64,000 bases of DNA. Origin: Archangium gephyra (GTDB taxonomy: Bacteria > Myxococcota > Myxococcia > Myxococcales > Myxococcaceae). Made by a program: the position numbers and the translations under genes. The notes under the pieces were generated by a model. The model was given only the letters and a program-made list of their open reading frames with translations. It was not told the origin of the DNA and made no database searches. Positions within the stretch are counted from its first letter, which is position 1. Every line of letters starts with the position of its first letter. The DNA lies in the NCBI RefSeq assembly GCF_001027285.1, contig NZ_CP011509.1, positions 11,680,501 through 11,744,500 of the forward strand, read 5' to 3'. Below are positions 1-64,000 of this stretch, one piece after another.

Positions 1-694
1 GGGCCTCGTCCAGGAACTGCTTCACGATGTCCGGGTCCGAGGCCAGGTGCGGCAGAATCCGCTTGAGCGCCACCAGCCGGCCGAGCCCCTCGGGGCCTCG
101 CGTGCGCGCCACCAGCACCTGCGCCATGCCCCCGGTGCCCAGCGGCGTCACCAGCTCGTAGCGGCCGATGCGCCCGCGCGGCCCCGTCAGGGGATCCTCC
201 TCGGGGGCCAGCTCGTCCAGCCGCTCCAGCACGTTGCGGCCATCGGTGAGCGACAGGAAGGCCAGCACCGCGTTGTCCAGCTGGTCGCCAATGGCCTCCA
301 CCAGCTTCATCACCAGCCAGCCGCCGTCGTCGAAGCGCCCCTCCACCACCAGCCCCAGGGTGCCCAGCTGCAGCCGCCCGAGCGCCAGCGGGGCGCAGAA
401 CAACATCCGCCCCTCGGACACGGGGTGGGCGCCCTTCCAGGTGGCGGCCTCGAAGACGTCCACGCCCGGCTGGCCGAGCACCCGGGTGAGCACGGGGCCC
501 GCCGTGCCCCGGATGCTGACGAAGCCCGCCGAGGCATGCACCAGCCGCGCGCACTGGGTGAGGAAGACATCCACCGCCGCGTCGAGGCTCAGGCCCCGCT
601 CCAGGCAGTCCTCGAGAATGTCGTCCGCCATCCGCACCACGGCGTTGAGGCCGCGCAGGAAGGCGACTTCGGCTTCGAGGGAAGGGAATTCCAC
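1..694 (-). CDS. GAF-like sensor/Ser-Thr protein kinase, N-terminal part (cut by window edge)
   Basis: This is the N-terminal 231 residues of a eukaryotic-like Ser/Thr kinase whose C-terminal lobe lies left of the window. Residues about 10-175 form a GAF-like sensory domain. The kinase domain then begins with the motif RIGRYELVTPLGTGGMA, which is the glycine loop, followed by VALKRI with the ATP-binding lysine. A GTG at 694 is taken as the start, but no strong ribosome binding site is visible and an ATG at 631 (MADDILED) is an alternative. The gene lies 66 bp after dnaK on the same strand and may be co-transcribed with the chaperone genes. A sensory domain placed before the kinase is less usual than one placed after it. 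The substrate is unknown. Confidence 0.8.
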   Translation of the reverse strand, partial: MEFPSLEAEVAFLRGLNAVVRMADDILEDCLERGLSLDAAVDVFLTQCARLVHASAGFVSIRGTAGPVLTRVLGQPGVDVFEAATWKGAHPVSEGRMLFCAPLALGRLQLGTLGLVVEGRFDDGGWLVMKLVEAIGDQLDNAVLAFLSLTDGRNVLERLDELAPEEDPLTGPRGRIGRYELVTPLGTGGMAQVLVARTRGPEGLGRLVALKRILPHLASDPDIVKQFLDEA

Positions 695-760
695 GGTGCG
701 GATTGAACAACGGGAAGGCGGGCCCCGGGAAGGGCCCACCTTGAGGCTCGGGAGGGAGGC

Positions 761-2593
<1,833 letters not shown>

Positions 2594-2599
2594 GGCGTC

Positions 2600-3550
2600 C
2601 TACTGGCTCCCCGAAGGAGTGGTTCCGGTTGGCTCGGTGGTGTTCCCCCCCGTGGGTCCACCCTCCGGCGTCGTGTCTGAAGAAGTTGCCTCGGCCGCGG
2701 GCGGCGGGGCGGCCGGCGCACGCGCCACCACCACCAGCGCGGGCCGCATGAGCCGCTCGTTGAGCAGGTAGCCGCGCACGGCCTCGTAGAGCACATGCCC
2801 CGAGGGCACCGCGGCGCTCTCCACCTGCTGCATGGCCTCGTGCAGGCGTGGATCGAACGGCTGGCCGGCGGCGGAGAAGCTCTTCACGCCGTGCTTGCCG
2901 AACGTGCTGTCGAAGAGCTTGCGCGTCATCTCCACACCGGTGCGCAGGCTCTCGAAGTCCGCGGACTTCTGGGCCGCCTCCAGCGCGCGGTCCAGGTTGT
3001 CCACCACCGGGAGGAAGTCCTTGAGGAGGCGTTCGGTACCGAACTTCTGGACCTCCTCCTTCTCCTTCTGGGCGCGCTTGCGGTAGTTCTCCAGGTCCGC
3101 CGTGGCGCGCAGGGCACGCTCGTGGGTGTCCTTGAGACGGTCCATCGTCTCGCGGCTCTTGGACTGGCTGAACTCGAGCTGCTGGCGCGCCTCCTCCAGC
3201 TCGCGGCGGCTCTGCTCGAGCAGCTCGCGCGCCTCGTCCCGCGAGCGGCGCATGTCCTTCAGCTCGCGATGGGCCTCGTGCAACGCGGCCCGGAGCCCCC
3301 CATCGCCAGCGGCGACCGCGGGGAGCTCGGGCTCCGCGACACAGCCCTCGGGGATCGCCACCTCCATGGTGACCCCACCCTCGGGGATCTCCATCTCCAA
3401 GGTGGTGACATTCTCGGGGAACTCTTCTCCCTCCTCCTCCAGGGCTGGAGGCTGGACGTGACGCTCGACGCTCTTGAGCGCCGCGTCGATGACGTCCTGC
3501 GAGATGTCTGTCTGGAAGCTGCCCTTCTCGTCTCGGTTGGAGCCGGCCAC
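2600..3550 (-). CDS. grpE: GrpE-type nucleotide exchange factor with long extra tails
   Basis: Nucleotide exchange factor for the adjacent DnaK. The GrpE core spans roughly residues 140-270: a long coiled coil ([19 protein letters not shown]), then [12 protein letters not shown] and a beta-rich head ending in [17 protein letters not shown]. At 316 residues it is far longer than the usual 190-200. It has a 100-residue acidic N-terminal extension with repeated [14 protein letters not shown] segments, and a low-complexity Thr/Gly/Pro tail. The start is GTG with no ribosome binding site. A -10/-35 pair ends 6 nt upstream (see the promoter entry), which suggests a leaderless message. The tails could mediate extra contacts, but their role is unknown. 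Confidence 0.9.
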
Positions 3551-3556
3551 GGGCGC

Positions 3557-3585
3557 ACTATGTCATGGGGCGGGGGTTGATCCAA
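3557..3585 (-). promoter_or_regulatory. Candidate promoter of grpE-dnaK
   Basis: On the minus strand TTGGAT (3580-3585) and CATAGT (3557-3562) are separated by 17 bp. The -10 ends 6 nt before the GTG of grpE, so transcription would begin at or next to the start codon, which fits the absence of a Shine-Dalgarno sequence. This is an inference from spacing only. Confidence 0.35.
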
Positions 3586-3654
3586 CGCCCGGGGCGGCCA
3601 GACGCAGGCCGCCCATGTGCCCCCCTAGAGGATTCCAGAGCGGATGGATGCTCC

Positions 3655-4158
3655 TCAGGAGGCCGGACGGGCGGGCTTCTTGCGGCCAATGGACTTCTTG
3701 GTGCCCGTCTTGGCCGCCGCCTTCTTCGCGGGGGCCTTGGCGGCCGTCTTCTTGCGGCCAATGGACTTGGTGCCCGCCTTGGCGGCCGCCTTCTTCGCGG
3801 TGGGGGGCGTGGCGGCCGGGGGCTCGGCCTTGTCCGGGGGAGCGGCCGTCCTGGGAGGCGGGCCCGCCGGGGTGGAGGCGCCCTTGTTGCCCTCCTTGTT
3901 GCCCTCGATGGCGCCCTCGAGGGTCTCCTCCACCTGACGCACGGCGGACTCGATGCGCTCGGCGACCTGCTTGCCCGCCGTGACGGCGAAGGTGCGCAGG
4001 TTCTCGATGCCCTCCTTCACCTTGGCCTGCTTGGCGGGGTCCTTCACCTCCACCATCAGCCGCTGCGCCTCGGTCTTGAGCTCCTCGCTGGAGCGCTTGA
4101 GCTCCTCACCGGTGCGCTTGAGGAAGTGCATCAGCTGCTTGTCCCATTTCTCGGCCAT
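3655..4158 (-). CDS. Histone H1-like protein with Lys/Ala-rich tail
   Basis: A 167-residue protein with two parts. Residues 1-100 form an amphipathic, charged helical region (WDKQLMHFLKRTGEELKRSSEELK) ending in LEGAIEGNKEGNK. Residues 110-167 are a basic tail of KKAAAK, KKTAAKAPAKK and two SIGRKK motifs. Such tails occur in histone H1-like bacterial proteins and favour nonspecific DNA or polyanion binding. The start chosen is the ATG at 4158, with GGGAGAAGAG 8 nt upstream, rather than an in-frame ATG six codons earlier. It reads toward grpE with a 104-bp gap. A DNA-compaction role is inferred from the tail alone. The helical front part resembles phasin or apolipoprotein-like repeats and is not assigned. 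Confidence 0.7.
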   Translation of the reverse strand: MAEKWDKQLMHFLKRTGEELKRSSEELKTEAQRLMVEVKDPAKQAKVKEGIENLRTFAVTAGKQVAERIESAVRQVEETLEGAIEGNKEGNKGASTPAGPPPRTAAPPDKAEPPAATPPTAKKAAAKAGTKSIGRKKTAAKAPAKKAAAKTGTKKSIGRKKPARPAS

Positions 4159-4305
4159 CGGTCTCTTCTCCCTCACGGACAGTGCGAGCCGCCCGGCACC
4201 CGGCCGGGCGGGCTATAGTGCGCGCCCATCCGGCGAGCGCAGGCCCTTGCATCAGACTGCACCCCCGCCCGGAGCGCAAAGCAATCTTCACCCCTGGAGA
4301 GACGG

Positions 4306-5019
4306 ATGAGAGCAGTCCTGATTGCCGCGGCGGCCCTGCTGGCGGTCCCGGCCCTGGCGCAGAACAACAAGGTCAAGCCACCGCCGGAGGCGCCGCCCGC
4401 CGCCCAGGCCCAGGCCGAGTCCCTGCGGCCGCCCCCGGGCACTCCCGCCCCGGCCCCTGCCTCCAACCCGACCGGCCCGTTCGTCCCGGGCCCCGTGGGC
4501 GCCACCCCGGTGGTGGTGGACCGCGACACGCTGATGCGGCAACTGGCCGCCATCAACGAGAAGCTCGCCCAGGCCACCGGCCTGGCCCGGCGGGACAAGC
4601 AGCTGCAGAAGCTGCTCGAGGACTCGCGCGCGGACCTCAAGGAGGTGGGCCGGCAGGTGGCCAACGCCCCTCCGATGCGCTCGGAGCCCTCGCGGCCCCC
4701 TCCCCCGCCGCCGCAGCCCACCGCGCAGCCCATCACCGAGAACATGCTGCGCTCGCTGCTGTCCGCCATCCGCCACGAGCCCTTCGCGGATGACCAGCTG
4801 AGCGTGCTGCAGGAGGCCGCGCCCACCCAGTACTTCCTGGTGGCCCAGGCGCAGCAGGTGCTCCGCTCCTTCAGCTTCTCCAATGACCGGCTCAAGGCCA
4901 TGCGGCTGCTGCGCCCGCGCCTGCTGGACCTGGAGAACGGCTTCAAGCTGTACGAGTCCTTCGAGCACTCCAGCGACAAGGACGAGCTCAAGCGCATCCT
5001 GGCGACGTCCACCCCGTAG
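4306..5019 (+). CDS. Exported DUF4476-domain protein
   Basis: A 237-residue protein with a clear signal peptide (MRAVLIAAAALLAVPALAQ, cleavage after residue 19), a Pro/Ala-rich linker to about residue 70, a short coiled region (LMRQLAAINEKLAQATG) and a C-terminal DUF4476 domain. That domain starts at LLSAIRHEPFADDQL and runs to SSDKDELKRIL. DUF4476 is a helical repeat domain common in exported proteins of myxobacteria and Bacteroidetes, and its function is not established. GGAGAGACGG precedes the ATG. The gene is divergent from the H1-like gene, with 147 bp between the starts. Confidence 0.8.
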   Translation: MRAVLIAAAALLAVPALAQNNKVKPPPEAPPAAQAQAESLRPPPGTPAPAPASNPTGPFVPGPVGATPVVVDRDTLMRQLAAINEKLAQATGLARRDKQLQKLLEDSRADLKEVGRQVANAPPMRSEPSRPPPPPPQPTAQPITENMLRSLLSAIRHEPFADDQLSVLQEAAPTQYFLVAQAQQVLRSFSFSNDRLKAMRLLRPRLLDLENGFKLYESFEHSSDKDELKRILATSTP

Positions 5020-5066
5020 GCGCTGGGAGCCGTGTCACACTTCTGTGCCGGCCCGCTGACGCGCTA

Positions 5067-5118
5067 GAGTCGGGCTCCCCCACGGGGCTGCGAAAGCCCC
5101 GACTCCGGAGCCCGACTC
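5067..5118 (+). promoter_or_regulatory. Two-tier hairpin over the ribosome binding site of the next gene
   Basis: A perfect 12-bp inverted repeat, GAGTCGGGCTCC (5067-5078) and GGAGCCCGACTC (5107-5118), encloses a 6-bp hairpin, GGGGCT/AGCCCC (5084-5089 and 5095-5100), with a GCGAA loop. The only GGAG upstream of the ATG at 5122 lies inside the right arm, so the structure could hide the ribosome binding site. It may equally be the terminator of the DUF4476 gene, although no T-run follows. GACTC at 5101-5105 can alternatively pair with GAGTC at 5067-5071. Confidence 0.5.
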
Positions 5119-5121
5119 ACC

Positions 5122-7509
5122 ATGCCGTTCGCCCGCCTGCTGGGGATGCTCGCCGTCCTCACCCTCCTCGGTGCCTGCCCGAAGCCCGCGCCCCCCGAGC
5201 CCGAGCCCCTCCAGTTGCCCGGGTTGGAGCAGCTGGAGACCACCGCGGGCGCGTCCTTCCAGGTGAGCCTCGGTGCCACGGGAGGCACCCCGCCGCTGCG
5301 GCACTCCCTGGACAAGCTGCCGCCCGGCCTCTTCTTCTCCACGGGCGAGGGTCTGCTCAAGGGCGCCACCACGGTGCCGGGCCCGTACACCTTCACGGTG
5401 CAGGTGAAGGACGCGGCGGGCGCCGTGGCGACGGGCACCTACCAGCTGCTCGTCCTCCCCCCTCCGTCCGTCCGCACCGTCTCGCTGCCCGCCGCCACGA
5501 CAGGGCAGACGTACGCCGTGCGGCTCGAGGCCACCGGAGGCAAGGGCCCCATGCGCTGGTCGCTGATGGGTGGGGCGCTGCCCTCGGGCCTGTCGCTGGG
5601 CGAGGACGGCCAGCTCACGGGGGTGCCGCAGGAGCCGGGCTCCTTCTTCCCCACCGTGCGCGCGCAGGACGTCTACGGCGCCCAGGCCTCGAAGGTGTTC
5701 AACCTGGTGGTCCACGCGGGCACGACCGGCGGCGGTGACGGGGGGGGCGGAACGGATGGTGGAACCGACGGCGGGGGCGGTGGTGGAGGGACGGATGGGG
5801 GCGGCGGCACGGACGGCGGGGGCGGTGGAACGGACGCGGGCGTCCCGCCGCTGGCCTTCAGCGCGGGCAACTGGAACATCGAGTGGTTCGGCGATCCAAC
5901 CCAAGGCCCCACGGACGACGCCTTGCAGGTGGAGAACGTGAAGACGGTCATCTCCCGGACGGGCGCGGACTTCTGGGGCCTGGAGGAGCTGGTGGACCCC
6001 ACGGAGTTCAACGCGCTGAAAGCACTGACCGGCTACGAAGGCTTCATCGCCAACGACCCGATCGTCGTGTCCGGCTCGACCTACTACTCCACCAGCGAGC
6101 AGAAGGTCGGCATCCTCTACAACCCGGACGTGGTCAGCGTGCTGGACGCGCGAATCATCCTCACCGCCTACAACTACGAATTCGGCACGCGGCCGCCCCT
6201 GCAGGTGAAGCTGCGCATCACGCGCGAGGGGACGAGCCTGGACGTGGTGGCCATCGTGCTGCACATGAAGGCGCTCAGCGACACGGACTCCTACACCCGC
6301 CGCCAGAACGCCGCGGTGGCGCTCAAGGGCTACCTGGATGCCCTGCCCTCGAACACGCCCTTCATCGTGCTCGGCGACTGGAACGATGACGTGGACGTCT
6401 CCATCACCCGGGCCTACTCGGGCGGCCCCTTCGTGCCCACGCCGTTCCAGAACTTCCTGGATGACCCGGAGGACTACACCTTCCTCACCCAGCCGCTGTC
6501 CCTCACCAACGTGCGCAGCACGGTGAGCAACACCGAGTTCATCGACCACCAGCTCGTCAGCAACGAGCTGCGGGCCGGCCACGTGAGCAACTCCACCCAG
6601 GCCCTGCGGCCGGACACCTATATCTCCCAGTACAAGGACACCACCTCGGACCACTACCCGGTGTTCAGCCGCTTCACGTTCAACGTGGAGCCCCCGCCGC
6701 CCCCACCCGTGCACCTCACCTCGCCCAACGGCGGTGAGCAGCTCGCATCGGGGACCGTGCAGACCCTCACCTGGACGTCGGACGGCGTCAGCTCGGTGAA
6801 GCTCGAGTTCTCGCCGGACAACGGCGTGTCGTGGCAGGTGCTGGCCCCGAGTGTCCCAGCGGAGAGCGGGCAGTACACCTGGACGGTGCCCTCCGTCCCG
6901 GCGACGACGGCGCAGGCCCTCGTGCGGGTGAGCGATGCCTCGGCTCCGGCGGCGGCCGACCAGAGCGACACGGCGTTCACCGTGTCCTGGCCCCCGCCGG
7001 TGTTCATCAACGAGTACCTCCCCCATGAGCCGCCCGTGCCCGGTGGCACCACCCGCGACTTCGCGCAGCAGTTCGTGGAGGTGGTGAACGGCTCCACGAC
7101 GAGCACGGTGGACCTCGGCGGCTGGCTGGTGAACGACGCCAGCGCCTACAGCGGCACGGCGCCCCGGCACACCTTCGCCACGGGCACGCGGCTCGCTCCG
7201 GGCAGGTCCTTCGTCGTCTACTCGGGTGCCACCGCCATTCCCTCGGGAGCGACGAACGCGGTGGCGGCCTCGAGCGGCGGGCTCTTCTTCAACAAGGGCA
7301 CCAACAACGGCGGCAGTGGCGACAGCGTCTACCTGCAGAACGGGGTGAAGCAGGTGGTGGACAGCCACGCCTACACCTCCTCCACCGAGGCCGTCTCGTA
7401 CAACCGGAGCCCGGATGCGGCCCGCTCGGGGGGCTTCGTGTTGCATGACGTGCTGAACCCGGGGCTCGGCTCCTCGCCCGGCAAGCGGGCCGATGGGAGC
7501 AACTTCTAG
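5122..7509 (+). CDS. Lipoprotein with endonuclease/exonuclease/phosphatase and lamin-tail domains
   Basis: A 795-residue surface or periplasmic lipoprotein with lipobox LLGAC (Cys19). Residues 30-205 hold two Ig-like putative-ligand domains (repeats of the form LPPGLFFSTGEG... and LPSGLSLGEDGQ). A Gly/Asp/Thr-rich linker follows at about 205-240. The endonuclease/exonuclease/phosphatase domain covers about 245-520, with WNIEWFG, GLEEL, GDWND near 417 and the SDHYPV end motif near 508. Then comes a SPNGGEQL-type beta domain (535-620) and a C-terminal lamin-tail domain starting at FINEYLPHEP (630-795). Lamin-tail plus EEP architecture is typical of secreted bacterial DNases or phosphodiesterases. 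The nuclease substrate is not determinable here. Confidence 0.85.
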   Translation: MPFARLLGMLAVLTLLGACPKPAPPEPEPLQLPGLEQLETTAGASFQVSLGATGGTPPLRHSLDKLPPGLFFSTGEGLLKGATTVPGPYTFTVQVKDAAGAVATGTYQLLVLPPPSVRTVSLPAATTGQTYAVRLEATGGKGPMRWSLMGGALPSGLSLGEDGQLTGVPQEPGSFFPTVRAQDVYGAQASKVFNLVVHAGTTGGGDGGGGTDGGTDGGGGGGGTDGGGGTDGGGGGTDAGVPPLAFSAGNWNIEWFGDPTQGPTDDALQVENVKTVISRTGADFWGLEELVDPTEFNALKALTGYEGFIANDPIVVSGSTYYSTSEQKVGILYNPDVVSVLDARIILTAYNYEFGTRPPLQVKLRITREGTSLDVVAIVLHMKALSDTDSYTRRQNAAVALKGYLDALPSNTPFIVLGDWNDDVDVSITRAYSGGPFVPTPFQNFLDDPEDYTFLTQPLSLTNVRSTVSNTEFIDHQLVSNELRAGHVSNSTQALRPDTYISQYKDTTSDHYPVFSRFTFNVEPPPPPPVHLTSPNGGEQLASGTVQTLTWTSDGVSSVKLEFSPDNGVSWQVLAPSVPAESGQYTWTVPSVPATTAQALVRVSDASAPAAADQSDTAFTVSWPPPVFINEYLPHEPPVPGGTTRDFAQQFVEVVNGSTTSTVDLGGWLVNDASAYSGTAPRHTFATGTRLAPGRSFVVYSGATAIPSGATNAVAASSGGLFFNKGTNNGGSGDSVYLQNGVKQVVDSHAYTSSTEAVSYNRSPDAARSGGFVLHDVLNPGLGSSPGKRADGSNF

Positions 7510-7640
7510 CCCCTGGCCCGAGGAGCGAGCTTGCGGCCAGGCGCTCCCTGAGACGAGCCGCCTCGTGTGCCTACCTTCCGAAGGGATGCACCGCACCGCC
7601 GGACAGTGGCTCCGGCGCTCCGGTGTGGGAGGGAGGAACG

Positions 7641-8510
7641 ATGGTGAACGGACTCGGCCGGAAGGCCTCGGAGTTGAAGCACCAGGGTGACCGTCTCGGG
7701 GCGAAGGCGCTGCACCACCCGTGGATGGTGCCCCTGGCCCGCCTGGGCTACCTGGCCAAGGGCGTGGTGTACGCGGTGATTGGGGTGCTCGCGCTCCAGG
7801 TCGCCTTCGGCTCGGGCGGAAAGACGACCGATACGAAGGGCGCGCTGGCCACCCTGGCCCAGGGCTCCTGGAGCAAGGCGCTGCTCGCGGTGGTGGCGGT
7901 GGGCCTGGTGGGCTACGTCCTCTGGCGCGTGGTGCAGGCGTGGATGGATCCGGACGGCAAGGGCACCGGGGCGAAGGGACTCCTGCTCCGGGGCTTCTAC
8001 CTGGTGAGCGCCGCCATCCACACGTTCCTCGCCCTGGCCGCCTTCCGCCTCGTGCTGGGAGCGGGAGGCGCCGGCACGAGTGGAGACCAGAGCGCCCAGT
8101 CCTGGACGGCCCGGTTGATGTCACAGCCCTTCGGACAGGCCCTGGTCGCCGTCGTGGGGCTCGTCATCGCCGGCCTGGGCGTGTGGCAGGCGTACAAGGC
8201 CTGGAAGGAGAAGTTCCGCAAGAAGCTCCGGCTGGACACGCTGCGTCCCCAGCAGGCCGAGTGGGCGGTGCGGATCTCCAAGCTGGGCATCCTCGCGCGC
8301 GGGCTCGTCTTCGTGATGATCGGCGGCTTCCTCGTCCAGGCGGCGCTCACCGCCAATCCCCGGCGGGCCCGGGGCCTGGATGGGGCGCTGGAGACGCTCG
8401 CGGCCCAACCCCACGGAACGGTGCTGCTCGCGGTGGCCGCCGCGGGGCTCGTGGCCTACGCCGTCTACATGGCCGTCGAGGCCCGGTACCGGCGCTTTCT
8501 GGGTGCCTAG
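7641..8510 (+). CDS. DUF1206 integral membrane protein
   Basis: A 289-residue inner-membrane protein built of three repeats of two helices each, with the recurring pattern ARLGYLAKGVVYAVIGVLAL / RGFYLVSAAIHTFLALAA / LGILARGLVFVMIGGFLV. This is the DUF1206 arrangement and no biochemical function is established. GGGAGGAACG immediately before the ATG at 7641 selects this start over an in-frame GTG six codons upstream. It follows the EEP lipoprotein by 131 bp, in which I see no clear regulatory element. Confidence 0.85.
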   Translation: MVNGLGRKASELKHQGDRLGAKALHHPWMVPLARLGYLAKGVVYAVIGVLALQVAFGSGGKTTDTKGALATLAQGSWSKALLAVVAVGLVGYVLWRVVQAWMDPDGKGTGAKGLLLRGFYLVSAAIHTFLALAAFRLVLGAGGAGTSGDQSAQSWTARLMSQPFGQALVAVVGLVIAGLGVWQAYKAWKEKFRKKLRLDTLRPQQAEWAVRISKLGILARGLVFVMIGGFLVQAALTANPRRARGLDGALETLAAQPHGTVLLAVAAAGLVAYAVYMAVEARYRRFLGA

Positions 8511-8582
8511 CCGCTGCGCCCGCATGCGGCCGCGCGGGTGGCTTTCCCCAGGTGACCGGCATATGAGTCACCCGCGCGTCCC

Positions 8583-9431
8583 ATGCTCCGCTCCCGCCTC
8601 TGCCTGCTCGCCGCCGCCGTGCTCTGGTCCACCGCCGGCGCCGCCGTGAAGCTCTCCTCCCTGTCGGCCTGGCAGATCGCCTCCGGCCGCTCGCTCGTCG
8701 CGGCCCTGGTGCTCGCGCTCGCCTTCCCCGCCGGCCGCAAGCTGCCCTCCCGGCGCGGGCTCGCGGCGGCCCTGGCCTACGCCGTCACGGTGGTGTCGTT
8801 CATCATCGCCAACAAGCTCACCACCTCCGCCAACGCCATCTTCCTGCAGGACACCGCGCCGCTCTACGTGCTGCTCCTGTCCCCGCTCTTGCTGCGCGAG
8901 CGCCCTTCTCGCGGGGAGCTGGCCGCCGTGCCCGTGTTCCTGCTCGGCCTGAGTCTCTTCTTCCTGGATCAGCTCGCGCCGGGGCAGTTCTGGGGCAATG
9001 TGATTGCCCTGGGCTCCGGTGTCGCGTTCGCGATGGCCATCCTCGGGCTGCGCGCGGTGGGCGAGGAGGGCTCGTCCGTGCTCGTGTGGGGCAACCTCAT
9101 CGCGGGCTTCAGCGTCCTGGTACCCGCGCTCGGCGGTCCCTCACCCACGACCCTGGATGTCGGGCTGATCCTGTTCCTCGGCGTGTTCCAGCTCGGGCTC
9201 GCGTACACCCTGTTTCACCGCGGCCTGCGCGAGACGCCCGCGGTGGAGGCCTCGCTGCTCATCCTGCTCGAGCCGGTGCTCAACCCCGTGTGGACCTTCC
9301 TCTTGGCCGGGGAACGGCCCGGACCGTGGGCCCTGGTGGGCGGCGCCATCATCCTCCTGGCCACCGCGTGGCGCACACTGCTGGGCTCCGGGGGCTCGGC
9401 GGAGACTCCAGCGCGAGAGCCCCAGGGCTGA
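8583..9431 (+). CDS. EamA/DMT-family transporter
   Basis: A 282-residue inner-membrane permease with about ten hydrophobic helices in two EamA repeats. The first starts at AAAVLWSTAGAAVKLSSLSAWQI and the second at GNVIALGSGVAFAMAILGLRA. The drug/metabolite transporter family moves amino acids, sugars or other small solutes, and the substrate cannot be read from sequence. Gly/Pro-rich loops and the helix-ending RP motif (GERPGPWALVGGAIILLA) are typical of the family. It starts 72 bp after the DUF1206 gene. The palindrome array begins directly after its stop. Confidence 0.88.
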   Translation: MLRSRLCLLAAAVLWSTAGAAVKLSSLSAWQIASGRSLVAALVLALAFPAGRKLPSRRGLAAALAYAVTVVSFIIANKLTTSANAIFLQDTAPLYVLLLSPLLLRERPSRGELAAVPVFLLGLSLFFLDQLAPGQFWGNVIALGSGVAFAMAILGLRAVGEEGSSVLVWGNLIAGFSVLVPALGGPSPTTLDVGLILFLGVFQLGLAYTLFHRGLRETPAVEASLLILLEPVLNPVWTFLLAGERPGPWALVGGAIILLATAWRTLLGSGGSAETPAREPQG

Positions 9432-9439
9432 GCAGACGC

Positions 9440-9650
9440 CGGGCCGGGTCCATTCCACTCGTCACCGGTGACCAGTGAAACTCGCCGGGTCCATTCCGCT
9501 TGTCACCGGTGACAAGTGAAACGCGCCGGGTCCATTCCGCTTGTCACCGGTGACAAGTGAAACGCGTCGCCCTCATTCCGCTTGTCACCGGTGACAAGTG
9601 AAACGCGCCGGGTCCATTCCACTCGTCACCGGTGACCAGTGAAACTCGCC
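9440..9650. repeat. Five phased 41-bp palindromic repeats
   Basis: The core GTCACCGGTGAC occurs at 9461-9472, 9502-9513, 9543-9554, 9584-9595 and 9625-9636, an invariant 41-bp period (four helical turns at 10.25 bp per turn). The inner three copies share the perfect 18-bp palindrome CTTGTCACCGGTGACAAG. The first and last share the variant CTCGTCACCGGTGACCAG. Conserved flanks CATTCC on the left and TGAAAC on the right extend the imperfect dyad to about 28 bp. The array starts just after the EamA stop and ends about 140 bp before the CHAT operon. No other copy of the core was noticed in the window. Confidence 0.95.
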
Positions 9651-9792
9651 GAGCTGGCAGCACCATCGTACTTTTTCGCCCCTGACGGCGGTTGAGAGGG
9701 GGGATTGGGAGTTCAGCCGGATGGGACGCAAACGGCGAAACCAGCGTGGGGGGGATGGCTATGGGGATCGAGCACAATCCAGGAGCAACTCG
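9651..9792 (+). other. Leader of the CHAT operon
   Basis: These 142 bp lie between the palindrome array and the first CHAT-operon ATG. They contain a short T-run (TACTTTTTCG), a G-rich stretch and AGGAG at 9781-9785 as the ribosome binding site. I see no convincing -10/-35 pair and no sigma-54 site. The whole stretch 9432-9792 contains no gene. Confidence 0.5.
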
Positions 9793-12700
9793 ATGAACCT
9801 TCCCTTCCCCTTTCAACTCCCCCCCATGCCGCCCGAGGCACGCGAAATGCTTCAGGCCATCCAATTCCTACGGCAGGAGGACATATCCTACACCGCCGAG
9901 CGACAGCGCACCGCCACCGGGCGCCGCTCGTCCGAGCTCATCCAGCGCGCCGTCGAGCACCATGAAGCCCAGCGCTTCACCGAGGCGCATCAATTGTTCC
10001 TCGAGGCCGCCCGGCTCCACACGGAGGATGACCCGGGTGTCGCCGCGGCCGCGGCCTGGCACGAGCTCGCCAAGTCCTACATGGACCAGACGGGGCTGCT
10101 GCCCGAGGAGCGGTACCGGCAGGCGGAACTGCTCCTGCGCCGGGCAGCGGCTTCACCCGGGCGGCGCAAATACCCCATCCGGCTCGCGCTCACCCTGACG
10201 ATGCTCGCGAGCTGCCTCCGCTATCAAGCCCTCGAGCGCCACCCGAGCGAGCACACCGAGGACCAGCTCGACGAGGCGGAGCGCCTCTCCGAGGAGGCCG
10301 TGGCCCTGATGGAGCGCCTCGGCCCTCCCGGACTCCCCAAATGCATCGACAACCTGTTCAACCTGGGCAACCTGCGCGAGCAGCGCGAGAAGTGGGATGG
10401 CGCCGTGAAGGCCTACAACAGGGCCCTGACGCTCCAGCGCCGCATGCACATCCGGAAACCCAGCCCCGACAGCGAGCGGTCCAGCACGGTGCGGCTCGCC
10501 CTGGCCCGGGTCCTGCCCCACCGCGACAGGCCCGGGGATTTCCAGCGAGCCCTCGAGCTCCTCGATGAGGTCACCACCCACGACCCGACCTACGCGGACG
10601 AGGCCTGGCTCTGGCGGGCCCAGCTGCTCGCCGAGGACCCGGCACGGCGAGAGGAGGCCCTCCAGGCATTGGATCGGGTGAAGCCCGAAAACCTGCGCGG
10701 TGATCGGCTCAAGCTGCTGGCCAGGCTGTACCAGGAGCTCGGCCGCGCCGAGCAGGCCTTGACGCTGCTTCGACAGCTCGCCGGCGAGGCCATGCAGCAC
10801 CGGAAGCTCGCGCTCACGGACCTCGATGCGGACCACGCCGCCCAGGAGGCCCAACGTGCCGCGGGCCTGGCCGCCCGCATCCTCGTGGCGCAGGGCAACC
10901 CCGTGTCCGCCTTCCTCGAGCTCGAGAACGTGAGCGGCTTGCGCTACCTCGAAGCCCTGCACACCTTCAACTACCGGCCCTCCGAGCCCGTGGCGCGTGA
11001 GTTGTGGGAGCGTCGCTGGGAGCTGTCGACCCAGTCCAGCTCCCTCGCCACGCTCGCCAGCGATCTGCGGCTCCTCCCGGTCGACCAGCAGCGGGAGGTC
11101 CTGGCGCAACTGACCACGGCCCTGGCGGAGCAGGGCACGAAGAACGAGCGGTTCCGCGCTTCCACCCTGGGAAGTGACTGGTTCCTGGGCGTCCTGAAAG
11201 AGGCCACCTCGGCCCCCTTCCCGGCCGAATACCTCCAGACCCGCTCCCACGAGCGCGCCCAACAGACGGTGCATGCGCTGAAGCTGCTCGTCCAACACGT
11301 CCCCGAGGCGGAACTCGCGGAGTTGATCGGAACCGGCATCCTCGAGGCTCCCGGGCTCGAGCGGATTCTCCAGGAGCAGCCGGGTACCGTCCTCGTCCGG
11401 CTCCACCTCCTCGACGAGCTGCTCGCCGTGGCCGTGTGGCTCGAGGATGGACGCGTCACGGGGAGCTCCTGCCAGTTCCCCCTTCCGAGCGGGTGGTGGT
11501 CCCTGGTCTCCCAGGCCCTGAAGGATCCACGGAAGGCCAACCCCCAGGACTGGAACGAGCTGCTGGCGACCCTCGACATCTCCGCGGCCCTGCCACCGGG
11601 TCCCCAGAAGCGGGGCATCCTCCTGCCGTCCCACCTGACGGCGTTCCTCCCCCTGGTGGCGCTCGGACCCGCCGGCAAGCGCCCCTTGGATCGTTTCCAA
11701 TCGGTGCTCTGGCTGCCCAGCCTCGCCCCGCTCATGCACCGGCAGAAGGCCCACCCGCCCCGGGAGGGGACACTCACCGTCCTGCCGGGAAACAACACCG
11801 CCTTCCATACGCTCGCCACCCGCCTGGCGCTTCCCCGGGAGCGGCGTCTGGAGAACGAGCAGGCCACTCCCGACGAGGTCGCGGAGCAGGCGCGCACCGC
11901 GGATGTCATCTGCTTCTACGCCCACGGCTTCCATGCCGCACCCGACGAGCCCCATCTCCTCCTGCATGGAGAGCAGCACTTCCACCGGGGCCATCTGGTG
12001 GACCAATGGGCGGGCGCCGAGCGGGTCGAGCTGTGGGCCTGCCAATCCGGAGTGAACGCGCCCCTGGATCCACGCAGCCCCCTGGTGGACGAGGCCTTCG
12101 GCTTCGACTTCGAGTTCCTCCGCGTGGGAGTGCGCAGCGCCATCGGCACCTTGTGGAAGGTGCCGGCCTTCGTGACCGCCTGCATCGTCCACCGCTTCCG
12201 GCAGGAGTCGCTCCAGGGCCGGGACGGTGCCGAGGCGCTCGCGGAGGCCCAGCGCTGGTGGGCCCACGAAGGAATCCAGTCCTTCGCCGCGCACCTGCGT
12301 GGCCGGACGCGCGAGGAGGGCTGCCAGGCCTTCATCGCCAGCCTGGGAGCCGAGTGCACCTCCCGGGACTTGGAGAACATGCTCGACAGCCTTGGCATCC
12401 CGCCCGAGCCCACGGCCCCCGTGTCCGACGCCGAGCTCGAGCAGTGGTGCCTCCGCTTCGCCAGCCCGCTGTCCTGGGCGGGCTTGCGCTTCGTGGGCAC
12501 CCCCGAGCGGCGCCCGGTGGAGCCCTGGAAGGAGGAGTACGGCCAGCCCGCCACGGAGGAAGTCAGGCGAACGGTGGACCGCCTGATGGAGAAAGCCGGG
12601 AAGGAGGAGGAGTCTCCGCTGTCTCCCCAGGAGCAGCTGGAGGATGCGTTGGAAGCGGCCATCTCCACCTGTGAGGAGACGTCCCTCCAGCCGGAGCAGG

Positions 12701-15351
12701 CGCTGGACGTGGCACGGCTCCAGGGGGTCCGCCAGCGGGCCTCCCACTCCCACAATCTGCTCTCGGCGTTGGCGTGGGTGCACGAAGCACTGGACCGCTG
12801 CTCCTCGCGGGGCGACGAGCGGGCCCGCCTCGTCACCGAGGCCGCCCACCTCTGGCTCGAGCTCGCCATGGACGAGCAGCCCCAGCTCCCCTCGGCCATC
12901 CTCCGCCCACCGCGAGCGGTACCTCTCCTGCGGGCGGAGCAGCTCCTGGGCAGCGAACCTCCCGCGTCCGCACCGGCACGCGCGGACCGGCTGGCGGCGA
13001 AGGCCCGGCTCGTGCTGCTCCAGGCGCTGGCGGACTCGACACTCCCGGAGCTCAAGCAGCATGGGTTCGAACCGTATGTCCGGCGGGCCTGGGACGTGCT
13101 GGCCCCCGGCCTGGGTGAGCTCCGGGAAGCCACCGTGGAGTCCCTGCGTGTCCTGACCATCGCCTGTGAAATCCTCCTCCTCGAGCCCCGGAGGAGCCTC
13201 GCGGGCGCGGCTTCCCAACTGCTGCAACAGGCCCGCGCCCTCATCCAGAAAGCGGGAGACGCGCCCACCCGGGATGCCCGCCTCGCTCCCTTCCTGGCGC
13301 GGCTGTGGGAAGCACGGGATGCACTCGCCAGGGCGCTCGGTGACGCAGGGCCCATGCCGGAAGGGGCAATGGGCTGGCTGCCCGCCCGGGAGCTGGCGCG
13401 CGGTGCCCTCCACCAACTCACCACCCCGGGCGCCGTGGAGGACCCCGACCGGTTCATCGGGATCGCCCTCTCCCAGATGGAAGGAGCCTTCTGGGGAGAG
13501 CCCTCCGATGACCGCATGTCCCTGCTGCGCGGCTCTGGCACCCCGGGCTTCGCTTACCGCTGGATGCTCGCGCACTACCTCCAGAAGTGCTTGCAGAACC
13601 GGCCGGGCGACCCTGGCCACTTCATCGCCTGTCTCCAGCTCGCTTGTGATTTGAGGCTCACCTTCCTCCATCGGCTCGTCCGCTGCGCCATGCCGGGCGC
13701 GGACGTTCTGCAGCGCCTCGAGCTGTGGAAGCTCCTGCGCCACCGCGAGCACCTGCTGGAAGCGCTCCGCGATAGCGCCCTGCTGGCCGCCGCTTCTCCG
13801 GGTGACGAGACCGGGCCCGCCTCCTTCCGGCTCCATCCGCTCGACCCCTTCGCCCTGGGCACGCGGGAGCTCCACACGGCCTCGCTCGATGCCACGGGAC
13901 TCACGGCCTGGACGCTCGCCAACAGCTGCCAGGCGCATCCCGAACCGGTCCCAGCCCCGCGGACCACGGCGTTCCATGCCGCGCGCCTCGCCAGGTCCCT
14001 GGGTTACGGGGCAACGAGTCTGTGGTCGGATCTTCTCAAGAGACTCCCCCAGGAGCGCGATGAGCGGGGCCAGCGCCATCCGCTGCTCGAGCTGCACTCC
14101 AAGCTGGAGTCCACCGAGGCGGAGCTCTCACGCATCCCCCAGGGACATGGAGTGATCGCCCTGACGCTCCAACCGGATGGCACGCCGCTCGCCGCCGCGC
14201 ACTGGCATGGCCCGCGAGGACTGGAGGGGAAGGTCGTTCGCGGCAACAAGCGGGGGCTCGGCATGCGGCTGAGCCACGTGCTGCACCCTCGCCCGGAGGA
14301 TGACACCCCGCTGCGAGGCCGCTCGTCCTCCCGCTACCTGGCGTGGGATCAGCTCGAAGAAGACCTCGCGGCCTTCCTCGACGAGTTGCTGGGCTCCGCC
14401 CTCGACGAGCCCCTGCATTGGTCCGTCATCGCCCCGGGCGCCATGCGCTCGCTTCCGTGGCTGGGGCTGCGCGCGGGCAGCACGCGGCTCTGCCAGCGGG
14501 TGGCCAGCCTCCGCCTGTTGCCCTCCTTCGGCTTCGACGCGCCACTCCCAGACCTTCCCAGTGCCACGAACCGCGCCTGCCTCCTGGCACCCGAGCACAC
14601 GCACGGGGACACCTCCTTCGGTGAGGCCGTCATCGAGACGCTGCGCCGCGCCTCACCTCCCGAAGTGGTGCTCGATCCCACCCGGCTGCGCGGCAACGAG
14701 GTCGTGGAGTTGGAGCACCTCCAGGCGCTCTCCCACCAGGTGGGGTCCGTGCGGTTCTATGGCGTGGGCCGTGCCGAGTCCCTCACCCCCACCGTCGCGA
14801 TGCTTCGGCTCGTCAACGGACGGGCCCTCGCGCCACGCAATACCCTCCAGGTGCTCCTGCCGCGATGCAATGAGGTCGAGCTCTGGGCCGCCACCACGGG
14901 CGGGACGGATGCGCTGCGAGCGAGGTACGACGACGCGGATGGCATTCCGGGCCTCGCGGGGAGCTTCCTGGCGTGTGGCGCGCGCGCCGTGCTCGACATG
15001 GCGTGGCCCGTCCACGACCTGGTCAAGGCGCTCGTCTGCGAGCAGTACGAGCGCGCACGCCTCGGCGGGTACGCGGGCGCAGAGGCCCTCGGCCAGGCGG
15101 TGCAATGCACCCGGAGCCTGCTGACCCTCTGGTCCCTGGACGCGCGCCGGACGGGCTCACTCCGGGAGGCGCTCGCCCTGCTGGACGACCGCCGCCGGGC
15201 CCTGCTCGGTTCCCGCCTCCCCCCAGAAGGTGTCGTTCCCCTGGCGGACAGACACGAGGCCCCTTGCATCCAGGGGCTGAAGGCCGATGAACTCGTGACG
15301 GACCTGCTGCACCCTTCCCACCTCGCGGCCTTCCGCTGGTGGGGAAGCTGA
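9793..15351 (+). CDS. TPR protein with one active-looking and one degenerate CHAT (caspase-like) domain
   Basis: A soluble 1852-residue protein. Residues about 30-400 are helical TPR-like repeats (for example NLFNLGNLREQREKWDGAVKAYNRAL). A first CHAT domain occupies about 560-920, with His711 in FYAHGF and Cys750 in ELWACQSG, the expected catalytic pair. A second helical region follows (about 960-1470). The second CHAT domain (about 1500-1820) keeps the fold motifs (SVRFYGVG, EVELWAATTG, AVLDMAWPVHDLVKAL) but has Val1658 and Ala1700 where His and Cys belong. CHAT domains are caspase-clan proteases or scaffolds, and TPR-CHAT proteins occur in defence and cell-death systems such as Craspase. 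AGGAG lies 7 nt before the ATG at 9793, which favours that start over one 24 codons upstream. First gene of a three-gene operon. Confidence 0.88.
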   Translation: MNLPFPFQLPPMPPEAREMLQAIQFLRQEDISYTAERQRTATGRRSSELIQRAVEHHEAQRFTEAHQLFLEAARLHTEDDPGVAAAAAWHELAKSYMDQTGLLPEERYRQAELLLRRAAASPGRRKYPIRLALTLTMLASCLRYQALERHPSEHTEDQLDEAERLSEEAVALMERLGPPGLPKCIDNLFNLGNLREQREKWDGAVKAYNRALTLQRRMHIRKPSPDSERSSTVRLALARVLPHRDRPGDFQRALELLDEVTTHDPTYADEAWLWRAQLLAEDPARREEALQALDRVKPENLRGDRLKLLARLYQELGRAEQALTLLRQLAGEAMQHRKLALTDLDADHAAQEAQRAAGLAARILVAQGNPVSAFLELENVSGLRYLEALHTFNYRPSEPVARELWERRWELSTQSSSLATLASDLRLLPVDQQREVLAQLTTALAEQGTKNERFRASTLGSDWFLGVLKEATSAPFPAEYLQTRSHERAQQTVHALKLLVQHVPEAELAELIGTGILEAPGLERILQEQPGTVLVRLHLLDELLAVAVWLEDGRVTGSSCQFPLPSGWWSLVSQALKDPRKANPQDWNELLATLDISAALPPGPQKRGILLPSHLTAFLPLVALGPAGKRPLDRFQSVLWLPSLAPLMHRQKAHPPREGTLTVLPGNNTAFHTLATRLALPRERRLENEQATPDEVAEQARTADVICFYAHGFHAAPDEPHLLLHGEQHFHRGHLVDQWAGAERVELWACQSGVNAPLDPRSPLVDEAFGFDFEFLRVGVRSAIGTLWKVPAFVTACIVHRFRQESLQGRDGAEALAEAQRWWAHEGIQSFAAHLRGRTREEGCQAFIASLGAECTSRDLENMLDSLGIPPEPTAPVSDAELEQWCLRFASPLSWAGLRFVGTPERRPVEPWKEEYGQPATEEVRRTVDRLMEKAGKEEESPLSPQEQLEDALEAAISTCEETSLQPEQALDVARLQGVRQRASHSHNLLSALAWVHEALDRCSSRGDERARLVTEAAHLWLELAMDEQPQLPSAILRPPRAVPLLRAEQLLGSEPPASAPARADRLAAKARLVLLQALADSTLPELKQHGFEPYVRRAWDVLAPGLGELREATVESLRVLTIACEILLLEPRRSLAGAASQLLQQARALIQKAGDAPTRDARLAPFLARLWEARDALARALGDAGPMPEGAMGWLPARELARGALHQLTTPGAVEDPDRFIGIALSQMEGAFWGEPSDDRMSLLRGSGTPGFAYRWMLAHYLQKCLQNRPGDPGHFIACLQLACDLRLTFLHRLVRCAMPGADVLQRLELWKLLRHREHLLEALRDSALLAAASPGDETGPASFRLHPLDPFALGTRELHTASLDATGLTAWTLANSCQAHPEPVPAPRTTAFHAARLARSLGYGATSLWSDLLKRLPQERDERGQRHPLLELHSKLESTEAELSRIPQGHGVIALTLQPDGTPLAAAHWHGPRGLEGKVVRGNKRGLGMRLSHVLHPRPEDDTPLRGRSSSRYLAWDQLEEDLAAFLDELLGSALDEPLHWSVIAPGAMRSLPWLGLRAGSTRLCQRVASLRLLPSFGFDAPLPDLPSATNRACLLAPEHTHGDTSFGEAVIETLRRASPPEVVLDPTRLRGNEVVELEHLQALSHQVGSVRFYGVGRAESLTPTVAMLRLVNGRALAPRNTLQVLLPRCNEVELWAATTGGTDALRARYDDADGIPGLAGSFLACGARAVLDMAWPVHDLVKALVCEQYERARLGGYAGAEALGQAVQCTRSLLTLWSLDARRTGSLREALALLDDRRRALLGSRLPPEGVVPLADRHEAPCIQGLKADELVTDLLHPSHLAAFRWWGS

Positions 15352-15357
15352 GCGTTC

Positions 15358-16356
15358 ATGAGCGTCGACTACGAGCCGATTTCCGACTGGTCTCCCGCTG
15401 GCCGCTCCGCGCTCGTCGCCAGACGGGGGGCGGAGCTCCGGCTCCTGCTCGACACGGCCTTCACCGAGTTCTGCGATCAGCAGGACCTGGCCGCCTTCGG
15501 CTTCCATGGGGATGACCCCATCGCCGAGGCGGTCGAATGGTGCATCACCGGATTCGTCGAACGGGACCTGGATCCCCTGAAGCTCCATGCGGGCTCCCGC
15601 TCCTTCCGCCTCTTCACCGAGGTCGCGTTCTGGCTCTCCCAGAAGGTGGGAGCCCGCGCCCTCGAGCGGCTCCTGCGCGTCCGGCGCGACCCGGCCAACC
15701 CGGAGGACCTCCCCGGTGCGGAGGACGTGTGGGACCCCCCCGAGGCACCCGCGTCCCTGCGATTGAAGGACTTGCAGGAGCGCCTGGCCAGGACGCTCCG
15801 GGAGTTGAGACATCGGACCTGCGCGGACCTGGTGGGCTATTGGCTTCGTGGAACGCAGCGGCTCCGGGCCCGGTTGTTCGGCTGGAACGAAGAGGCCCAG
15901 GTCCAGCACCCGGCGACCAGCAAGACGCGCACCAGTGCCCACGTCCATGACGCCCGGTTCCGCTTCCAATGCCTGCACCAGGGCCTCCTCCAGGATGCGG
16001 AGACCCACCCGGAACTGGCCGCCACGCGGGAGATGCTGTTCCGCCCTTGTGCCAATGAAGTCCCCTACCGGAGACCCGCGCGGCAGGTGGCGCAAGCACT
16101 GCCCTCCGGAGTGGCGAAGGGTCCACGCGAAGCCCGCCGCCTCTGCCGCGAGGGAAGCGCCCTCCTCGTGCGCGCCCTGCTCACCCGATTCGCGTCGATT
16201 CCCGAGGAAGGAGAGGAGCGCGCGGAGTGGATGTTCGGCCGCCAGGCCCTCGCCCCCATGACGCTCAACGCGCTCGAGCTCGAGGACCGGGAGGAGCTGC
16301 GCATTCAGCTCCAGGCCCTGCCCCCACCCGAGGCGCTCCTGCAGGAGGCCTCCTGA
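15358..16356 (+). CDS. CHAT-operon protein 2, possibly sigma-factor-like
   Basis: A 332-residue soluble protein I do not recognise with confidence. It is rich in Arg, Leu and Glu. Residues about 45-110 (DPIAEAVEWCITGFVERDLDP, then SRSFRLFTEVAFWLSQKVG) weakly resemble region 2 of ECF sigma factors, where a short helix is followed by SxxFRxWLxxIARN. A second helical part follows (LKDLQERLARTLRELRHRTCADLVGYWLRG). No clear region 4 helix-turn-helix is visible. It starts 6 nt after the CHAT gene stop and overlaps the next start by one base, so it belongs to the same operon. Alternatives are an adaptor or substrate of the CHAT protease. The sigma resemblance is only a hint. Confidence 0.6.
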   Translation: MSVDYEPISDWSPAGRSALVARRGAELRLLLDTAFTEFCDQQDLAAFGFHGDDPIAEAVEWCITGFVERDLDPLKLHAGSRSFRLFTEVAFWLSQKVGARALERLLRVRRDPANPEDLPGAEDVWDPPEAPASLRLKDLQERLARTLRELRHRTCADLVGYWLRGTQRLRARLFGWNEEAQVQHPATSKTRTSAHVHDARFRFQCLHQGLLQDAETHPELAATREMLFRPCANEVPYRRPARQVAQALPSGVAKGPREARRLCREGSALLVRALLTRFASIPEEGEERAEWMFGRQALAPMTLNALELEDREELRIQLQALPPPEALLQEAS

Positions 16357-16970
16357 TGGCGCCCCCTCCGCATCCCGCCCTGCTCGATGCCCTGGTGCTC
16401 GCCGTGGACGGCGAAGAGCAGCTCGCGGCCTGGCGGAGCCTCCTGTCTCAGGGAGGCGCCGAGGCCTGGGAGCAGGCGGCCCGCAGGCGACGGCAACTCG
16501 ACACCCTGGCCCGCTTCGTTCGAGCTCAACCCTGGCTGGCCCATCTGATGTTGCAGGCCCGCCGGCTCGCTCGCCGCATGCACACGCCTCCCGCGGTGGG
16601 CCTGGAGGCCACCCTGAATCTCCCTGGGCTGGGCGCCATGCTCGGCCCCAGCCAGGAGCAACCCGAGACGGTGCCACTCACGTGGGGACGCATCGAACCA
16701 CGCACCCTGGCGCCAGGAACCCGCGTCCGCCTGCGACTGCAAACCACCCTGGAGCCCATCGCGCTGTTCTTCGTCCGCAGTGGCCAGTCCGGCCCGCTCC
16801 CCGGTGGAACGTGGGACCTGGAGCCGGGCGAGGCCCCCGTGCTCCTCCTGGCGTGCACGGGAGCCCAGGGGGCGCGTCACGCCGAGGAGGCGATGGGCAT
16901 GGCCACCGCCGTCGCGGGACTCGTCCTGCTCGAGGCCCCCCCGCCCGACCCCGACATGCCCACGCCGTAG
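16356..16970 (+). CDS. CHAT-operon protein 3, unknown
   Basis: A 204-residue protein of unknown function whose ATG overlaps the previous stop (TGATG), with AGGAGG 7 nt upstream, so it is translationally coupled. Residues 1-75 are helical and basic (AARRRRQLDTLARFV, LMLQARRLARRMH). Residues 105-195 look like a beta-sandwich (GTRVRLRLQTTLEPIALFFVRSG, GTWDLEPGEAPVLLLACTGA). No membrane segment or metal motif is visible. Its constant position in this operon suggests a partner, inhibitor or cleavage target of the CHAT protein. The convergent monooxygenase gene begins 35 bp away. Confidence 0.6.
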   Translation: MAPPPHPALLDALVLAVDGEEQLAAWRSLLSQGGAEAWEQAARRRRQLDTLARFVRAQPWLAHLMLQARRLARRMHTPPAVGLEATLNLPGLGAMLGPSQEQPETVPLTWGRIEPRTLAPGTRVRLRLQTTLEPIALFFVRSGQSGPLPGGTWDLEPGEAPVLLLACTGAQGARHAEEAMGMATAVAGLVLLEAPPPDPDMPTP

Positions 16971-17005
16971 CCGGCCAGCGCCGCGGCATGGGTGTGGACG
17001 CGGGC

Positions 17006-18685
17006 TCAGCTCGCGACGCGTGTCTCACTGCCCGGCCCGGGCGGACCCAGGCGCCGGGCGAGCTCCGCTTCCAACCGCTTCGGCTCGATGGGCCGCTCGC
17101 GGTGCCCCACGTACCCGTCCGGCCGGACCAGGTAGAAGCACTCCGCCCCCGCCCCAAAGCGGCGATGCAGTGCGCCCTCCCCGTCGGCCAGCACGAAGGG
17201 CCCCGGTGTGCCCTCGCCCGCCACCACCACGCGCGCCCTCAACAGCGGCCCGTACGCCTCCTCCAGCCGCCTCGCGAGCGCCACCAGCCCGCCCCGCGCC
17301 TTCGCCTCGGGCCTCGAGCCGGTGAACAGCAGCAACGTGTGCTGGGGGCCGCGCAGCACCTCGTGCAGCCGCTCCACACCCTCGCCCTTCACTGGCAGCT
17401 CCGGCACGCGCTCCCCCGGCGCGGGGCCCTCCTCCAGCCGCACGCCCCCCACCTCCTCGCCCCAGATGCGCTCGGTGGACAGTGGGCTGCGCCGGTAGTG
17501 GATGGCGAGCTGCGTGACGAACCGCGCCATGCGCCGCTGGGTGAAGGAGCTGCCGAGCAATCCCTTGGCCATCCGGGGCGCCACGTACGTCCGCAGGAGC
17601 CGGGAGAAGGTCCCTCCTCGTGTCATGAGGCCGAAGGCCCGGTCCGTGCCCTCCAGCAGCAGTTGCCCCACCGGGTGCCGCTCCAGCTCGTACGTGTCGA
17701 GCAGCGAGTCCGGCGCGCGGCCCTTCGTGACGAGCGCCAGCTTCCAGGCGAGGTTGTAGGCATCCTGGATGCCCGTGTTCATCCCCTGCCCTCCCGCCGG
17801 GCTGTGGATGTGCGCGGCATCCCCCGCGAGGAACACGTGGCCCTGGCGGTAGCGCGGCACGCCCCGGCGGTGCAGCCGGTAGCGCGTCAGCCAGCGCGGC
17901 TCGCTCACGCGCACCGGCACGTTCGACATGCGCTCCAGGATGCGCTGCATCTCCTCCAGCGAGAGGGGCGTCGTCTCGTCGCCCTCCGGGAGCATGTCCC
18001 TCGGCATGACGGCGAACAGCCGGTAGCGCTGCTCCCCCGGCATGGGGAAGGCGCCCACCACGCCGTGCATGGACGGCATGAGGACCAGCTCGCCCTGCCC
18101 GAGCGGCCACTCCACGCGCACGTCCGCCAGCACGCACGCGTCGTCATACGTCTCGCCCTCGAAGGGGATGCCCGCCCCCTTGCGCACCCGGCTGCGCGCG
18201 CCGTCACACCCCAGCAGCCACCGCGCCTTCACCCGCTCCACCCCGCCCTCCGCCCGCTTCAGCGTGGCCTCCACGCCGGCCGCGTCCTGCCGGAAGTCCT
18301 CCAGCGCCAGGCCCCGCTCCACCTTCACCCCCAACGTGCCCAGGTATTCGGTGAGCAGCGCCTCGGTGGCGTCCTGCGGCAGCATGAAGATGAAGGGGTA
18401 GCGCGTCTCCAGCCACGAGAAGGCCTGCATGGGCACCCGCGTGTGCACGCCTCCCGCGCCCACCACGTTCAAGGCCTCGACCTTGCGTCCTCGCGCGAGC
18501 GCCTGCTCGACGATGCCGAAGTCGTCGAAGACCTCGAGCGTGCGTGCCTGCACCGCCAACGCGCGCGACAGCACCGAGGGCGCCTCGAGCTGCTCCACCA
18601 GCCGGCACCGCAGGCCATGCCGCGCCAGCTCCGAGGCCATCGTCAGGCCCGTGGGCCCGGCTCCCACCACGAGTGCGTCCCACAT
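17006..18685 (-). CDS. FAD-dependent aromatic-ring monooxygenase
   Basis: A 559-residue flavoprotein of the PheA/TfdB (pentachlorophenol/phenol hydroxylase) group. It has the Rossmann motif VVGAGPTGLTMASEL at the N-terminus, the DG motif LLGCDGARSRVRK near 160, the second FAD motif GHVFLAGDAAHIHSPAGGQGMNTG near 285 and a C-terminal thioredoxin-like domain (about 400-559). These enzymes use NAD(P)H and oxygen to hydroxylate aromatic substrates, often in natural-product tailoring or phenol breakdown. The ATG at 18685, preceded by GGGGAGAGA, is chosen over one 14 codons earlier. No biosynthetic cluster surrounds it, so the substrate is open. Confidence 0.88.
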   Translation of the reverse strand: MWDALVVGAGPTGLTMASELARHGLRCRLVEQLEAPSVLSRALAVQARTLEVFDDFGIVEQALARGRKVEALNVVGAGGVHTRVPMQAFSWLETRYPFIFMLPQDATEALLTEYLGTLGVKVERGLALEDFRQDAAGVEATLKRAEGGVERVKARWLLGCDGARSRVRKGAGIPFEGETYDDACVLADVRVEWPLGQGELVLMPSMHGVVGAFPMPGEQRYRLFAVMPRDMLPEGDETTPLSLEEMQRILERMSNVPVRVSEPRWLTRYRLHRRGVPRYRQGHVFLAGDAAHIHSPAGGQGMNTGIQDAYNLAWKLALVTKGRAPDSLLDTYELERHPVGQLLLEGTDRAFGLMTRGGTFSRLLRTYVAPRMAKGLLGSSFTQRRMARFVTQLAIHYRRSPLSTERIWGEEVGGVRLEEGPAPGERVPELPVKGEGVERLHEVLRGPQHTLLLFTGSRPEAKARGGLVALARRLEEAYGPLLRARVVVAGEGTPGPFVLADGEGALHRRFGAGAECFYLVRPDGYVGHRERPIEPKRLEAELARRLGPPGPGSETRVAS

Positions 18686-18761
18686 GCCGTCTCTCCCCGC
18701 CCGGCTCACACCGCCGGTGCGAGCCACCTTGGCACAGGAGGGCGGACGGCGCCCAGCGCGC

Positions 18762-19838
18762 TCAGCCCAGGTCCACGCCGTGGCCCGCCTGGACGTGGCC
18801 GATGTCCACCCGCCCGTCCTGCATGCGCAGGCCGCCGCGGAAGGAGTGCTCGCGGATGAAGAGGTGCGTGTCCAGGTCCGCGTAGTCGAAGCCGCCCAAC
18901 CCGGCGGCGAAGTGCGCCGCGCTGCTCATGGCCAGGGTGCTCTCCACCATGCCGCCCATCATCAGCTCCATGCCGGAGGCGCGCGCCAGGTTCCACATGG
19001 CCAGCGACTCCACCACGCCACTCTTCATCAGCTTGAGGTTGACGCCGTGCGCCCCGCCCTCGCGCGCCAGGCGCAGCACGTCCTTGGCCGTGCGGGCCGA
19101 CTCGTCCGCGCAGATGGGCACCCGCGACGAGCGCGTCAGCTCCGCCATGCCCTCCCAGTCCTCGCGCGGCACCGGCTGCTCGAAGAGCGCCAACGGCACC
19201 CCCTCGGACTCCAGCCCCGCGAGGAACGTCCGCGACTGCGCCACCGTGTAGCCCCCGTTGGCGTCCGCGAAGAGCCGCGCGCCGGGCGCCTCGCGGCGGA
19301 TGATGACCATGCGCCGCACGTCCTCCTCCGCCGACAGCGCGCCCACCTTCACCTTGATGGTGCGGATGCCCCGCGCGACGATGGCCCGGGCCGAGGACGC
19401 CGCGTGCGCCTCGTCGCCCGCCGTCACCGTCATGTCGATGTCCAGCCCCGTGCCCGCTCCGCCGAAGAAGGCGAACAGCGGCATCCGGTAGTGGCGGCCC
19501 AGCGCGTCCAGCAGCGCCAGCTCCAGGCCACAGCGCGCCGAGGGCGCTTTCGGCAGGGCCTCGCCCAGCAGCGCCCCGAGCGGACGCCAGCCCCGCGCGT
19601 CCTTGCCGAGCAGCGACTGGCGCACGGAGTGGAGCGCCTCGAGCGTGCTGGCCTGCGTCTCGCCCGACACCGCCGTGAGGGGCGCGGACTCGCCCAGGCC
19701 CACCGTCCCGTCCGCCAGCTTCAGCCGGATGAGCACGTTGTTGGCCATGGTGGGCGCCCCCGTGGCGATGGCGAAGGGCTCCGTGAGGGCGAGGTCCAGC
19801 GGCTCGAAGTTCAGGTCGGTGATGAGGGTCGGGAGCAT
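18762..19838 (-). CDS. Dipeptide epimerase (enolase superfamily)
   Basis: A 358-residue enolase-superfamily enzyme of the muconate-lactonising subgroup. It has the KxK base TIKVKVG, metal ligands in FADANGG, LFEQPVP and ICADES, and the second lysine in NLKLMKSG. The closest well-known activity is L-Ala-D/L-Glu epimerase of murein-peptide recycling, but other dipeptide specificities exist. The start is the ATG at 19838, although the frame is open far upstream. It follows the ABC-2 permease by 17 bp on the same strand, so the three genes probably form an operon. Cytoplasmic. Confidence 0.85.
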   Translation of the reverse strand: MLPTLITDLNFEPLDLALTEPFAIATGAPTMANNVLIRLKLADGTVGLGESAPLTAVSGETQASTLEALHSVRQSLLGKDARGWRPLGALLGEALPKAPSARCGLELALLDALGRHYRMPLFAFFGGAGTGLDIDMTVTAGDEAHAASSARAIVARGIRTIKVKVGALSAEEDVRRMVIIRREAPGARLFADANGGYTVAQSRTFLAGLESEGVPLALFEQPVPREDWEGMAELTRSSRVPICADESARTAKDVLRLAREGGAHGVNLKLMKSGVVESLAMWNLARASGMELMMGGMVESTLAMSSAAHFAAGLGGFDYADLDTHLFIREHSFRGGLRMQDGRVDIGHVQAGHGVDLG

Positions 19839-19855
19839 GGGCTTCCAGGGGGGAT

Positions 19856-20626
19856 TCAGCGCAGCAGACGCTCGAAGGTGACCACCTTCATGGCCACGAA
19901 GGTGGCGGCTCCGGACCCTACCGCGAACAGCGCCGCGAGCAGTAGCGAGGAGAGGATGGGGCCGGGCACCGCCAGCGTGACGAGAAAGCAGACGAGGATG
20001 GTGGGGCCGATCAGCACCCCATTGAGGTTGTTGGCGGTGCGGAAGTCGCGCGCCAGCAGGCTGACGAGCAACGCACTGGTGGTGGAGAAGGTGAGCGACG
20101 TGAGCAGCACCGCCAGCAGGGCCAGCACGAAGCCGGGCGAGCCGATTCCCAGCCAGAGGATGAGCACCGCGTCCACGGAGAAGAGCACCAGCGTGGTGAG
20201 CGAGGCCAGCGAGAGCAGGGCCAGCAGCTTGGCGAGCAATATCTGCCCCACGCGCACGGGCAGTGCCACCAGCAGCTCGAGCGTGCGGGACTCGCGCTCG
20301 GTGATGAGGATGTAGCTGGCCGTCACCGAGGGCACGATGAGCCCGCCGAGCGCGATGAAGGGCACCAGCATGGCCCGCATCATCGCCAGGGGACTCTCCA
20401 CGAGCTCGCGCATTCCTGGGGGCAGCACCATTCCGGGCGGGAGGTTCACCGGCTTCGTGGCGCCCGTCTTCAGCCCGAGCATCTGCCCCCCCGGGACGAG
20501 GACCAGCAGGATGATGGGCAGAAACAGCGCCGTCAGCATCGCGCCCCGGCTGCGCACCAGCTGGCGCCACTCCTTGCGGAAGAGGATGCGCACCTCACGC
20601 GCGAGCATCGCTGGCCCCCACGACAT
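19856..20626 (-). CDS. ABC-2 type exporter permease
   Basis: A 256-residue membrane protein with six hydrophobic helices (for example AMLTALFLPIILLVLVPGG, LASLTTLVLFSVDAVLILWLG, ILSSLLLAALFAVGSGAATF). It contains the typical ABC-2 segment SYILITERESRTLELLVALPV between helices 2 and 3. It pairs with the ATPase upstream, whose 3' end overlaps its 5' end by 32 bp, indicating coupled translation. NatB/YhaP-like exporters of this type move Na+, drugs or peptides. The substrate is not determined. Confidence 0.88.
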   Translation of the reverse strand: MSWGPAMLAREVRILFRKEWRQLVRSRGAMLTALFLPIILLVLVPGGQMLGLKTGATKPVNLPPGMVLPPGMRELVESPLAMMRAMLVPFIALGGLIVPSVTASYILITERESRTLELLVALPVRVGQILLAKLLALLSLASLTTLVLFSVDAVLILWLGIGSPGFVLALLAVLLTSLTFSTTSALLVSLLARDFRTANNLNGVLIGPTILVCFLVTLAVPGPILSSLLLAALFAVGSGAATFVAMKVVTFERLLR

Positions 20627-21587
20627 CCAGGAAGAGATCCTCGAGGCTCGGCGTCACGACGCGGCACTCGTACACGTCCACTCCCGCGCCCAGCAGGTGG
20701 CGCAGCATTCCGGGCGCCTGGGCCGCCGCGTCCGCCACGTGCACGTGCACCGCGTCCTCCTCACGGGTGAGCGTGAGGCCTTGCCCCGCGAGCGCCTCGG
20801 CCAGCCGCTCGGGGCCCTGGGTGGCGCGCAGCACGAGCACCGGCTGAATCCGCTGGCGCAGCGTGGCGATGCGCTCGTGCAGCAGCACCTTGCCCTGACG
20901 GAGGATGACGGCGCTCTCGCACAGCGCCTCGGCCTCGGCCAGGTTGTGCGTGCACAACAGCACCGTGCGGCCCGGCATCACCTTGCGCAGGAAGGTGTGC
21001 ACCTCGCGCGTGGCCACCGGATCCAACCCCACCGTGGGCTCGTCCAGCAGCAGCACCTCCGGCGAGGACACGAGCGCAGCGGCCATGGACAGCCGGCGCT
21101 GCATGCCGCCGGACAGCTCCGCCATCCGCCGCGAGCGGAAGGGCCCGAGGCCGAAGGCCTCCACCACCTCGGGGATGTTGCCGCGGCCGTACAGGTCGCG
21201 CACGAGCTGGAGGAAGTCATCCACCGTGAGGTCGCGGTACATGCCCGGGGACTGGGGGACGATGCCCACGCGCCGCTTGGCCTGGAGGAAGCCCGGGTCC
21301 TCGACGCCGAGTCCGAAGAGGCTCACCTGCCCCGACGAGGGCCGCAGCGCGCCGGTGAGCAGGCGGATGAGGGTCGTCTTCCCCGCGCCATTGGGACCGA
21401 GCAGGCACGCCCGCTCGCCGGGGGAAATCCGGAAGCTCACCTGGTCGAGCGCCTGGACGCCGCCGGGGTACACCTTGGTGACGCTGGAGACCTCCAGCGG
21501 TACGTGCTCGTTGGGCGCCAGGCGGCCGTCCTCCCAGTCGCGGCGGACATACCACGCGGGCGCGGCCTTGCATCCCTCCGCGAGCAT
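20595..21587 (-). CDS. ABC exporter ATPase subunit
   Basis: A 330-residue ATPase of the DrrA/NatA class with Walker A GPNGAGKTT, Q-loop VPQSPGM, signature LSGGMQRR, Walker B VLLLDEPTVGLDP and the H-loop CTHN. About 85 residues follow the nucleotide-binding domain, typical of this exporter class. The ATG at 21587 is taken as start, with no good ribosome binding site. A TTG two codons upstream is also open, and the domain itself begins near residue 32. It is divergent from the CULT gene with only 32 bp between the starts, so both promoters must overlap the coding ends. Confidence 0.88.
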   Translation of the reverse strand: MLAEGCKAAPAWYVRRDWEDGRLAPNEHVPLEVSSVTKVYPGGVQALDQVSFRISPGERACLLGPNGAGKTTLIRLLTGALRPSSGQVSLFGLGVEDPGFLQAKRRVGIVPQSPGMYRDLTVDDFLQLVRDLYGRGNIPEVVEAFGLGPFRSRRMAELSGGMQRRLSMAAALVSSPEVLLLDEPTVGLDPVATREVHTFLRKVMPGRTVLLCTHNLAEAEALCESAVILRQGKVLLHERIATLRQRIQPVLVLRATQGPERLAEALAGQGLTLTREEDAVHVHVADAAAQAPGMLRHLLGAGVDVYECRVVTPSLEDLFLDVVGASDARA

Positions 21588-21619
21588 GGGCAAGAGCAGT
21601 CGAGGAGACTCGCCGCGTC

Positions 21620-22024
21620 ATGAATCCGTCCCCCCGGTGGCTCAAGGACAGCCCCGCCGCTCCCGCCAAGGCCACGCCCGCCCGCCAGGCCGAGGACACG
21701 ACGGAATCCCGAGGCCCGGAGAAGCCGCTGTGCTGCGCGCGCTGCGGCCACGTCATCACCCGCGAGCGGGACCGCACCACCGTCAACGGCCGCGCCACGC
21801 ACACCCGCGTCAATCCGTCCGGGTTCGTCTTCCACTTCGGTTGCTTCGCCCGGGCCGAGGGCTGTCTCGTCACCGGCCCGCCCACCGCCGAGGCGAGCTG
21901 GTTCCCCGGCTTCGTCTGGCGGTACGCCATGTGCGCCGAGTGCGGCACGCACCTGGGCTGGGCCTTCCACGGCGAGAGCGACTTCCTCGGCCTGGTGCTG
22001 GACCGGCTCACCGCCCCGAGCTGA
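21620..22024 (+). CDS. Bacterial cereblon-like CULT-domain protein
   Basis: A 134-residue protein whose residues 36-125 match the CULT domain of cereblon and bacterial homologues. Zinc ligands are CxxC at Cys39/Cys42 and CxxC at Cys105/Cys108. The ligand cage tryptophans are Trp94 (SWFPG), Trp100 and Trp114 (HLGWAF), spaced 6 and 14 residues apart exactly as W380/W386/W400 of human cereblon. Bacterial CULT proteins bind uridine and thalidomide-type ligands in vitro, but their cellular role is unknown. The last codons and the stop lie in a 38-bp sequence repeated 1.9 kb downstream at the end of larC. Confidence 0.85.
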   Translation: MNPSPRWLKDSPAAPAKATPARQAEDTTESRGPEKPLCCARCGHVITRERDRTTVNGRATHTRVNPSGFVFHFGCFARAEGCLVTGPPTAEASWFPGFVWRYAMCAECGTHLGWAFHGESDFLGLVLDRLTAPS

Positions 22025-22026
22025 GC
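21989..22026. repeat. 38-bp direct repeat, copy A (CULT gene end)
   Basis: It matches 23865-23902 at 37 of 38 positions. It contains the last codons of the CULT gene (LVLDRLTAPS, stop) and, on the other strand, the last codons of larC (LSSGR, stop). Confidence 0.9.
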
Positions 22027-22049
22027 ACTGCCGCTATACGATACGCGCC

Positions 22050-22604
22050 ATGCGCATGAAGCCCGAACAAGCGGATTCCATCTCCAAGTCTACGCACAAC
22101 CCGCGGCGAGGCCTTCTGCCAACGGCTCTTCTTCTCGTATGTGCCGTGATTCTGGGAGGACAGGGCCCCTGGGCAAACAACGCTCCGGAACTGCGGCGGC
22201 CAGACCCTGCGCTCTCCGGAATGCTGTGGGCAGGCAAGCCCAAAGCATCCACCAAGGCCGCGACCTCAGCCACCTCGAGAGAAGCCGAGTCCCTCAAGAA
22301 GTCCACCGCACAAGGGGCCCAGAAGACCGGGGGAGAGACCGAAGCGACGAAGCGTGGGCGGCAGGCGCATACCGATTGGCAGCCGGGAGAGGGGTATGAA
22401 AAGGAAGTGCGACTGCCGAGCGGCCGTCGTGCCGACGCCGTGAATGCCGAGAAGCAAGACGTCAAGGAACTCAAGCCCAACAACCCTCGCGCCATCAAGC
22501 GTGGCGAAAAGCAGGTTGAGACGTACCGCCGCGAGTTGGAAGAAAAGCGAGGAGGGCAATGGACAGGCCAGGTCGAGACCTACGAAACAGGCGAGAAGAA
22601 ATGA
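22050..22604 (+). CDS. Exported restriction-endonuclease-fold toxin candidate
   Basis: A 184-residue protein with an N-terminal signal or anchor helix (LLPTALLLVCAVILGGQGPW, residues 22-41), a Lys/Thr/Ser-rich linker and a C-terminal domain of about 80 residues. That domain resembles the restriction-endonuclease-fold toxins (Tox-REase-9-like): EKEVRLPSGRRADAV, then DVKELKPNNPRAIKRG and WTGQVETY. Asp129 and Glu140-x-Lys142 fit a PD-(D/E)xK nuclease site. Its stop overlaps the start of a DUF4304 gene (ATGA), the arrangement of a toxin and its immunity gene. The start is uncertain because no ribosome binding site is visible and a second ATG lies two codons later. Nuclease activity is inferred. 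Confidence 0.7.
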   Translation: MRMKPEQADSISKSTHNPRRGLLPTALLLVCAVILGGQGPWANNAPELRRPDPALSGMLWAGKPKASTKAATSATSREAESLKKSTAQGAQKTGGETEATKRGRQAHTDWQPGEGYEKEVRLPSGRRADAVNAEKQDVKELKPNNPRAIKRGEKQVETYRRELEEKRGGQWTGQVETYETGEKK

Positions 22605-23074
22605 AAGCCTCCTCTCCGATCAGGACTGCGATGGCCCACGAGCTGCGCGGAGCAGGTTTCAAGGCGCGCGGCACCAGTTGGTACAAACATGGGCCAGACG
22701 CCCTGCTGGTGGTCAACCTGCAGAAGTCGCTCTACGGTCCACAGCACTACATCAACCTCGCTGCCTGGGTGAAGCACTTGGGAGATGCCGAGTTTCCCAA
22801 GGAGTACCAATGCCATGTCCGTGTGCGCGCGACTTCGCTGCCCACCCACAATGCGGAGGCCTTGGGACATGCCCTGAATCTTGGCGATGAGTCCATGGAC
22901 ACGGAGCAGCGTGAAGCCTTCATCGCCAGGTTCATGCGAGAGGAAGCCATCCCGTTCCTGGAATCCCTGGGGACCTGGGAAGGTATCCGCGCGGCGGTCA
23001 ATGCTGGGAAGTTGAAGAAGGGCCTGATCTACAAGGAGGTCCAAGCCCTGCTCCAAGCACCCGCCTCTCCGTAA
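22601..23074 (+). CDS. DUF4304 protein, probable immunity partner
   Basis: A 157-residue cytoplasmic protein beginning at the ATG that overlaps the toxin stop by 4 nt. The segment ELRGAGFKARGTSWYKHGPDALLVVNLQKS then YGPQHYINLAAWV is the DUF4304 signature (RGFKxxGxxWY ... VVNLQKSxxG ... YINLGxW). Members are often found beside polymorphic toxins, and a protective role against the upstream nuclease candidate is inferred from coupling. No membrane segment is present. The C-terminal half is helical and acidic. Alternative: a general stress or unknown-function protein. Confidence 0.72.
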   Translation: MKASSPIRTAMAHELRGAGFKARGTSWYKHGPDALLVVNLQKSLYGPQHYINLAAWVKHLGDAEFPKEYQCHVRVRATSLPTHNAEALGHALNLGDESMDTEQREAFIARFMREEAIPFLESLGTWEGIRAAVNAGKLKKGLIYKEVQALLQAPASP

Positions 23075-23092
23075 GGAATGGGCGGGAGGCGA

Positions 23093-23419
23093 CTACCTGC
23101 GGACCCTCACCGGGAAACCGGAGGTGTCATGCATGTTGCGGACCCGTGCGGACACTCCTGCCCGCTGCAACGCGGCTGCTGCAATCCGCATGTGCCGATG
23201 GGGAACCTTGAGGACCTTCTGCGGGGCGCCACTCTCCGCGAGACGCCGGGCGGCGAGCATCAGCCGTACGAAGTCACCCGAGGTTTCCACTTCAGTTGCC
23301 CAGACGCCATCTCGCGAGAGCGCGTCCAGACGGCTTCCGCTGGGGAGGCGAACCTCGACCTGTCCCCCAGACCCTGCCGAGCGCCATTTCGCCTGACGGT
23401 GTGCCCACGATTCCGCCAT
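23093..23419 (-). CDS. Small REase-motif protein with altered catalytic triad
   Basis: A 108-residue protein on the opposite strand to its neighbours. Its segment VEVRLPSGSRLDALSRDGVWATEVE closely parallels the catalytic strand of the toxin gene upstream. Asp32 and Glu43 keep the same 11-residue spacing as Asp129 and Glu140 there, but the ExK lysine is Glu45. AAGGATG lies upstream of the ATG. The rest is basic and helical (LMLAARRLAESGAP, HRHMRIAAAALQRAG). It may be a degenerate nuclease, an antitoxin derived from one, or a DNA-binding protein. The similarity supports a real gene despite the antisense frames. Confidence 0.6.
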   Translation of the reverse strand: MAESWAHRQAKWRSAGSGGQVEVRLPSGSRLDALSRDGVWATEVETSGDFVRLMLAARRLAESGAPQKVLKVPHRHMRIAAAALQRAGVSARVRNMHDTSGFPVRVRR

Positions 23420-23592
23420 GCAGTTCCATCCTTTCGATCAGCGATGCACCACGCACCGCTCGCGAACGGAACCTAGGCAGGAGATCTGACACGAGGCTCC
23501 CGAGGCGGTTCCTGGCGCACCACCCGGGGCTCGTTACAACCTTTCTGGTCTCACGAAGACGCACAACCCCCGTAGCCAAAAACCATCGTGAT

Positions 23593-23606
23593 TTCAACAG
23601 GTTGAA
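23593..23606. promoter_or_regulatory. Operator-like palindrome
   Basis: TTCAAC (23593-23598) and GTTGAA (23601-23606) form a 14-bp dyad in the 289-bp divergent spacer 23420-23708, about 100 bp before the 35-residue membrane gene. The rest of this spacer shows no other clear element. Confidence 0.3.
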
Positions 23607-23708
23607 GTTACCCCCTCCCGTAGAAGAAGAGCTCGGTGGCCAGTCGCATGAGGGGTTGCCTCAACAGCTCCGCGCCGACCCGCTCTCCTTCAGAAAGGAG
23701 ATACCTCA

Positions 23709-23816
23709 ATGGATCCCGTGACGAAGAAGCTGCTCATTCACTGGGGACTCGGCGGCGGCTCCGCATTGCTGAGCTTCCTCTGGAACGTCTACCAGCTGTA
23801 CACCACCCAGCCTTAA
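23709..23816 (+). CDS. 35-residue membrane peptide
   Basis: A tiny gene starting MDPVTKKLLIHWGLGGG and ending NVYQLYTTQP. A single hydrophobic helix covers residues about 9-28. Translation is strongly supported by AAAGGAG about 9 nt before the ATG, the best ribosome binding site of the inserted block. A 10-bp perfect inverted repeat begins 10 bp after the stop. Size and topology fit a membrane toxin, holin or small regulatory peptide, but no family is recognised. It lies inside the putative insertion. Confidence 0.55.
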   Translation: MDPVTKKLLIHWGLGGGSALLSFLWNVYQLYTTQP

Positions 23817-23825
23817 TCACGTATC

Positions 23826-23861
23826 GAGGGAGAGCTGGAGGTCTGCTACCGGCTCTCCCTC
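23826..23861 (+). terminator. Hairpin after the small membrane gene
   Basis: GAGGGAGAGC (23826-23835) and GCTCTCCCTC (23852-23861) form a perfect 10-bp stem with a 16-nt loop. No T-run follows, so termination is inferred from position only. It ends 3 bp before repeat copy B. Confidence 0.45.
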
Positions 23862-23864
23862 CGA

Positions 23865-23902
23865 GGCCTGGTGCTGGACCGCCTCACCGCCCCGAGCTGA
23901 GC
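23865..23902. repeat. 38-bp direct repeat, copy B (larC end)
   Basis: It matches 21989-22026 with one mismatch. On the plus strand it still spells the C-terminus of the CULT protein (GLVLDRLTAPS, stop), although that gene ends 1.9 kb upstream. On the minus strand it encodes the true C-terminus of LarC. Confidence 0.9.
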
Positions 23903-25056
23903 GCCGCCAGTGCCGCCGCCATCACCTGCTTGAGCGGCACGTGGGCGGCCTCGGCCACCTTGCGGCAGTCCTCGAACTCGGGGTGGGCGTTGAGCACCAC
24001 GCCGTTGCGCAGGCCGCGCTTCACCCGCACCCGGCCCCACGGCGTCTCCACCTCCACCCAGTCGCGCTCCAGCGCCGTGCGCTCCACCGCGTAGGAGCGC
24101 ACCCCGAGCGTGGTGGACTCGCGCAGCAGCGTGTCCACCACCGTCTCCTTCTTGCCCCCTTCCACCAGCACGCTCAGCACGTGCCCTGGCCGGGCCTTCT
24201 TCATCGTCGCGGGCACCACCCACGTATCCAGCGCGCCCTTCCCGAGCAGGTGCTCCAAGAGGTAGCCGAGCAGCTGCGGCGTGCTGTCGTCCAGGTTGGC
24301 CTCCACCACCCAGAGGCCCTCGGCCCGCGCCTCGGCCCGGCCCATGGCCGCGCGCAGCACGTTGGGCCTGTCCTTGAAGTCCTTCGTCCCCACGCCGTAA
24401 CCAATCCGCTCCACGATGAAGTCCGGCGGCGGCTGGCCGATGCGCGCCAGCACCTTCAGCAGCGCCGCGCCCGTGGGCGTCGTCAGCTCGCCCACGCCCT
24501 CGAAGCGCACCGGCACGTCCCGCAGCAGCTCCAGCGTGGCCGGCACCGGAATGGGCATGTTCCCATGTGCCACGCGGATGGTGCCGCTGCCCAGCGGCGG
24601 TGGCGCCGAGTACACCTCCGGGTCCCCCAGCAGGTCCAACACCACCGCCGCCCCGCAGATGTCCACGATGGAGTCCACCGCCCCCACCTCGTGGAAGTGG
24701 ATGGCGTCGATGGACACCCCGTGCACCTTCGCCTCGGCCTCGCCGATAGCGCGGAACACCGCCAGGGCCCGCTCCTTCGCCCGGGGCGACAGCGTGTCCG
24801 CCGCCTCGATGAGCTGGCGGATGTCCGAGTAGGCCCGGTGCGGGTGCGCCTCGCGCTCGTCCAGCACCACGTCCAGGTGCGTGCCGCTGATGGCGTGCCG
24901 CACCGCCCGGCTCACCGCCAGCTTCCAGCCCGGCACCTTCAGCCCGCTCAGCGCCTGGGCAAGGGCCTCCGGCGTCACGCCGAGGTCCACGCCCGCCGCC
25001 AGGAACATGTCCCCGGCGATGCCGCCCACCGGCTCCAGGTAGAGAATCTTGCGCAC
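23884..25056 (-). CDS. larC: LarC nickel insertase for the nickel-pincer cofactor
   Basis: A 390-residue protein of the LarC family (pyridinium-3,5-bisthiocarboxylate mononucleotide nickel chelatase), which inserts nickel in a CTP-dependent step to make the cofactor of lactate racemase and related enzymes. Diagnostic segments are YLEPVGGIAGDMFLAAGVDLG at the N-terminus and HFHEVGAVDSIVDICG near residue 130. A GTG at 25056 with GGGAGAAC upstream is the natural start. The frame is open further upstream only through a repeat element. LarC is made as one continuous protein here, unlike the frameshift-split larC of Lactobacillus. larB lies 67 bp upstream. Confidence 0.92.
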   Translation of the reverse strand: MRKILYLEPVGGIAGDMFLAAGVDLGVTPEALAQALSGLKVPGWKLAVSRAVRHAISGTHLDVVLDEREAHPHRAYSDIRQLIEAADTLSPRAKERALAVFRAIGEAEAKVHGVSIDAIHFHEVGAVDSIVDICGAAVVLDLLGDPEVYSAPPPLGSGTIRVAHGNMPIPVPATLELLRDVPVRFEGVGELTTPTGAALLKVLARIGQPPPDFIVERIGYGVGTKDFKDRPNVLRAAMGRAEARAEGLWVVEANLDDSTPQLLGYLLEHLLGKGALDTWVVPATMKKARPGHVLSVLVEGGKKETVVDTLLRESTTLGVRSYAVERTALERDWVEVETPWGRVRVKRGLRNGVVLNAHPEFEDCRKVAEAAHVPLKQVMAAALAALSSGR

Positions 25057-25071
25057 GGTCGTTCTCCCACG

Positions 25072-25116
25072 GGGCCGGATACCCTCACCCCGTCCCTCTC
25101 CCGGGGGGAGAGGGGA
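25072..25116. repeat. Intergenic palindromic element, solo copy
   Basis: A copy of the ATACCCTCACCCCGTCCC...CTCTCCCGGGGGGAGAGG element lies between larB and larC. Its stem is CTCTCCC/GGGAGAG. The same family occurs at 51400-51440, 57725-57871 and 62265-62414. Confidence 0.75.
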
Positions 25117-25123
25117 TATTGTC

Positions 25124-25876
25124 TCAGCGCTGGCCCTTGGTGCGCGAGATGAGCGCCGCGTAGAAGCCGCCTCCGAAACCATTGTCGATGTTCATCGTCG
25201 CCACGTTGGAGGCGCACGAGTTCACCATCGTCAGCAGCGCGGACACGCCCCCGAAGTTGGCCCCGTAGCCCACCGACGTGGGCACCGCCACCACCGGTAT
25301 GCCCACCAGCCCGCCCACCACGCTCGCCAGCGCGCCCTCCATGCCCGCCACCACCACGATCGCATGCGCGTCCTGAATCTCCTCGCGCCGCTTCAGCAGC
25401 CGGTGGAGGCCCGCCACGCCCACGTCGTACACGCGCTTCACCGTGGCGCCCATGGCCTCCGCGGTGATGGCCGCCTCCTCCGCCACGGGGAGGTCGCCCG
25501 TGCCCGCCGTCACCACCGACACCTTCCCCGCCTTCTGCTTGCCCTGCTTCAGGTGGAAGATGCGCGCCAGGGCGTGGTACTCGCCCTTGGGGTACGCGGC
25601 CAGGAGCGCCTCGGCCTTGTCCGGCTGAAGCCGCGTCACCAGCACCGGCTGCTTGCGCTCCACCAGCTTGCCGACAATCCCCAGCACCTGCTCGGCCGTC
25701 TTCGGCTCGCCGAACACCACCTCGGGAAAGCCGAAGCGCAGGCTGCGGTGGGTGTCCACGGTGGCATAACCGAGCTCGGCGAACGGCAAGTCCTTGAGCT
25801 GGCCCACGGCGGCATCCACCGAGACCTTGCCGCCCTTCACCTGCTCGAGCAGTCGGGTAAGCGTCTTCTCGTCCAT
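25124..25876 (-). CDS. larB: LarB, nickel-pincer cofactor carboxylase
   Basis: A 250-residue enzyme of the AIR-carboxylase-like LarB family, which carboxylates and hydrolyses nicotinic acid adenine dinucleotide to start nickel-pincer cofactor synthesis. Recognised by RFGFPEVVFGEPKT (residues 48-60), VVAGMEGALASVVGGL, VPTSVGYGANFGG and the C-terminal NSCASNVATMNIDNGFGGG containing the conserved cysteine. GAGGGG precedes the ATG. It is followed by larC in the same direction. LarA and LarE are not in the window. Confidence 0.93.
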   Translation of the reverse strand: MDEKTLTRLLEQVKGGKVSVDAAVGQLKDLPFAELGYATVDTHRSLRFGFPEVVFGEPKTAEQVLGIVGKLVERKQPVLVTRLQPDKAEALLAAYPKGEYHALARIFHLKQGKQKAGKVSVVTAGTGDLPVAEEAAITAEAMGATVKRVYDVGVAGLHRLLKRREEIQDAHAIVVVAGMEGALASVVGGLVGIPVVAVPTSVGYGANFGGVSALLTMVNSCASNVATMNIDNGFGGGFYAALISRTKGQR

Positions 25877-25938
25877 GCCGCCCCTCTACCCCACTGTGCG
25901 GGGCGGTGGAATCAGGAGCGTACGCAACCCGGGCACGA

Positions 25939-25964
25939 GGGCCCGGCTCGAGCGAGCCAGGCCC
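25939..25964 (-). terminator. Hairpin after the pullulanase gene
   Basis: GGGCC-c-GGCTCG, an AG loop, then CGAGCC-a-GGCCC form an 11-bp stem with one mismatch in the 111-bp gap after the pullulanase stop. No T-run follows on the minus strand, so termination is inferred. Confidence 0.4.
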
Positions 25965-25987
25965 CCGTATCCGACAGCGACCGCGGG

Positions 25988-28900
25988 TTACGCCTGGGTC
26001 CGGCGGCGCCGGGACATCAGCACTCCGCCCAGCAGCATCGCCAGGGCGGCGAAGGCCCCCCCGCTGGAGCCCGAGCAGCCGCAGCCCGTGTCACCCTTGG
26101 CCGGGGTGTTCACGAACACCGCCGTGGTCCGGGCCGGCACGGTGAAGACGCCCTGGGCAGCCTCGAAGCCGGCCTCCTGGAGGCGCGCGTCACGCGAGCC
26201 CTGCTGCACCGGGTGCAGTTGCATCGTCTTGTCCTTGTACGAGGCCAGGGGGAACGCCTGCTTCTCGTCGCTGGCGTTGAAGAGCACCACCACGCTGGTG
26301 CGGCCGTCCTCGGCCTTCTCGTCGTTGAGCTCCATCACGATGAGGCCGGGGACCTGGCCCGGGCCCTCGTTGTGGAAGCGCAGCTTGGACTGGATGTCCT
26401 CGGCGGTGCGCTGGCGGAAGGCCGCGGTGCTCTTGCGGATGCGCAGCATCTCGTTGAAGTGGTCCACCGCCGAGACGATGTGCTCCTTGGACGGCTTGAG
26501 GGCCGGGTTGGCGAGCAGCGGGCCCATGATGGACCAGTTGCCCGAGTTGTCACCGGCCGGAGGCAGGCCCACGCCCCAGTTGTTGGACGCGTAGGTGAAG
26601 TCGAGCTTGTTGAACCAGTCGCCCGAGTTGAAGCTGTTGCGGTCCAGCGACTTGGAGCGGAGCATCTCGTCACCGGCGTGGATGAAGGGGATGCCCTGGG
26701 CCAGCAGCACCAGGTCCAGCGCGAGGTTGTGCATGCGCACGCGCTCCTCGATGCTCGCCCCCGGGGCCGCCTTCAGCTGGATGGCGTCGAAGAGCGTCTC
26801 GTTGTCGTGCGCCGAGACGTAGGTGATGACCTCCTGCGGATCCACCGTGTAGCCGGCGGGCTGCCCGTTGTAGTCCACCTCCGAGCCCTTCACGGTCGCG
26901 CCCGCCTTGTTGACGTGCCGGAAGTCGCGCAGGTTGCCGGCCAGGCCCACGCGAATCTGGTCCGCGTAGTGCATCAGCTTCTGGCGCTGGGCATCCGTGG
27001 AGCCCTGGTCCGTGGTGTTGGGATCGCTGAGGAGGCCGCTGGCGAAACCCTGCTCGCGCAGGCCGCTGAAGGGGCCACCGCCGCGCACGGCGTCACGCAG
27101 ACGGTCGCTGAACGTGCCGATGCCCGTGCCCGCCATGTTCAGCTGCGTCGCGTTCACGCCACGCGCGCCGTCCGCCACCTCGCCGAAGTTCCACCCCTCG
27201 CCGTACAGGTAGATCTTCGAGCCATCCACCCCGTCCTTCTCCAGGGTGAGCGCGTCGAGGGCGCCGCGGACCTTGAGCATGTTGGCCTTCATGTGGTGGC
27301 CCATCAGGTCGAAGCGGAAGCCGTCCACCTTGTAGTACTTCGCCCACGTGACGAGCGAGTCCACCATGAGCTTCTCGAACATGGCGTGCTCGGAGGCGGT
27401 GTTCTGGCAGCAGGTGCTCGTCTCGACGTTGCCGGAGTCCCTGCCGAGGCGGTGGTAGTAGCCGGGGACGATGCGGTCGAGCACCGAGCGGGCATCCTGG
27501 CCCGAGGAGTTGGTGTGGTTGTAGACCACGTCCATCACCACGCGCAGGCCCGTCTCGGAGAGGCCCTTCACCATCTGACGGAACTCGAGGATGCGGGCGC
27601 TGCCGTTGGGGTCCACCGCGTAGCTGCCCTCGGGCACGGTGTAGTGGTACGGGTCATAGCCCCAGTTGAAGCCGTCCGCGTCGCGCACCGCGTTCACCGC
27701 GGCCTGCTGGTCCTGGGAGTCGGGCGGCAGGGAGACGAGATCCCCAGCCGGCACGAGCTGATCCGCGCGGCTCTCGTTGATGGTGGCGATGTCGAACACG
27801 GGCAGCAGGTGCACGTGCGTCATGCCGGAGCCGGCCAGCCGCGCCAGGTGCTTCATGCCGTTGGAGGCCTTCTCGGCGAAGGCGGCGAAGGTGCCGCGCT
27901 TGTCCGCGGGCACGGTGGAGTCGTTGATGCTGAAGTCGCGCACGTGCAGTTCGTAGAGGACGATGTCCTCGGGCGCGTCCAGGCGGGGCTTCTTCAGCCC
28001 GTTCCAGCCCGCGGGCGCGAGCGCCGGGTCATCCAGGTCCACGAGCTGGCTGCGCGTGCTGTTGAGCGCCAGGCTCAGCGAGTACGGGTCCGTCACCAGG
28101 TTCTTCACCACCTTCTTCTCGGAGCGGACGTAGACCTCGACCTCGTAGAGGTAGAACTTGTTCTTCCAGTCCGCCTCGCCGGTGAGGCTCCAGACGCCCG
28201 TGGTGGCGTCATGCGCCAGGTCCGCCACGTGGCTGGCGGTGGCCGCGTCCGAGGAGTCGAACACGTGCAGCCGCACCGAGCGCGCGGTGGGGGCCCACAG
28301 GCGCAGGGTGGGCACGCCGTTGCTCCACGTGCTGCCCAGCGGCCCGTTGTAGGTGTACAGCGCGTCCAGCACGCCCGGCATCTGCACCGAGGTGGCGTCC
28401 ACCAGCTTGCCGTCCTTGTTCGTCAGCGAGAGGGCCAGCTGGCCCTGGAGCAGCTCGGGCACCCGGGCCAGCGCGTCCGCGGGAAGCTTCAGCGCCTTGA
28501 AGGTGGCCAGGTGCGGGAACTTCGCCTTGAGCTCGGCGCTCGGGCCGGCGGGGTCCACCTCGAGGGAGAGGGACTCCCCGCCCTCGATGCCCGTGGAGCC
28601 CAGCACCATGGCGCCCGTGGCGTCGTGGTGCAGCTTGAGCTGCGGGGCCTCGGGGAACTCCAACGGCGACCACAGCAGCGTGTCCCGGGACACCCAGTGC
28701 GCGCGGGCCAGGTTGATGTCACCGGCGGGCGCGCTGAGCACCTTGAAGGTCACCACGCGGGTCTCCGCGTTGAACTGGAAGGTCACCCCGGAGCCGCCCG
28801 CCGGCACGCTGAAGGCGACGTCGCTGCCGGGGTAGCTGGTGGCCCACCCCTCATCCATGGCCACCTTGAAGGCGTACGCGCCCTCGGGAATCGTGGCGGA

Positions 28901-29434
28901 GTAGACGTAGACGCCATCCCCATCCGGGTCCTGCATCATCGAGCGCAGGCACGACGGCGACCAGTCGCCGGGGCACCCCACCTCGCTCTGGAAGCTGCCC
29001 GCGACGGTGGCGATGGCGGCCTTGGGCGCGCTGGACGGACGGCTCGTCGCCCAGTGGCTCTTCGCGTCGAAGTAGAACTTCACGCTGCCCGGCTCGGAGA
29101 GCGTCAGGGCGATCTCCGCCCCGTCGAGCGCGGCGCCCGCGCCGTAGGTGCCGCCCGCGCCGCCGTCGATGGCCACCCGGTAGGTGTGGGTGCCCACGGG
29201 CAGGGTGAAGGACTTCTGGTACACGTCGTCCTCGGACTCGTACGTCAAGTCCGTGGAGGTACACGCCGCATCACCATCGGTGGTGCAGCCGAGCTCGGAT
29301 TGGAAGCTGCCCACGAGCGTGACGCGCGGGGGTTCGGCGGCCGAGGCCACCGTGCTCGACGACAGCAGGCCGAGCAGGCCGAGGGACAGGGTCCGGCTCC
29401 ATGCCGGGAGCCGGGAAATGACTGCGAATCGCAT
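25988..29434 (-). CDS. Secreted pullulanase-type debranching enzyme with MYXO-CTERM tail
   Basis: A 1148-residue exported GH13 enzyme cleaving alpha-1,6 branches. It has a signal peptide (to about 33) and two tandem X25-type starch-binding modules starting [13 protein letters not shown] and [17 protein letters not shown]48-like module follows (near 385-480), then the catalytic barrel with [11 protein letters not shown] (near 633), nucleophile FRFDLMGHH (near 706), acid [11 protein letters not shown] (near 746) and SAHDNE (near 876). The C-terminus is [10 protein letters not shown], a membrane helix and SRRRR, a MYXO-CTERM-type sorting tail. The ATG at 29434 has AGGAAGG upstream. Divergent from an amylase gene, so both are probably co-regulated. 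Confidence 0.92.
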
Positions 29435-29514
29435 CGACACACCTTCCTGGAAGCACGGACCGGCCCCTTCTGGGGGCGAGCCAGTCCGAACCATCGGGTC
29501 TTGAGGAAGCGCCA

Positions 29515-29542
29515 CACGCGCGTGAAGACGTCACCGCGCGTG
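29515..29542. promoter_or_regulatory. Inverted repeat between pullulanase and amylase genes
   Basis: CACGCGCGTGA (29515-29525) and TCACCGCGCGTG (29531-29542) are inverted copies with one extra base, placed midway in the 195-bp divergent spacer. The left half is itself a palindrome and continues as CACGCGCGTGAA, a 12-mer that recurs at 59502-59513. Likely an operator. Confidence 0.4.
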
Positions 29543-29629
29543 GGAGCGGGGGAAGACTAGCAGAAGCCCTGGCCCCTTCACCTGCGGCGGCTGGCCGGGG
29601 TCCCCGGGGCGCTGCTAAACCAGGGCGCC

Positions 29630-31294
29630 ATGCCGCCCCCGCGCTCCCTCCGCTTCCTCCCCGCCTTGACACTGCTGGCCTGCGCCCCGCAGGCGCCCTC
29701 TACCGGCACCCCGTCGGAGCGGCCTCCCGTGGAGCTCGCGCCTCCCGCGGGCGACGACTGGTACCGGCACGCCGTCTTCTATGAGGTCTTCGTGCGCAGC
29801 TTCCAGGACTCCAACGGGGACGGCAAAGGCGATCTGCCCGGCCTCATCTCGCGCCTGGACTACCTCAACGATGGGGACCCGAGCACCACCACGGATCTGG
29901 GCGTGGACGCGCTGTGGCTGATGCCGGTGTTCGACTCGCCCAGCTACCACGGCTACGACGTGATGGACTACGAGCGCATCGACCCGGACTACGGCACCCT
30001 AGAGGACTTCGAGCGGCTGTGCGCCGAGGCCCACCGCCGCGGCATGCGCGTCATCCTGGACCTGGTCGTCAACCACAGCAGCTCGCAGCACCCGTGGTTC
30101 GTGGAGTCCGCGTCCTCGCCCACCTCGGCGAAGCGGGACTGGTACCTGTGGAGCAACACGGACCCGGGCTGGAGTCCGCCCTGGGATCTCTTCGCCAAGG
30201 GCGCCACCTGGTACGAGCGCAACGGCGCGTACTACTACGGCGTCTTCTGGAGCGGCATGCCGGACCTCAACCTGAAGACGCCCGCGGTGCGCGAGGAGGT
30301 CAAGCGCATCGCCTCCTTCTGGCTGGGCAAGGGCGCAGATGGCTTCCGGCTGGACGCGGCGCGCTACCTCATCGAGACGAGCGGTGGGCTGTCGGGGCAG
30401 GCCGACACGCCGGAGACGCACGCCTTCTGGAAGGAGCTGGCCGCCCACGTGCGGAGCGTGAAGCCGGACGCGGTGCTGGTGGGGGAGAACTGGACCACCA
30501 CGCCGACCATCGCCACCTATTATGGCTCCACGGCCCAGGTGCCCGGCGGGGACGAGCTGCCGCTCAACTTCAACTTCCCCCTCGCCGAGGAGCTGCTGAA
30601 GGCCGCCCGGGCGGGGGATGCGGCGAACGTCACCGTGAAGCTGGCGGAGATGCGCAGCCATTACCCCGCGGGCGTGGCGGACGCGCCCTTCCTCACCAAC
30701 CACGACCAGGTGCGTGTGGCCACCCAACTGGGCGGCAAGGCCGGAGACCTGGCCACCGCCGCCTCGCTGCTGCTCACCCTGCCCGGCTCGCCCTTCCTCT
30801 ACTACGGCGAGGAGGTGGGCATGGCCAACGGCACCACCAACAACGACGAGGCCAAGCGCACGCCCATGGCCTGGAACGCCAGCGCGGGCGCGGGCTTCAC
30901 CACCGGCACACCGTGGTTCTCCTTCTCCCCGGGCTCGGAGCACACCCACGTGGCCGCCCAGGTGAGCACCCCGGGCTCGCTCCTGTCGCGCTACCGCGAG
31001 CTCATCCGCGTCCGGCACGCGTCGCGGGCCCTGGAGCGCGGCGGCCTCAAGCTGCTCACCCCCACCCTGGGCCGCGCCCCCACCCTCGCCTTCCTGCGCG
31101 GGGTGGGAGACGAGCGGGTGCTCGTGGTGCACAACCTCACGGATGCCGCGCTGACGGCGGGCCCCTTCGAGCTGGAGGGCGACACCTCCGAGGTGCTCTT
31201 CGCGGACCCGTCCGTGGGCTCACTGCTGCGGAGCGGTGGAGGCTGGAGCGTCACCCTGCCCGGCCATTCCACCGGCATCTGGCGCCTGCGGTAG
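29630..31294 (+). CDS. Lipoprotein alpha-amylase family enzyme (GH13)
   Basis: A 554-residue lipoprotein (lipobox LLAC, Cys18) with a GH13 catalytic domain: [20 protein letters not shown] at the N-terminus, region I DLVVNHSS, nucleophile Asp in [10 protein letters not shown] (near 240), acid Glu in LVGENW (near 286) and LTNHDQ (near 357). The SNGDGKGDL motif and overall length resemble alpha-glucosidase or amylase enzymes acting on maltooligosaccharides. Probably tethered to the cell envelope to process glucans released by the pullulanase. Its 3' end overlaps the convergent DOMON lipoprotein gene by 75 bp. Confidence 0.92.
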
Positions 31295-32245
31295 GCCGGG
31301 CGAGGCCGGCACCACCGCCGGCCACGGGCGCGCCTGCTGTCCGAGCACCTCCTGCTGTGGCACGCCCTCGGGCACCAGCAGGTCCACCACCGGCGACTGG
31401 GTGGTGCTGCCCAGGCGCCCCCCGCCAAAGCGCTCGTGCGAGGTGCCCGGTCCGATGCCGAGCACCATCAGCCCCTGTGGGGCTGGCGCCGTCACGCCTC
31501 CGAAGAGGGCGGGCAGCTCCACCCGGCGCTCCAGCGAGGCCCCGGTGACGGCCACCGCGTAGCCCCACGTGGGTCGCGCCTGGCCCCCGAGGAAGGACTC
31601 CGGGACGAAGAAGGACACCGTGGGTCCCGAGACGCGCACCCGGGTGGGGAAGAAGACGCTCCGCTCGATGCGCTGCTCCACCTGCGCCTCCAGTGCCCGC
31701 GCGGTCGACTCGCTCACCTCGCCCTGCTGCCGCTGCAGCTCCCTCAGCGCCTCCTGCCGCCACAGCGCGCGCAGCACGTCACGCGCCTCGTAGGGACGGG
31801 GGGTGAGGAGGATGACCTTCTCCCACGCACTGCCCGGTGCGAGCGTGAGGTAGCGGCCGGGGAGCGTGTCCGTGCGGCCCGAGCCTTCCTGCCCGTCCTC
31901 GTCCACGTAGACGTCCAGGTTGAAGGTGTAGAAGCCGAAGCGGGCCATGGCCGCCAACGTGGTCCCCGCCGCATCCACCGTCCGCCCCGTGGGCACGGGA
32001 ATGGGACGGGCGAAGACGGCCTCGAAGCGGGTGCCGTCCCCCTCCGCGGAGGCGCGGAAGGACAACAGATCCATGGAGCCCGGCCCCAGGTCCTGGCGCA
32101 GCGGGTAGCGCAGCTCGCCATCCCCGTGGTCATCCCCACGCGGGTCCTCCAGGGAGAAGAGCCGCGTGTCACCACGCGTGCCTCGGCAGGCGCTGGCACA
32201 CGTGGCCAGCAACAGGAGCAGGGAGAGACGGCGGAGCGGCACCAT
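31220..32245 (-). CDS. Lipoprotein with glucodextranase DOMON-like domain
   Basis: A 341-residue lipoprotein (signal helix LLLLLATCASAC). The body matches the C-terminal DOMON-like domain of glucodextranase: FSLEDPRGDDHGDGELRYP, then FNLDVYVDEDGQEGSGRTDTLPGR, GSAWEKVILLTP and ESFLGG. Such domains bind carbohydrates or heme-like ligands. Here a role in holding glucan fragments near the porin is inferred. The ATG at 32245 is preferred because the signal begins there. The last 25 codons overlap the 3' end of the amylase on the opposite strand. It follows the outer-membrane barrel gene after a terminator-like hairpin. Confidence 0.8.
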   Translation of the reverse strand: MVPLRRLSLLLLLATCASACRGTRGDTRLFSLEDPRGDDHGDGELRYPLRQDLGPGSMDLLSFRASAEGDGTRFEAVFARPIPVPTGRTVDAAGTTLAAMARFGFYTFNLDVYVDEDGQEGSGRTDTLPGRYLTLAPGSAWEKVILLTPRPYEARDVLRALWRQEALRELQRQQGEVSESTARALEAQVEQRIERSVFFPTRVRVSGPTVSFFVPESFLGGQARPTWGYAVAVTGASLERRVELPALFGGVTAPAPQGLMVLGIGPGTSHERFGGGRLGSTTQSPVVDLLVPEGVPQQEVLGQQARPWPAVVPASPGLPQAPDAGGMAGQGDAPASTAPQQ

Positions 32246-32264
32246 GCGCGGGTCCTCGCGAGGG

Positions 32265-32306
32265 AAAAAAGCGAGAGGCCCGGCGAGCGTCACCGCGCGC
32301 CGGGCC
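32265..32306 (-). terminator. Terminator or attenuator after the porin gene
   Basis: On the minus strand GGCCCGGCG and CGCCGGGCC (32298-32306 and 32277-32285) form a perfect 9-bp stem. A run of six T (32265-32270) begins 6 nt later. It sits between the porin stop and the DOMON lipoprotein start, so it may reduce readthrough into that gene. Confidence 0.6.
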
Positions 32307-32329
32307 CCTTCGGACTGACCTGGAAACGG

Positions 32330-34567
32330 TTAGAACTGCGCCTTCATGAACGCCTTGAGACGCATCTGCTCGAAGGAGCGCGTCCCCAGCGGGTTCCAGC
32401 CGCCGAAGCGGTTGCGGAAGCCCAGCGAGCCCACTTCCACGCCAAAGTCCTTGGCGGTCGCCTCGTCGGCCGTCGTGGGCACGAAGCCCGAGCCGTAGTC
32501 CGGCTTGTAGGTACCGAACAGGTACTGGCCCTCGAGACCGAACTCCACACCGGCCAGGATGTACTTGGCCTTCAGCGACACCAGGTTCTTGTCGTGCTTG
32601 CCCGACACCATCTGGTGCAGGTTGTACGACTGGAAGGCCGTGTTGCCGTCCTGCAGGTCCGCCAGGAACTTGGTGTAGCTCAGCGACGCGTAGAGGTCGT
32701 CCGTCAGCTGGTAGCCGGTGCCGAGGTTGAAGCTGGTGTAGTTCAGCACGCGATCGTCATCGGAGATGTCGTCGAAGGGCTTCCACTGGTAGCCCGTCAC
32801 GTCACCCTGGGTGACGAGCCCCGGGTTCTTGTAGAGGTCATCTCCGGAGGAGAACGTATTGCCGTTGGCGTCCGTGCCGTAGACGCGCCTGTTGTTGGCG
32901 CAGGCCACGCCGCCGCCCGGGCAGTCCCCGTCCTGGTAGGGCAGGTACTTCTTGTCGTTCAGGCGCTTGTCGTTGTCGTGGATGTACTTCACCTTGCCGA
33001 ACACGTCCAAGCCGCGGCCCAGGTCGAGCACGTAGCGGGCCTTGGCCACCAGGATGTGCGTCTGCTTCTCCTGGAAGGGCTGGTAGGCGCTGCGGAAGTT
33101 GTGCAGCACGCCCGAGTCCAGCTCGGCGCCCGGGTACTGGGTGTTGTTCAGCGCGCGGGTGTCGTCACCCCAGGCCTGCCAGTTCTGGTTGTAGGTGATG
33201 TAGGAGTACTCACCGGCGATGTCCAACGCGCCGTTGCTGTACACCGGGTTGAGCGTCACGCCCTTCCAGCCGATGGCCGTCTCGGCCATGGGCTCGTCGA
33301 AGTCGGTGAACTCGTTGTCCACGTTGATGGTGGCCAGCTGCTGGGTCTCGTTCGTCCAACCGCCGTAGCCGATGACGGTGGGGTTGCCCGCGAAGACGCC
33401 GTACTTGGCGTTGTTGGGGCCCGGGAAGGCGAAGGTGGCGTCGTGACCCTCGGTGAGCAGCACGTCCGACTCACGGCGGGCGGCCATGATGGCCATGTAG
33501 TCCGCGCCGATGCTGAACGCCTGCGCGTTGAGCGACAGGCCCACCTCCAGCGGATCGTTCAGCGTGACATCCACCTTCCAGGTGTTGTCCTCGTGCTTGC
33601 CCGCCAGGGTGGGCGAGTAGCCGTTGAAGCCGAAGCTCTTGTGCACGTAGGAGGGGCCGCTCTCCGGCTTGTCACCGAAGCGGTTGGTCTCCTCCGCGTG
33701 CATGTACGAGCGGTAGAAGGTGCCGCGCACGTCCAGCACGGAGCCCAGGTGGAAGCCGGCCTTCAGGCCGCCCACCCCGTTGCGGAAGCGCGGGTAGAGC
33801 TCCCGGCCGTTGTCCGGGTTGAGGTCACCGGCGTTGAGCTCGTTGTCGATGGCGTACTGGAAGATGCCGCCGACGTCGAACATCTCGCTGACGGTGTACT
33901 TGCCCTGGAAGACGTAGGAGGCGTCCGTGGTGTGGAACGCGCCCGTGCTGTAGTTGGGGCCGGCCCAGAGGCGGGGCAGCGAGATGCCGGCCACGTCGTA
34001 CGTCAGCTTGCGATCGAACGCCGAGCCCTGGACGAGCACGCCGTTGGCGTTGTCGCGGTCGATGTAGCGGATGCGGCCGACGACGAACGGATCGAACTGG
34101 CCGAAGTCATTGGCGCCAATGGTGGCCGAGTCGATGAGGTAGCCCGGCGTCAGGGTGACGGCCATGCCGCGCAGCTTGATGTACTGATTGGAGCGCGGAT
34201 CGAACTCACCGCAGTTGCCGGCGACACAGTCGTTGGTGACCTTGCCGAAGCCACCGAAGTTCGACCAGAAGTTCTGGCTGAAGCGGCTGTGGATGCGGCC
34301 CCGCACCTCGACGGCGCTGGACAGCCGCGCGTTGAGCAGCAGCTCGAGCTCGGTACCGATACCGTTCTCGCCCGCGCCCTCGCCCGGGATGGTGGTGAAG
34401 TTGAACATCGCGCCCTGATTGCGCGAGTTGCCGTACAGCCACTTGGTGTAGGTGGTGCCGCCAATCTGGAGCTTGGGAGCCTCCTGGGCGAACGAGGCGG
34501 TAGCGGGCAGCAGGGTGGCAGCGGCGGTGAGGGCGACTGCGCCCTTCCGCAGGGACTTCGTCTTCAT
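32330..34567 (-). CDS. Outer-membrane beta-barrel, probable maltodextrin porin
   Basis: A 745-residue exported protein with a signal peptide (ALTAAATLLPATASFAQ), alternating polar and hydrophobic strands throughout, and a terminal Phe (MKAQF), the usual barrel-assembly end. Examples of strands are YVFQGKYTVSEMFDVGGIFQY and VLNYTSFNLGTGYQLTDDLYASLSYTKF. No TonB box or plug is visible, so passive or facilitated diffusion is likely. Position inside the maltodextrin transport operon supports uptake of oligosaccharides. GGAGGGG precedes the ATG at 34567. I do not see homology to LamB, so the substrate is inferred from context. Confidence 0.75.
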   Translation of the reverse strand: MKTKSLRKGAVALTAAATLLPATASFAQEAPKLQIGGTTYTKWLYGNSRNQGAMFNFTTIPGEGAGENGIGTELELLLNARLSSAVEVRGRIHSRFSQNFWSNFGGFGKVTNDCVAGNCGEFDPRSNQYIKLRGMAVTLTPGYLIDSATIGANDFGQFDPFVVGRIRYIDRDNANGVLVQGSAFDRKLTYDVAGISLPRLWAGPNYSTGAFHTTDASYVFQGKYTVSEMFDVGGIFQYAIDNELNAGDLNPDNGRELYPRFRNGVGGLKAGFHLGSVLDVRGTFYRSYMHAEETNRFGDKPESGPSYVHKSFGFNGYSPTLAGKHEDNTWKVDVTLNDPLEVGLSLNAQAFSIGADYMAIMAARRESDVLLTEGHDATFAFPGPNNAKYGVFAGNPTVIGYGGWTNETQQLATINVDNEFTDFDEPMAETAIGWKGVTLNPVYSNGALDIAGEYSYITYNQNWQAWGDDTRALNNTQYPGAELDSGVLHNFRSAYQPFQEKQTHILVAKARYVLDLGRGLDVFGKVKYIHDNDKRLNDKKYLPYQDGDCPGGGVACANNRRVYGTDANGNTFSSGDDLYKNPGLVTQGDVTGYQWKPFDDISDDDRVLNYTSFNLGTGYQLTDDLYASLSYTKFLADLQDGNTAFQSYNLHQMVSGKHDKNLVSLKAKYILAGVEFGLEGQYLFGTYKPDYGSGFVPTTADEATAKDFGVEVGSLGFRNRFGGWNPLGTRSFEQMRLKAFMKAQF

Positions 34568-34596
34568 GGGTGATTCCCCTCCGTTTGGCAGCCGAA

Positions 34597-34649
34597 CCGG
34601 GAAGCGGGGGCTTCCCGGCCGCCGGCGCGGACGGCTCATCACCGTCCGC
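34597..34649 (-). promoter_or_regulatory. Two hairpins upstream of the porin gene
   Basis: CCGGGAAGC/GCTTCCCGG (34597-34605, 34610-34618, GGGG loop) and GCGGACGG/CCGTCCGC (34627-34634, 34642-34649) are perfect stems in the 118-bp gap between the DOMON gene and the porin. They may shield or process the message to set different porin levels. Confidence 0.45.
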
Positions 34650-34685
34650 TCGAGCATCCGGCGGAAATGCGTGAATCGGGTAGGA

Positions 34686-35606
34686 CTACTTCTGGTCCGG
34701 GGCAGGAGCCGGAGCCGGGGCCGGGGCCGGGGCCGGAGCAGGGGCCGGGGCCGGAGCAGGGGCCGGGGCCGGGGCCGGAGCAGGGGCCGCCTTGGCCATG
34801 CCACCCACCATCGTCAGCGTGGCCGGCTTCTTCGCCGCGCCATCCTCGGCGCACTCGTAGCTCAGCATGTCGTGCTGGGCCTTCACCTCGGACGCATCGC
34901 CCTTGCCCTCACCGGCGAGCACGTCGATGGCGTGCGGATCGCAATCGTTGTCGTTGCCGCCGCCGAAGCGGTGCTGGCCCTCGAACTCGTTCACCTTGCG
35001 GGTGAGCAGGTCACTGCCCGCGGGGAAGCCCTCGTTGGACTGCACCACCACCTGGAAGCCCCACTGCGAGGGGTCCCCCTCGAGGCCCGCCAGGTCCACG
35101 GTGGCGTTGATCTTCCGGCCCGAGCCCTTGGTGCGGGTGGGGACGAGGATGTTGTCCTTGAGGGCGCTGGCCTTGTTGCCCGCCTCGGCCTTCACGCGCG
35201 CGGAGTTCTGCGGGGAGATGATGATGACCTTCTCCCAGGCGTTGTTGGGGGCGAACTTCACGTTGAGGCCCGGGGGAGCGTCGGTGGAGCCGCTGCCCTC
35301 CTTGCCGTCCGTGTCGATGAAGATGAAGGCCATCTGCACGGAGAAGCCCGAGCCCATCTTCCAGGGGTCCTCGAGCGTGGTGTTGAAGCCCAGGGTGACG
35401 TCGGCCTTGGTGCCCTTCTTCTCGAAGGTGAAGTCCGTCAGGTCGAACGAGCCGCGCTTGTACACGGTGTCCGTCGGGTACTTGTAGGAGCCCGGACCGT
35501 TGTCGTCACCGGTGGGGTCCTTGAAGGACACCTTGTCCGCGGCGAGGGCGGGAGCGGCCAGGAGGGCGGCGGCGAGCGAGAGCACTGCGAGACGCGAGGT
35601 CTTCAT
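34686..35606 (-). CDS. Exported glucodextranase DOMON-like protein with Pro-Ala tail
   Basis: A 306-residue protein with signal peptide (LAVLSLAAALLAAPALA), a glucodextranase DOMON-like domain (SFKDPTGDDNGPGSYKYPT, MAFIFIDTDGKEGSGSTDAPPG, NNAWEKVIIISP, about residues 24-250) and a C-terminal run of about 20 Pro-Ala dipeptides from near residue 268. The Pro-Ala tail could span the periplasm or cell wall. It is a relative of the lipoprotein at 31220-32245, with which it brackets the porin gene. GGAG lies 8 nt before the ATG. It follows malG by 44 bp. Confidence 0.82.
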   Translation of the reverse strand: MKTSRLAVLSLAAALLAAPALAADKVSFKDPTGDDNGPGSYKYPTDTVYKRGSFDLTDFTFEKKGTKADVTLGFNTTLEDPWKMGSGFSVQMAFIFIDTDGKEGSGSTDAPPGLNVKFAPNNAWEKVIIISPQNSARVKAEAGNKASALKDNILVPTRTKGSGRKINATVDLAGLEGDPSQWGFQVVVQSNEGFPAGSDLLTRKVNEFEGQHRFGGGNDNDCDPHAIDVLAGEGKGDASEVKAQHDMLSYECAEDGAAKKPATLTMVGGMAKAAPAPAPAPAPAPAPAPAPAPAPAPAPAPAPDQK

Positions 35607-35650
35607 TGCAATTTCTCCGGGTTGAGGGAACGGCGCTGAGGCACTGCGAA

Positions 35651-36529
35651 CTACCCCTTGACGCTGCCGGCGGTGAGGCCGGAGACGAGGTACTTTTGCA
35701 GGAAGAGGAAGAGGACCACCACCGGAATGGACACGATGATGGAGCCGGCGGCGAAGTAGCCCCACTGCTGGGAGAATCCGCCCACGAAGAAGCGCAGGCC
35801 CACGGGCGCCGTGTACATGGTCTCTTGATCCATGAAGGTGGCGGCGAGGATGAACTCGTTCCACGCCGTCATGAAGGAAAAGAGCGCCGTGACGGCCACC
35901 GCGGGCTTGGCCAGCGGCAGGACGATGGTCCAGAAGATCTTCCCCGCTGAGGCGCCCTCCATCACGGCCGCCTCCTCCAGCTCCTTCGGAATGGTGTCGA
36001 AGTAGCCCTTGAGCATCCACACGCTGAAGGGGATGGAGGTGGTGGCGTAGACGATCATCAGGCCGATGCGCGAGCTGCCCAGGCCCAGCCACTGCACGAG
36101 GATGATGTAGAGGGGGATGAGCATCAGCGTGCCCGGGAACATCTGGGACACGAGGAAGGCCATCATGCCGGTGCGCTGGCCGGTGAACTTGAAGCGGCTG
36201 AAGGCGTAGGCGGCGGTGCAGGCCAGGAAGACGCCCACCACCGTGGTGCCCAGCGCGATGATGGCGCTGTTGAACATCCACTGGGCGAAGGGCTGATCCG
36301 TCATCACCGAGGTGAAGTTGGAGAAGGACAGCGTCTCCGGCCACGGCGTGACGGCGCGGACGCGGTCCATCATGGAAGGCGCCTCGGGGAGCGTGGTGAT
36401 GGCCAGGCTCTGCTTGCCCGAGAGGGCGATCGTGATGACCCAGAGGATGGGGTAGAGGGTGAAGAGGGTGACGGCCGCCAGAATCACATGCAGCGGCCAG
36501 TGGGGAACCCCTTCGCGGCGCGAGAACAT
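35651..36529 (-). CDS. malG: Maltodextrin ABC permease MalG
   Basis: A 292-residue inner-membrane permease with six helices and the EAA loop EEAAVMEGASAGKIFWTIVLPLAKP that docks on the ATPase. The C-terminal helix and the tail YLVSGLTAGSVKG are the MalG signature. Its ATG overlaps the malF stop by one base (TGATG), so it is translationally coupled. It works with MalF, MalE and the MalK-like ATPase encoded in the same operon. Confidence 0.93.
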   Translation of the reverse strand: MFSRREGVPHWPLHVILAAVTLFTLYPILWVITIALSGKQSLAITTLPEAPSMMDRVRAVTPWPETLSFSNFTSVMTDQPFAQWMFNSAIIALGTTVVGVFLACTAAYAFSRFKFTGQRTGMMAFLVSQMFPGTLMLIPLYIILVQWLGLGSSRIGLMIVYATTSIPFSVWMLKGYFDTIPKELEEAAVMEGASAGKIFWTIVLPLAKPAVAVTALFSFMTAWNEFILAATFMDQETMYTAPVGLRFFVGGFSQQWGYFAAGSIIVSIPVVVLFLFLQKYLVSGLTAGSVKG

Positions 36530-38583
36530 CAGGCGGCCTCCGTGGCGCGGGACATGCGGTTCTGCACCACGCTGTAGAGCAGCAGGATGCCGAAGATGAC
36601 GGTGGAGTACGCCGCCGCGTAGCCGTAGCGGTAGCGCTGGAAGGCGTACTTGTACGCCTGGGTGACGAGGATTTCCGTCGAGTTGCTCGGCTCGCCCTCG
36701 GTCACCAGGAAGATGACGTTGAACTGGTTGAAGGTCCACACCACCGACAGGATGATGGCCGGGACGAGCGCGGGCTTGAGCGCGGGCAGGGTGATGGCGG
36801 TGAACTGCTGCCAGCGCGAGGCGCCGTCCACGCGAGCGGCCTCATAGAGCTCGGTGGGGATGGAGGTGAGCGCGCCGAGCGACACCACCATCATGAAGGG
36901 GAAGCTCAACCAGCCGTTGGTGGCGAGCACCGTGAGGAAGGAGCTGACAGGCGTGTCGTACCAGGCGAGCCCCTGGCCGCCGAACATGCGGATGACATGG
37001 TTCACCACGCCGAACTGCTGGTGGAACATGCCCTTCCAGATGAGGGCGGTGATGTAGTTGGGCATGGCCCACGGCAGGATGAGCAGCACGCGGTACACCG
37101 GGCGCAGCGCCAGTCCCTGCACGTTGAGGATGAGGGCGAGCACCAGGCCCACCGTCACGCCGATGGTGACGTTGGTGACCGTCCACACCACGGTGAAGAA
37201 GAGCGTGTAGTAGAAGTTGAGGTAGTTGAAGACGATGGAGCCGTCCTGCGCGCGCCTGGCGAGGGTGAAGTCGCCGAGAATCTCCGCGTAGTTGCGCAGG
37301 CCCACCCAGATGTCCGTCAGCGACTGCCCCGTGTTGTAGAGGTTGGAGTCGGTGAAGGACAGGGTGATGCCGTAGAAGAACGGGAAGAAGACGAGCACCA
37401 CCATGCCCACCATCGCCGGAGCGATGTAGGCGTACGCGGTGCGGTTCTCCACCACCGTCTCCACCGTGCGGGCCAGGCCGCCCATGCCGATGAAGAGCAG
37501 CACGGCGAGCGCCAGCGCGCCCAGGCCACCCAGGGCCCGGCCCGCGCCCGAGCGCAGCTCGGCCACACGCGCCGTCACCGCCGCCTCGTTCACCGCCCCC
37601 GCGGGCGTCACGAGTCCGAGCGGACGGCGGAACTGATCCGCGTCCCAGTTGCCGGGCTGGAGCGCCGGCTCGGTGGCGAGCTGACGCTCGGCCAGCACCG
37701 CCTGGGCGCGCTCGGACATGGCGCGCAGCTGCCCGGCCACGAGCGTCTGCGTCTCACGCACCTGGTCGTCCAGCATGTCCAGCGAGTACGAGGCGTAACC
37801 GCCCACGCCCACCACCAGCGCCACCACCGAGGCGAGGACGAGCAGGCCCTGCCTGCGCACGACGAAGGAAGCGGCCGCGCACAGCACCAGCGGCAGCAGC
37901 AGCCACAGCGCCAGCGCGCCCTTGCTGGGGTAGAGCGGCTCCTTCAGCGGGGGCGTGGCCAGCTCCACCAGGCCCACCACCGCGCCGTCCACCTCCACCG
38001 GCGCGCTCAGCTGACGCCCACCGTTGGGCAGCGCCTCGGCTTCCACCTCCAGCTTGCGCGCGGTGCCCTCCTCGCGGTTCGTCTCCACCGCGGCGCGCAG
38101 GCGCTGGCCCCGGTCATAGAGGGGCTTCTCCTCGCGCGACAGCCGGCGCGGCGCCGCGCGGTCCTCCGTGTCGCCGGGGAAGGTGGAGGCCTCGAGCTGG
38201 ATGCCCGAGAAGGCGATCACCCGCACCGCGCTGCCCGGCGGGAGCTGCTGCTGCCAGGCGGACACCACGGCGCGGACGGACTCGCCCGTGCCCCCCGCGC
38301 GCTGGACCAGGTCCTCCAGCGCCCGCAGGGACACGAAGGCCTGCCGGTCCGCGCGCTCGGTGGCGACGGTCTCCAGGGCCTTGGCCAGCAGACCCTGGGC
38401 GAGCACGAGGGACAGGCCGAGGGCGAGGGACAGCCCCACGAGCACCCGCACGCGGCGCGGTGCAGGGCCCTGGGCACCCCCAGGGGGACTGCCCGCGTGG
38501 TGAAGGGCTTCGGCGGCGCCGCGCTCGGAGGGCGCGGGGGAGGCGGACTCGCCGCCGGAACGGTGTGGGGCCGTCGTGCTCAC
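36529..38583 (-). CDS. malF: Maltodextrin ABC permease MalF with N-terminal sensor-like extension
   Basis: A 684-residue permease. Residues 381-684 are the MalF core (AYIAPAMVGMVVLVFFPFFYGITLSF ... EAA loop YEAARVDGASRWQQFTAITLPALKP). Residues 1-380 are unusual. A cytoplasmic Ser/Pro-rich leader is followed by a helix at 46-66, a 155-residue external region resembling sensor ectodomains of chemoreceptors and kinases (ERADRQAFVSLRALEDLVQ, GRQLSAPVEVDGAVVGLVELATPP), helices at 222-242 and 247-265, a coiled second ectodomain (270-345) and another helix at 350-368. MalF proteins normally lack this part. It could sense envelope state or sugar and gate transport, but that is inference. Confidence 0.9.
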   Translation of the reverse strand: MSTTAPHRSGGESASPAPSERGAAEALHHAGSPPGGAQGPAPRRVRVLVGLSLALGLSLVLAQGLLAKALETVATERADRQAFVSLRALEDLVQRAGGTGESVRAVVSAWQQQLPPGSAVRVIAFSGIQLEASTFPGDTEDRAAPRRLSREEKPLYDRGQRLRAAVETNREEGTARKLEVEAEALPNGGRQLSAPVEVDGAVVGLVELATPPLKEPLYPSKGALALWLLLPLVLCAAASFVVRRQGLLVLASVVALVVGVGGYASYSLDMLDDQVRETQTLVAGQLRAMSERAQAVLAERQLATEPALQPGNWDADQFRRPLGLVTPAGAVNEAAVTARVAELRSGAGRALGGLGALALAVLLFIGMGGLARTVETVVENRTAYAYIAPAMVGMVVLVFFPFFYGITLSFTDSNLYNTGQSLTDIWVGLRNYAEILGDFTLARRAQDGSIVFNYLNFYYTLFFTVVWTVTNVTIGVTVGLVLALILNVQGLALRPVYRVLLILPWAMPNYITALIWKGMFHQQFGVVNHVIRMFGGQGLAWYDTPVSSFLTVLATNGWLSFPFMMVVSLGALTSIPTELYEAARVDGASRWQQFTAITLPALKPALVPAIILSVVWTFNQFNVIFLVTEGEPSNSTEILVTQAYKYAFQRYRYGYAAAYSTVIFGILLLYSVVQNRMSRATEAA

Positions 38584-38591
38584 TCAGTGCC

Positions 38592-39815
38592 TCACTTCTT
38601 GCGCAGGCCGGCCACGTCCTTGGCCACGGCCTTCTGGGCCACGTCGAGGGCGGCCTTGGGGGTGGAAGCCTTCTTGAGGATGCCGTTCATCGCCGAGGTG
38701 GCCGGCGACCAGACCATCGTCATCTCCGGCACGTTGGGCATCGGCACCGCCACCTCGACCTGGTCGCGGAACGCCTTGAGCTGCGCGTCGCCCGAAATCT
38801 TCGGGTCCGCGTACACGGTCTGGTTGGCGGGGCTCTGGCGGCCCTCCAGCGCGAGCACCTTGGCGGCGGTGGCGTCGGTGAGGAACTTCGCCACCTCGAA
38901 GGCCGCGTCCTTGTTCTGCGACGGAGCGGAGACGTACACGCCCTCCACCGTCATCCACGGGCGCATGGGCTTGCCACCGGCCTCGTCCAGGGTGGGCAGG
39001 GGGGCCAGGCCGTAGTCCACGCTCTTGGCGATCTCCCCGAGGAACCAGGGGCCGGAGAACACCATGGCCGCCTTGCCGTCGTTGAAGAGCGAGGTGATGA
39101 GCGCGCTGGAGGGCTCGGCGGGCAGGATGCCGTCCTTCTCCGCCCACTTCATCATCAGCTCCACGGACTTCACGTTGGCCGGCGAGTTGAGGGTGGGCGT
39201 GGTGCCCGGGCCGAACACGCCACCGCCGAAGCCGTTCATCAGCGCCGAGTGGTAGTAGAAGTCGCCGTACGAGTAGGCCAGACCGAAGCGGCCCGCCTTC
39301 TTGTCGGTGAGCTTCTTGGCCGTGGCCACCAGCTCGCCGCTCGTCTTGGGCGGGGTGGGCACGAGCTTCTTGTTGTAGATGAGCGTGACGACCTTGTAGT
39401 TGAGCGGCAGGCCGTAGACGGTGCCGCGGTAGGTCATCGCCTCCATCGTGGTGGGGATGAAGCGCTTGCGGACGGCGTCGTCCAGGTAGAAGTCGATGGG
39501 CTCCACCGTGTTGCCGGCCTCGATCCACCCACCCAGACGGTCCTGGGCGAAGATGAAGAGGTCGGGGCCCTTGCCGCGCGGCACCGTGGCGGAGATCTTG
39601 TCCGCGTAGGCGTCATACGGCACTGCCAGGGTCTTCACCTGGATGCCCTTGTTGGCGTCGTTGAACTGCTTGATCACCTTCTCCAGCGCGGCCTTCTCCT
39701 CGGCGCGGTAGCCGTGCCACAGGATGATCTCCTTGGGCTGGGCGGAGGCGGGCGCGGACAGCAGGCCGAGGGCACACAAGGCCATGGCCGCGATCATCAG
39801 TCGCAGGTTCTTCAT
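38592..39815 (-). CDS. malE: Maltodextrin-binding protein MalE
   Basis: A 407-residue periplasmic solute-binding protein with signal peptide (MIAAMALCALGLLSAPASA), the N-terminal strand KEIILWHGYRAEEKAALEKVI and the MalE-type segments ATVPRGKGPDLFIFAQDRLGGW, YGLPLNYKVVTLIYNKKLV, GKAAMVFSGPWF and the C-terminal VWSPATSAMNGIL. It delivers maltooligosaccharides to MalF/MalG. AGGAG lies 9 nt before the ATG. Eight bp separate it from malF. Confidence 0.93.
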   Translation of the reverse strand: MKNLRLMIAAMALCALGLLSAPASAQPKEIILWHGYRAEEKAALEKVIKQFNDANKGIQVKTLAVPYDAYADKISATVPRGKGPDLFIFAQDRLGGWIEAGNTVEPIDFYLDDAVRKRFIPTTMEAMTYRGTVYGLPLNYKVVTLIYNKKLVPTPPKTSGELVATAKKLTDKKAGRFGLAYSYGDFYYHSALMNGFGGGVFGPGTTPTLNSPANVKSVELMMKWAEKDGILPAEPSSALITSLFNDGKAAMVFSGPWFLGEIAKSVDYGLAPLPTLDEAGGKPMRPWMTVEGVYVSAPSQNKDAAFEVAKFLTDATAAKVLALEGRQSPANQTVYADPKISGDAQLKAFRDQVEVAVPMPNVPEMTMVWSPATSAMNGILKKASTPKAALDVAQKAVAKDVAGLRKK

Positions 39816-39846
39816 GTCGGGAGCTCCTGAGGGGTCGGGACTCGGA

Positions 39847-40941
39847 CTAGACGGACAGACGTTGCTCGGTTTCGGCGTCGAAGAGGTGCAGCGACTCCAG
39901 CTCGATGACCACCGCCATCTTCGCGCCGGTGTCCGGAGTGTGCTGGGGCGGGAGCCGGAAGACCAGCGAGTTCTCCGCCAGGCGGGAGTGGACGATGACC
40001 TCGTTGCCGAGCGGCTCCACCAGCTCCACCCTCACCTCGAGGGGAGCCGTCTCACCGCGAGCGGTGACCGAGGGGGAGAGGATGTTGTCGGGGCGGATGC
40101 CGACCTTGAGCTTGCGGCCGCCCTTGCCCGCCGTCACCGGGCGCAGGCTCTGGGGGACGGGCAGCTTGAAGCCATCGCCCTCGAGCACCTCGCCGTTGGC
40201 GGAGAGCGTGGCGGAGGTGAAGCTCATGGGGGGCGAGCCGATGAACTGGGCCACGAAGACGTTGGCCGGGCGCTCGTACACCTCCAGCGGGGTGCCGAGC
40301 TGCTGCAGCTTGCCGTCCTTCATCACCGCGATGCGGTGGCCCATCGTCATGGCCTCGATCTGGTCGTGCGTCACGTAGACCGAGGTGACGCCGAGGCGCT
40401 GCTGGAGCTTCTTGATCTCCGAGCGCATCTGCACGCGCAGCTTGGCGTCGAGGTTGGAGAGGGGCTCGTCGAAGAGGAACACGGCCGGCTTGCGCACGAT
40501 GGCGCGGCCGAGCGCCACGCGCTGGCGCTGGCCACCGGACAGCTGCTTGGGCTTGCGCTCCAGCAGGTGGGTGATGCCGAGAATCTCGGCGGCATCGTTC
40601 ACCAGACGGTCCATCTCCGGCTTGGGCGTCTTGCGAATCTTGAGGCCGAACTCAAGGTTCTCCCGGATGGTCATATGCGGGTAGAGCGCATAGTTCTGGA
40701 AGACCATCGCGACGTCGCGGTCCTTGGGAGGCAGCTCGTTCACGACGCGATCACCGATGGAGAGGTTGCCCCCGGTGATCTCCTCCAGGCCGGCGATCAT
40801 CCGCAGCGCGGTGGACTTGCCACAGCCCGAGGGGCCGACGAGCACCATGAACTCGTGGTCGCGGATGTCGAGGTTCAACCCCTCGATGACGGACACCTCG
40901 CCGTACCGCTTGGCCACATTCTTGAAAACGACACCCGCCAT
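39847..40941 (-). CDS. malK: Sugar ABC transporter ATPase (MalK/UgpC type)
   Basis: A 364-residue ATPase with Walker A GPSGCGKST, Q-loop FQNYALYPHMT, signature LSGGQRQRVALGRA, Walker B VFLFDEPLSNLDA, H-loop THDQ and a C-terminal regulatory OB-like domain starting near residue 235. The short regulatory domain ends in ESLHLFDAETEQRL, typical of MalK/MsmK ATPases that serve several sugar importers. GGGGAGA precedes the ATG. It lies between the amylase and malE genes, all on one strand. Confidence 0.93.
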   Translation of the reverse strand: MAGVVFKNVAKRYGEVSVIEGLNLDIRDHEFMVLVGPSGCGKSTALRMIAGLEEITGGNLSIGDRVVNELPPKDRDVAMVFQNYALYPHMTIRENLEFGLKIRKTPKPEMDRLVNDAAEILGITHLLERKPKQLSGGQRQRVALGRAIVRKPAVFLFDEPLSNLDAKLRVQMRSEIKKLQQRLGVTSVYVTHDQIEAMTMGHRIAVMKDGKLQQLGTPLEVYERPANVFVAQFIGSPPMSFTSATLSANGEVLEGDGFKLPVPQSLRPVTAGKGGRKLKVGIRPDNILSPSVTARGETAPLEVRVELVEPLGNEVIVHSRLAENSLVFRLPPQHTPDTGAKMAVVIELESLHLFDAETEQRLSV

Positions 40942-40974
40942 CTCAGGCTCTCCCCACTCGGGATTGCATCCAGT

Positions 40975-42606
40975 TCATCGCGCCCGCCCCAGGATGCGGA
41001 CGGACAGCGGCTCGACGGTGACGTCCATCGTCGGAGCAGCCGTGAGGCGGCTCCCGTCGAGCAGATCTTCCGCGTCCACGCCACTCCAGGCCTCGGGCCA
41101 GGGGAACGAAGCGGACGCCTTCTTCTCACCGCGGTTCACCGCCACCACCACCGCGTCACCCGACTCCGCGTCGTGGCGGAGGAAGGTGTAGACATCGCCC
41201 TCGGTGGCGAGCCCCTTGTGGGTGCCACGCGAGAGCGCGGGGTGGGCCCGGCGCACGGTGATGAGCTTCTGGTAGAAGCCGCGCAGGGCCTCGTCACGCT
41301 TGAGGCCGGCGCCGGGCTGCACGGCGCGCGAGCCCCAGGGCATGTCGCTACGGTTGGCGGGCCAGTCACCACCGGGGCGGCCCACCTCCTCGCCGTAGTA
41401 GATGACGGGGATGCCGGAGGTGGTGAGCTGCAGCGCCGCCGCGAGCCGGAAGCGCGACACGTCGCCCTTCAGCTGGAAGAGCAGGCCGGGCACGTCGTGC
41501 GAGGACAGGAAGTGCGACAGGTGGTAGCCCTTGCGCACCTTGTGCCGCGAGCGGAGGTAGGAGTCGAAGGCCACCGTGCGGCCGCGCCCCAGCGCCCACG
41601 CGAGCGCGTTGCCCTGGAAGCCGAAGTCGAAGCCGGCATCCATCTCGTCGTTGACGAACCACGGGTCCAACGACTCGCGGTCCCCGCCCCACACCTCGCC
41701 GAGCAGGAAGAAGTCCTTGCCCAGCTCCTCGCGGGTGCGGCGGCGGTGCTCCTGCCAGAAGGGGTGGTCGACGTGCTTCACCGTGTCCAGGCGGAAGCCG
41801 TCCACGCCCGAGCGCTTGCCCCACGAAATCTGCGCGTCGAGCAGGTACTTCGCCACCTCGGGCTGCTCTGTCTTGAAGTCGGGCAGGCCGGACACGCAGC
41901 TGGTCAGGTCATCCTGTCCGCAGGTGCCCTTCTCCTCCGAGCGCAGCCAGCCCTTCGTCTCGGGGGCCTTGAGGTAGCGCGAGTTGTAGCCGGGGTGGTT
42001 GTAGACCACGTCCAGCAGCACGCGGATGCCGCGCTCGTGGCACGCGTCCACCAGCGCCTTGAAGTCCTGCTCGGTGCCGAAACGCGGGTCGAGCTGGTTG
42101 AAGTCATCCGCCCAGTAGCCGTGGTAGCCCCAGTCCGGGAAGCCGGCGCCGGTGACGAAGCCGTCGATGTTCTTCACCACCGGGGTGATCCACAGCGACG
42201 TCACGCCCAGCGAGGACAGCTCGTCGAGCTGCTCGCGCAGGCCCTTGAAGTCTCCGCCGTGGAAGGCGCCGGGGGCCTTCTTGTCCACCTTGACGTTGTT
42301 GGCGGCGTCACCGTCGGCGAAGCGGTCCAGCACGACGAAGTAGAGGACCTCGTCGGCCCAGCGGCGCGCGGGCGGCTCGGGCGCGGCCACCGCGGCGGGC
42401 GCGGGAGCGGCGGCGGGCACGGCGGCCTCGGGCGCGGCCGGAGCGGGCGCGCCCGTGCTCACCTCCGAGGTGCTCTCCCGGGGAGCGGGCGGCTGCGGGT
42501 GAGCGCAGCCCGCGAGCGCCAGCGGGAAGAGCAGCAGGGAGGTAGCGAGAGGGTGACGAATGTTCGCGCGTCTGGTCCGGGGGCGACGAGGCGACGAATC
42601 AACCAT
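40975..42606 (-). CDS. Lipoprotein alpha-amylase (GH13)
   Basis: A 543-residue lipoprotein (lipobox LALAGC) with an Ala/Pro-rich linker and a GH13 barrel: FVVLDRFADGD, GGDFKGLREQLDEL, region I DVVYNHPGY, nucleophile Asp in DGFRLDTVKHVDHPFW (near 270), acid Glu in LLGEVWGG (near 304) and FLSSHD (near 368). The KHVD motif fits true alpha-amylases or cyclodextrin-acting enzymes. The ATG at 42606 is chosen, but the ribosome binding site is weak and a GTG 18 codons upstream is possible. First gene before malK in the transport operon. Confidence 0.88.
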   Translation of the reverse strand: MVDSSPRRPRTRRANIRHPLATSLLLFPLALAGCAHPQPPAPRESTSEVSTGAPAPAAPEAAVPAAAPAPAAVAAPEPPARRWADEVLYFVVLDRFADGDAANNVKVDKKAPGAFHGGDFKGLREQLDELSSLGVTSLWITPVVKNIDGFVTGAGFPDWGYHGYWADDFNQLDPRFGTEQDFKALVDACHERGIRVLLDVVYNHPGYNSRYLKAPETKGWLRSEEKGTCGQDDLTSCVSGLPDFKTEQPEVAKYLLDAQISWGKRSGVDGFRLDTVKHVDHPFWQEHRRRTREELGKDFFLLGEVWGGDRESLDPWFVNDEMDAGFDFGFQGNALAWALGRGRTVAFDSYLRSRHKVRKGYHLSHFLSSHDVPGLLFQLKGDVSRFRLAAALQLTTSGIPVIYYGEEVGRPGGDWPANRSDMPWGSRAVQPGAGLKRDEALRGFYQKLITVRRAHPALSRGTHKGLATEGDVYTFLRHDAESGDAVVVAVNRGEKKASASFPWPEAWSGVDAEDLLDGSRLTAAPTMDVTVEPLSVRILGRAR

Positions 42607-42651
42607 TGCGCGGGACTTTTCCACACCCGCTTTGGAAAGTGAACCCTTACT

Positions 42652-42685
42652 CCCCGTCACGTCACGTCATGTGCGGGTGACGGGG
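42652..42685 (-). terminator. Hairpin between the lipoprotein and amylase genes
   Basis: CCCCGTCAC (42652-42660) and GTGACGGGG (42677-42685) form a perfect 9-bp stem with a 16-nt loop containing GTCACGTCATG. It lies 30 bp after the stop of the upstream lipoprotein gene. No T-run follows. It may instead be an operator for the amylase-mal operon. Confidence 0.45.
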
Positions 42686-42714
42686 CGGAGGGCTCGGCGT
42701 TACGGCGCACCGTG

Positions 42715-43131
42715 TCAATACGGGGTGATGTTGGCGCGGTCCGGGAGCTGGATGGGATCCGCCGAGCCCACGTCGTTCACGACGGTGATCTCCACGGCAA
42801 TCATCTCGCGGTTGTTGTCGTCGAAGGAGGCGCGCACGGTGGAGCCGGGGGCCAGGTACTCACGGCCGATCTGCTTCCCCTCCTGGTAGTAGCGCGTCTG
42901 CTCGTTGATGCGCAGGTAGCGGGACTGGCCCCACTTGTCCTCGATGACGAGCACGTCCGTGTACTCGCCGGTGACGGTGCCCTTGAGGGCCAGGCCGCGC
43001 TCGAGCGTGTAGGGATTCTTCGCGATGGTGCCCTCGGCGCCCGAGCCGCTTCTCATCGCCACGGTGCTGTCCGTCCTGCACCCCGCGAGCACCACCGCGC
43101 CCACCAGCGCGCCCCAGACGATCTTCCTCAT
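42715..43131 (-). CDS. Small lipoprotein of unknown function
   Basis: A 138-residue lipoprotein with lipobox VVLAGC (Cys18) and a short beta-rich body (LALKGTVTGEYTDVLVIEDKWGQSRYLRIN, GSTVRASFDDNNREMIAVEITVV). The repeated strands suggest an OB or DUF5666-like fold, but no family is certain. It lies between the Dif operon and the amylase, and its link to either is unclear. Confidence 0.7.
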   Translation of the reverse strand: MRKIVWGALVGAVVLAGCRTDSTVAMRSGSGAEGTIAKNPYTLERGLALKGTVTGEYTDVLVIEDKWGQSRYLRINEQTRYYQEGKQIGREYLAPGSTVRASFDDNNREMIAVEITVVNDVGSADPIQLPDRANITPY

Positions 43132-43235
43132 GCCCGTCTGCCTCCCGGGGCGCATGAAAGGGGCCCCACGGTGCAAGGTGGAGAGGGCCACCGGGGGCGG
43201 CAAGCAAAGGCGGGAGGAACGGCTGCCTGGCTGCT

Positions 43236-43832
43236 CTACACGCCGAGGCGGGCGAGCAGCGCCTTGGAGCTCTCGCGCTCGAGCACCAGCAGCACCTGGC
43301 CCGACACCGCGGGGGCGCCCACCGCGGAGAAGCGCGTCTCCAGCACCACCACGCGATCGCCGCCCTGCGCCTCGGTGACGGCGCGCGACACCACCAGGCC
43401 CGCCGCGCCCCGCACCAGCTCCGGCACGGTGGGCAGCAGCCGCCAGCCCGTCAGCGTCCCGATGGCGGACAGACACGCGCTCGCCACGATGTTGGCCGCT
43501 TCCGACAGCGCGCTCTCGCGCTCCTCGGCCGGCGCGTCCTGGCGCCGCAGCAGCAGCGCCTCCAGGGCCGAGCTGTCCTCGCGGGGCAGCACCAGCAGCA
43601 GCACGCCGCGCAGCTGGCCCTCCATGCCCAGCTTCGCCGCCACCACGGGCGCCTCGGCGCCGCCCAGCAGCTCGGCCACGTCCGCGGGGGCCGCCAGCAC
43701 GGCGCGGGGCACGGACAGGTTCACCGTCCGGCCCCCCACCAGCCGCGCGAGCGCGTTGACGGCGTGCCCGCAGCCGATGTTGGCCACCTCGCGCAGGGCG
43801 TCCAGCTGAATGTCGCTCGGAGAAGGGCTCAC
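43236..43832 (-). CDS. difG: CheC-type phosphatase of the Dif-like operon (DifG)
   Basis: A 198-residue CheC-family protein with two phosphatase half-sites, ALREVANIGCGHAVNALARL near residue 12 and ALSEAANIVASACLSAIG near 110, each with the E-x2-N core. CheC dephosphorylates CheY-P. In Myxococcus xanthus DifG acts on DifD and tunes exopolysaccharide production. The GTG start at 43832 overlaps the CheA stop (GTGA), so it is translationally coupled. Last gene of the chemosensory operon. Confidence 0.88.
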   Translation of the reverse strand: MSPSPSDIQLDALREVANIGCGHAVNALARLVGGRTVNLSVPRAVLAAPADVAELLGGAEAPVVAAKLGMEGQLRGVLLLVLPREDSSALEALLLRRQDAPAEERESALSEAANIVASACLSAIGTLTGWRLLPTVPELVRGAAGLVVSRAVTEAQGGDRVVVLETRFSAVGAPAVSGQVLLVLERESSKALLARLGV

Positions 43833-45940
43833 GCGGACAGTAACCTCGGCACGTCCAGGATGAAGACCGGGCGGCCACTTCCCAGGATGGTCACTCCCGA
43901 GAGGCCCGGCAGCAAGTCCAGAGGACGGGACAGCGGCTTGAGCACCGCTTCTTCCTGTCCCACCAATCGATCCACCGCGAGCGCGACCCGGCCCGCGTCC
44001 CCTTCCATCACCACGAAGGGCCGGACGCCCTTGCGCGGCGGAGCCTGGACGCCGGTCAGCTCGTCCAGCCCGTACACCGGCAGCAGCCCCTGCCCGTGCG
44101 GCAGCAGCGGCATCTCCCGGCTGCGGTCCAGCTTCTCGCTGTCCGCCTCCATCGCCCCCACCACCTTGGCGATGGGCAGGCCGAACACCTCGTCGCCCAC
44201 GGCCACCAGCAGCAGGTGCACCACCGCCACCGTGAGCGGCAGCCGCAGCGTGAAGCGCGTACCGCGCCCCAGCTCGCTCTCGATTTCCAGCGTCCCGCCC
44301 ACGTTCTCCACCACCCGCTTCACCGCGTCCATGCCCACGCCACGGCCGGAGATCTCCGACACGTCCTGGGCGGTGGACACGCCCGGCAGGCACGCGAGCA
44401 TGAAGGCCTCGCGGTCCGTCATCCGCGCCGCGGCCTCCGCGCTGAGGGCGCCGCGAGCCACCGCCGCCGCCTTCAGCTTCGCCGCGTTCATGCCGCGCCC
44501 GTCGTCCTCCATCTCCACCACGACCCGGTCCCGCGCACGGCGCACCGACACCAGCACGCGTCCCCGCGCGCCCTTGCCCGCGGCCACCCGCTCCTCCGGT
44601 GACTCGAGGCCATGGTCGATGCAGTTGCGCAGCAGGTGCAGCAGCGGATCCGCCAGCTCGTCGAGGATGGCCCGGTCCAGCTCGATCTCCGCGCCGGTCA
44701 CCACCAGGTCCACCTCGCGCTCGCGGCGCCGGGCGATGTCGCGCGCGGCGCGGGGCAGCCGGTCGGTGATGAGCGACAGCGGCGTCATGCGCGCGCTCAT
44801 CACCTTGTCGTGCAGATCCTTCACCAGCGTATGCAGCCGGTAGACGCCCTCCTCGATGGGGGGACGTGAATTCTCCGGCAGCACCTTGCCCAGCTCGCGC
44901 AGGCGCGCGGTGGCCAGCAGCAGCTCGCCCACCGTGTCCAGGAAGTAGTCCAGCAGCTCCGTGCGCACGCGCACCGTGCGCGTCGCATCCGCTCCGGCGG
45001 TGGCGGAGCGCGGGGCCTCGGCGGGCACGGGGCCGGGAGCCGCGGCGGGCACGGGCGCGGGCGGTGGCGCCACCACCGCCGGCTTGAGCGAGACGAGCTC
45101 CACCTCCGCCACGTTGCGCAGCGCCTTGCGGATGCCCTCCTCGCCCTCGGCCGTCTCCAGTTCCACCTGGATGTTGCCCTCGGGGATGCGGCCGGCCTTC
45201 AAGTCCTCCAGCGGGGGCTGCAGGCCGTGCAGCGTGCCCAGGCCCGTCAGCCGCTTGTGCACCAGGAAGGCGCGCACGCCCGGAGTCTGGCAGGTGGGGG
45301 CGATGCGCAACCGGACCGCCCAGCGCTTCGCCGTCTTCGGGGCCCCTTCCTCGGGCGGAGGGACCACGGCGGCCACACGGGCCTCGGCGGCGGGCTCGGG
45401 CGCGGGGGGCGGCGAAGCGGGAGGAGCGGACGGAGGCGGAGCCTCGACGGCCTCGGGCGCCACGCGCGCGGCGGCCGTCACCGGAGCGGGCTCGGCCGGG
45501 GCGGGGGAAATGGCCTTCGCCTGATTGATGACCCGCGTGGCGCCGGGCGTGCGGCCGGTGACGGCACACACCTTGTCCGCGAGCTGGCCGAGCAGCGCCG
45601 AGGCGTCATCCGGCGGCTTGCTCTCCGACACGGCGCGCACCTGGGCGAGCATCACGTCGGTGGCCGACAGCAGCAGGTCCACCAGGGAGCGCTCCAGCTT
45701 GGTGGGATCCTGGCGGATGGCGTCCACCAGGTCTTCCACCCGGTGGGCCACCACGGCGATGGACTCGAAGCCCATGGAGGAGGCCATGCCCTTGACCGAG
45801 TGGGCGTGGCGGAACATGGAGTCCACCACGCCGGGGGCTCCCTCGCGCTCCAGCTGCACGAGATCCCTGCCCAGCCCCTCCAGGTGCTCGCTCGCCTCGG
45901 TCAGGAAAAGGCCGAGGTAGCGGGACATGTCCATCGTCAT
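43829..45940 (-). CDS. difE: CheA-type histidine kinase of the Dif-like operon (DifE)
   Basis: A 703-residue kinase. The HPt domain has its phospho-accepting histidine in AHSVKG (His47). An Ala/Pro-rich linker with a P2-like part (about 210-285) follows, then dimerisation P3, ATPase P4 with N-box HLLRNCIDHGLES, G1 EDDGRGM and G2 GRGVGMDAVKRVV, and a CheW-like P5 domain at the C-terminus. It would phosphorylate the CheY encoded upstream. In M. xanthus the equivalent DifE controls exopolysaccharide synthesis. A second in-frame ATG at residue 3 or 5 is possible. Confidence 0.92.
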   Translation of the reverse strand: MTMDMSRYLGLFLTEASEHLEGLGRDLVQLEREGAPGVVDSMFRHAHSVKGMASSMGFESIAVVAHRVEDLVDAIRQDPTKLERSLVDLLLSATDVMLAQVRAVSESKPPDDASALLGQLADKVCAVTGRTPGATRVINQAKAISPAPAEPAPVTAAARVAPEAVEAPPPSAPPASPPPAPEPAAEARVAAVVPPPEEGAPKTAKRWAVRLRIAPTCQTPGVRAFLVHKRLTGLGTLHGLQPPLEDLKAGRIPEGNIQVELETAEGEEGIRKALRNVAEVELVSLKPAVVAPPPAPVPAAAPGPVPAEAPRSATAGADATRTVRVRTELLDYFLDTVGELLLATARLRELGKVLPENSRPPIEEGVYRLHTLVKDLHDKVMSARMTPLSLITDRLPRAARDIARRREREVDLVVTGAEIELDRAILDELADPLLHLLRNCIDHGLESPEERVAAGKGARGRVLVSVRRARDRVVVEMEDDGRGMNAAKLKAAAVARGALSAEAAARMTDREAFMLACLPGVSTAQDVSEISGRGVGMDAVKRVVENVGGTLEIESELGRGTRFTLRLPLTVAVVHLLLVAVGDEVFGLPIAKVVGAMEADSEKLDRSREMPLLPHGQGLLPVYGLDELTGVQAPPRKGVRPFVVMEGDAGRVALAVDRLVGQEEAVLKPLSRPLDLLPGLSGVTILGSGRPVFILDVPRLLSA

Positions 45941-45982
45941 GTCCGGCCTCGGTGGCGCACGACAGCTCTCCGGGACGGGGCG

Positions 45983-46351
45983 CTAGCCCTCGCCCAATAC
46001 CTTCTTCACGACGGCCAGCACGTCCTCGGCCCGGAAGGGCTTCACGATGAAGTCCGAGGCTCCCGCCTCGATGGCCTCCATCACCAGGCTCTCCTGGCCC
46101 AGCGCCGAGCACATGATGACGACCGCGTTGGCGTCATACTTGATGATCTCCCGCGTGGCCTCGATGCCGCTCTTGAACGGCATGACGATATCCATCGTGG
46201 TGAGATCCGGCTTCAGATCCTTGTACTTCTCCACGGCCTCCAGTCCGTTGGCCGCCTCTCCGACGACCTCGAAACCGCCGGACGCGAAGATGTCCTTGAT
46301 CATGTTGCGCATGAAGATGGCATCGTCGACGACCAGCACCCGCTTAGCCAT
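45983..46351 (-). CDS. difD: CheY-like response regulator (DifD)
   Basis: A 122-residue single-domain receiver with acidic pair Asp9/Asp10, phospho-acceptor Asp54 (TTMDIVMP), Ser82 in CSALG and Lys104 in FIVKPF. GGAG lies upstream of the ATG at 46351. It is the predicted output or phosphate sink of the Dif-type pathway. It sits between cheW and cheA, as in the dif operon. Confidence 0.92.
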   Translation of the reverse strand: MAKRVLVVDDAIFMRNMIKDIFASGGFEVVGEAANGLEAVEKYKDLKPDLTTMDIVMPFKSGIEATREIIKYDANAVVIMCSALGQESLVMEAIEAGASDFIVKPFRAEDVLAVVKKVLGEG

Positions 46352-46423
46352 GTGCAGCTCCGCCTCCGCTAAAGGCCCCGAGAGGGCCGCGGACACTACC
46401 ATCCGCCCATTTCAGGCGGCTAC

Positions 46424-46852
46424 TCACTTCTGTTGAGTCGCGGTGAAGAGTCCAACCACCGCGGAATCCAGTCCCTCTGGATCCAACACCGTCACCGCCA
46501 CGCCCTTCAAGCGAGCCACCCCGCGTACCGCCGGCACCGACTTGCCCGGAGCGGCGCTCACCCGCTCCACCGCCTCGATTCCATCCACATCCGTCACCAA
46601 CAGGCCGATGTCCCGCCGTCCCCGCTCCAACAACACCACCCGGCCCGGTGGGGTGGGCCCATCCGGCAGGCCCAACAACTGGCGCAGCTCCACCACCGTC
46701 ACCACCCGCCCGCGCAGGTTCATCACCCCCGTCACCGCCGCGGGCGCCCGAGGCACCCGCGTGAAGCGCTCCGGAGGCACCACCACTTCCTTCACCGCGG
46801 CCAGTGGCAGCCCGTAGCGCTCCTTCTCCACCCGGATGATGACATGCCGCAC
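46424..46852 (-). CDS. difC: CheW-like coupling protein (DifC)
   Basis: A 142-residue CheW domain protein with the usual VMNLRGRVVTVVELRQLLGLP and LLVTDVDGIEAVERV segments. It couples the receptor to CheA. The start is GTG and no clear ribosome binding site is visible. It lies 73 bp after the MCP gene, leaving no room for the difB gene found at this position in M. xanthus. Confidence 0.9.
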   Translation of the reverse strand: MRHVIIRVEKERYGLPLAAVKEVVVPPERFTRVPRAPAAVTGVMNLRGRVVTVVELRQLLGLPDGPTPPGRVVLLERGRRDIGLLVTDVDGIEAVERVSAAPGKSVPAVRGVARLKGVAVTVLDPEGLDSAVVGLFTATQQK

Positions 46853-46925
46853 AGAGACGACTTTCTATCAGCAAGTCAGGGGTTCGGGGAAATTCGTGGA
46901 GAAGAGGATTCCGGCTGGACGACAC

Positions 46926-48287
46926 TCAGGCGTTCAGGCGGAAGCTGCGCACCACGCTCTGCAGCTCGATGGAGAGGTTGGTCAGCTCGCTGGCCAGCGA
47001 GGTCATGCGCACCATGGCGTCCGACTGATCCTGGATGACGGCCTGGATGGCCTCGGTGGAGGCGGCGTTGTTGCGGGCCACCAGGGAGATCTCCTCGGTG
47101 GCGTTGACCATCTCCTGGCTGCCCTTGAGCTGCTCGCGGGCGCTCTCGGAGATGAGGTGCACCTTCTCGGCCACCTTGCGCACGGTGTCGGTGATGGCGC
47201 TCATGGAGCGGACGATGCCGGTGATGTCCTCACGGCCCTCGGCCAGCTCCTCGATGCCCTCCTTCATGGCGCTGACCACGGAGGTGGACTGGCCGGAGAT
47301 GTCGCGCGCCAGCCGGGAGATCTGCTCGGCGGAGCGGCCCGCGCTCTCGGCCAGCTTGCGCACCTCGTCGGCCACCACCGCGAAGCCACGGCCGTACTCG
47401 CCCGCGCGCGCCGCCTCGATGGTGGCGTTGAGCGCCAGCAGGTTCGTCTGCTGCGCCACCTGGGTGATGGCGTCGACGATCTTCGAAATCTCCTGCGTCT
47501 TCTCCCCGAAGGCGAACACCTGCTGGCTCGCGGCTTCAATCCGGTTGAAGACCTTCTTCACCTTCTCGCCGGCCAGGAGCGCGGCCTTGCTGCCGTTCTC
47601 GGCCGCGCTGCTCGTCTCGGCGGCGGTGCGGGCCGCGTCCTCGGCGCTCGCCGCGGTGCGCTGGATGCTGCCGGCCATCTCCGTAATCACCTTGGACGTC
47701 TTGCCGACGAGCTGCGACTGCGTCTCGGCGCCCTGGGCGATCTTGTCCATGGACAAGCCCACCTCTTCGTTGGTCGCGTTGACGTTCTCGGCCGAGCCCT
47801 GCAGGTCCTTGGCGGTGTCGGCCACGCTCTTGGCGGTGTCCTGGATCTTGCCCACCAGGTCGCGCAGGTTCTCCTGCATGCGGCGGATGGCCATGGCCAG
47901 CTCGTCGATCTCATCGCGGCGCAGGGCGCGCGGCGGCTCGACGACGAGCGGCTTGGACAGGTCGCCCTGGGAGATCTCGAAGGCCGAGCGCGACAGCACG
48001 CGCACGCGCGTCACGCGCGCCAGGTAGCGCGGGAGGATGAGCGCCAGCCCGAGCGTGATGCCCAGCGCCATGCCGATGCGCCAGTAGAAGTCCAGCAGCG
48101 TCTCGGAGATGAGGAGCGCCGCCGTCAGCACGCAGCCCATCATCAGATAGCCGGTGAGGATCTTCAGCTGCAGGGAGACCTCGTGCCCCCCCGTGCCGGG
48201 CTGCTCGACAGTACGCAGCAGCCGCTGCACGGGATCACGGCGGGGAGTGAGGCCTGGGGATGGATCGTCGCGGAGAGGGCGGCGCAC
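46926..48287 (-). CDS. difA: Methyl-accepting chemotaxis protein without a periplasmic sensor (DifA-like)
   Basis: A 453-residue receptor. Two helices (43-61 and 70-88) are separated by only about 8 residues, so there is practically no periplasmic domain. HAMP follows (about 88-140), then a long signalling coiled coil with the hairpin tip near [31 protein letters not shown]. xanthus DifA likewise has almost no periplasmic part and receives signals from pili through its N-terminal region. GTG start with a weak ribosome binding site. First of the five Dif-type genes and 41 bp after thiL. Confidence 0.88.
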
Positions 48288-48328
48288 GGTTTCGCTTTTC
48301 CGAGGAACTGCGACAGCGGTGTAAGGGT

Positions 48329-49324
48329 TTAGCCCTCTCGTCCGGAACGGTCAATCCGCCGGCCTCCTCGGAAGTGGTCGAAGCCAGCGGGCAAGCGCAG
48401 GCTTCGCCCGGATGCGTCACGGATGTGTCCCGGCTCGCCCCGGGTGAGCCGGCCGATGCGGGTGACGGGCACTTCCCCTCGGAGACAGGCCCGCTCGAAG
48501 GCGGGGGTGCGCTCAGGTGGGACGGCGAGGAGGAGCTCGTAGTCCTCGCCTCCCGCGAGTGCTCCCTCGGTCCCCAGGGCGGCACGGACGGCCCGGGAGA
48601 GGGGTAGGCGCTCGAGCTCCAGCTCGGCACTCACCCGCGAGGCGGTGCACAGGTGCCCGAGGTCCTGCGCGAGGCCATCGGAGACGTCCAGCCCCGCCGA
48701 GACGAAGCGCGCGGCGAGCCGGCCCAGCCCCACTCTCGGCACCGGGCGCTTCTGGCGGAGGATGGCGGTGGAGCGGCGCACGCCGGACAGGAGCTGCTGG
48801 AGGCCCAGCCGCGCATCTCCGAGGGTGCCCGAGATGTACAGCACGTCCCCGGGCCGGCCTCCCGCGCGGGTGATGGGCGCGGTGCCCGGGAGGAGCTCTC
48901 CGGCCACGGTGAGGGTGATGGACAGCTCGCGCGCGGAGGTGAAGTTGCCGCCCACCAGCGCGATGGTGTGCTCGCGGGCCAGTGCGCTCATGCCCCTCGC
49001 GATGCCGGCGAGCTCGCGGCGCGGGAAGTCCCGGGGCAGCGCCAGCGCGCAGACGAACCAGCGGGGTATGGCGCCCATGGAAGCGAGGTCCGAGAGGTTC
49101 ACCGCCAGCGCCTTGTGGCCGATGTCCTCCGGGGAGAACCAGGCCCGCTTGAAGTGCACGTCCTCCACCACCGCGTCCGTGGTGATGCACTGCGCGCCCT
49201 TCGACGGGGCGAGCACCGCGCAGTCATCTCCCGGGCCCACCGGGACTCGCGCCCGCGGGAAGTGGGAGAGGAAGAGGTCGATGAGGGAGAATTCGCCCGT
49301 GGCCTGTGTACCCTTGGTCCTCAC
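48329..49324 (-). CDS. thiL: Thiamine-monophosphate kinase
   Basis: A 331-residue ThiL enzyme that phosphorylates thiamine monophosphate to the diphosphate cofactor. Motifs: [70 protein letters not shown]-type [12 protein letters not shown] and GGEDYELLL. The start is GTG. It runs into the Dif-type operon with a 41-bp gap. Confidence 0.93.
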
Positions 49325-49374
49325 GGGACGCAGGGTAGACCCTCACCCCGGCCCGCTCCCAGGAGAGTGTGGAT

Positions 49375-49392
49375 CCAGACAATTTCGTCTGG
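49375..49392 (-). terminator. Short hairpin after the toxin-partner gene
   Basis: CCAGAC and GTCTGG form a 6-bp stem with loop AATTTC about 40 bp after the stop at 49430. The spacer 49325-49429 also contains a decayed CCCTCACCCCGGCCC repeat. No T-run follows. Confidence 0.3.
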
Positions 49393-49429
49393 CGGAGCGT
49401 GCACAGCAGTTCCAGTCCAGGGGTGAAGC

Positions 49430-49900
49430 TCAGGCTTCCTCATCGGGCAGGAGGGCAAGGAGCAACTCGTCATCCGGGCCGAGCGGGCGCCAGCCGGGAG
49501 GCGGTGGCGAGGCGAGGAGCGCATCACCGACCTGCTCGACGCGCTTCTCATGGGTTTCCGGGGTATAGGTACTCCAACGGGCGAGTGCATGAGCGACATC
49601 GAAGCGATTGGCATCATCCAGCACGGCCGGCCAGCCGTTCGGGAGATGCGCGGAGAGCTCGCGCACGAGCTGTCCGCGCACCAGGCGTGTGAGCCGATGG
49701 CTCCGCTCCGCTTCGGCCACCAGACCGCTAAACACCTGCACCGCGTTGATGTCGTTCTCGCCAAGCGCCTCGGCCAGTGCCCCTAGCGAGGCGGTGGGCC
49801 GGGCTTCGGCAAAGGCCGTGAGGGACTCGTAACCCCGCTCGCGGACCCGCTCATACAGCCGCACCTTCCAATGGCCATCCCAGGATCGTCCGTCGCTCAT
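49430..49900 (-). CDS. Probable immunity protein for the adjacent SitA-like toxin
   Basis: A 156-residue soluble protein starting MSDGRSWDGHWKVRLYERVRERGYESLTAFAEARP. Its ATG overlaps the stop of the upstream lipoprotein (ATGA), the usual geometry of Sit toxin-immunity pairs. It is helical and acidic toward the C-terminus. It lacks the double-CxxCG zinc motif of some SitI families. Immunity is inferred from position. Confidence 0.65.
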   Translation of the reverse strand: MSDGRSWDGHWKVRLYERVRERGYESLTAFAEARPTASLGALAEALGENDINAVQVFSGLVAEAERSHRLTRLVRGQLVRELSAHLPNGWPAVLDDANRFDVAHALARWSTYTPETHEKRVEQVGDALLASPPPPGWRPLGPDDELLLALLPDEEA

Positions 49901-51342
49901 CGTCCGCTGCAGGAGGTGAAGGTCACCGGAATACCGTAATCCTTCATGTACTCCGCGACGACCTTTAGAATCTCGCGCGGCGTCAGCATCTGGCCCGCCC
50001 GGGTCTCGGCCTTTTGTAGCGCCTTCATGATCATCTGGTTCCATTCTCCGGGCCATGTGCGGCCCAGGCGCCAGTTGCCGCCGCCATGGATGGCCTGGTG
50101 GCTTGCCTGCTCCAGCCCGACGCAGAACTGGTCGATCCTCATGTCCCCCGTGAAGCCGCGCTGCTCGAACCACTCGCGGAACTCTTGCGGCAGGACGTGG
50201 TGCCGCGGTGGCGCGGCCATGCCCGCTCCCGTTCTTCCGGTCTCGCGCATGGCCCCCACCTCGGGTCCGTCTCCCAGCGCCTCGCGTACGCCCCGGGGTA
50301 GGTCCCGCTTCGCTTCGGACATCAGCACCTGCCCGGCGTGAATCCGGACGGCGGCGCTGACGGCGGGTAGGGAGATGACACCCGCCTGCACCAGCCGGCG
50401 CATCATCTCCACCCACTCTGCGGAGATGACCATCCGCGTCCCCATCATCACGCCGTCGGACCCCACTAGGAGGCCCACGCCGAGCGTGGCGGAGGTGGCT
50501 GGCCCCCACATCCGCGGCAGTGCCATCTTCATCACCGAGGCCGAGGCGAGCGACTCGATGAGCTCCTTCACCAGCAGTATCTTCTGGAGATTCTCCCCCG
50601 ACCTGAGCGCGCGCTCCCGGGTCGCGGCGAACTCACGGGTGAAGTGGCCAATGAGTCCGGGGAGGTCGGCGGCGGCAGCTTCGACCTGCACCGTCTCCAG
50701 GGAGGCGAGCGCCGTCATGGCTGGCTCGAGCATCGTCCGCAGATGGTCCATCTCCCCAGCCAGCCGCTCCACGCTGTAGGAGGGGCACTGAGTGAGCACG
50801 ACGTCGGCGAGGTGGAGGAAGTCCAGCCAGACGGAGAGCAGGAGGGAGCCCAACAGGGCGGATTGGAGCCGGGGGCCACCCAAACGCAGCAGGGCCAGTT
50901 GCATGTCCGGGTCCTCCATTTCCGAGGCCATGGCGGACAGGTGGGAGACCGTGACGAGCCCGGTCTCCACCCAGCGCAGTTGCTGGCTGGCATGGTCCAC
51001 GAAGGGGACGAACACGCGGCGATAATGGCCGGCCAGGCCCCGGCTGCTCCTGAGCCGGGAGAGCTCCGAGGAGATGCGGCGGGTAGAGCCGGACACCTCG
51101 CCAAGGGCTCCGATAAACGCCAGGTGGGCCGCCATGGAGCTACGCCGCGCGGGCTCCGCGGCATCACCGGCAGGTGCGCTCCCCACGGCGCCCCCAACGC
51201 TGCCCGGGCTCGCCACCGTTACCACCGCCCCGTGCCGCGAGTAGCGCAGGTGCGTGCCCTGGCCGGCCGGTGGTGTCAACGATACGCACCCCGTGGACAG
51301 CAGGGCCAGGGCGAGCCACACCATCCACTGGCGAGTCCTCAT
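49897..51342 (-). CDS. SitA-like polymorphic toxin lipoprotein (TIGR02269/DUF2380 type)
   Basis: A 481-residue lipoprotein (lipobox LSTGC, Cys19). The middle is long and helical. The C-terminal 95 residues have the DUF2380 pattern PPRHHVLPQEFREWFEQRGF, RIDQFCVGLE, HQAIHGGGNWR and EWNQMI, His-rich motifs like those of HNH/His-Me-finger nuclease toxins. In M. xanthus, SitA lipoproteins are passed between cells by TraA/B outer-membrane exchange and kill non-kin. This gene plus the coupled partner fits that role. Its specific subclass and activity are inferred. Confidence 0.8.
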   Translation of the reverse strand: MRTRQWMVWLALALLSTGCVSLTPPAGQGTHLRYSRHGAVVTVASPGSVGGAVGSAPAGDAAEPARRSSMAAHLAFIGALGEVSGSTRRISSELSRLRSSRGLAGHYRRVFVPFVDHASQQLRWVETGLVTVSHLSAMASEMEDPDMQLALLRLGGPRLQSALLGSLLLSVWLDFLHLADVVLTQCPSYSVERLAGEMDHLRTMLEPAMTALASLETVQVEAAAADLPGLIGHFTREFAATRERALRSGENLQKILLVKELIESLASASVMKMALPRMWGPATSATLGVGLLVGSDGVMMGTRMVISAEWVEMMRRLVQAGVISLPAVSAAVRIHAGQVLMSEAKRDLPRGVREALGDGPEVGAMRETGRTGAGMAAPPRHHVLPQEFREWFEQRGFTGDMRIDQFCVGLEQASHQAIHGGGNWRLGRTWPGEWNQMIMKALQKAETRAGQMLTPREILKVVAEYMKDYGIPVTFTSCSGR

Positions 51343-51399
51343 CGTTCGCGTCTCCTGGAAGGCGAGCCAGGGGGCTCCTCGGCTTCAACCCGGGATGCG

Positions 51400-51440
51400 A
51401 GATACCCTCACCCCGTCCCTCTCCCGGAGGGCGAGGGGTT
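51400..51440. repeat. Intergenic palindromic element, solo copy
   Basis: GATACCCTCACCCCGTCCC and CTCTCCCGGAGGGCGAGGGG, with GCTTCAACCCGG a few bases before it, match one half of the composite elements at 57725 and 62265 (reverse orientation). It lies in the 145-bp gap between the SitA-like gene and the PocR kinase. Confidence 0.75.
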
Positions 51441-51487
51441 TTTGACGGGGTGCTGGCAGGGGGGGACGGGCTCGCGGTGGCCGGCGC

Positions 51488-52984
51488 TCAGAAGCGCTCG
51501 GGATCCGTGTCGATCGGCGGCGGGATGTACGCCGGACCCTGCCCCGACAGCGGCGGCTCCTTGGGCAACACCACCCGGAAGCACGAGCCCTGACCCACCT
51601 CGCTCGTCACCGACACCTGCCCGCCGTGCCCTTCCACGTAGCTCTTCACGATGGCGAGCCCCAACCCCGCTCCGCCGTACTCGCGCGTCGGGCTGTCGTC
51701 CACCTGGTAGAAGCTCTGGAAGATGCGCTCGCGCTGGTCCAGCGGAATGCCCACCCCCGTGTCCTCCACCTCGATGCGGTAGCCCTCCACGCCCAGGTCC
51801 TTCTGCTGGCCGTGCGCCGACAACCGCACCTCCACGTGTCCACCGCCCGGCGTGAACTTCACCGCGTTGGCCAGCAGGTTCACCACCACCTGACTCAGCT
51901 TCTCCCGGTCCGCCACCACCCTCGGCTGCGCGGCCTCCGGCAGCTGCACCTTCACCGTCAGGCCCTTGCGCTGCGCCTGCGGCATCACGCTCGTCAGCGA
52001 GCTCTCCACCAGCTCCTGCACGTCCACCCACTCGAAGGCGAGCCGCACCTTGCCCGCCTCGATTTGACTCATGTCCAGGATGGAGGAGATGAGCTTGAGC
52101 AGCGTGTTGCCCTTCTCGATGATGGTGCGCACGAACTGCATCTGCTCCGGATTCAGCCCGCCCACCAGCCCCTCGGCCAGCATCTCCGAGTAGCCGATGA
52201 TGGACGACAGCGGCGTGCGCAGCTCGTGGCTCACCGTCCCCAGGAAGCTCGACTTGATGCGGTCCGCCTCCTTCAGCCGCTGGTTGAGCCGCATCAACTG
52301 CGCGTTCTGCGCCTCCAGGTCGCGCTGCGTCTCCAGCATCGCCTCGAGGTGCAGTTGCCCCGTCAGGTACGACTTCTGACCGGCCGCCAGCAGCGCCGCC
52401 AGCACCTGGGCCACGTGCGCCAGCATCTTCGCCACCCGGTGCTCGGACTGCCGCCCCATGTGCGCCAGCAGCTCGCGCGCCCGATCCAGGTCCAGCCCCT
52501 CCAACTCGGCCAGCGACGCCGGCACGTCCGTCAGCTCCTCCGGCGCGAACGGGCCGAACACCACCCGCCCCAGGAAGTCCCCTTCCCACTGCACCGGCAT
52601 CACCACGTAGCGCAGGCCGGTGAAGCACGGCTGCCCCAGCAGCTCGCCCCCCAACGGGCTCGTCCCGGGGAGCACCTGCGCGCCCTGCGTGGGCGTCAGC
52701 GGCCCCTCGTTCAACCGCGCCACCAGCGCCGTGCAGCGCGCGCGGCCCTGCGCCGTGGTGTTCACGAAGCCGCAGAAGTCCCCGTTGCCGCCCTTGGCAT
52801 CCGCCAGCGTCCGGCCCCGCTCGTCCAGCACCCGGATGCCCACCCGGAACAGCTCCCCGAGGCTCTCCACCACGTCCCCGAAGCTGAGCGGATCCAGCAT
52901 GTCCACCAGCGAGGCCTTCCGCTGGAGCACCGAGCCGGCGTGCTCTGGCGCGCTGCCCGCGGCGCCTGGTTTGTCGGCGCTCAT
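51488..52984 (-). CDS. PocR-domain sensor histidine kinase
   Basis: A 498-residue cytoplasmic kinase with a PocR-type ligand-binding domain (about 30-185, with FCGFVNTTAQGRARC), a coiled linker (AMLETQRDLEAQNAQLMRL), HisKA with SHELRTPLSSIIGYSEML (His about 252) and HATPase motifs NLLANAVKFTP, DTGVGIP and GAGLGLAIVKS. Its ATG overlaps the stop of the MglA-like GTPase gene by 4 nt, so both are made together. No response regulator is adjacent. Confidence 0.9.
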   Translation of the reverse strand: MSADKPGAAGSAPEHAGSVLQRKASLVDMLDPLSFGDVVESLGELFRVGIRVLDERGRTLADAKGGNGDFCGFVNTTAQGRARCTALVARLNEGPLTPTQGAQVLPGTSPLGGELLGQPCFTGLRYVVMPVQWEGDFLGRVVFGPFAPEELTDVPASLAELEGLDLDRARELLAHMGRQSEHRVAKMLAHVAQVLAALLAAGQKSYLTGQLHLEAMLETQRDLEAQNAQLMRLNQRLKEADRIKSSFLGTVSHELRTPLSSIIGYSEMLAEGLVGGLNPEQMQFVRTIIEKGNTLLKLISSILDMSQIEAGKVRLAFEWVDVQELVESSLTSVMPQAQRKGLTVKVQLPEAAQPRVVADREKLSQVVVNLLANAVKFTPGGGHVEVRLSAHGQQKDLGVEGYRIEVEDTGVGIPLDQRERIFQSFYQVDDSPTREYGGAGLGLAIVKSYVEGHGGQVSVTSEVGQGSCFRVVLPKEPPLSGQGPAYIPPPIDTDPERF

Positions 52985-53685
52985 CGCGGCCTCCCGGGTA
53001 GAGACGGATACTGGGACTCCAGGCCGGTGCCCGTCAGGTCCATCTGCTGAAAGATGTGGGTGAGGAACTCCTTCTCCGTCAGGCCGATGTTGCGCGACAG
53101 CCTCGCGCGCTCGTCCAGGTTGCGCCACGCCGATTGCAGCAGCGCGTGCAGCGTCTCCATCACGCCCTCTCCCCGGAGGGCCACCGCCCCCACCACCGGC
53201 TCCCCACCCTTCTTGCGTGCCTCCTCCAGCTCCGCGTCCGTCTGCGCGTCCGGCAGGTCGCGCTTGTTGAACTGGATGACCACCGGCACCTGTGTCGCGT
53301 CCAGACCGATCTCCCTCATGTTGGCCCGGAGCTTGCGCCAGTAGGCGTTGTTCTCCGCGGAGGCGCTGCGGCGGCTGTCGGCGATGAAGGCCACCGCATC
53401 CGCGTTCTGCAGCACCACGCGCCGCGTGGCGTCATGCACCACCTGTCCCGGCACGGTGAAGAGCTTGAGCTTCACCTTGAAGCCCGAGCTGCTGGTGAAG
53501 AACACCGGAAGCAGATCGAAGAAGAGCGTACGATCCTCGTGCGTCTCCACGCTGAGCAACCGGCCGCGAGCCTCCGGCCGGGCCCGCGCGTGGATGGCAC
53601 GCAGGTTCGTCGTCTTCCCACTCAGCCCTGGGCCGTAGTAGACGATCTTCAGGGTGAGTTCGCGCTGGGCGTGGTTGAGTTGCAC
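52981..53685 (-). CDS. MglA-like small GTPase
   Basis: A 234-residue Ras-like GTPase with P-loop GPGLSGKTT (residues 18-26), G3 TVPGQ and G4 NKRD. The N-terminus (ELTLKIVYYGPGLSGKTTNL) and DRTLFFDLLP match MglA, the polarity GTPase of myxobacterial motility. It has 35-40 extra C-terminal residues beyond MglA (LTEKEFLTHIFQQMDLTG). Coupled to a histidine kinase, it may link a cytoplasmic signal to polarity, but it is a paralogue and not mglA itself, as no mglB is present. Confidence 0.85.
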   Translation of the reverse strand: MQLNHAQRELTLKIVYYGPGLSGKTTNLRAIHARARPEARGRLLSVETHEDRTLFFDLLPVFFTSSSGFKVKLKLFTVPGQVVHDATRRVVLQNADAVAFIADSRRSASAENNAYWRKLRANMREIGLDATQVPVVIQFNKRDLPDAQTDAELEEARKKGGEPVVGAVALRGEGVMETLHALLQSAWRNLDERARLSRNIGLTEKEFLTHIFQQMDLTGTGLESQYPSLPGRPR

Positions 53686-53743
53686 GTGCGGAGCTCAGGC
53701 TGCCGAGAGGGAGGGGGAAGGGTGGGCCAACCCGCCCCAGGCG

Positions 53744-53771
53744 GACGGTTTTTTATAGTGAAAGGTGTTCA
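53744..53771 (-). promoter_or_regulatory. Candidate promoter of the GTPase-kinase operon
   Basis: Reading the minus strand, TTCAAT and TATAAA are separated by 16 bp in the 285-bp divergent spacer 53686-53970. The AT-rich patch stands out from its GC-rich surroundings. No other regulatory site is evident in this spacer. Confidence 0.35.
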
Positions 53772-53970
53772 GCATTGAAAGCCGCCCCCCACCATACCCG
53801 TGCGAAAACCCCCGGATGAGGCGGGAGCGGGCGGCCTTGGAATGCCGGGAGCCCATGCGCAGTTTGGAAAAGTCCGGCTCTCCCTTATAGGGGGAAATGT
53901 GCGCCGCACCCAGAGCGTGCATGGGCACCGGTGAAGCGGTTAGGATCATAGCGCAATGGAGGAGCAAGGC

Positions 53971-54507
53971 ATGACGATGAAGCGGGTGGACCCGGGCGTG
54001 GAGGTGGCCGCAATGCCAGTGCCGGACATGGCCAACCTGCCCAACGACCTGGCGCCGGCGGTGAAGTTTTCCGTCCCGACCGATGAGGACATGGCGTCCG
54101 TGGCCGCCCTGCGCTCCAGCTCGGAGCCCTGGAAGAGCCGCGGAGAGACGATGGAGGAGAGCCTCAAGGCGTTGACGGCGCTCAAGCCCTTCATCCACGT
54201 GGCCAAGGTGCAGAACCAGGTGGTGGGCTATGTGACGGTGGAGCGGGACGGTCCGGTACCCGGCGCCGCCTACATGCGCAACATCGTGATTCGGCCGGAG
54301 CTGCGCCGGCGCGGCCTGGGCCAGGCGGTGCTCAACCAGGCGCTCCAGGTGGCGCGGGACATGTTCCGCAAGACGATTGCCTTGCGCGTGGACCCGGCCA
54401 ACGCCCCGGCGGTGAGCTTCTACCGCAACGCGGGCTTCACCACCGTGGCCACGGTGGTGTCCAAGAAGTCCGGCAAGTTGCGCCTCCTCATGTCTCGCGA
54501 GCTGTGA
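53971..54507 (+). CDS. GNAT-family N-acetyltransferase
   Basis: A 178-residue acetyltransferase with the acetyl-CoA motif RPELRRRGLGQAVLNQAL and the C-terminal NAPAVSFYRNAGF strand-helix typical of GNAT enzymes. The ATG at 53971, 6 nt after GGAG, is preferred over one five codons earlier that overlaps the ribosome binding site. The substrate is unknown. It is followed by a strong terminator and stands alone. Confidence 0.85.
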   Translation: MTMKRVDPGVEVAAMPVPDMANLPNDLAPAVKFSVPTDEDMASVAALRSSSEPWKSRGETMEESLKALTALKPFIHVAKVQNQVVGYVTVERDGPVPGAAYMRNIVIRPELRRRGLGQAVLNQALQVARDMFRKTIALRVDPANAPAVSFYRNAGFTTVATVVSKKSGKLRLLMSREL

Positions 54508-54576
54508 GCTGAGGAGCCCGGGGTGGGAAGAGCGGCCGCCTCCTCCAGGGCCGCCACCTCCCACTCCTGAAAGTGA

Positions 54577-54621
54577 AAGCGCCCGGCCTGGACCCTCCCC
54601 GAGGGCCCGAGCCGGGCGCTT
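54577..54621 (+). terminator. Terminator of the acetyltransferase gene
   Basis: AAGCGCCCGGC (54577-54587) and GCCGGGCGCTT (54611-54621) form a perfect 11-bp stem with an inner CCCTC/GAGGG hairpin, 70 bp after the stop. CCTTATA follows. Confidence 0.75.
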
Positions 54622-54767
54622 CCTTATAGGCCGTCCCCCTGCCCGCCCCCGGGCCAGGCGGCACGCCGGCCGCCCTCTTTCCAGAATTCGTGGCAATTCG
54701 CGGCTATGCTGCACCCGCTCTCCTGGGGCCGGTCTGGCCCCGGGGCTGGAAGAAGGATGAGCCGGGC

Positions 54768-56519
54768 ATGAAGACCCTGACGGAGTTGCTGCGCCACCTG
54801 GCCCGCCCGGGTGCGGTGGAGCTCGCCCTCATCTCCGGGCGGAACCCCATGGTGAAGACGGCGGCTGGCGCCTTCGAGGCGTTGGATCCCGCCCTCCTCA
54901 CGGCGGAGGGGCTGCAGGGGATGTTGCACGCCCTGGTGGGCGAGGCCCGCGCCGCCACCGTCTCCGACAAGCCCAGCCAGTGGGCCTTGCGCCTGGAGGG
55001 CCTGGGCCCCGTCGTCGTCGGCGCCCTGCGCCGGGGAGACGTGCTCAACGTGCGCGTCATGCGGACCGAGGCCCCCCAGGCCGGAGCCCCCGCCCCCACG
55101 CCCCGGCCCGCCGCGCCCCCTCCCACCGCCACGCCGGCCCCCGCCGCCCAGCGCCCCGCCGGGACGGGGACGCCTCCAGCCCCGGCCGCCGCCTCGCGTC
55201 CGGCGCCCCCCGCGGGCGGGCTCTCTCCCAGGCCGGCCAAGGGCGTGCAGATCCTCCCCTCGGAGCGCCACACGCCCGAGCCGCCTCCTCCCGCCGAGCC
55301 GCCTCCTCCCGCCGCGGAGCCCGTGGCCGAGGCCCCCCAGGGCCCGCGCCTCGTCGTGCGGCCGGAGTCCGCGCGCAACCTGACGATGCTGCTGGAGGAC
55401 GCGCGCACCGTGGGCGCGAGCGACCTGCACGTCGTCGCCGGCCGCCCTCCCCTCTTCCGCGTCGTCGGCGAGCTGCTGCCCCACGGCGAGCCGCTGCCCC
55501 ACGACATCGTGGAGACGATGCTCCTGCCGCACGTGCCCGCGCGCCTGCGCCCGGTGCTCGAGCGCGAGGGGAGCTGTGACTTCTCGCTGGAGCTCGGGCA
55601 GTCCGGCCGCTTCCGCGTCAACGTCTCGCGCCAGCGCACCGGCTACAAGGGCTGCTTCCGCCTCATCCCCCGGGAGATTCCCACCCTCGAGTCGCTCGGC
55701 CTGCCGGCGGACATCGCCAAGGCCACCCACCACCACCAGGGCCTCATCGTCGTCACCGGCCCCTCCGGCCACGGCAAGACGAGCACCCTGGCGGCCATCG
55801 TGGACATCATCAACCGCGAGACGTCCCACCACGTGCTCACCGTGGAGGATCCCGTCGAGTACCTCCACCCGCGCAAGAAGGCGCTGCTGAGCCAGCGCGA
55901 GGTGGGCTCGCACACCAAGACGTTCGCCACCGCCCTCAAGGGCAGCCTGCGCGAGGACCCGGACGTCATCCTCGTGGGCGAGCTGCGCGACACCGAGACG
56001 GTGCGCATGGCGCTGGCCGCCAGCGAGACGGGCCACCTGCTCATCTCCACGATGAACACGCCCAGCGCGGCGAAGACCATCGACCGGCTCATCGATCTCT
56101 TCCCGCCGGGGGACCAGGCCCAGGTGCGCATGACGCTCGCCAGCAGCCTGCGCCTCATCGTCAGCCAGCGGCTGTTGCCGAGCGCGGACCGCCAGGGCCT
56201 GGTGGCCGCCGCCGAGCTGCTCCCGGGCTCGGTGGCCCTGGGCAACCTCATCCGCGACAACAAGACGTACCAGATTCCCTCGCTGCAGCAGCGCGGCAAG
56301 TCGCTCGGCATCGTCCGCTTCGACGACTCGCTCGCCGAGCTGGTGCGCTCCGGCAAGACGACGCTGGAGCTCGCCCGGCTCTACGCCGAGAACCCCGACG
56401 AGCTGGAGGCCGTGGTGACGGGCAAGCGGCCCGGCGCGCCTCCCGAGCCCCCGCCTTCGCCGGAGGGAGGCAAGCTGCTGTCGAAGATGGGCAACCTCCT
56501 CAACCGCAAGAGCGCCTGA
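54768..56519 (+). CDS. PilT-like ATPase with Pro-rich insertion and altered His box
   Basis: A 583-residue hexameric-type pilus motor ATPase. Residues 1-105 resemble a degenerate PilT N-terminal domain, followed by a Pro/Ala-rich linker (105-200). A complete PilT unit follows (205-560) starting ARNLTMLLEDARTVGASDLHVVAGRPP, with Walker A GPSGHGKTS, Asp box TVEDPVEYLH and Walker B DVILVGELRD. The His box reads STMNT, with Asn in place of the usual His. PilT powers type IV pilus retraction. Here altered activity is plausible. It is followed by a second pilT gene 2 bp after its stop. Confidence 0.88.
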   Translation: MKTLTELLRHLARPGAVELALISGRNPMVKTAAGAFEALDPALLTAEGLQGMLHALVGEARAATVSDKPSQWALRLEGLGPVVVGALRRGDVLNVRVMRTEAPQAGAPAPTPRPAAPPPTATPAPAAQRPAGTGTPPAPAAASRPAPPAGGLSPRPAKGVQILPSERHTPEPPPPAEPPPPAAEPVAEAPQGPRLVVRPESARNLTMLLEDARTVGASDLHVVAGRPPLFRVVGELLPHGEPLPHDIVETMLLPHVPARLRPVLEREGSCDFSLELGQSGRFRVNVSRQRTGYKGCFRLIPREIPTLESLGLPADIAKATHHHQGLIVVTGPSGHGKTSTLAAIVDIINRETSHHVLTVEDPVEYLHPRKKALLSQREVGSHTKTFATALKGSLREDPDVILVGELRDTETVRMALAASETGHLLISTMNTPSAAKTIDRLIDLFPPGDQAQVRMTLASSLRLIVSQRLLPSADRQGLVAAAELLPGSVALGNLIRDNKTYQIPSLQQRGKSLGIVRFDDSLAELVRSGKTTLELARLYAENPDELEAVVTGKRPGAPPEPPPSPEGGKLLSKMGNLLNRKSA

Positions 56520-56521
56520 TC

Positions 56522-57646
56522 ATGAGCACCCCGCCGCGCATCGCCGCCCTCTTCGACAAGCTCCTGGAGAACAAGGGGAGCGACCTGCACCTGAGCATCG
56601 GCCACCCGCCCCTGGGACGCATCCGCGGCCAGCTCACCCCCCTGCGCGAGGCCCTCCTCACCCAGCAGGAGCTGGAGGCGATGCTCTTCGAGCTCACCAG
56701 CCCCGAGCAGAAGCGGCAGATCACGGAAGAGCTCGACCTGGACTTCGCCTACAGCTTCGGCACCAAGGCCCGCTTCCGCGCCAACTACTTCTACAAGACG
56801 ACGGGCGTGGCGGCCGTCTTCCGCACCATTCCCAGCAAGGTGCTGTCGCTCACGGAGCTCAACGCCCCCGAGGTGGTGCGCAAGCTGGCCGAGCGCCGCA
56901 GCGGGCTGGTGCTCGTCACCGGCCCCACCGGCAGCGGCAAGTCCACCACGCTGGCGGGGATGATCCACCACATCAACCACACCCGCCCGGCGCACATCCT
57001 CACCATCGAGGACCCGGTGGAGTTCGTGCACGAGTCGGCGAAGTCCCAGGTGACGCACCGCGAGGTGGGCATCCACGCCTCCAGCTTCGCCACGGCCATC
57101 CGCTCCGCGGGCCGAGAGGATCCCAACGTCATCCTCATCGGCGAGCTGCGCACCAACGAGACGATGAAGCTGGCGCTGCAGCTGGCCAGCTTCGGCGTGC
57201 TGGTGATGGCGACGGTGCACACCAACAGCGCGCCGGCCACCATCGATCGCATCATCAACTCGTTCCCCGCCGAGGAGCAGCCCCAGGTGCGCGGCATGCT
57301 CGCCGAGGGCCTGGCCGGCATCGTCGCCCAGCAGCTCATCCGCACCGCGGACGGCAAGGGCCGCGTGGCGGCGCTGGAGATCCTCATCGGCACCAGCGCC
57401 ATCGCGTCGATGATCCGCGAGGGGAAGGTGTTCCAGATCGCGAGCAAGATGCAGGCGAGCCAGAACCTGGGCATGCAGACGCTGGACATGCACCTGGAGA
57501 AGCTGGTGGCGGCCAATACCATCACCCCGGAGGCCGCCCTGGAGAAGGCCCAGGACAAGGAGGCCTTCGCCAAGCTGCTGCAGCGGCTCAAACCGGAGTT
57601 CGAGGTGCCCGAGTCCGCCCTCGGCGAGCCCGGCGGCTCACACTGA
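56522..57646 (+). CDS. PilT-like pilus retraction ATPase
   Basis: A 374-residue PilT family ATPase of normal length: N-domain LLENKGSDLHLSIGHPPLGRIRG, Walker A GPTGSGKST, Asp box TIEDPVEFVHE, Walker B NVILIGELR and His box ATVHTNSA. A paralogue of the gene just upstream, and the two are probably translated from one message. M. xanthus has several PilT paralogues, so I do not assign the motility pilT itself. Confidence 0.9.
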   Translation: MSTPPRIAALFDKLLENKGSDLHLSIGHPPLGRIRGQLTPLREALLTQQELEAMLFELTSPEQKRQITEELDLDFAYSFGTKARFRANYFYKTTGVAAVFRTIPSKVLSLTELNAPEVVRKLAERRSGLVLVTGPTGSGKSTTLAGMIHHINHTRPAHILTIEDPVEFVHESAKSQVTHREVGIHASSFATAIRSAGREDPNVILIGELRTNETMKLALQLASFGVLVMATVHTNSAPATIDRIINSFPAEEQPQVRGMLAEGLAGIVAQQLIRTADGKGRVAALEILIGTSAIASMIREGKVFQIASKMQASQNLGMQTLDMHLEKLVAANTITPEAALEKAQDKEAFAKLLQRLKPEFEVPESALGEPGGSH

Positions 57647-57672
57647 CCCTGGGCACAGGTGCTGCTCCGCGC

Positions 57673-57727
57673 CCATTTCCCCTCGGCCATTTCCCCTCGG
57701 CCATTTCCCCTCGGCCATTTCCCCTCT
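57673..57727. repeat. 14-bp tandem repeat
   Basis: The unit CATTTCCCCTCGGC is repeated almost perfectly about 3.8 times directly after the second pilT gene, next to the composite palindromic element. It looks like a slippage-prone minisatellite. No coding role is seen. Confidence 0.85.
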
Positions 57728-57871
57728 CCCCCCGGGAGAGGGACGGGGTGAGGGTATCGGATGAAGCCGGGTTGAACCCACTGTCCACACTTCGGGCCAC
57801 GGGTTGAAGAACGGGCCCGGGCACCCTCACCCTGACCCTCTCCCGAGGGGAGAGGGGAGATGTGCTCACTT
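57725..57871. repeat. Composite palindromic element, copy 1
   Basis: An intergenic element of about 147 bp. It is bounded by GAGAGGGACGGGGTGAGGGT on the left and ACCCTCACCCTGACCCTCTC on the right (imperfect inverted repeats), each with an extra CTCTCCC/GGGAGAG hairpin, around a unique core GTTGAACCCACTGTCCACAC. Copy 2 at 62265-62414 matches over nearly its whole length. It has the form of a small non-coding (MITE- or REP-doublet-like) element. No gene is present in 57647-57884. Confidence 0.8.
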
Positions 57872-57884
57872 CCCCTGAAGCGAA

Positions 57885-59360
57885 TCAGTGGTCTCCGGTG
57901 TGCACCGGCAGGAACACCTGGAAGGTGGTGCCCCTCCCCGGCTCGCTCTCCACGGAGAGCGCCCCTCCGTGCGCGGTGATGATGCGCCTGCACACCGAGA
58001 GCCCCAGCCCACTCCCCACCCCCACCGGCTTGGTCGTGAAGAACGGGTCGAACACCCGCTCCAGCAACTCCGGCGGAATCCCGCAGCCCGTGTCACTCAC
58101 CTCCACGAGCACGCGCTCGCCCTCCGCCACCCGCGCCGACACCTGGATGCGGTTGTGCTCCGGCTGCCCCGGTGAGATGGCGTGCGCCGCGTTCAGCAGC
58201 AGGTTGAGGAACACCTGACACAGGCGCGCCTCGTTGCCCCGCACCCGCGGCACCTCCTCCAACGACTCGACCACGTGCGCCCGGTTGCGGATTTCATGCG
58301 CCGCCAGCTTCACCGCGCTGCGCACCACCTTCGCCACCTCCACGGGGCCACTCTCCATCTCGTCCGGACTGGAGAGCAGCTTGAGGTCCTGCACGATAAG
58401 GCGCACCCGCTCGGCGCCCTCGTTCGCGTCCGCGAGCGCCTGCGTCACGTCCGGCGGCCGCGCCTGCCCCATCACCCGCTTCACATGCGCCAGGTTGTTG
58501 AGCAGGAAGGACAACGGGTTGTTGATCTCATGCACCACGCCCGCCGCGAGCTGGCCGATGGTCGCCAGCCGGTCCGCGAAGAGCAGCTGGCTCTGCGCCT
58601 CCTGCAGTTGCTCCAGGCTCTCGGAGAGCCGGTCGTTCGACACCGCCACCCGCTTGCGCTGCAGGGCATTCACCAGCACCCCGCCGGAGACGGCCATCAG
58701 GCGCAGCGACTCCTCCGGCCAGACTCCAGGCCCCCCCACCGCGTCGCAGCCCAGCCACCCGAGCAGCCGGCCCCCGAGGAACAGCGGCATGTGCACGTAG
58801 GAGCGGGTCCCCAGCGTCTCGCACAGCTGCTTCTCGGCCGCGGCCTCCGGAGGCAGCAGCGCCGTGTCCTTCACGAGGACGGTCCGCCCCGCCAGCAGCT
58901 GGCGCATCGACCAGGACAGGGCCTCCACCGGGACACTCCGCGTGCCGTCCACGTCATGGGGCGCCACGCCCTCCGCGCACCACTCGTACACCTCCGTCAC
59001 CTGGCGCCGCTCCTCGGACAGCAGGAAGACGTAGGCACGCTGGGACCCGAACCACTCGCCGAGCACCGCCAGCGTGGCGCGCAGCCCCGGCTCTATCTCC
59101 TCCAAGGGCAGGTTCAACAGGCGGTGGGACAGCTCCGCCACCAGGGCCCAGCTCCCCAGCAGCGACTGGAGCTGGTTGCGCATCCCCTGCAGGGACTCGG
59201 CCTCCCGCCGCAGCGCCGAGACCATCGCCACCGGCTCTCCCTCCCCGAGCGCCTCGGAGAGCTGGAGCAGCGTGCGCTCGGATTGTTCGAGACGCGTCAG
59301 GAGCGGGTCCGCCTCCGCCCTCTCCCCTTCGACTTCCCACTCCACCCCGTGTGCCACCAT
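57885..59360 (-). CDS. GAF-domain sensor histidine kinase
   Basis: A 491-residue soluble kinase with a coiled N-terminus, a GAF domain (about 75-240), a second coil and a phospho-accepting His in GVVHEINNPLSFLLNNL (near 275). HATPase motifs are NLLLNAAHAISPG, DTGCGIPPE and GSGLGLSVC. The HEINNP H-box is of the NtrB/HPK4 type. No response regulator is adjacent. The palindrome CACGCGCGTGAA at 59502-59513 lies about 140 bp upstream. Confidence 0.9.
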   Translation of the reverse strand: MVAHGVEWEVEGERAEADPLLTRLEQSERTLLQLSEALGEGEPVAMVSALRREAESLQGMRNQLQSLLGSWALVAELSHRLLNLPLEEIEPGLRATLAVLGEWFGSQRAYVFLLSEERRQVTEVYEWCAEGVAPHDVDGTRSVPVEALSWSMRQLLAGRTVLVKDTALLPPEAAAEKQLCETLGTRSYVHMPLFLGGRLLGWLGCDAVGGPGVWPEESLRLMAVSGGVLVNALQRKRVAVSNDRLSESLEQLQEAQSQLLFADRLATIGQLAAGVVHEINNPLSFLLNNLAHVKRVMGQARPPDVTQALADANEGAERVRLIVQDLKLLSSPDEMESGPVEVAKVVRSAVKLAAHEIRNRAHVVESLEEVPRVRGNEARLCQVFLNLLLNAAHAISPGQPEHNRIQVSARVAEGERVLVEVSDTGCGIPPELLERVFDPFFTTKPVGVGSGLGLSVCRRIITAHGGALSVESEPGRGTTFQVFLPVHTGDH

Positions 59361-59501
59361 GGACGCCTCCGATCCCCCGGTCGAGGCACTGCGACCTTCA
59401 CCTCGCGGAGAATAACGGGCTCATCGCAGACGCGTCATGGGCGCGAAGGACACCCGGCTCGCAATGCGCAACAGCCAACGCAGCGGCGTCTTCACTGGTG
59501 T

Positions 59502-59513
59502 CACGCGCGTGAA
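59502..59513. promoter_or_regulatory. Palindrome CACGCGCGTGAA upstream of the GAF kinase
   Basis: With the preceding T it reads TCACGCGCGTGA, a perfect 12-bp palindrome, followed by AAAAC. The same 12-mer lies in the pullulanase-amylase spacer (29515). It is placed between the kinase start and the DinG stop. Confidence 0.35.
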
Positions 59514-59521
59514 AACTTCCG

Positions 59522-61522
59522 TCAGAAGTCGACGTCGTCCTCGCGCTCGGGGGCAGACGTGCCCTCGAACCAGGCGCTCAGCGCGTCGAGCTGGTTGAGG
59601 CGCCGGGCCGGCGGGAGGCTCGTGAGGAAGGCGCGCCCGTAGCTCTTGGTGACGATGCGCCGGTCCAACATCGCGACGATGCCCCGGTCCGCCCGCGTGC
59701 GAATCAGCCGGCCGAAGCCCTGCCGCAGCGCCAGTGCCGCCTGCGGAAGCTGGTAGCCCCCGAAGGCCTCCTCGCCCCGGGCCTCGAGCTGGCGGATGCG
59801 CGCCGCCACCACCGGATCTCCCGGCGAGGCGAAGGGCAGCCGGTCGATGATGACCAGGCTCAGCGCGTCCCCCGGCACGTCCACGCCCTCCCAGAAGCTG
59901 TGCGCCGCGAAGAGCACGCTGGGCACCTCGCGGAAGGCCTCCAGCAGCTGCTGCTTGGGCCGCTCGCCCTGCAACAACACCTGGTAGGGCAGCCGGCCGC
60001 GCGCCAGCGCGTGGGCCCGCTCCATGTTGCGCAAGGAGGTGAAGAGCACGAAGGCCCGGCCTCCCGTCACCTCGCACAGCCGGATGATCTCCTCCGCCGC
60101 CGCCTCGATGAAGCCGGGGGCCGTCGGGTCCGGCAGGTGCGTGGGCAGGTACAGCGCCGACTGCTGCTCGAAGTCGAACGGGCTGGGCACCGACACGGTG
60201 CGCACGCTCGCCACCGGCACGCCCTCCTCGTCGTACAGCCCCATGCGCCGCGCGAAGAAGTCGAAGCGCCCCTCCGCCGCCAGCGTCGCCGAGGTGAACA
60301 CCACCGTGTCCACCCCTCCGTAGAGCCGCTCCTGCAGCTCCCTCGCAATCTCGATGGGACTGGCGCGCAGGAAGACGCCCCGCCCGCGCGCCTCCGCCCA
60401 GTACACGTGGTCGTGGGACTCCACCTTCTCCAGGAAGGACAGGTCCGCCACCAGCTCCGCGCACCGCCGGGTGAGCAGCGTCAGCTCCGGCTCGTGCTCG
60501 CTCAGCGTGAAGGCCGACAGCGCCGAGAGCGACTCCTTCACCTGCTCGATGGAGTCCGACAGCAGCGCCAGCCGCTCGGGGTTGAGCGCCACCGCGCCCT
60601 CGTGCTCCTTGAGGCCCAGCACCCGCGGCGCCTGCGAGAAGAGCGCCTCCGAATGCGTGCGCAGGCGCACCACCAGCGAGGACAGCATCCCGAAGCGCGA
60701 GTCCGTCGTCGCCAGCGCGCCCAGCGCATCGCGCACCAGGTCCTCCAGCCGGAAGCTGGACACCGAGTGCCCGAAGTGGCTCCCCGCCGCATCCTCCAGC
60801 GCGTGTGCCTCGTCGAAGATGACGGCGTCGTACTGCGGCAGCACGCCCTCGCCCCGCTGGCCCCGGCCCCGCAGCGCCAGGTCCGCGAAGAAGAGGTGGT
60901 GGTTCACCACCAGCAGGTCCGCCGACTCCGCCGCCCGCCTCACCCGCGTCACGTGGCAGTTCTCGTACACCGGGCACTTCGAGCCCAGGCACGTGTCCGA
61001 CGTCGTCGACAGCCGGCTCCACGCACTGAAGGACTCGGGCAGCTCTAGCTCGCTCCGGTCCCCCGTCTCCGTCCGGCTCGCCCACGCCTGCAGGTGCTTC
61101 CAGTACCGCCCCTCTTCCCGCGAGGCGAACTGCGGATCCTTGCGGAAGGCGTCGTAGCGGTGCAGGCACAGGTAGTTGCTGCGCCCCTTGAGGTACGCCG
61201 CCTCGAAGGTGAGGCCCATGCGCTCGCGCAGCAGCGGCAGATCCTTGAAGAAGATCTGCTCCTGCAGCGTCTTGGTCGCCGTGGACACCACCACCCGCCG
61301 GCCCGACAGCAGCGCCGGGACCAGGTAGGCCAGCGTCTTGCCCGTGCCCGTGCCCGCCTCGGCCAGCAGGTAGCCCCGCTCGTTGAAGGCCTTCTCCACC
61401 GAGCGCGCCATCTGCAGCTGCTCCGGACGGTACTCGTACGCCTCCAGCGCGGACTGGAGCGCCCCACCAGGGCCGAGCAGCGTGTCGACGGAGAGCCGGA
61501 GCGAGGAAGCGGGCAGGGACAT
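59522..61522 (-). CDS. DinG/XPD-family ATP-dependent DNA helicase
   Basis: A 666-residue superfamily-2 helicase with Walker A AEAGTGTGKT (54-63), the iron-sulfur cysteines (LCLHRY, then DTCLGSKCPVYENC), DEAH box FDEAHAL, motif III-like VFTSATL, motif V HSFWEGVDVPGDAL and motif VI RQGFGRLIRTRADRG. All four cluster cysteines are present. DinG helicases unwind 5'-3' and resolve R-loops and G-quadruplexes. The ATG at 61522 fits the family N-terminus, but I see no ribosome binding site. Confidence 0.92.
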   Translation of the reverse strand: MSLPASSLRLSVDTLLGPGGALQSALEAYEYRPEQLQMARSVEKAFNERGYLLAEAGTGTGKTLAYLVPALLSGRRVVVSTATKTLQEQIFFKDLPLLRERMGLTFEAAYLKGRSNYLCLHRYDAFRKDPQFASREEGRYWKHLQAWASRTETGDRSELELPESFSAWSRLSTTSDTCLGSKCPVYENCHVTRVRRAAESADLLVVNHHLFFADLALRGRGQRGEGVLPQYDAVIFDEAHALEDAAGSHFGHSVSSFRLEDLVRDALGALATTDSRFGMLSSLVVRLRTHSEALFSQAPRVLGLKEHEGAVALNPERLALLSDSIEQVKESLSALSAFTLSEHEPELTLLTRRCAELVADLSFLEKVESHDHVYWAEARGRGVFLRASPIEIARELQERLYGGVDTVVFTSATLAAEGRFDFFARRMGLYDEEGVPVASVRTVSVPSPFDFEQQSALYLPTHLPDPTAPGFIEAAAEEIIRLCEVTGGRAFVLFTSLRNMERAHALARGRLPYQVLLQGERPKQQLLEAFREVPSVLFAAHSFWEGVDVPGDALSLVIIDRLPFASPGDPVVAARIRQLEARGEEAFGGYQLPQAALALRQGFGRLIRTRADRGIVAMLDRRIVTKSYGRAFLTSLPPARRLNQLDALSAWFEGTSAPEREDDVDF

Positions 61523-61824
61523 TGCGGGGGGAGACGCGGGAGGAAGGGGCACCAGAGGATAACAGTGCGCCGCTCGCTCGTCGGGTTTTGTACAGGAGCG
61601 GCTCGGCTGCCTGCCCGGTGGGGCTGGCGCCAGGGCATTCCGCTCCCCCGCTCCCCTCCCGAGGGGGTGGGGGTTTCGTCCAGAAGTCTCCCTCCGGGCG
61701 CCTCCGGTTCCCCTCTTCTGCCGGGCAGATGACGGACACGGGGCCGTCGCGTTGACGCGGGGGCCCTCGAGGGATGTCACGGTGCGGCGCGGGATTAGAC
61801 TGCTGCCGGAACGGAGGGAAAAAC
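61523..61824. other. 302-bp divergent spacer without a gene
   Basis: It lies between the DinG start and the STAS-like gene. It holds an inverted CTCCCGAGGG-type GC hairpin and GGAGGG as the ribosome binding site of the plus gene. I see no convincing promoter pair, small ORF or repeat-family copy. Confidence 0.4.
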
Positions 61825-62226
61825 GTGGGCCGCCGCCAGCTCTATACGAGCGAGCACATCGACATCCACCTGGAGCCGGACGGATGGCTCCATGCCGACT
61901 GGAAGGGCTACCAGTCCGTGGACATGGTGAAGGCCGGGTGCGAGGAGATCCTCCGCCACCTCGCGGCGCAGCGGCTGTCGAAGGTGCTCAACGACAACAG
62001 CAACGTGACGGGAATCTGGGTGGGGGCCGCCTACTGGGTGGCGAGCAACTGGTTCCCCCGCATGCGGGAGGCCGGGCTGCGTCACTTCGCCTGGGTGCAG
62101 TCCCCTTCCCGGCTCAGCCAGCTCTCCGCGACCACCGCCGTGGAGCACACGACGCCAGGCACCGCCGTGCTCTTCGACGACCTCTCCTCCGCCGCCAGGT
62201 GGCTCCGGGAGGCGTGCCAGCCCTGA
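61825..62226 (+). CDS. Small STAS/SpoIIAA-like protein
   Basis: A 133-residue soluble protein with alternating strands and helices: IDIHLEPDGWLHADWKGYQS, EEILRHLAAQRLSKVLNDNSNVTG, YWVASNWFPRMREAGLRHFAWV and a final helix SSAARWLREACQ. This matches the STAS/SEC14-like or SpoIIAA-like fold of small regulators, many of unknown function. GTG at 61825 with GGAGGG 8 nt upstream is chosen. An ATG 17 codons earlier starts in poor context. Confidence 0.6.
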   Translation: MGRRQLYTSEHIDIHLEPDGWLHADWKGYQSVDMVKAGCEEILRHLAAQRLSKVLNDNSNVTGIWVGAAYWVASNWFPRMREAGLRHFAWVQSPSRLSQLSATTAVEHTTPGTAVLFDDLSSAARWLREACQP

Positions 62227-62264
62227 GCGGCCTTGGGTTCCGTGGGAACACGCTGACCCATTTC

Positions 62265-62414
62265 CCCTCGCCCTCCGGGAGAGGGACGGGGTGAGGGTAT
62301 CGGGTGAACCCGGGTTGAACCCACTGTCCACACCGAGGGCCACGGGTTGGAGAACGGGCCCGGACACCCTCACCCCGACCCTCTCCCGAGGGGAGAGGGG
62401 AGATGCGCTCACTT
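62265..62414. repeat. Composite palindromic element, copy 2
   Basis: Near-identical to 57725-57871, differing at scattered single positions (for example the segment ACACCGAGGGCC versus ACACTTCGGGCC). The arms GAGAGGGACGGGGTGAGGGT and ACCCTCACCCCGACCCTCTC face each other. It ends within 25 bp of the OmpA gene stop. The gap 62227-62436 has no gene. Confidence 0.8.
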
Positions 62415-62436
62415 ACCTTGAAGCCCTTGAAGCAGC

Positions 62437-64000
62437 TCAGGGGGCCGGACGGGTGGCCGGGCCGCCCGCGAGCTTCTCGATGTTGAACTCGACGCGGCGG
62501 TTGTTCTCCCGGCCCGCATCCGTCGCGTTGGTGTCCATCGGGCGCGTCTCGCCGTAGCCCTCCGCCTCCAGCCGCTCGGCGGCGATGCCCTCGGCGATGA
62601 GGAAGGCACGCACGTTGGTGGCCCTCCGCCTCGACAGGTCCATGTTGAAGGCGTCGTCACCCCGGTCGTCCGTGTGCCCCTCCACGCGCACCCGCTCCAC
62701 GCGCGGGTTGGCCTTGAGCACCGACGCCACCTGCTTCAACAGCTCGAAGGACCTGTCCAGGATGACGTCCTTGTTGGTGGCGAAGTGCACCTTCTCCAGG
62801 ATGACGATGCGATCGGCCTCCAGGCGCACCCGGGACACGTCGGGCGGAGGCCTCACCGGGTCCGTCTCGATGAGAGCGGGCGCCGCGGGAGCCACCGGGA
62901 CCTCCTCGACCGACGAGGACGCGGCCACCGGCACCGGAGCCTCGGCGATGGGCTGGGTCCGAGGCGCTGGGGCACGCTCGCCGGGCTGGGTCCAGTCGAT
63001 TCCCGCGAAGACGCGGAAGCCGGGCGTCCCGTAGCCACGCGTCAGGCCCGGGCCACCACCCACGTGCGCCAGCAGCCCGTCACGCACGCGGTACTGCACC
63101 GAGGCCAGCAGCTCCAGCGGCAGCTCCTCCGCGTTCCGCTCGGCCAGTCCGAGCGCCCCCGACAGCTGGGCCTGCACCGCGAGCCGCTCCCCCACGGGCA
63201 GCCTCGCCCCGAGCGCGTACGACAGCTCGTTGCCGGTGCGCAGGTTGCTCAGCCGCTGCTCTCCACGCAGGTGGGCGCCCACGTTGGCCACCACACGCAC
63301 GCCACTCGAGGAGAGCCACTCGCCCACCACCTGGGGCTGCACGGCCAGGCCCGCGCCACCCCGGAAGCCCTGGCCTCCGGCCGTGGGCAGCACCACCGGA
63401 ACGGCCACGCCCAGGTGCAACCCGCCCTTGGAGAAGAGGTGCGCCTTGGGCACCAGCCGCAGGTCTCCCAGTCCCGCCCCATTCACCCCCTCCGCGAAGG
63501 CCGGCATCACGGCAGCGCCGCTCTCGGAGGCCTGGTACGTGACGGGCAGGGCCATGCCCAGCTCGAAGCGGTCGAAGAAGGAGATGGAGCCCATCAGGTC
63601 CAACGTCACCTGGGTGGCCACCACGCCGTAGACGAAGTCGTCCTGGCGCTTGTCGAGGAAGTTCAGCGGGTTGTTGGCGTAGTTGAGCGAGGCGCCCAGG
63701 TGCCAGCCCAGGTGCTTGTCCACCCGGGCGCCGTACACGCCGAGGAGATCCGTGGCTCCGGGACCGGGCTTGTAGCGCTGCACGTCGATGGACTGAGACA
63801 GCGTGGCCGGGTCGAGCAGCTGGGCCTGGGCGGCCTCCGGAGCGGACAGCGTGCCGAGCGCCACCAGTCCAGCGGCCGCGGTGCCCGTGCGGCGGCGCGA
63901 GCGAATCAGCGGAACGGCGAGCAGCAGCGCCGCGAGCCACACCAGGGGCGAACCGCTCGAGGCACTGCAGCCACGGCCCGCGACGACGTATTCAACCTCA
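62437..64000 (-). CDS. OmpA-family protein with an internal MYXO-CTERM-like segment (cut by window edge)
   Basis: The visible 520 C-terminal residues of a protein that continues past the right edge. They begin with EVEYVVAGRGCSASSG, a helix WLAALLLAVPLI and RSRRR, the form of a MYXO-CTERM tail but internal. A second cleavable-looking stretch APEAAQAQ follows, then a beta-barrel of about 280 residues (DVQRYKPGPGATDLLGVYG at its start) and a periplasmic OmpA domain with VHFATNKDVILDRS, VEGHTDDRG, NMDLSRRRATNV and NRRVEF, which binds peptidoglycan. No start codon is visible. A GTG at 63942 is in frame, but the frame is open through to the edge. Confidence 0.8.
   Translation of the reverse strand, partial: EVEYVVAGRGCSASSGSPLVWLAALLLAVPLIRSRRRTGTAAAGLVALGTLSAPEAAQAQLLDPATLSQSIDVQRYKPGPGATDLLGVYGARVDKHLGWHLGASLNYANNPLNFLDKRQDDFVYGVVATQVTLDLMGSISFFDRFELGMALPVTYQASESGAAVMPAFAEGVNGAGLGDLRLVPKAHLFSKGGLHLGVAVPVVLPTAGGQGFRGGAGLAVQPQVVGEWLSSSGVRVVANVGAHLRGEQRLSNLRTGNELSYALGARLPVGERLAVQAQLSGALGLAERNAEELPLELLASVQYRVRDGLLAHVGGGPGLTRGYGTPGFRVFAGIDWTQPGERAPAPRTQPIAEAPVPVAASSSVEEVPVAPAAPALIETDPVRPPPDVSRVRLEADRIVILEKVHFATNKDVILDRSFELLKQVASVLKANPRVERVRVEGHTDDRGDDAFNMDLSRRRATNVRAFLIAEGIAAERLEAEGYGETRPMDTNATDAGRENNRRVEFNIEKLAGGPATRPAP

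Follow-up and report, generated by a model that had tools for sequence, protein, structure and literature searches.

A tandem array of 41-bp palindromic units in Archangium gephyra and its predicted binding protein, an undescribed myxobacterial family with weak structural resemblance to ParB and SopB

What do five evenly spaced palindromes between a transporter gene and a CHAT gene serve in Archangium gephyra? They lie in a 64,000-nt stretch of its chromosome (the window), downstream of a gene for an EamA-family transporter (positions 8583 to 9431, plus strand), whose 3' end is 21 bp before the first palindrome, and upstream of a TPR/CHAT gene (9721 to 15351, plus strand; start at 9721 or, by the gene caller, 9847). 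A first-pass annotation had taken them for the control region of a double-CHAT operon or a sensor site. Based on TRF and motif searches, the tandem array spans 9443 to 9651 on the plus strand and consists of five 41-bp units, each a 28-nt imperfect palindrome plus a 13-bp spacer. TRF reports a period of 41, 5.1 copies, 89% matches, and no indels, with a score of 327, the highest among the 28 TRF rows of the window. The palindromes occupy 9453 to 9480, 9494 to 9521, 9535 to 9562, 9576 to 9603, and 9617 to 9644 (all plus strand). Their cores, GTCACCGGTGAC, begin at 9461, 9502, 9543, 9584, and 9625, each step being 41 bp, as the annotation had stated. Its two variants are also present: the outer two units (palindromes 1 and 5) read TTCCACTCGTCACCGGTGACCAGTGAAA and the inner three TTCCGCTTGTCACCGGTGACAAGTGAAA. 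The arms mismatch at positions 3/26 (C/A) and, in the outer units, 8/21 (C/C). The annotation further placed all dyads on the same face of the helix; the period is exact, but the four full turns are only approximate because 41 bp corresponds to 3.9 turns at 10.5 bp per turn. The window gave no match to a known RNA family in Rfam at gathering scores, and the array itself was without match in the plasmid collection.

The array is not a chance arrangement, because 18 of the 24 occurrences of the exact 12-mer GTCACCGGTGAC in the 12.49-Mb genome (G000; 12,489,432 bp in one contig) sit in five arrays, in 2 to 5 copies at 41-bp steps. These arrays are found at 1,632,786 (four units), 3,174,708 (three), 5,580,540 (four, plus variant units), and 6,350,615 (two), and in the window (five); a sixth, at 2,332,872, consists of two variant units. 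A model of the unit matches this genome 43 times with both strands counted, which corresponds to about half that number of sites, mostly within the six arrays. Of the five other genomes of the genus that were searched (G001 to G005), all but G003 have the unit, as does G008 from another genus.

Intervals and conservation were determined from 27 stretches of five genomes of the genus, holding 92 units, after three weak isolated hits were dropped; two of the stretches are contig ends of one locus. Neighboring units are 41 bp apart in 64 of 65 cases and 40 bp apart in the remaining one, and the exact period within Archangium looks to be under selection. The palindrome is conserved at 1.63 bits per column, versus 0.62 for the drifting spacer. 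Cores vary by compensated changes (GTCACCGGTGAC, CTCACCGGTGAG, GTCGCCGACGAC, and CTACGCACGTAG); across 78 distinct units the 11-pair stem is 95.2% paired, with 53 both-side changes versus 16.8 in shuffles. The genes that flank the other arrays include those for LexA, glutathione peroxidase, OmpA, a desaturase, and PhzF/SbcD, among others. We group the distant loci of the genus into nine, and at four of them the array lies between convergent genes: EamA/FAD (G001 and G004), LexA/TPR, OmpA/Big_2, and desaturase/GH43. Many arrays closely follow a stop codon, and unit counts differ between orthologous arrays. The first-pass annotation had counted arrays of the unit at many unrelated loci with variable period against its reading; such arrays are indeed found at many unrelated loci, and their period is constant.

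Two non-orthologous array loci share a common neighbor, the gene for an undescribed protein of about 224 amino acids that we call P224 (P0003 is the copy with which close homologs were compared). In A. gephyra this gene is located at G000:C1:3174987, and three units with the window array's palindrome stand in tandem about 170 to 280 bp upstream of it. Searches of the family gave no significant match in Pfam, NCBIfam, PHROG, PADLOC, or PDB sequences, and among the papers listed from the open-licence PMC literature none described the family or these arrays. Homologs are present in 17 of the 96 family genomes, with up to 20 matches in one genome. Among these 96, the six genomes that carry the 41-bp unit (E ≤ 0.01) are exactly the six whose best P224 match has at least 66% identity to P0003; the next-best match has 50%. 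G003, of the same genus, has neither the unit nor a close P224. A plasmid or phage origin of P224 was rejected, as tblastn against the plasmid and phage collections was empty at E 0.01. We consider it probable that the window array is one of about six arrays of binding sites in this genome for P224, which is encoded elsewhere on the chromosome. Of the earlier proposal of sites for a dimeric regulator rather than mere duplication, the sites are supported by the contrast between palindrome and spacer, by the constant interval, and by a candidate binder gene with the same array; the binder is probably a dimer.

A relaxed search of 15 selected genomes with the model of the unit found, besides G008, only weak matches, in six genomes (E 0.013 to 0.95); one of these matches, at G086:C8:116063, precedes a P224 paralog by about 400 bp. 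In a loose 16-mer search (two mismatches, 27 genomes), a reversed-pattern control gave about as many hits or more in almost every genome, so that the result carries no information.

Within a genome, distant arrays tend to carry the palindrome that also accompanies its P224. G000, G001, and G004 of the Archangium genus have GTCACCGGTGAC both beside P224 and at distant loci, as G002 and G005 have CTCACCGGTGAG; the commonest distant core is a P224-side core in all five genomes of the genus with arrays. In G008, CTACCCGGGTAG occurs at P224 and on another contig, the matching core being tied with an unmatched core, 2 to 2. For some distant units no counterpart was found among the P224-side sites of their own genome, namely, those with CTCGCCGACGAG, CTCATCGATGAG, and CTCGCCGGCGAG cores and, in G000, GTCGCCGACGAC.

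The same holds in a second genus, g23. In G106, all 21 hits are to CCTCTGCACGTGCAGAGG: nine stand at the P224 gene, and two further contigs each have an array of six. G101 has the CTTCCGC type at the P224 gene (4 sites) and 0.58 Mb away (5), as well as one stray CTTCTGC site. In G087 (Pyxidicoccus caerfyrddinensis), the CTTCTGC type occupies the P224 gene (7 sites) and six of eight sites of an array on another contig, the other two being of the CTTCCGC type. A distant array is syntenic in these three genomes, between a gene of about 210 amino acids (82 to 92% identical) and an ECF-sigma gene (96%), and its spacers are unrelated to those at the P224 gene, from which it also differs in spacing. 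G096 and G112, which have P224, carry one or two matching sites at the P224 gene, one stray site each, and no distant array; G090 and G100, without P224, gave no hit to the g23 palindromes. The putative recognition helix reads VSQAVLSLN with CTTCTGC (G087, G096, and G112), VSQTVLSMN with CTTCCGC (G101), and ISSAMLSLN with CCTCTGC (G106). That helix changes track palindrome changes in g23 is suggestive only, with a counter-case in Archangium, where two paralogs share the helix LSQSTLSRY and have different cores (GTCACC and GTCGYC).

Palindromes upstream of P224 genes extend beyond the 41-bp unit. Tandem arrays were found by TRF upstream of 25 of 43 P224 genes, against 5 of 354 for the other genes of these loci (hypergeometric 2e-23), although these and the following counts are not independent because orthologs are counted separately. 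Arrays with a perfect stem of at least 7 bp precede 17 of 43 P224 genes and 3 of 354 controls; two of these control arrays belong to the family described here. Palindromes recurring at least three times were found for 23 of 70 P224 genes (one being a low-complexity artefact) versus 4 of 354, with one region shorter than 300 bp left out, and perfect stems of at least 10 bp for 32 of 69 versus 11 of 354, with 6 of the 11 control cases being one recurring site sequence of the family. The five-copy "palindrome" of locus L141 was rejected as low complexity; by eye this region has a single near-palindrome at about -205. In 18 of 69 P224 upstream regions there is no perfect stem of at least 8 bp, and the most distant homologs (G122, G124, and G055; 25 to 38% identity to the nearest query) have single palindromes at most.

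P224 paralogs have palindromes of their own, e.g., CTCCTGACCGGTCAGGAG, TCCCAGATATCTGGGA, and ACTTCTGCACGTGCAGAAGT, and homologs of other genera also have upstream tandem arrays, whose periods and palindromes differ from those of the 41-bp unit. Periods in these other arrays scatter between about 24 and 65 bp, and spacing is irregular (31 to 46 bp) in the distant arrays of G087 and G101. We therefore reject helical phasing as a general rule beyond the Archangium arrays; cooperativity through strict phasing is at most a feature of this clade. Upstream of the second P224 gene of A. gephyra, at about -205, lies just one site, with the core CTTCTACG; this core recurs as one odd unit of the LexA-locus array. 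At the LexA locus of three species, the spacers around one unit are, by eye, mutually complementary (caggccc/gggcctg), lengthening the palindrome (L029 9692 to 9745, L056 9512 to 9565, and L065 9339 to 9392).

We modeled P224 with AlphaFold2. The whole-protein model (mean pLDDT 85.8) has a mainly helical N-terminal part and a C-terminal alpha-beta-beta-alpha domain, and the N-terminal domain modeled alone reaches a pLDDT of 94.3. Foldseek with the P224 models returned nothing below E 0.1. In VIA, a second look at Foldseek's list whose ranks hold among the matches listed, the N-terminal domain aligned with P1 ParB-DNA (2ntz; Z 4.3, rmsd 5.6, 90 residues aligned) and with SopB-DNA (3mkz; Z 4.2, rmsd 3.4, 87 aligned, and 3mky; Z 4.0, rmsd 4.7, 94 aligned), followed by unrelated rows at 3.1 and 2.3. 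The modeled domain thus weakly resembles the DNA-binding domains of P1 ParB and F SopB, a Z near 4 meaning little on its own. The resemblance is worth stating because the three top rows are all centromere-binding helix-turn-helix (HTH) domains on DNA and because sopC consists of tandem 43-bp repeats.

Sequence homology between P224 and SopB was considered and rejected: hhalign of A3 against one SopB sequence gave a probability of 0.1, with no homology detectable. For 46 P224 homologs, no ParB-domain family appeared at E up to 1 among the matches listed (best 25 of 36 families). The ParB/SopB-HTH-like part begins near residue 30 of the 224-aa model, leaving no room for an N-terminal ParB/Srx CTPase domain. 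Among 521 predicted genes in 48 loci (43 with P224), the deviant Walker A motif of ParA-type proteins was found once, in a sigma-54 activator; a ParA partner may act from elsewhere. The N-terminal MFNLLKFK-type and C-terminal GGFLRRMTGG-type tails are suggestive of Noc-like membrane targeting, but we do not claim it because their hydrophobic moments do not exceed those of shuffles.

The best reading of the arrays is that they are sopC-like, for a ParB/SopB-like protein without a CTPase domain or a ParA neighbor. In F-plasmid type Ia partition, sopC (parS_F) is a tandem series of twelve repeats of 43 bp that contain inverted repeats of 16 bp (PMC6238139). Like sopC, the arrays described here are direct repeats, of 41 bp, each with an inverted repeat, and SopB has the HTH domain that the P224 model weakly resembles. 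Unlike sopC, they are chromosomal, with several different protein-array pairs per genome, and P224 is without a detected ParA-type neighbor, a CTPase domain, or detectable similarity to the one SopB sequence compared. Noc of Bacillus is likewise a ParB-related protein with sites (NBS) scattered around the chromosome (PMC4331003; PMC8429893); however, Noc is a CTPase with a membrane-targeting helix and NBS are 16-bp sites, whereas P224 has no CTPase domain, its tested tails are not significantly amphipathic, and its predicted sites here are arrays. VirB of Shigella is a ParB-type protein re-used away from partition, with its virS sites upstream of promoters; unlike P224, which has no such domain and was not found in the plasmid and phage collections, it binds and needs CTP (PMC10770331).

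Turning to the CHAT operon, we compared the orthologous loci of the genus. Orthologs of the EamA gene also precede an array in Archangium lansinium (G001) and A. violaceum (G004), with gaps of 20 and 21 bp, and there the array lies between the orthologous EamA and FAD genes with no CHAT operon (the G004 locus is split over two contigs). In A. gephyra, the operon sits between the array and the FAD-binding monooxygenase gene (17006 to 18685, minus strand), whose orthologs in G001 and G004 adjoin the array, convergent with EamA. By eye, the sequence directly after the array is still recognizably common to the orthologous loci, and for this reason we place the start of the CHAT operon about 50 bp past the array. 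The EamA/FAD pair is also found in G002, G003, and G005, where both array and operon are missing, so that the operon is absent from this locus in all five other genomes. The claim that the array controls the CHAT operon is therefore not supported by the very comparison the annotation had suggested, persistence of 41-bp arrays upstream of CHAT operons in relatives: G001 and G004 have kept the array and lack the operon, and we reject such control as the array's conserved role. In keeping with "double-CHAT," the protein has one clear CHAT domain (residues 685 to 926) and, near the C terminus, a second match that is sub-threshold. The best reading is that the CHAT operon is a later or lineage-specific neighbor of an array inherited with the EamA/FAD intergene, making the TPR/CHAT gene context rather than a conserved part of the system. 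The operon may have been recruited to the array in A. gephyra alone. That the array is its operator, whether through P224 or another regulator, is quite unlikely. The last palindrome does end 76 to 202 bp before the CHAT start, a spacing like that of arrays to P224 genes, and CHAT is caspase-like; in the three g23 genomes, a distant array precedes an operon, by about 200 to 240 bp in G101 and G087 and by more in G106, and the third gene of this operon is weakly C14-caspase-like (a match below the Pfam cut-off, run on G101 only). Besides the orthologous loci, the other arrays of the unit, which flank unrelated genes, several of them convergent, speak against it.

The g23 operon that follows the syntenic array encodes an ECF sigma factor, a protein of about 250 amino acids, the weakly C14-caspase-like protein, and a DUF7151 protein (L225 968 to 6186, L226 715 to 5933, and L293 6712 to 11769; Pfam on L225 only, the others by orthology). 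A caspase-like CHAT gene after the window array and a weakly caspase-like gene after the g23 array may be a coincidence or a theme.

Three further explanations have to be weighed. P224 could be an ordinary autoregulated transcription factor with a small regulon, its arrays being multi-site operators with no architectural role. This is compatible with the binding-site reading and a real, if lesser, possibility, as arrays do lie upstream of P224 genes and, in g23, of the ECF-sigma operon and of a histidine-kinase/sigma-54-regulator pair. At four of the nine distant loci in the Archangium genus, however, the arrays lie between convergent genes, where no promoter is expected, so an architectural or anchoring role fits the distant arrays better than a promoter switch. 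Alternatively, the distant arrays could be copies of the P224-side array, or homogenized by gene conversion, with no shared binding protein selecting for the match. Many distant Archangium arrays are clade-specific, the one at L030 arose with a duplicated neighbor gene, and units within arrays are often identical, but this explanation is unlikely: in G101, G087, and G106 spacers and periods differ between P224-side and distant arrays while the palindromes are the same, and the distant locus is syntenic in three species, yet its palindromes are species-specific.

Very unlikely is a third explanation, that the units are REP/BIME-like hairpins, acting in RNA (at 3' mRNA ends) or DNA and neutrally spread, with the stem covariation reflecting RNA structure. 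The paired stem with its excess of double changes, the arrays just after stop codons, and the varying unit counts would suit it; however, any palindromic dimer site yields the same covariation, copies are few, and both the linkage of arrays to P224 genes and the per-genome match of distant and P224-side palindromes speak against it. REP/BIME are, like the unit, short intergenic palindromes, often downstream of coding regions (PMC3733652); the 41-bp unit differs in being low-copy, in tandem in one direction, and tied to the gene for a DNA-binding protein rather than a RAYT transposase. REP copy number is usually over 100 per genome (PMC2817692). Around 12 of the 16 Y1_Tnp matches, which are weak in their own right, the best unit match within 3-kb loci had an E of 0.78, leaving no convincing unit near these genes. 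We rejected REP/RAYT identity based on the low copy number and the lack of a unit-flanked Y1_Tnp among these 12 of 16 loci.

Our preferred reading remains that the arrays are binding sites for P224. The arrays, their conservation, their linkage to P224 genes, the match of P224-side and distant palindromes within genomes, and the fold model are computed; the mechanism that we infer is as follows. P224 dimers would bind each palindrome through the ParB/SopB-type HTH, with monomers pairing through the C-terminal alpha-beta-beta-alpha domain. With their regular spacing, the units would most likely let adjacent dimers fill the array and join in a single local nucleoprotein patch, comparable to that of SopB on sopC. 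Beside the gene for P224 itself, such a patch would probably serve autoregulation, and at distant loci it would more likely mark, tether, or condense DNA than switch one promoter. An architectural role of this kind is plausible, at somewhat less than even chance. The window array would be a distant site inherited with the EamA/FAD intergene.

More tentatively, we propose that myxobacteria have a multigene family of reduced ParB/SopB-like proteins. Each would have a centromere-like site or array of its own beside its gene, and some, at least, would have further ones at a small number of distant loci; these orthogonal, co-evolving pairs would anchor or condense chosen places in the chromosome without ParA or CTP. 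The undescribed P224 family gains a concrete, testable ligand, and the protein-palindrome pairs offer a natural series for reading out a recognition code. If true, centromere-like arrays would extend from plasmids to multiple loci of very large bacterial chromosomes, without the ParABS ATPase partner and the CTPase domain.

Several minor observations concern P224 neighbors and products. At L028, L053, L061, L066, L070, L179, L181, L186, L192, L206, and L211, P224 adjoins a gene for a Ser/Thr protein kinase or for P0001, a degenerate kinase-like membrane protein, mostly in divergent or convergent orientation; such kinases are common in these genomes, so we claim no enrichment. L030 (8754 to 9684) holds a second copy of a 267-aa kinase-like gene with the array and a flanking GGACTCCT/AGGAGTCC inverted repeat, without P224; this array is carried along in a segmental duplication of the kinase-like gene. 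In the g23 P224 proteins (L130, L131, L133, L134, L135, L146, and L147), a long tail rich in Pro and Ala terminates with a conserved GG(F/L)(L/F)RRMTGG-like peptide. In the window, a perfect 14-bp tandem repeat of 3.9 copies (CCATTTCCCCTCGG), unrelated to the array, lies at 57673 to 57726.
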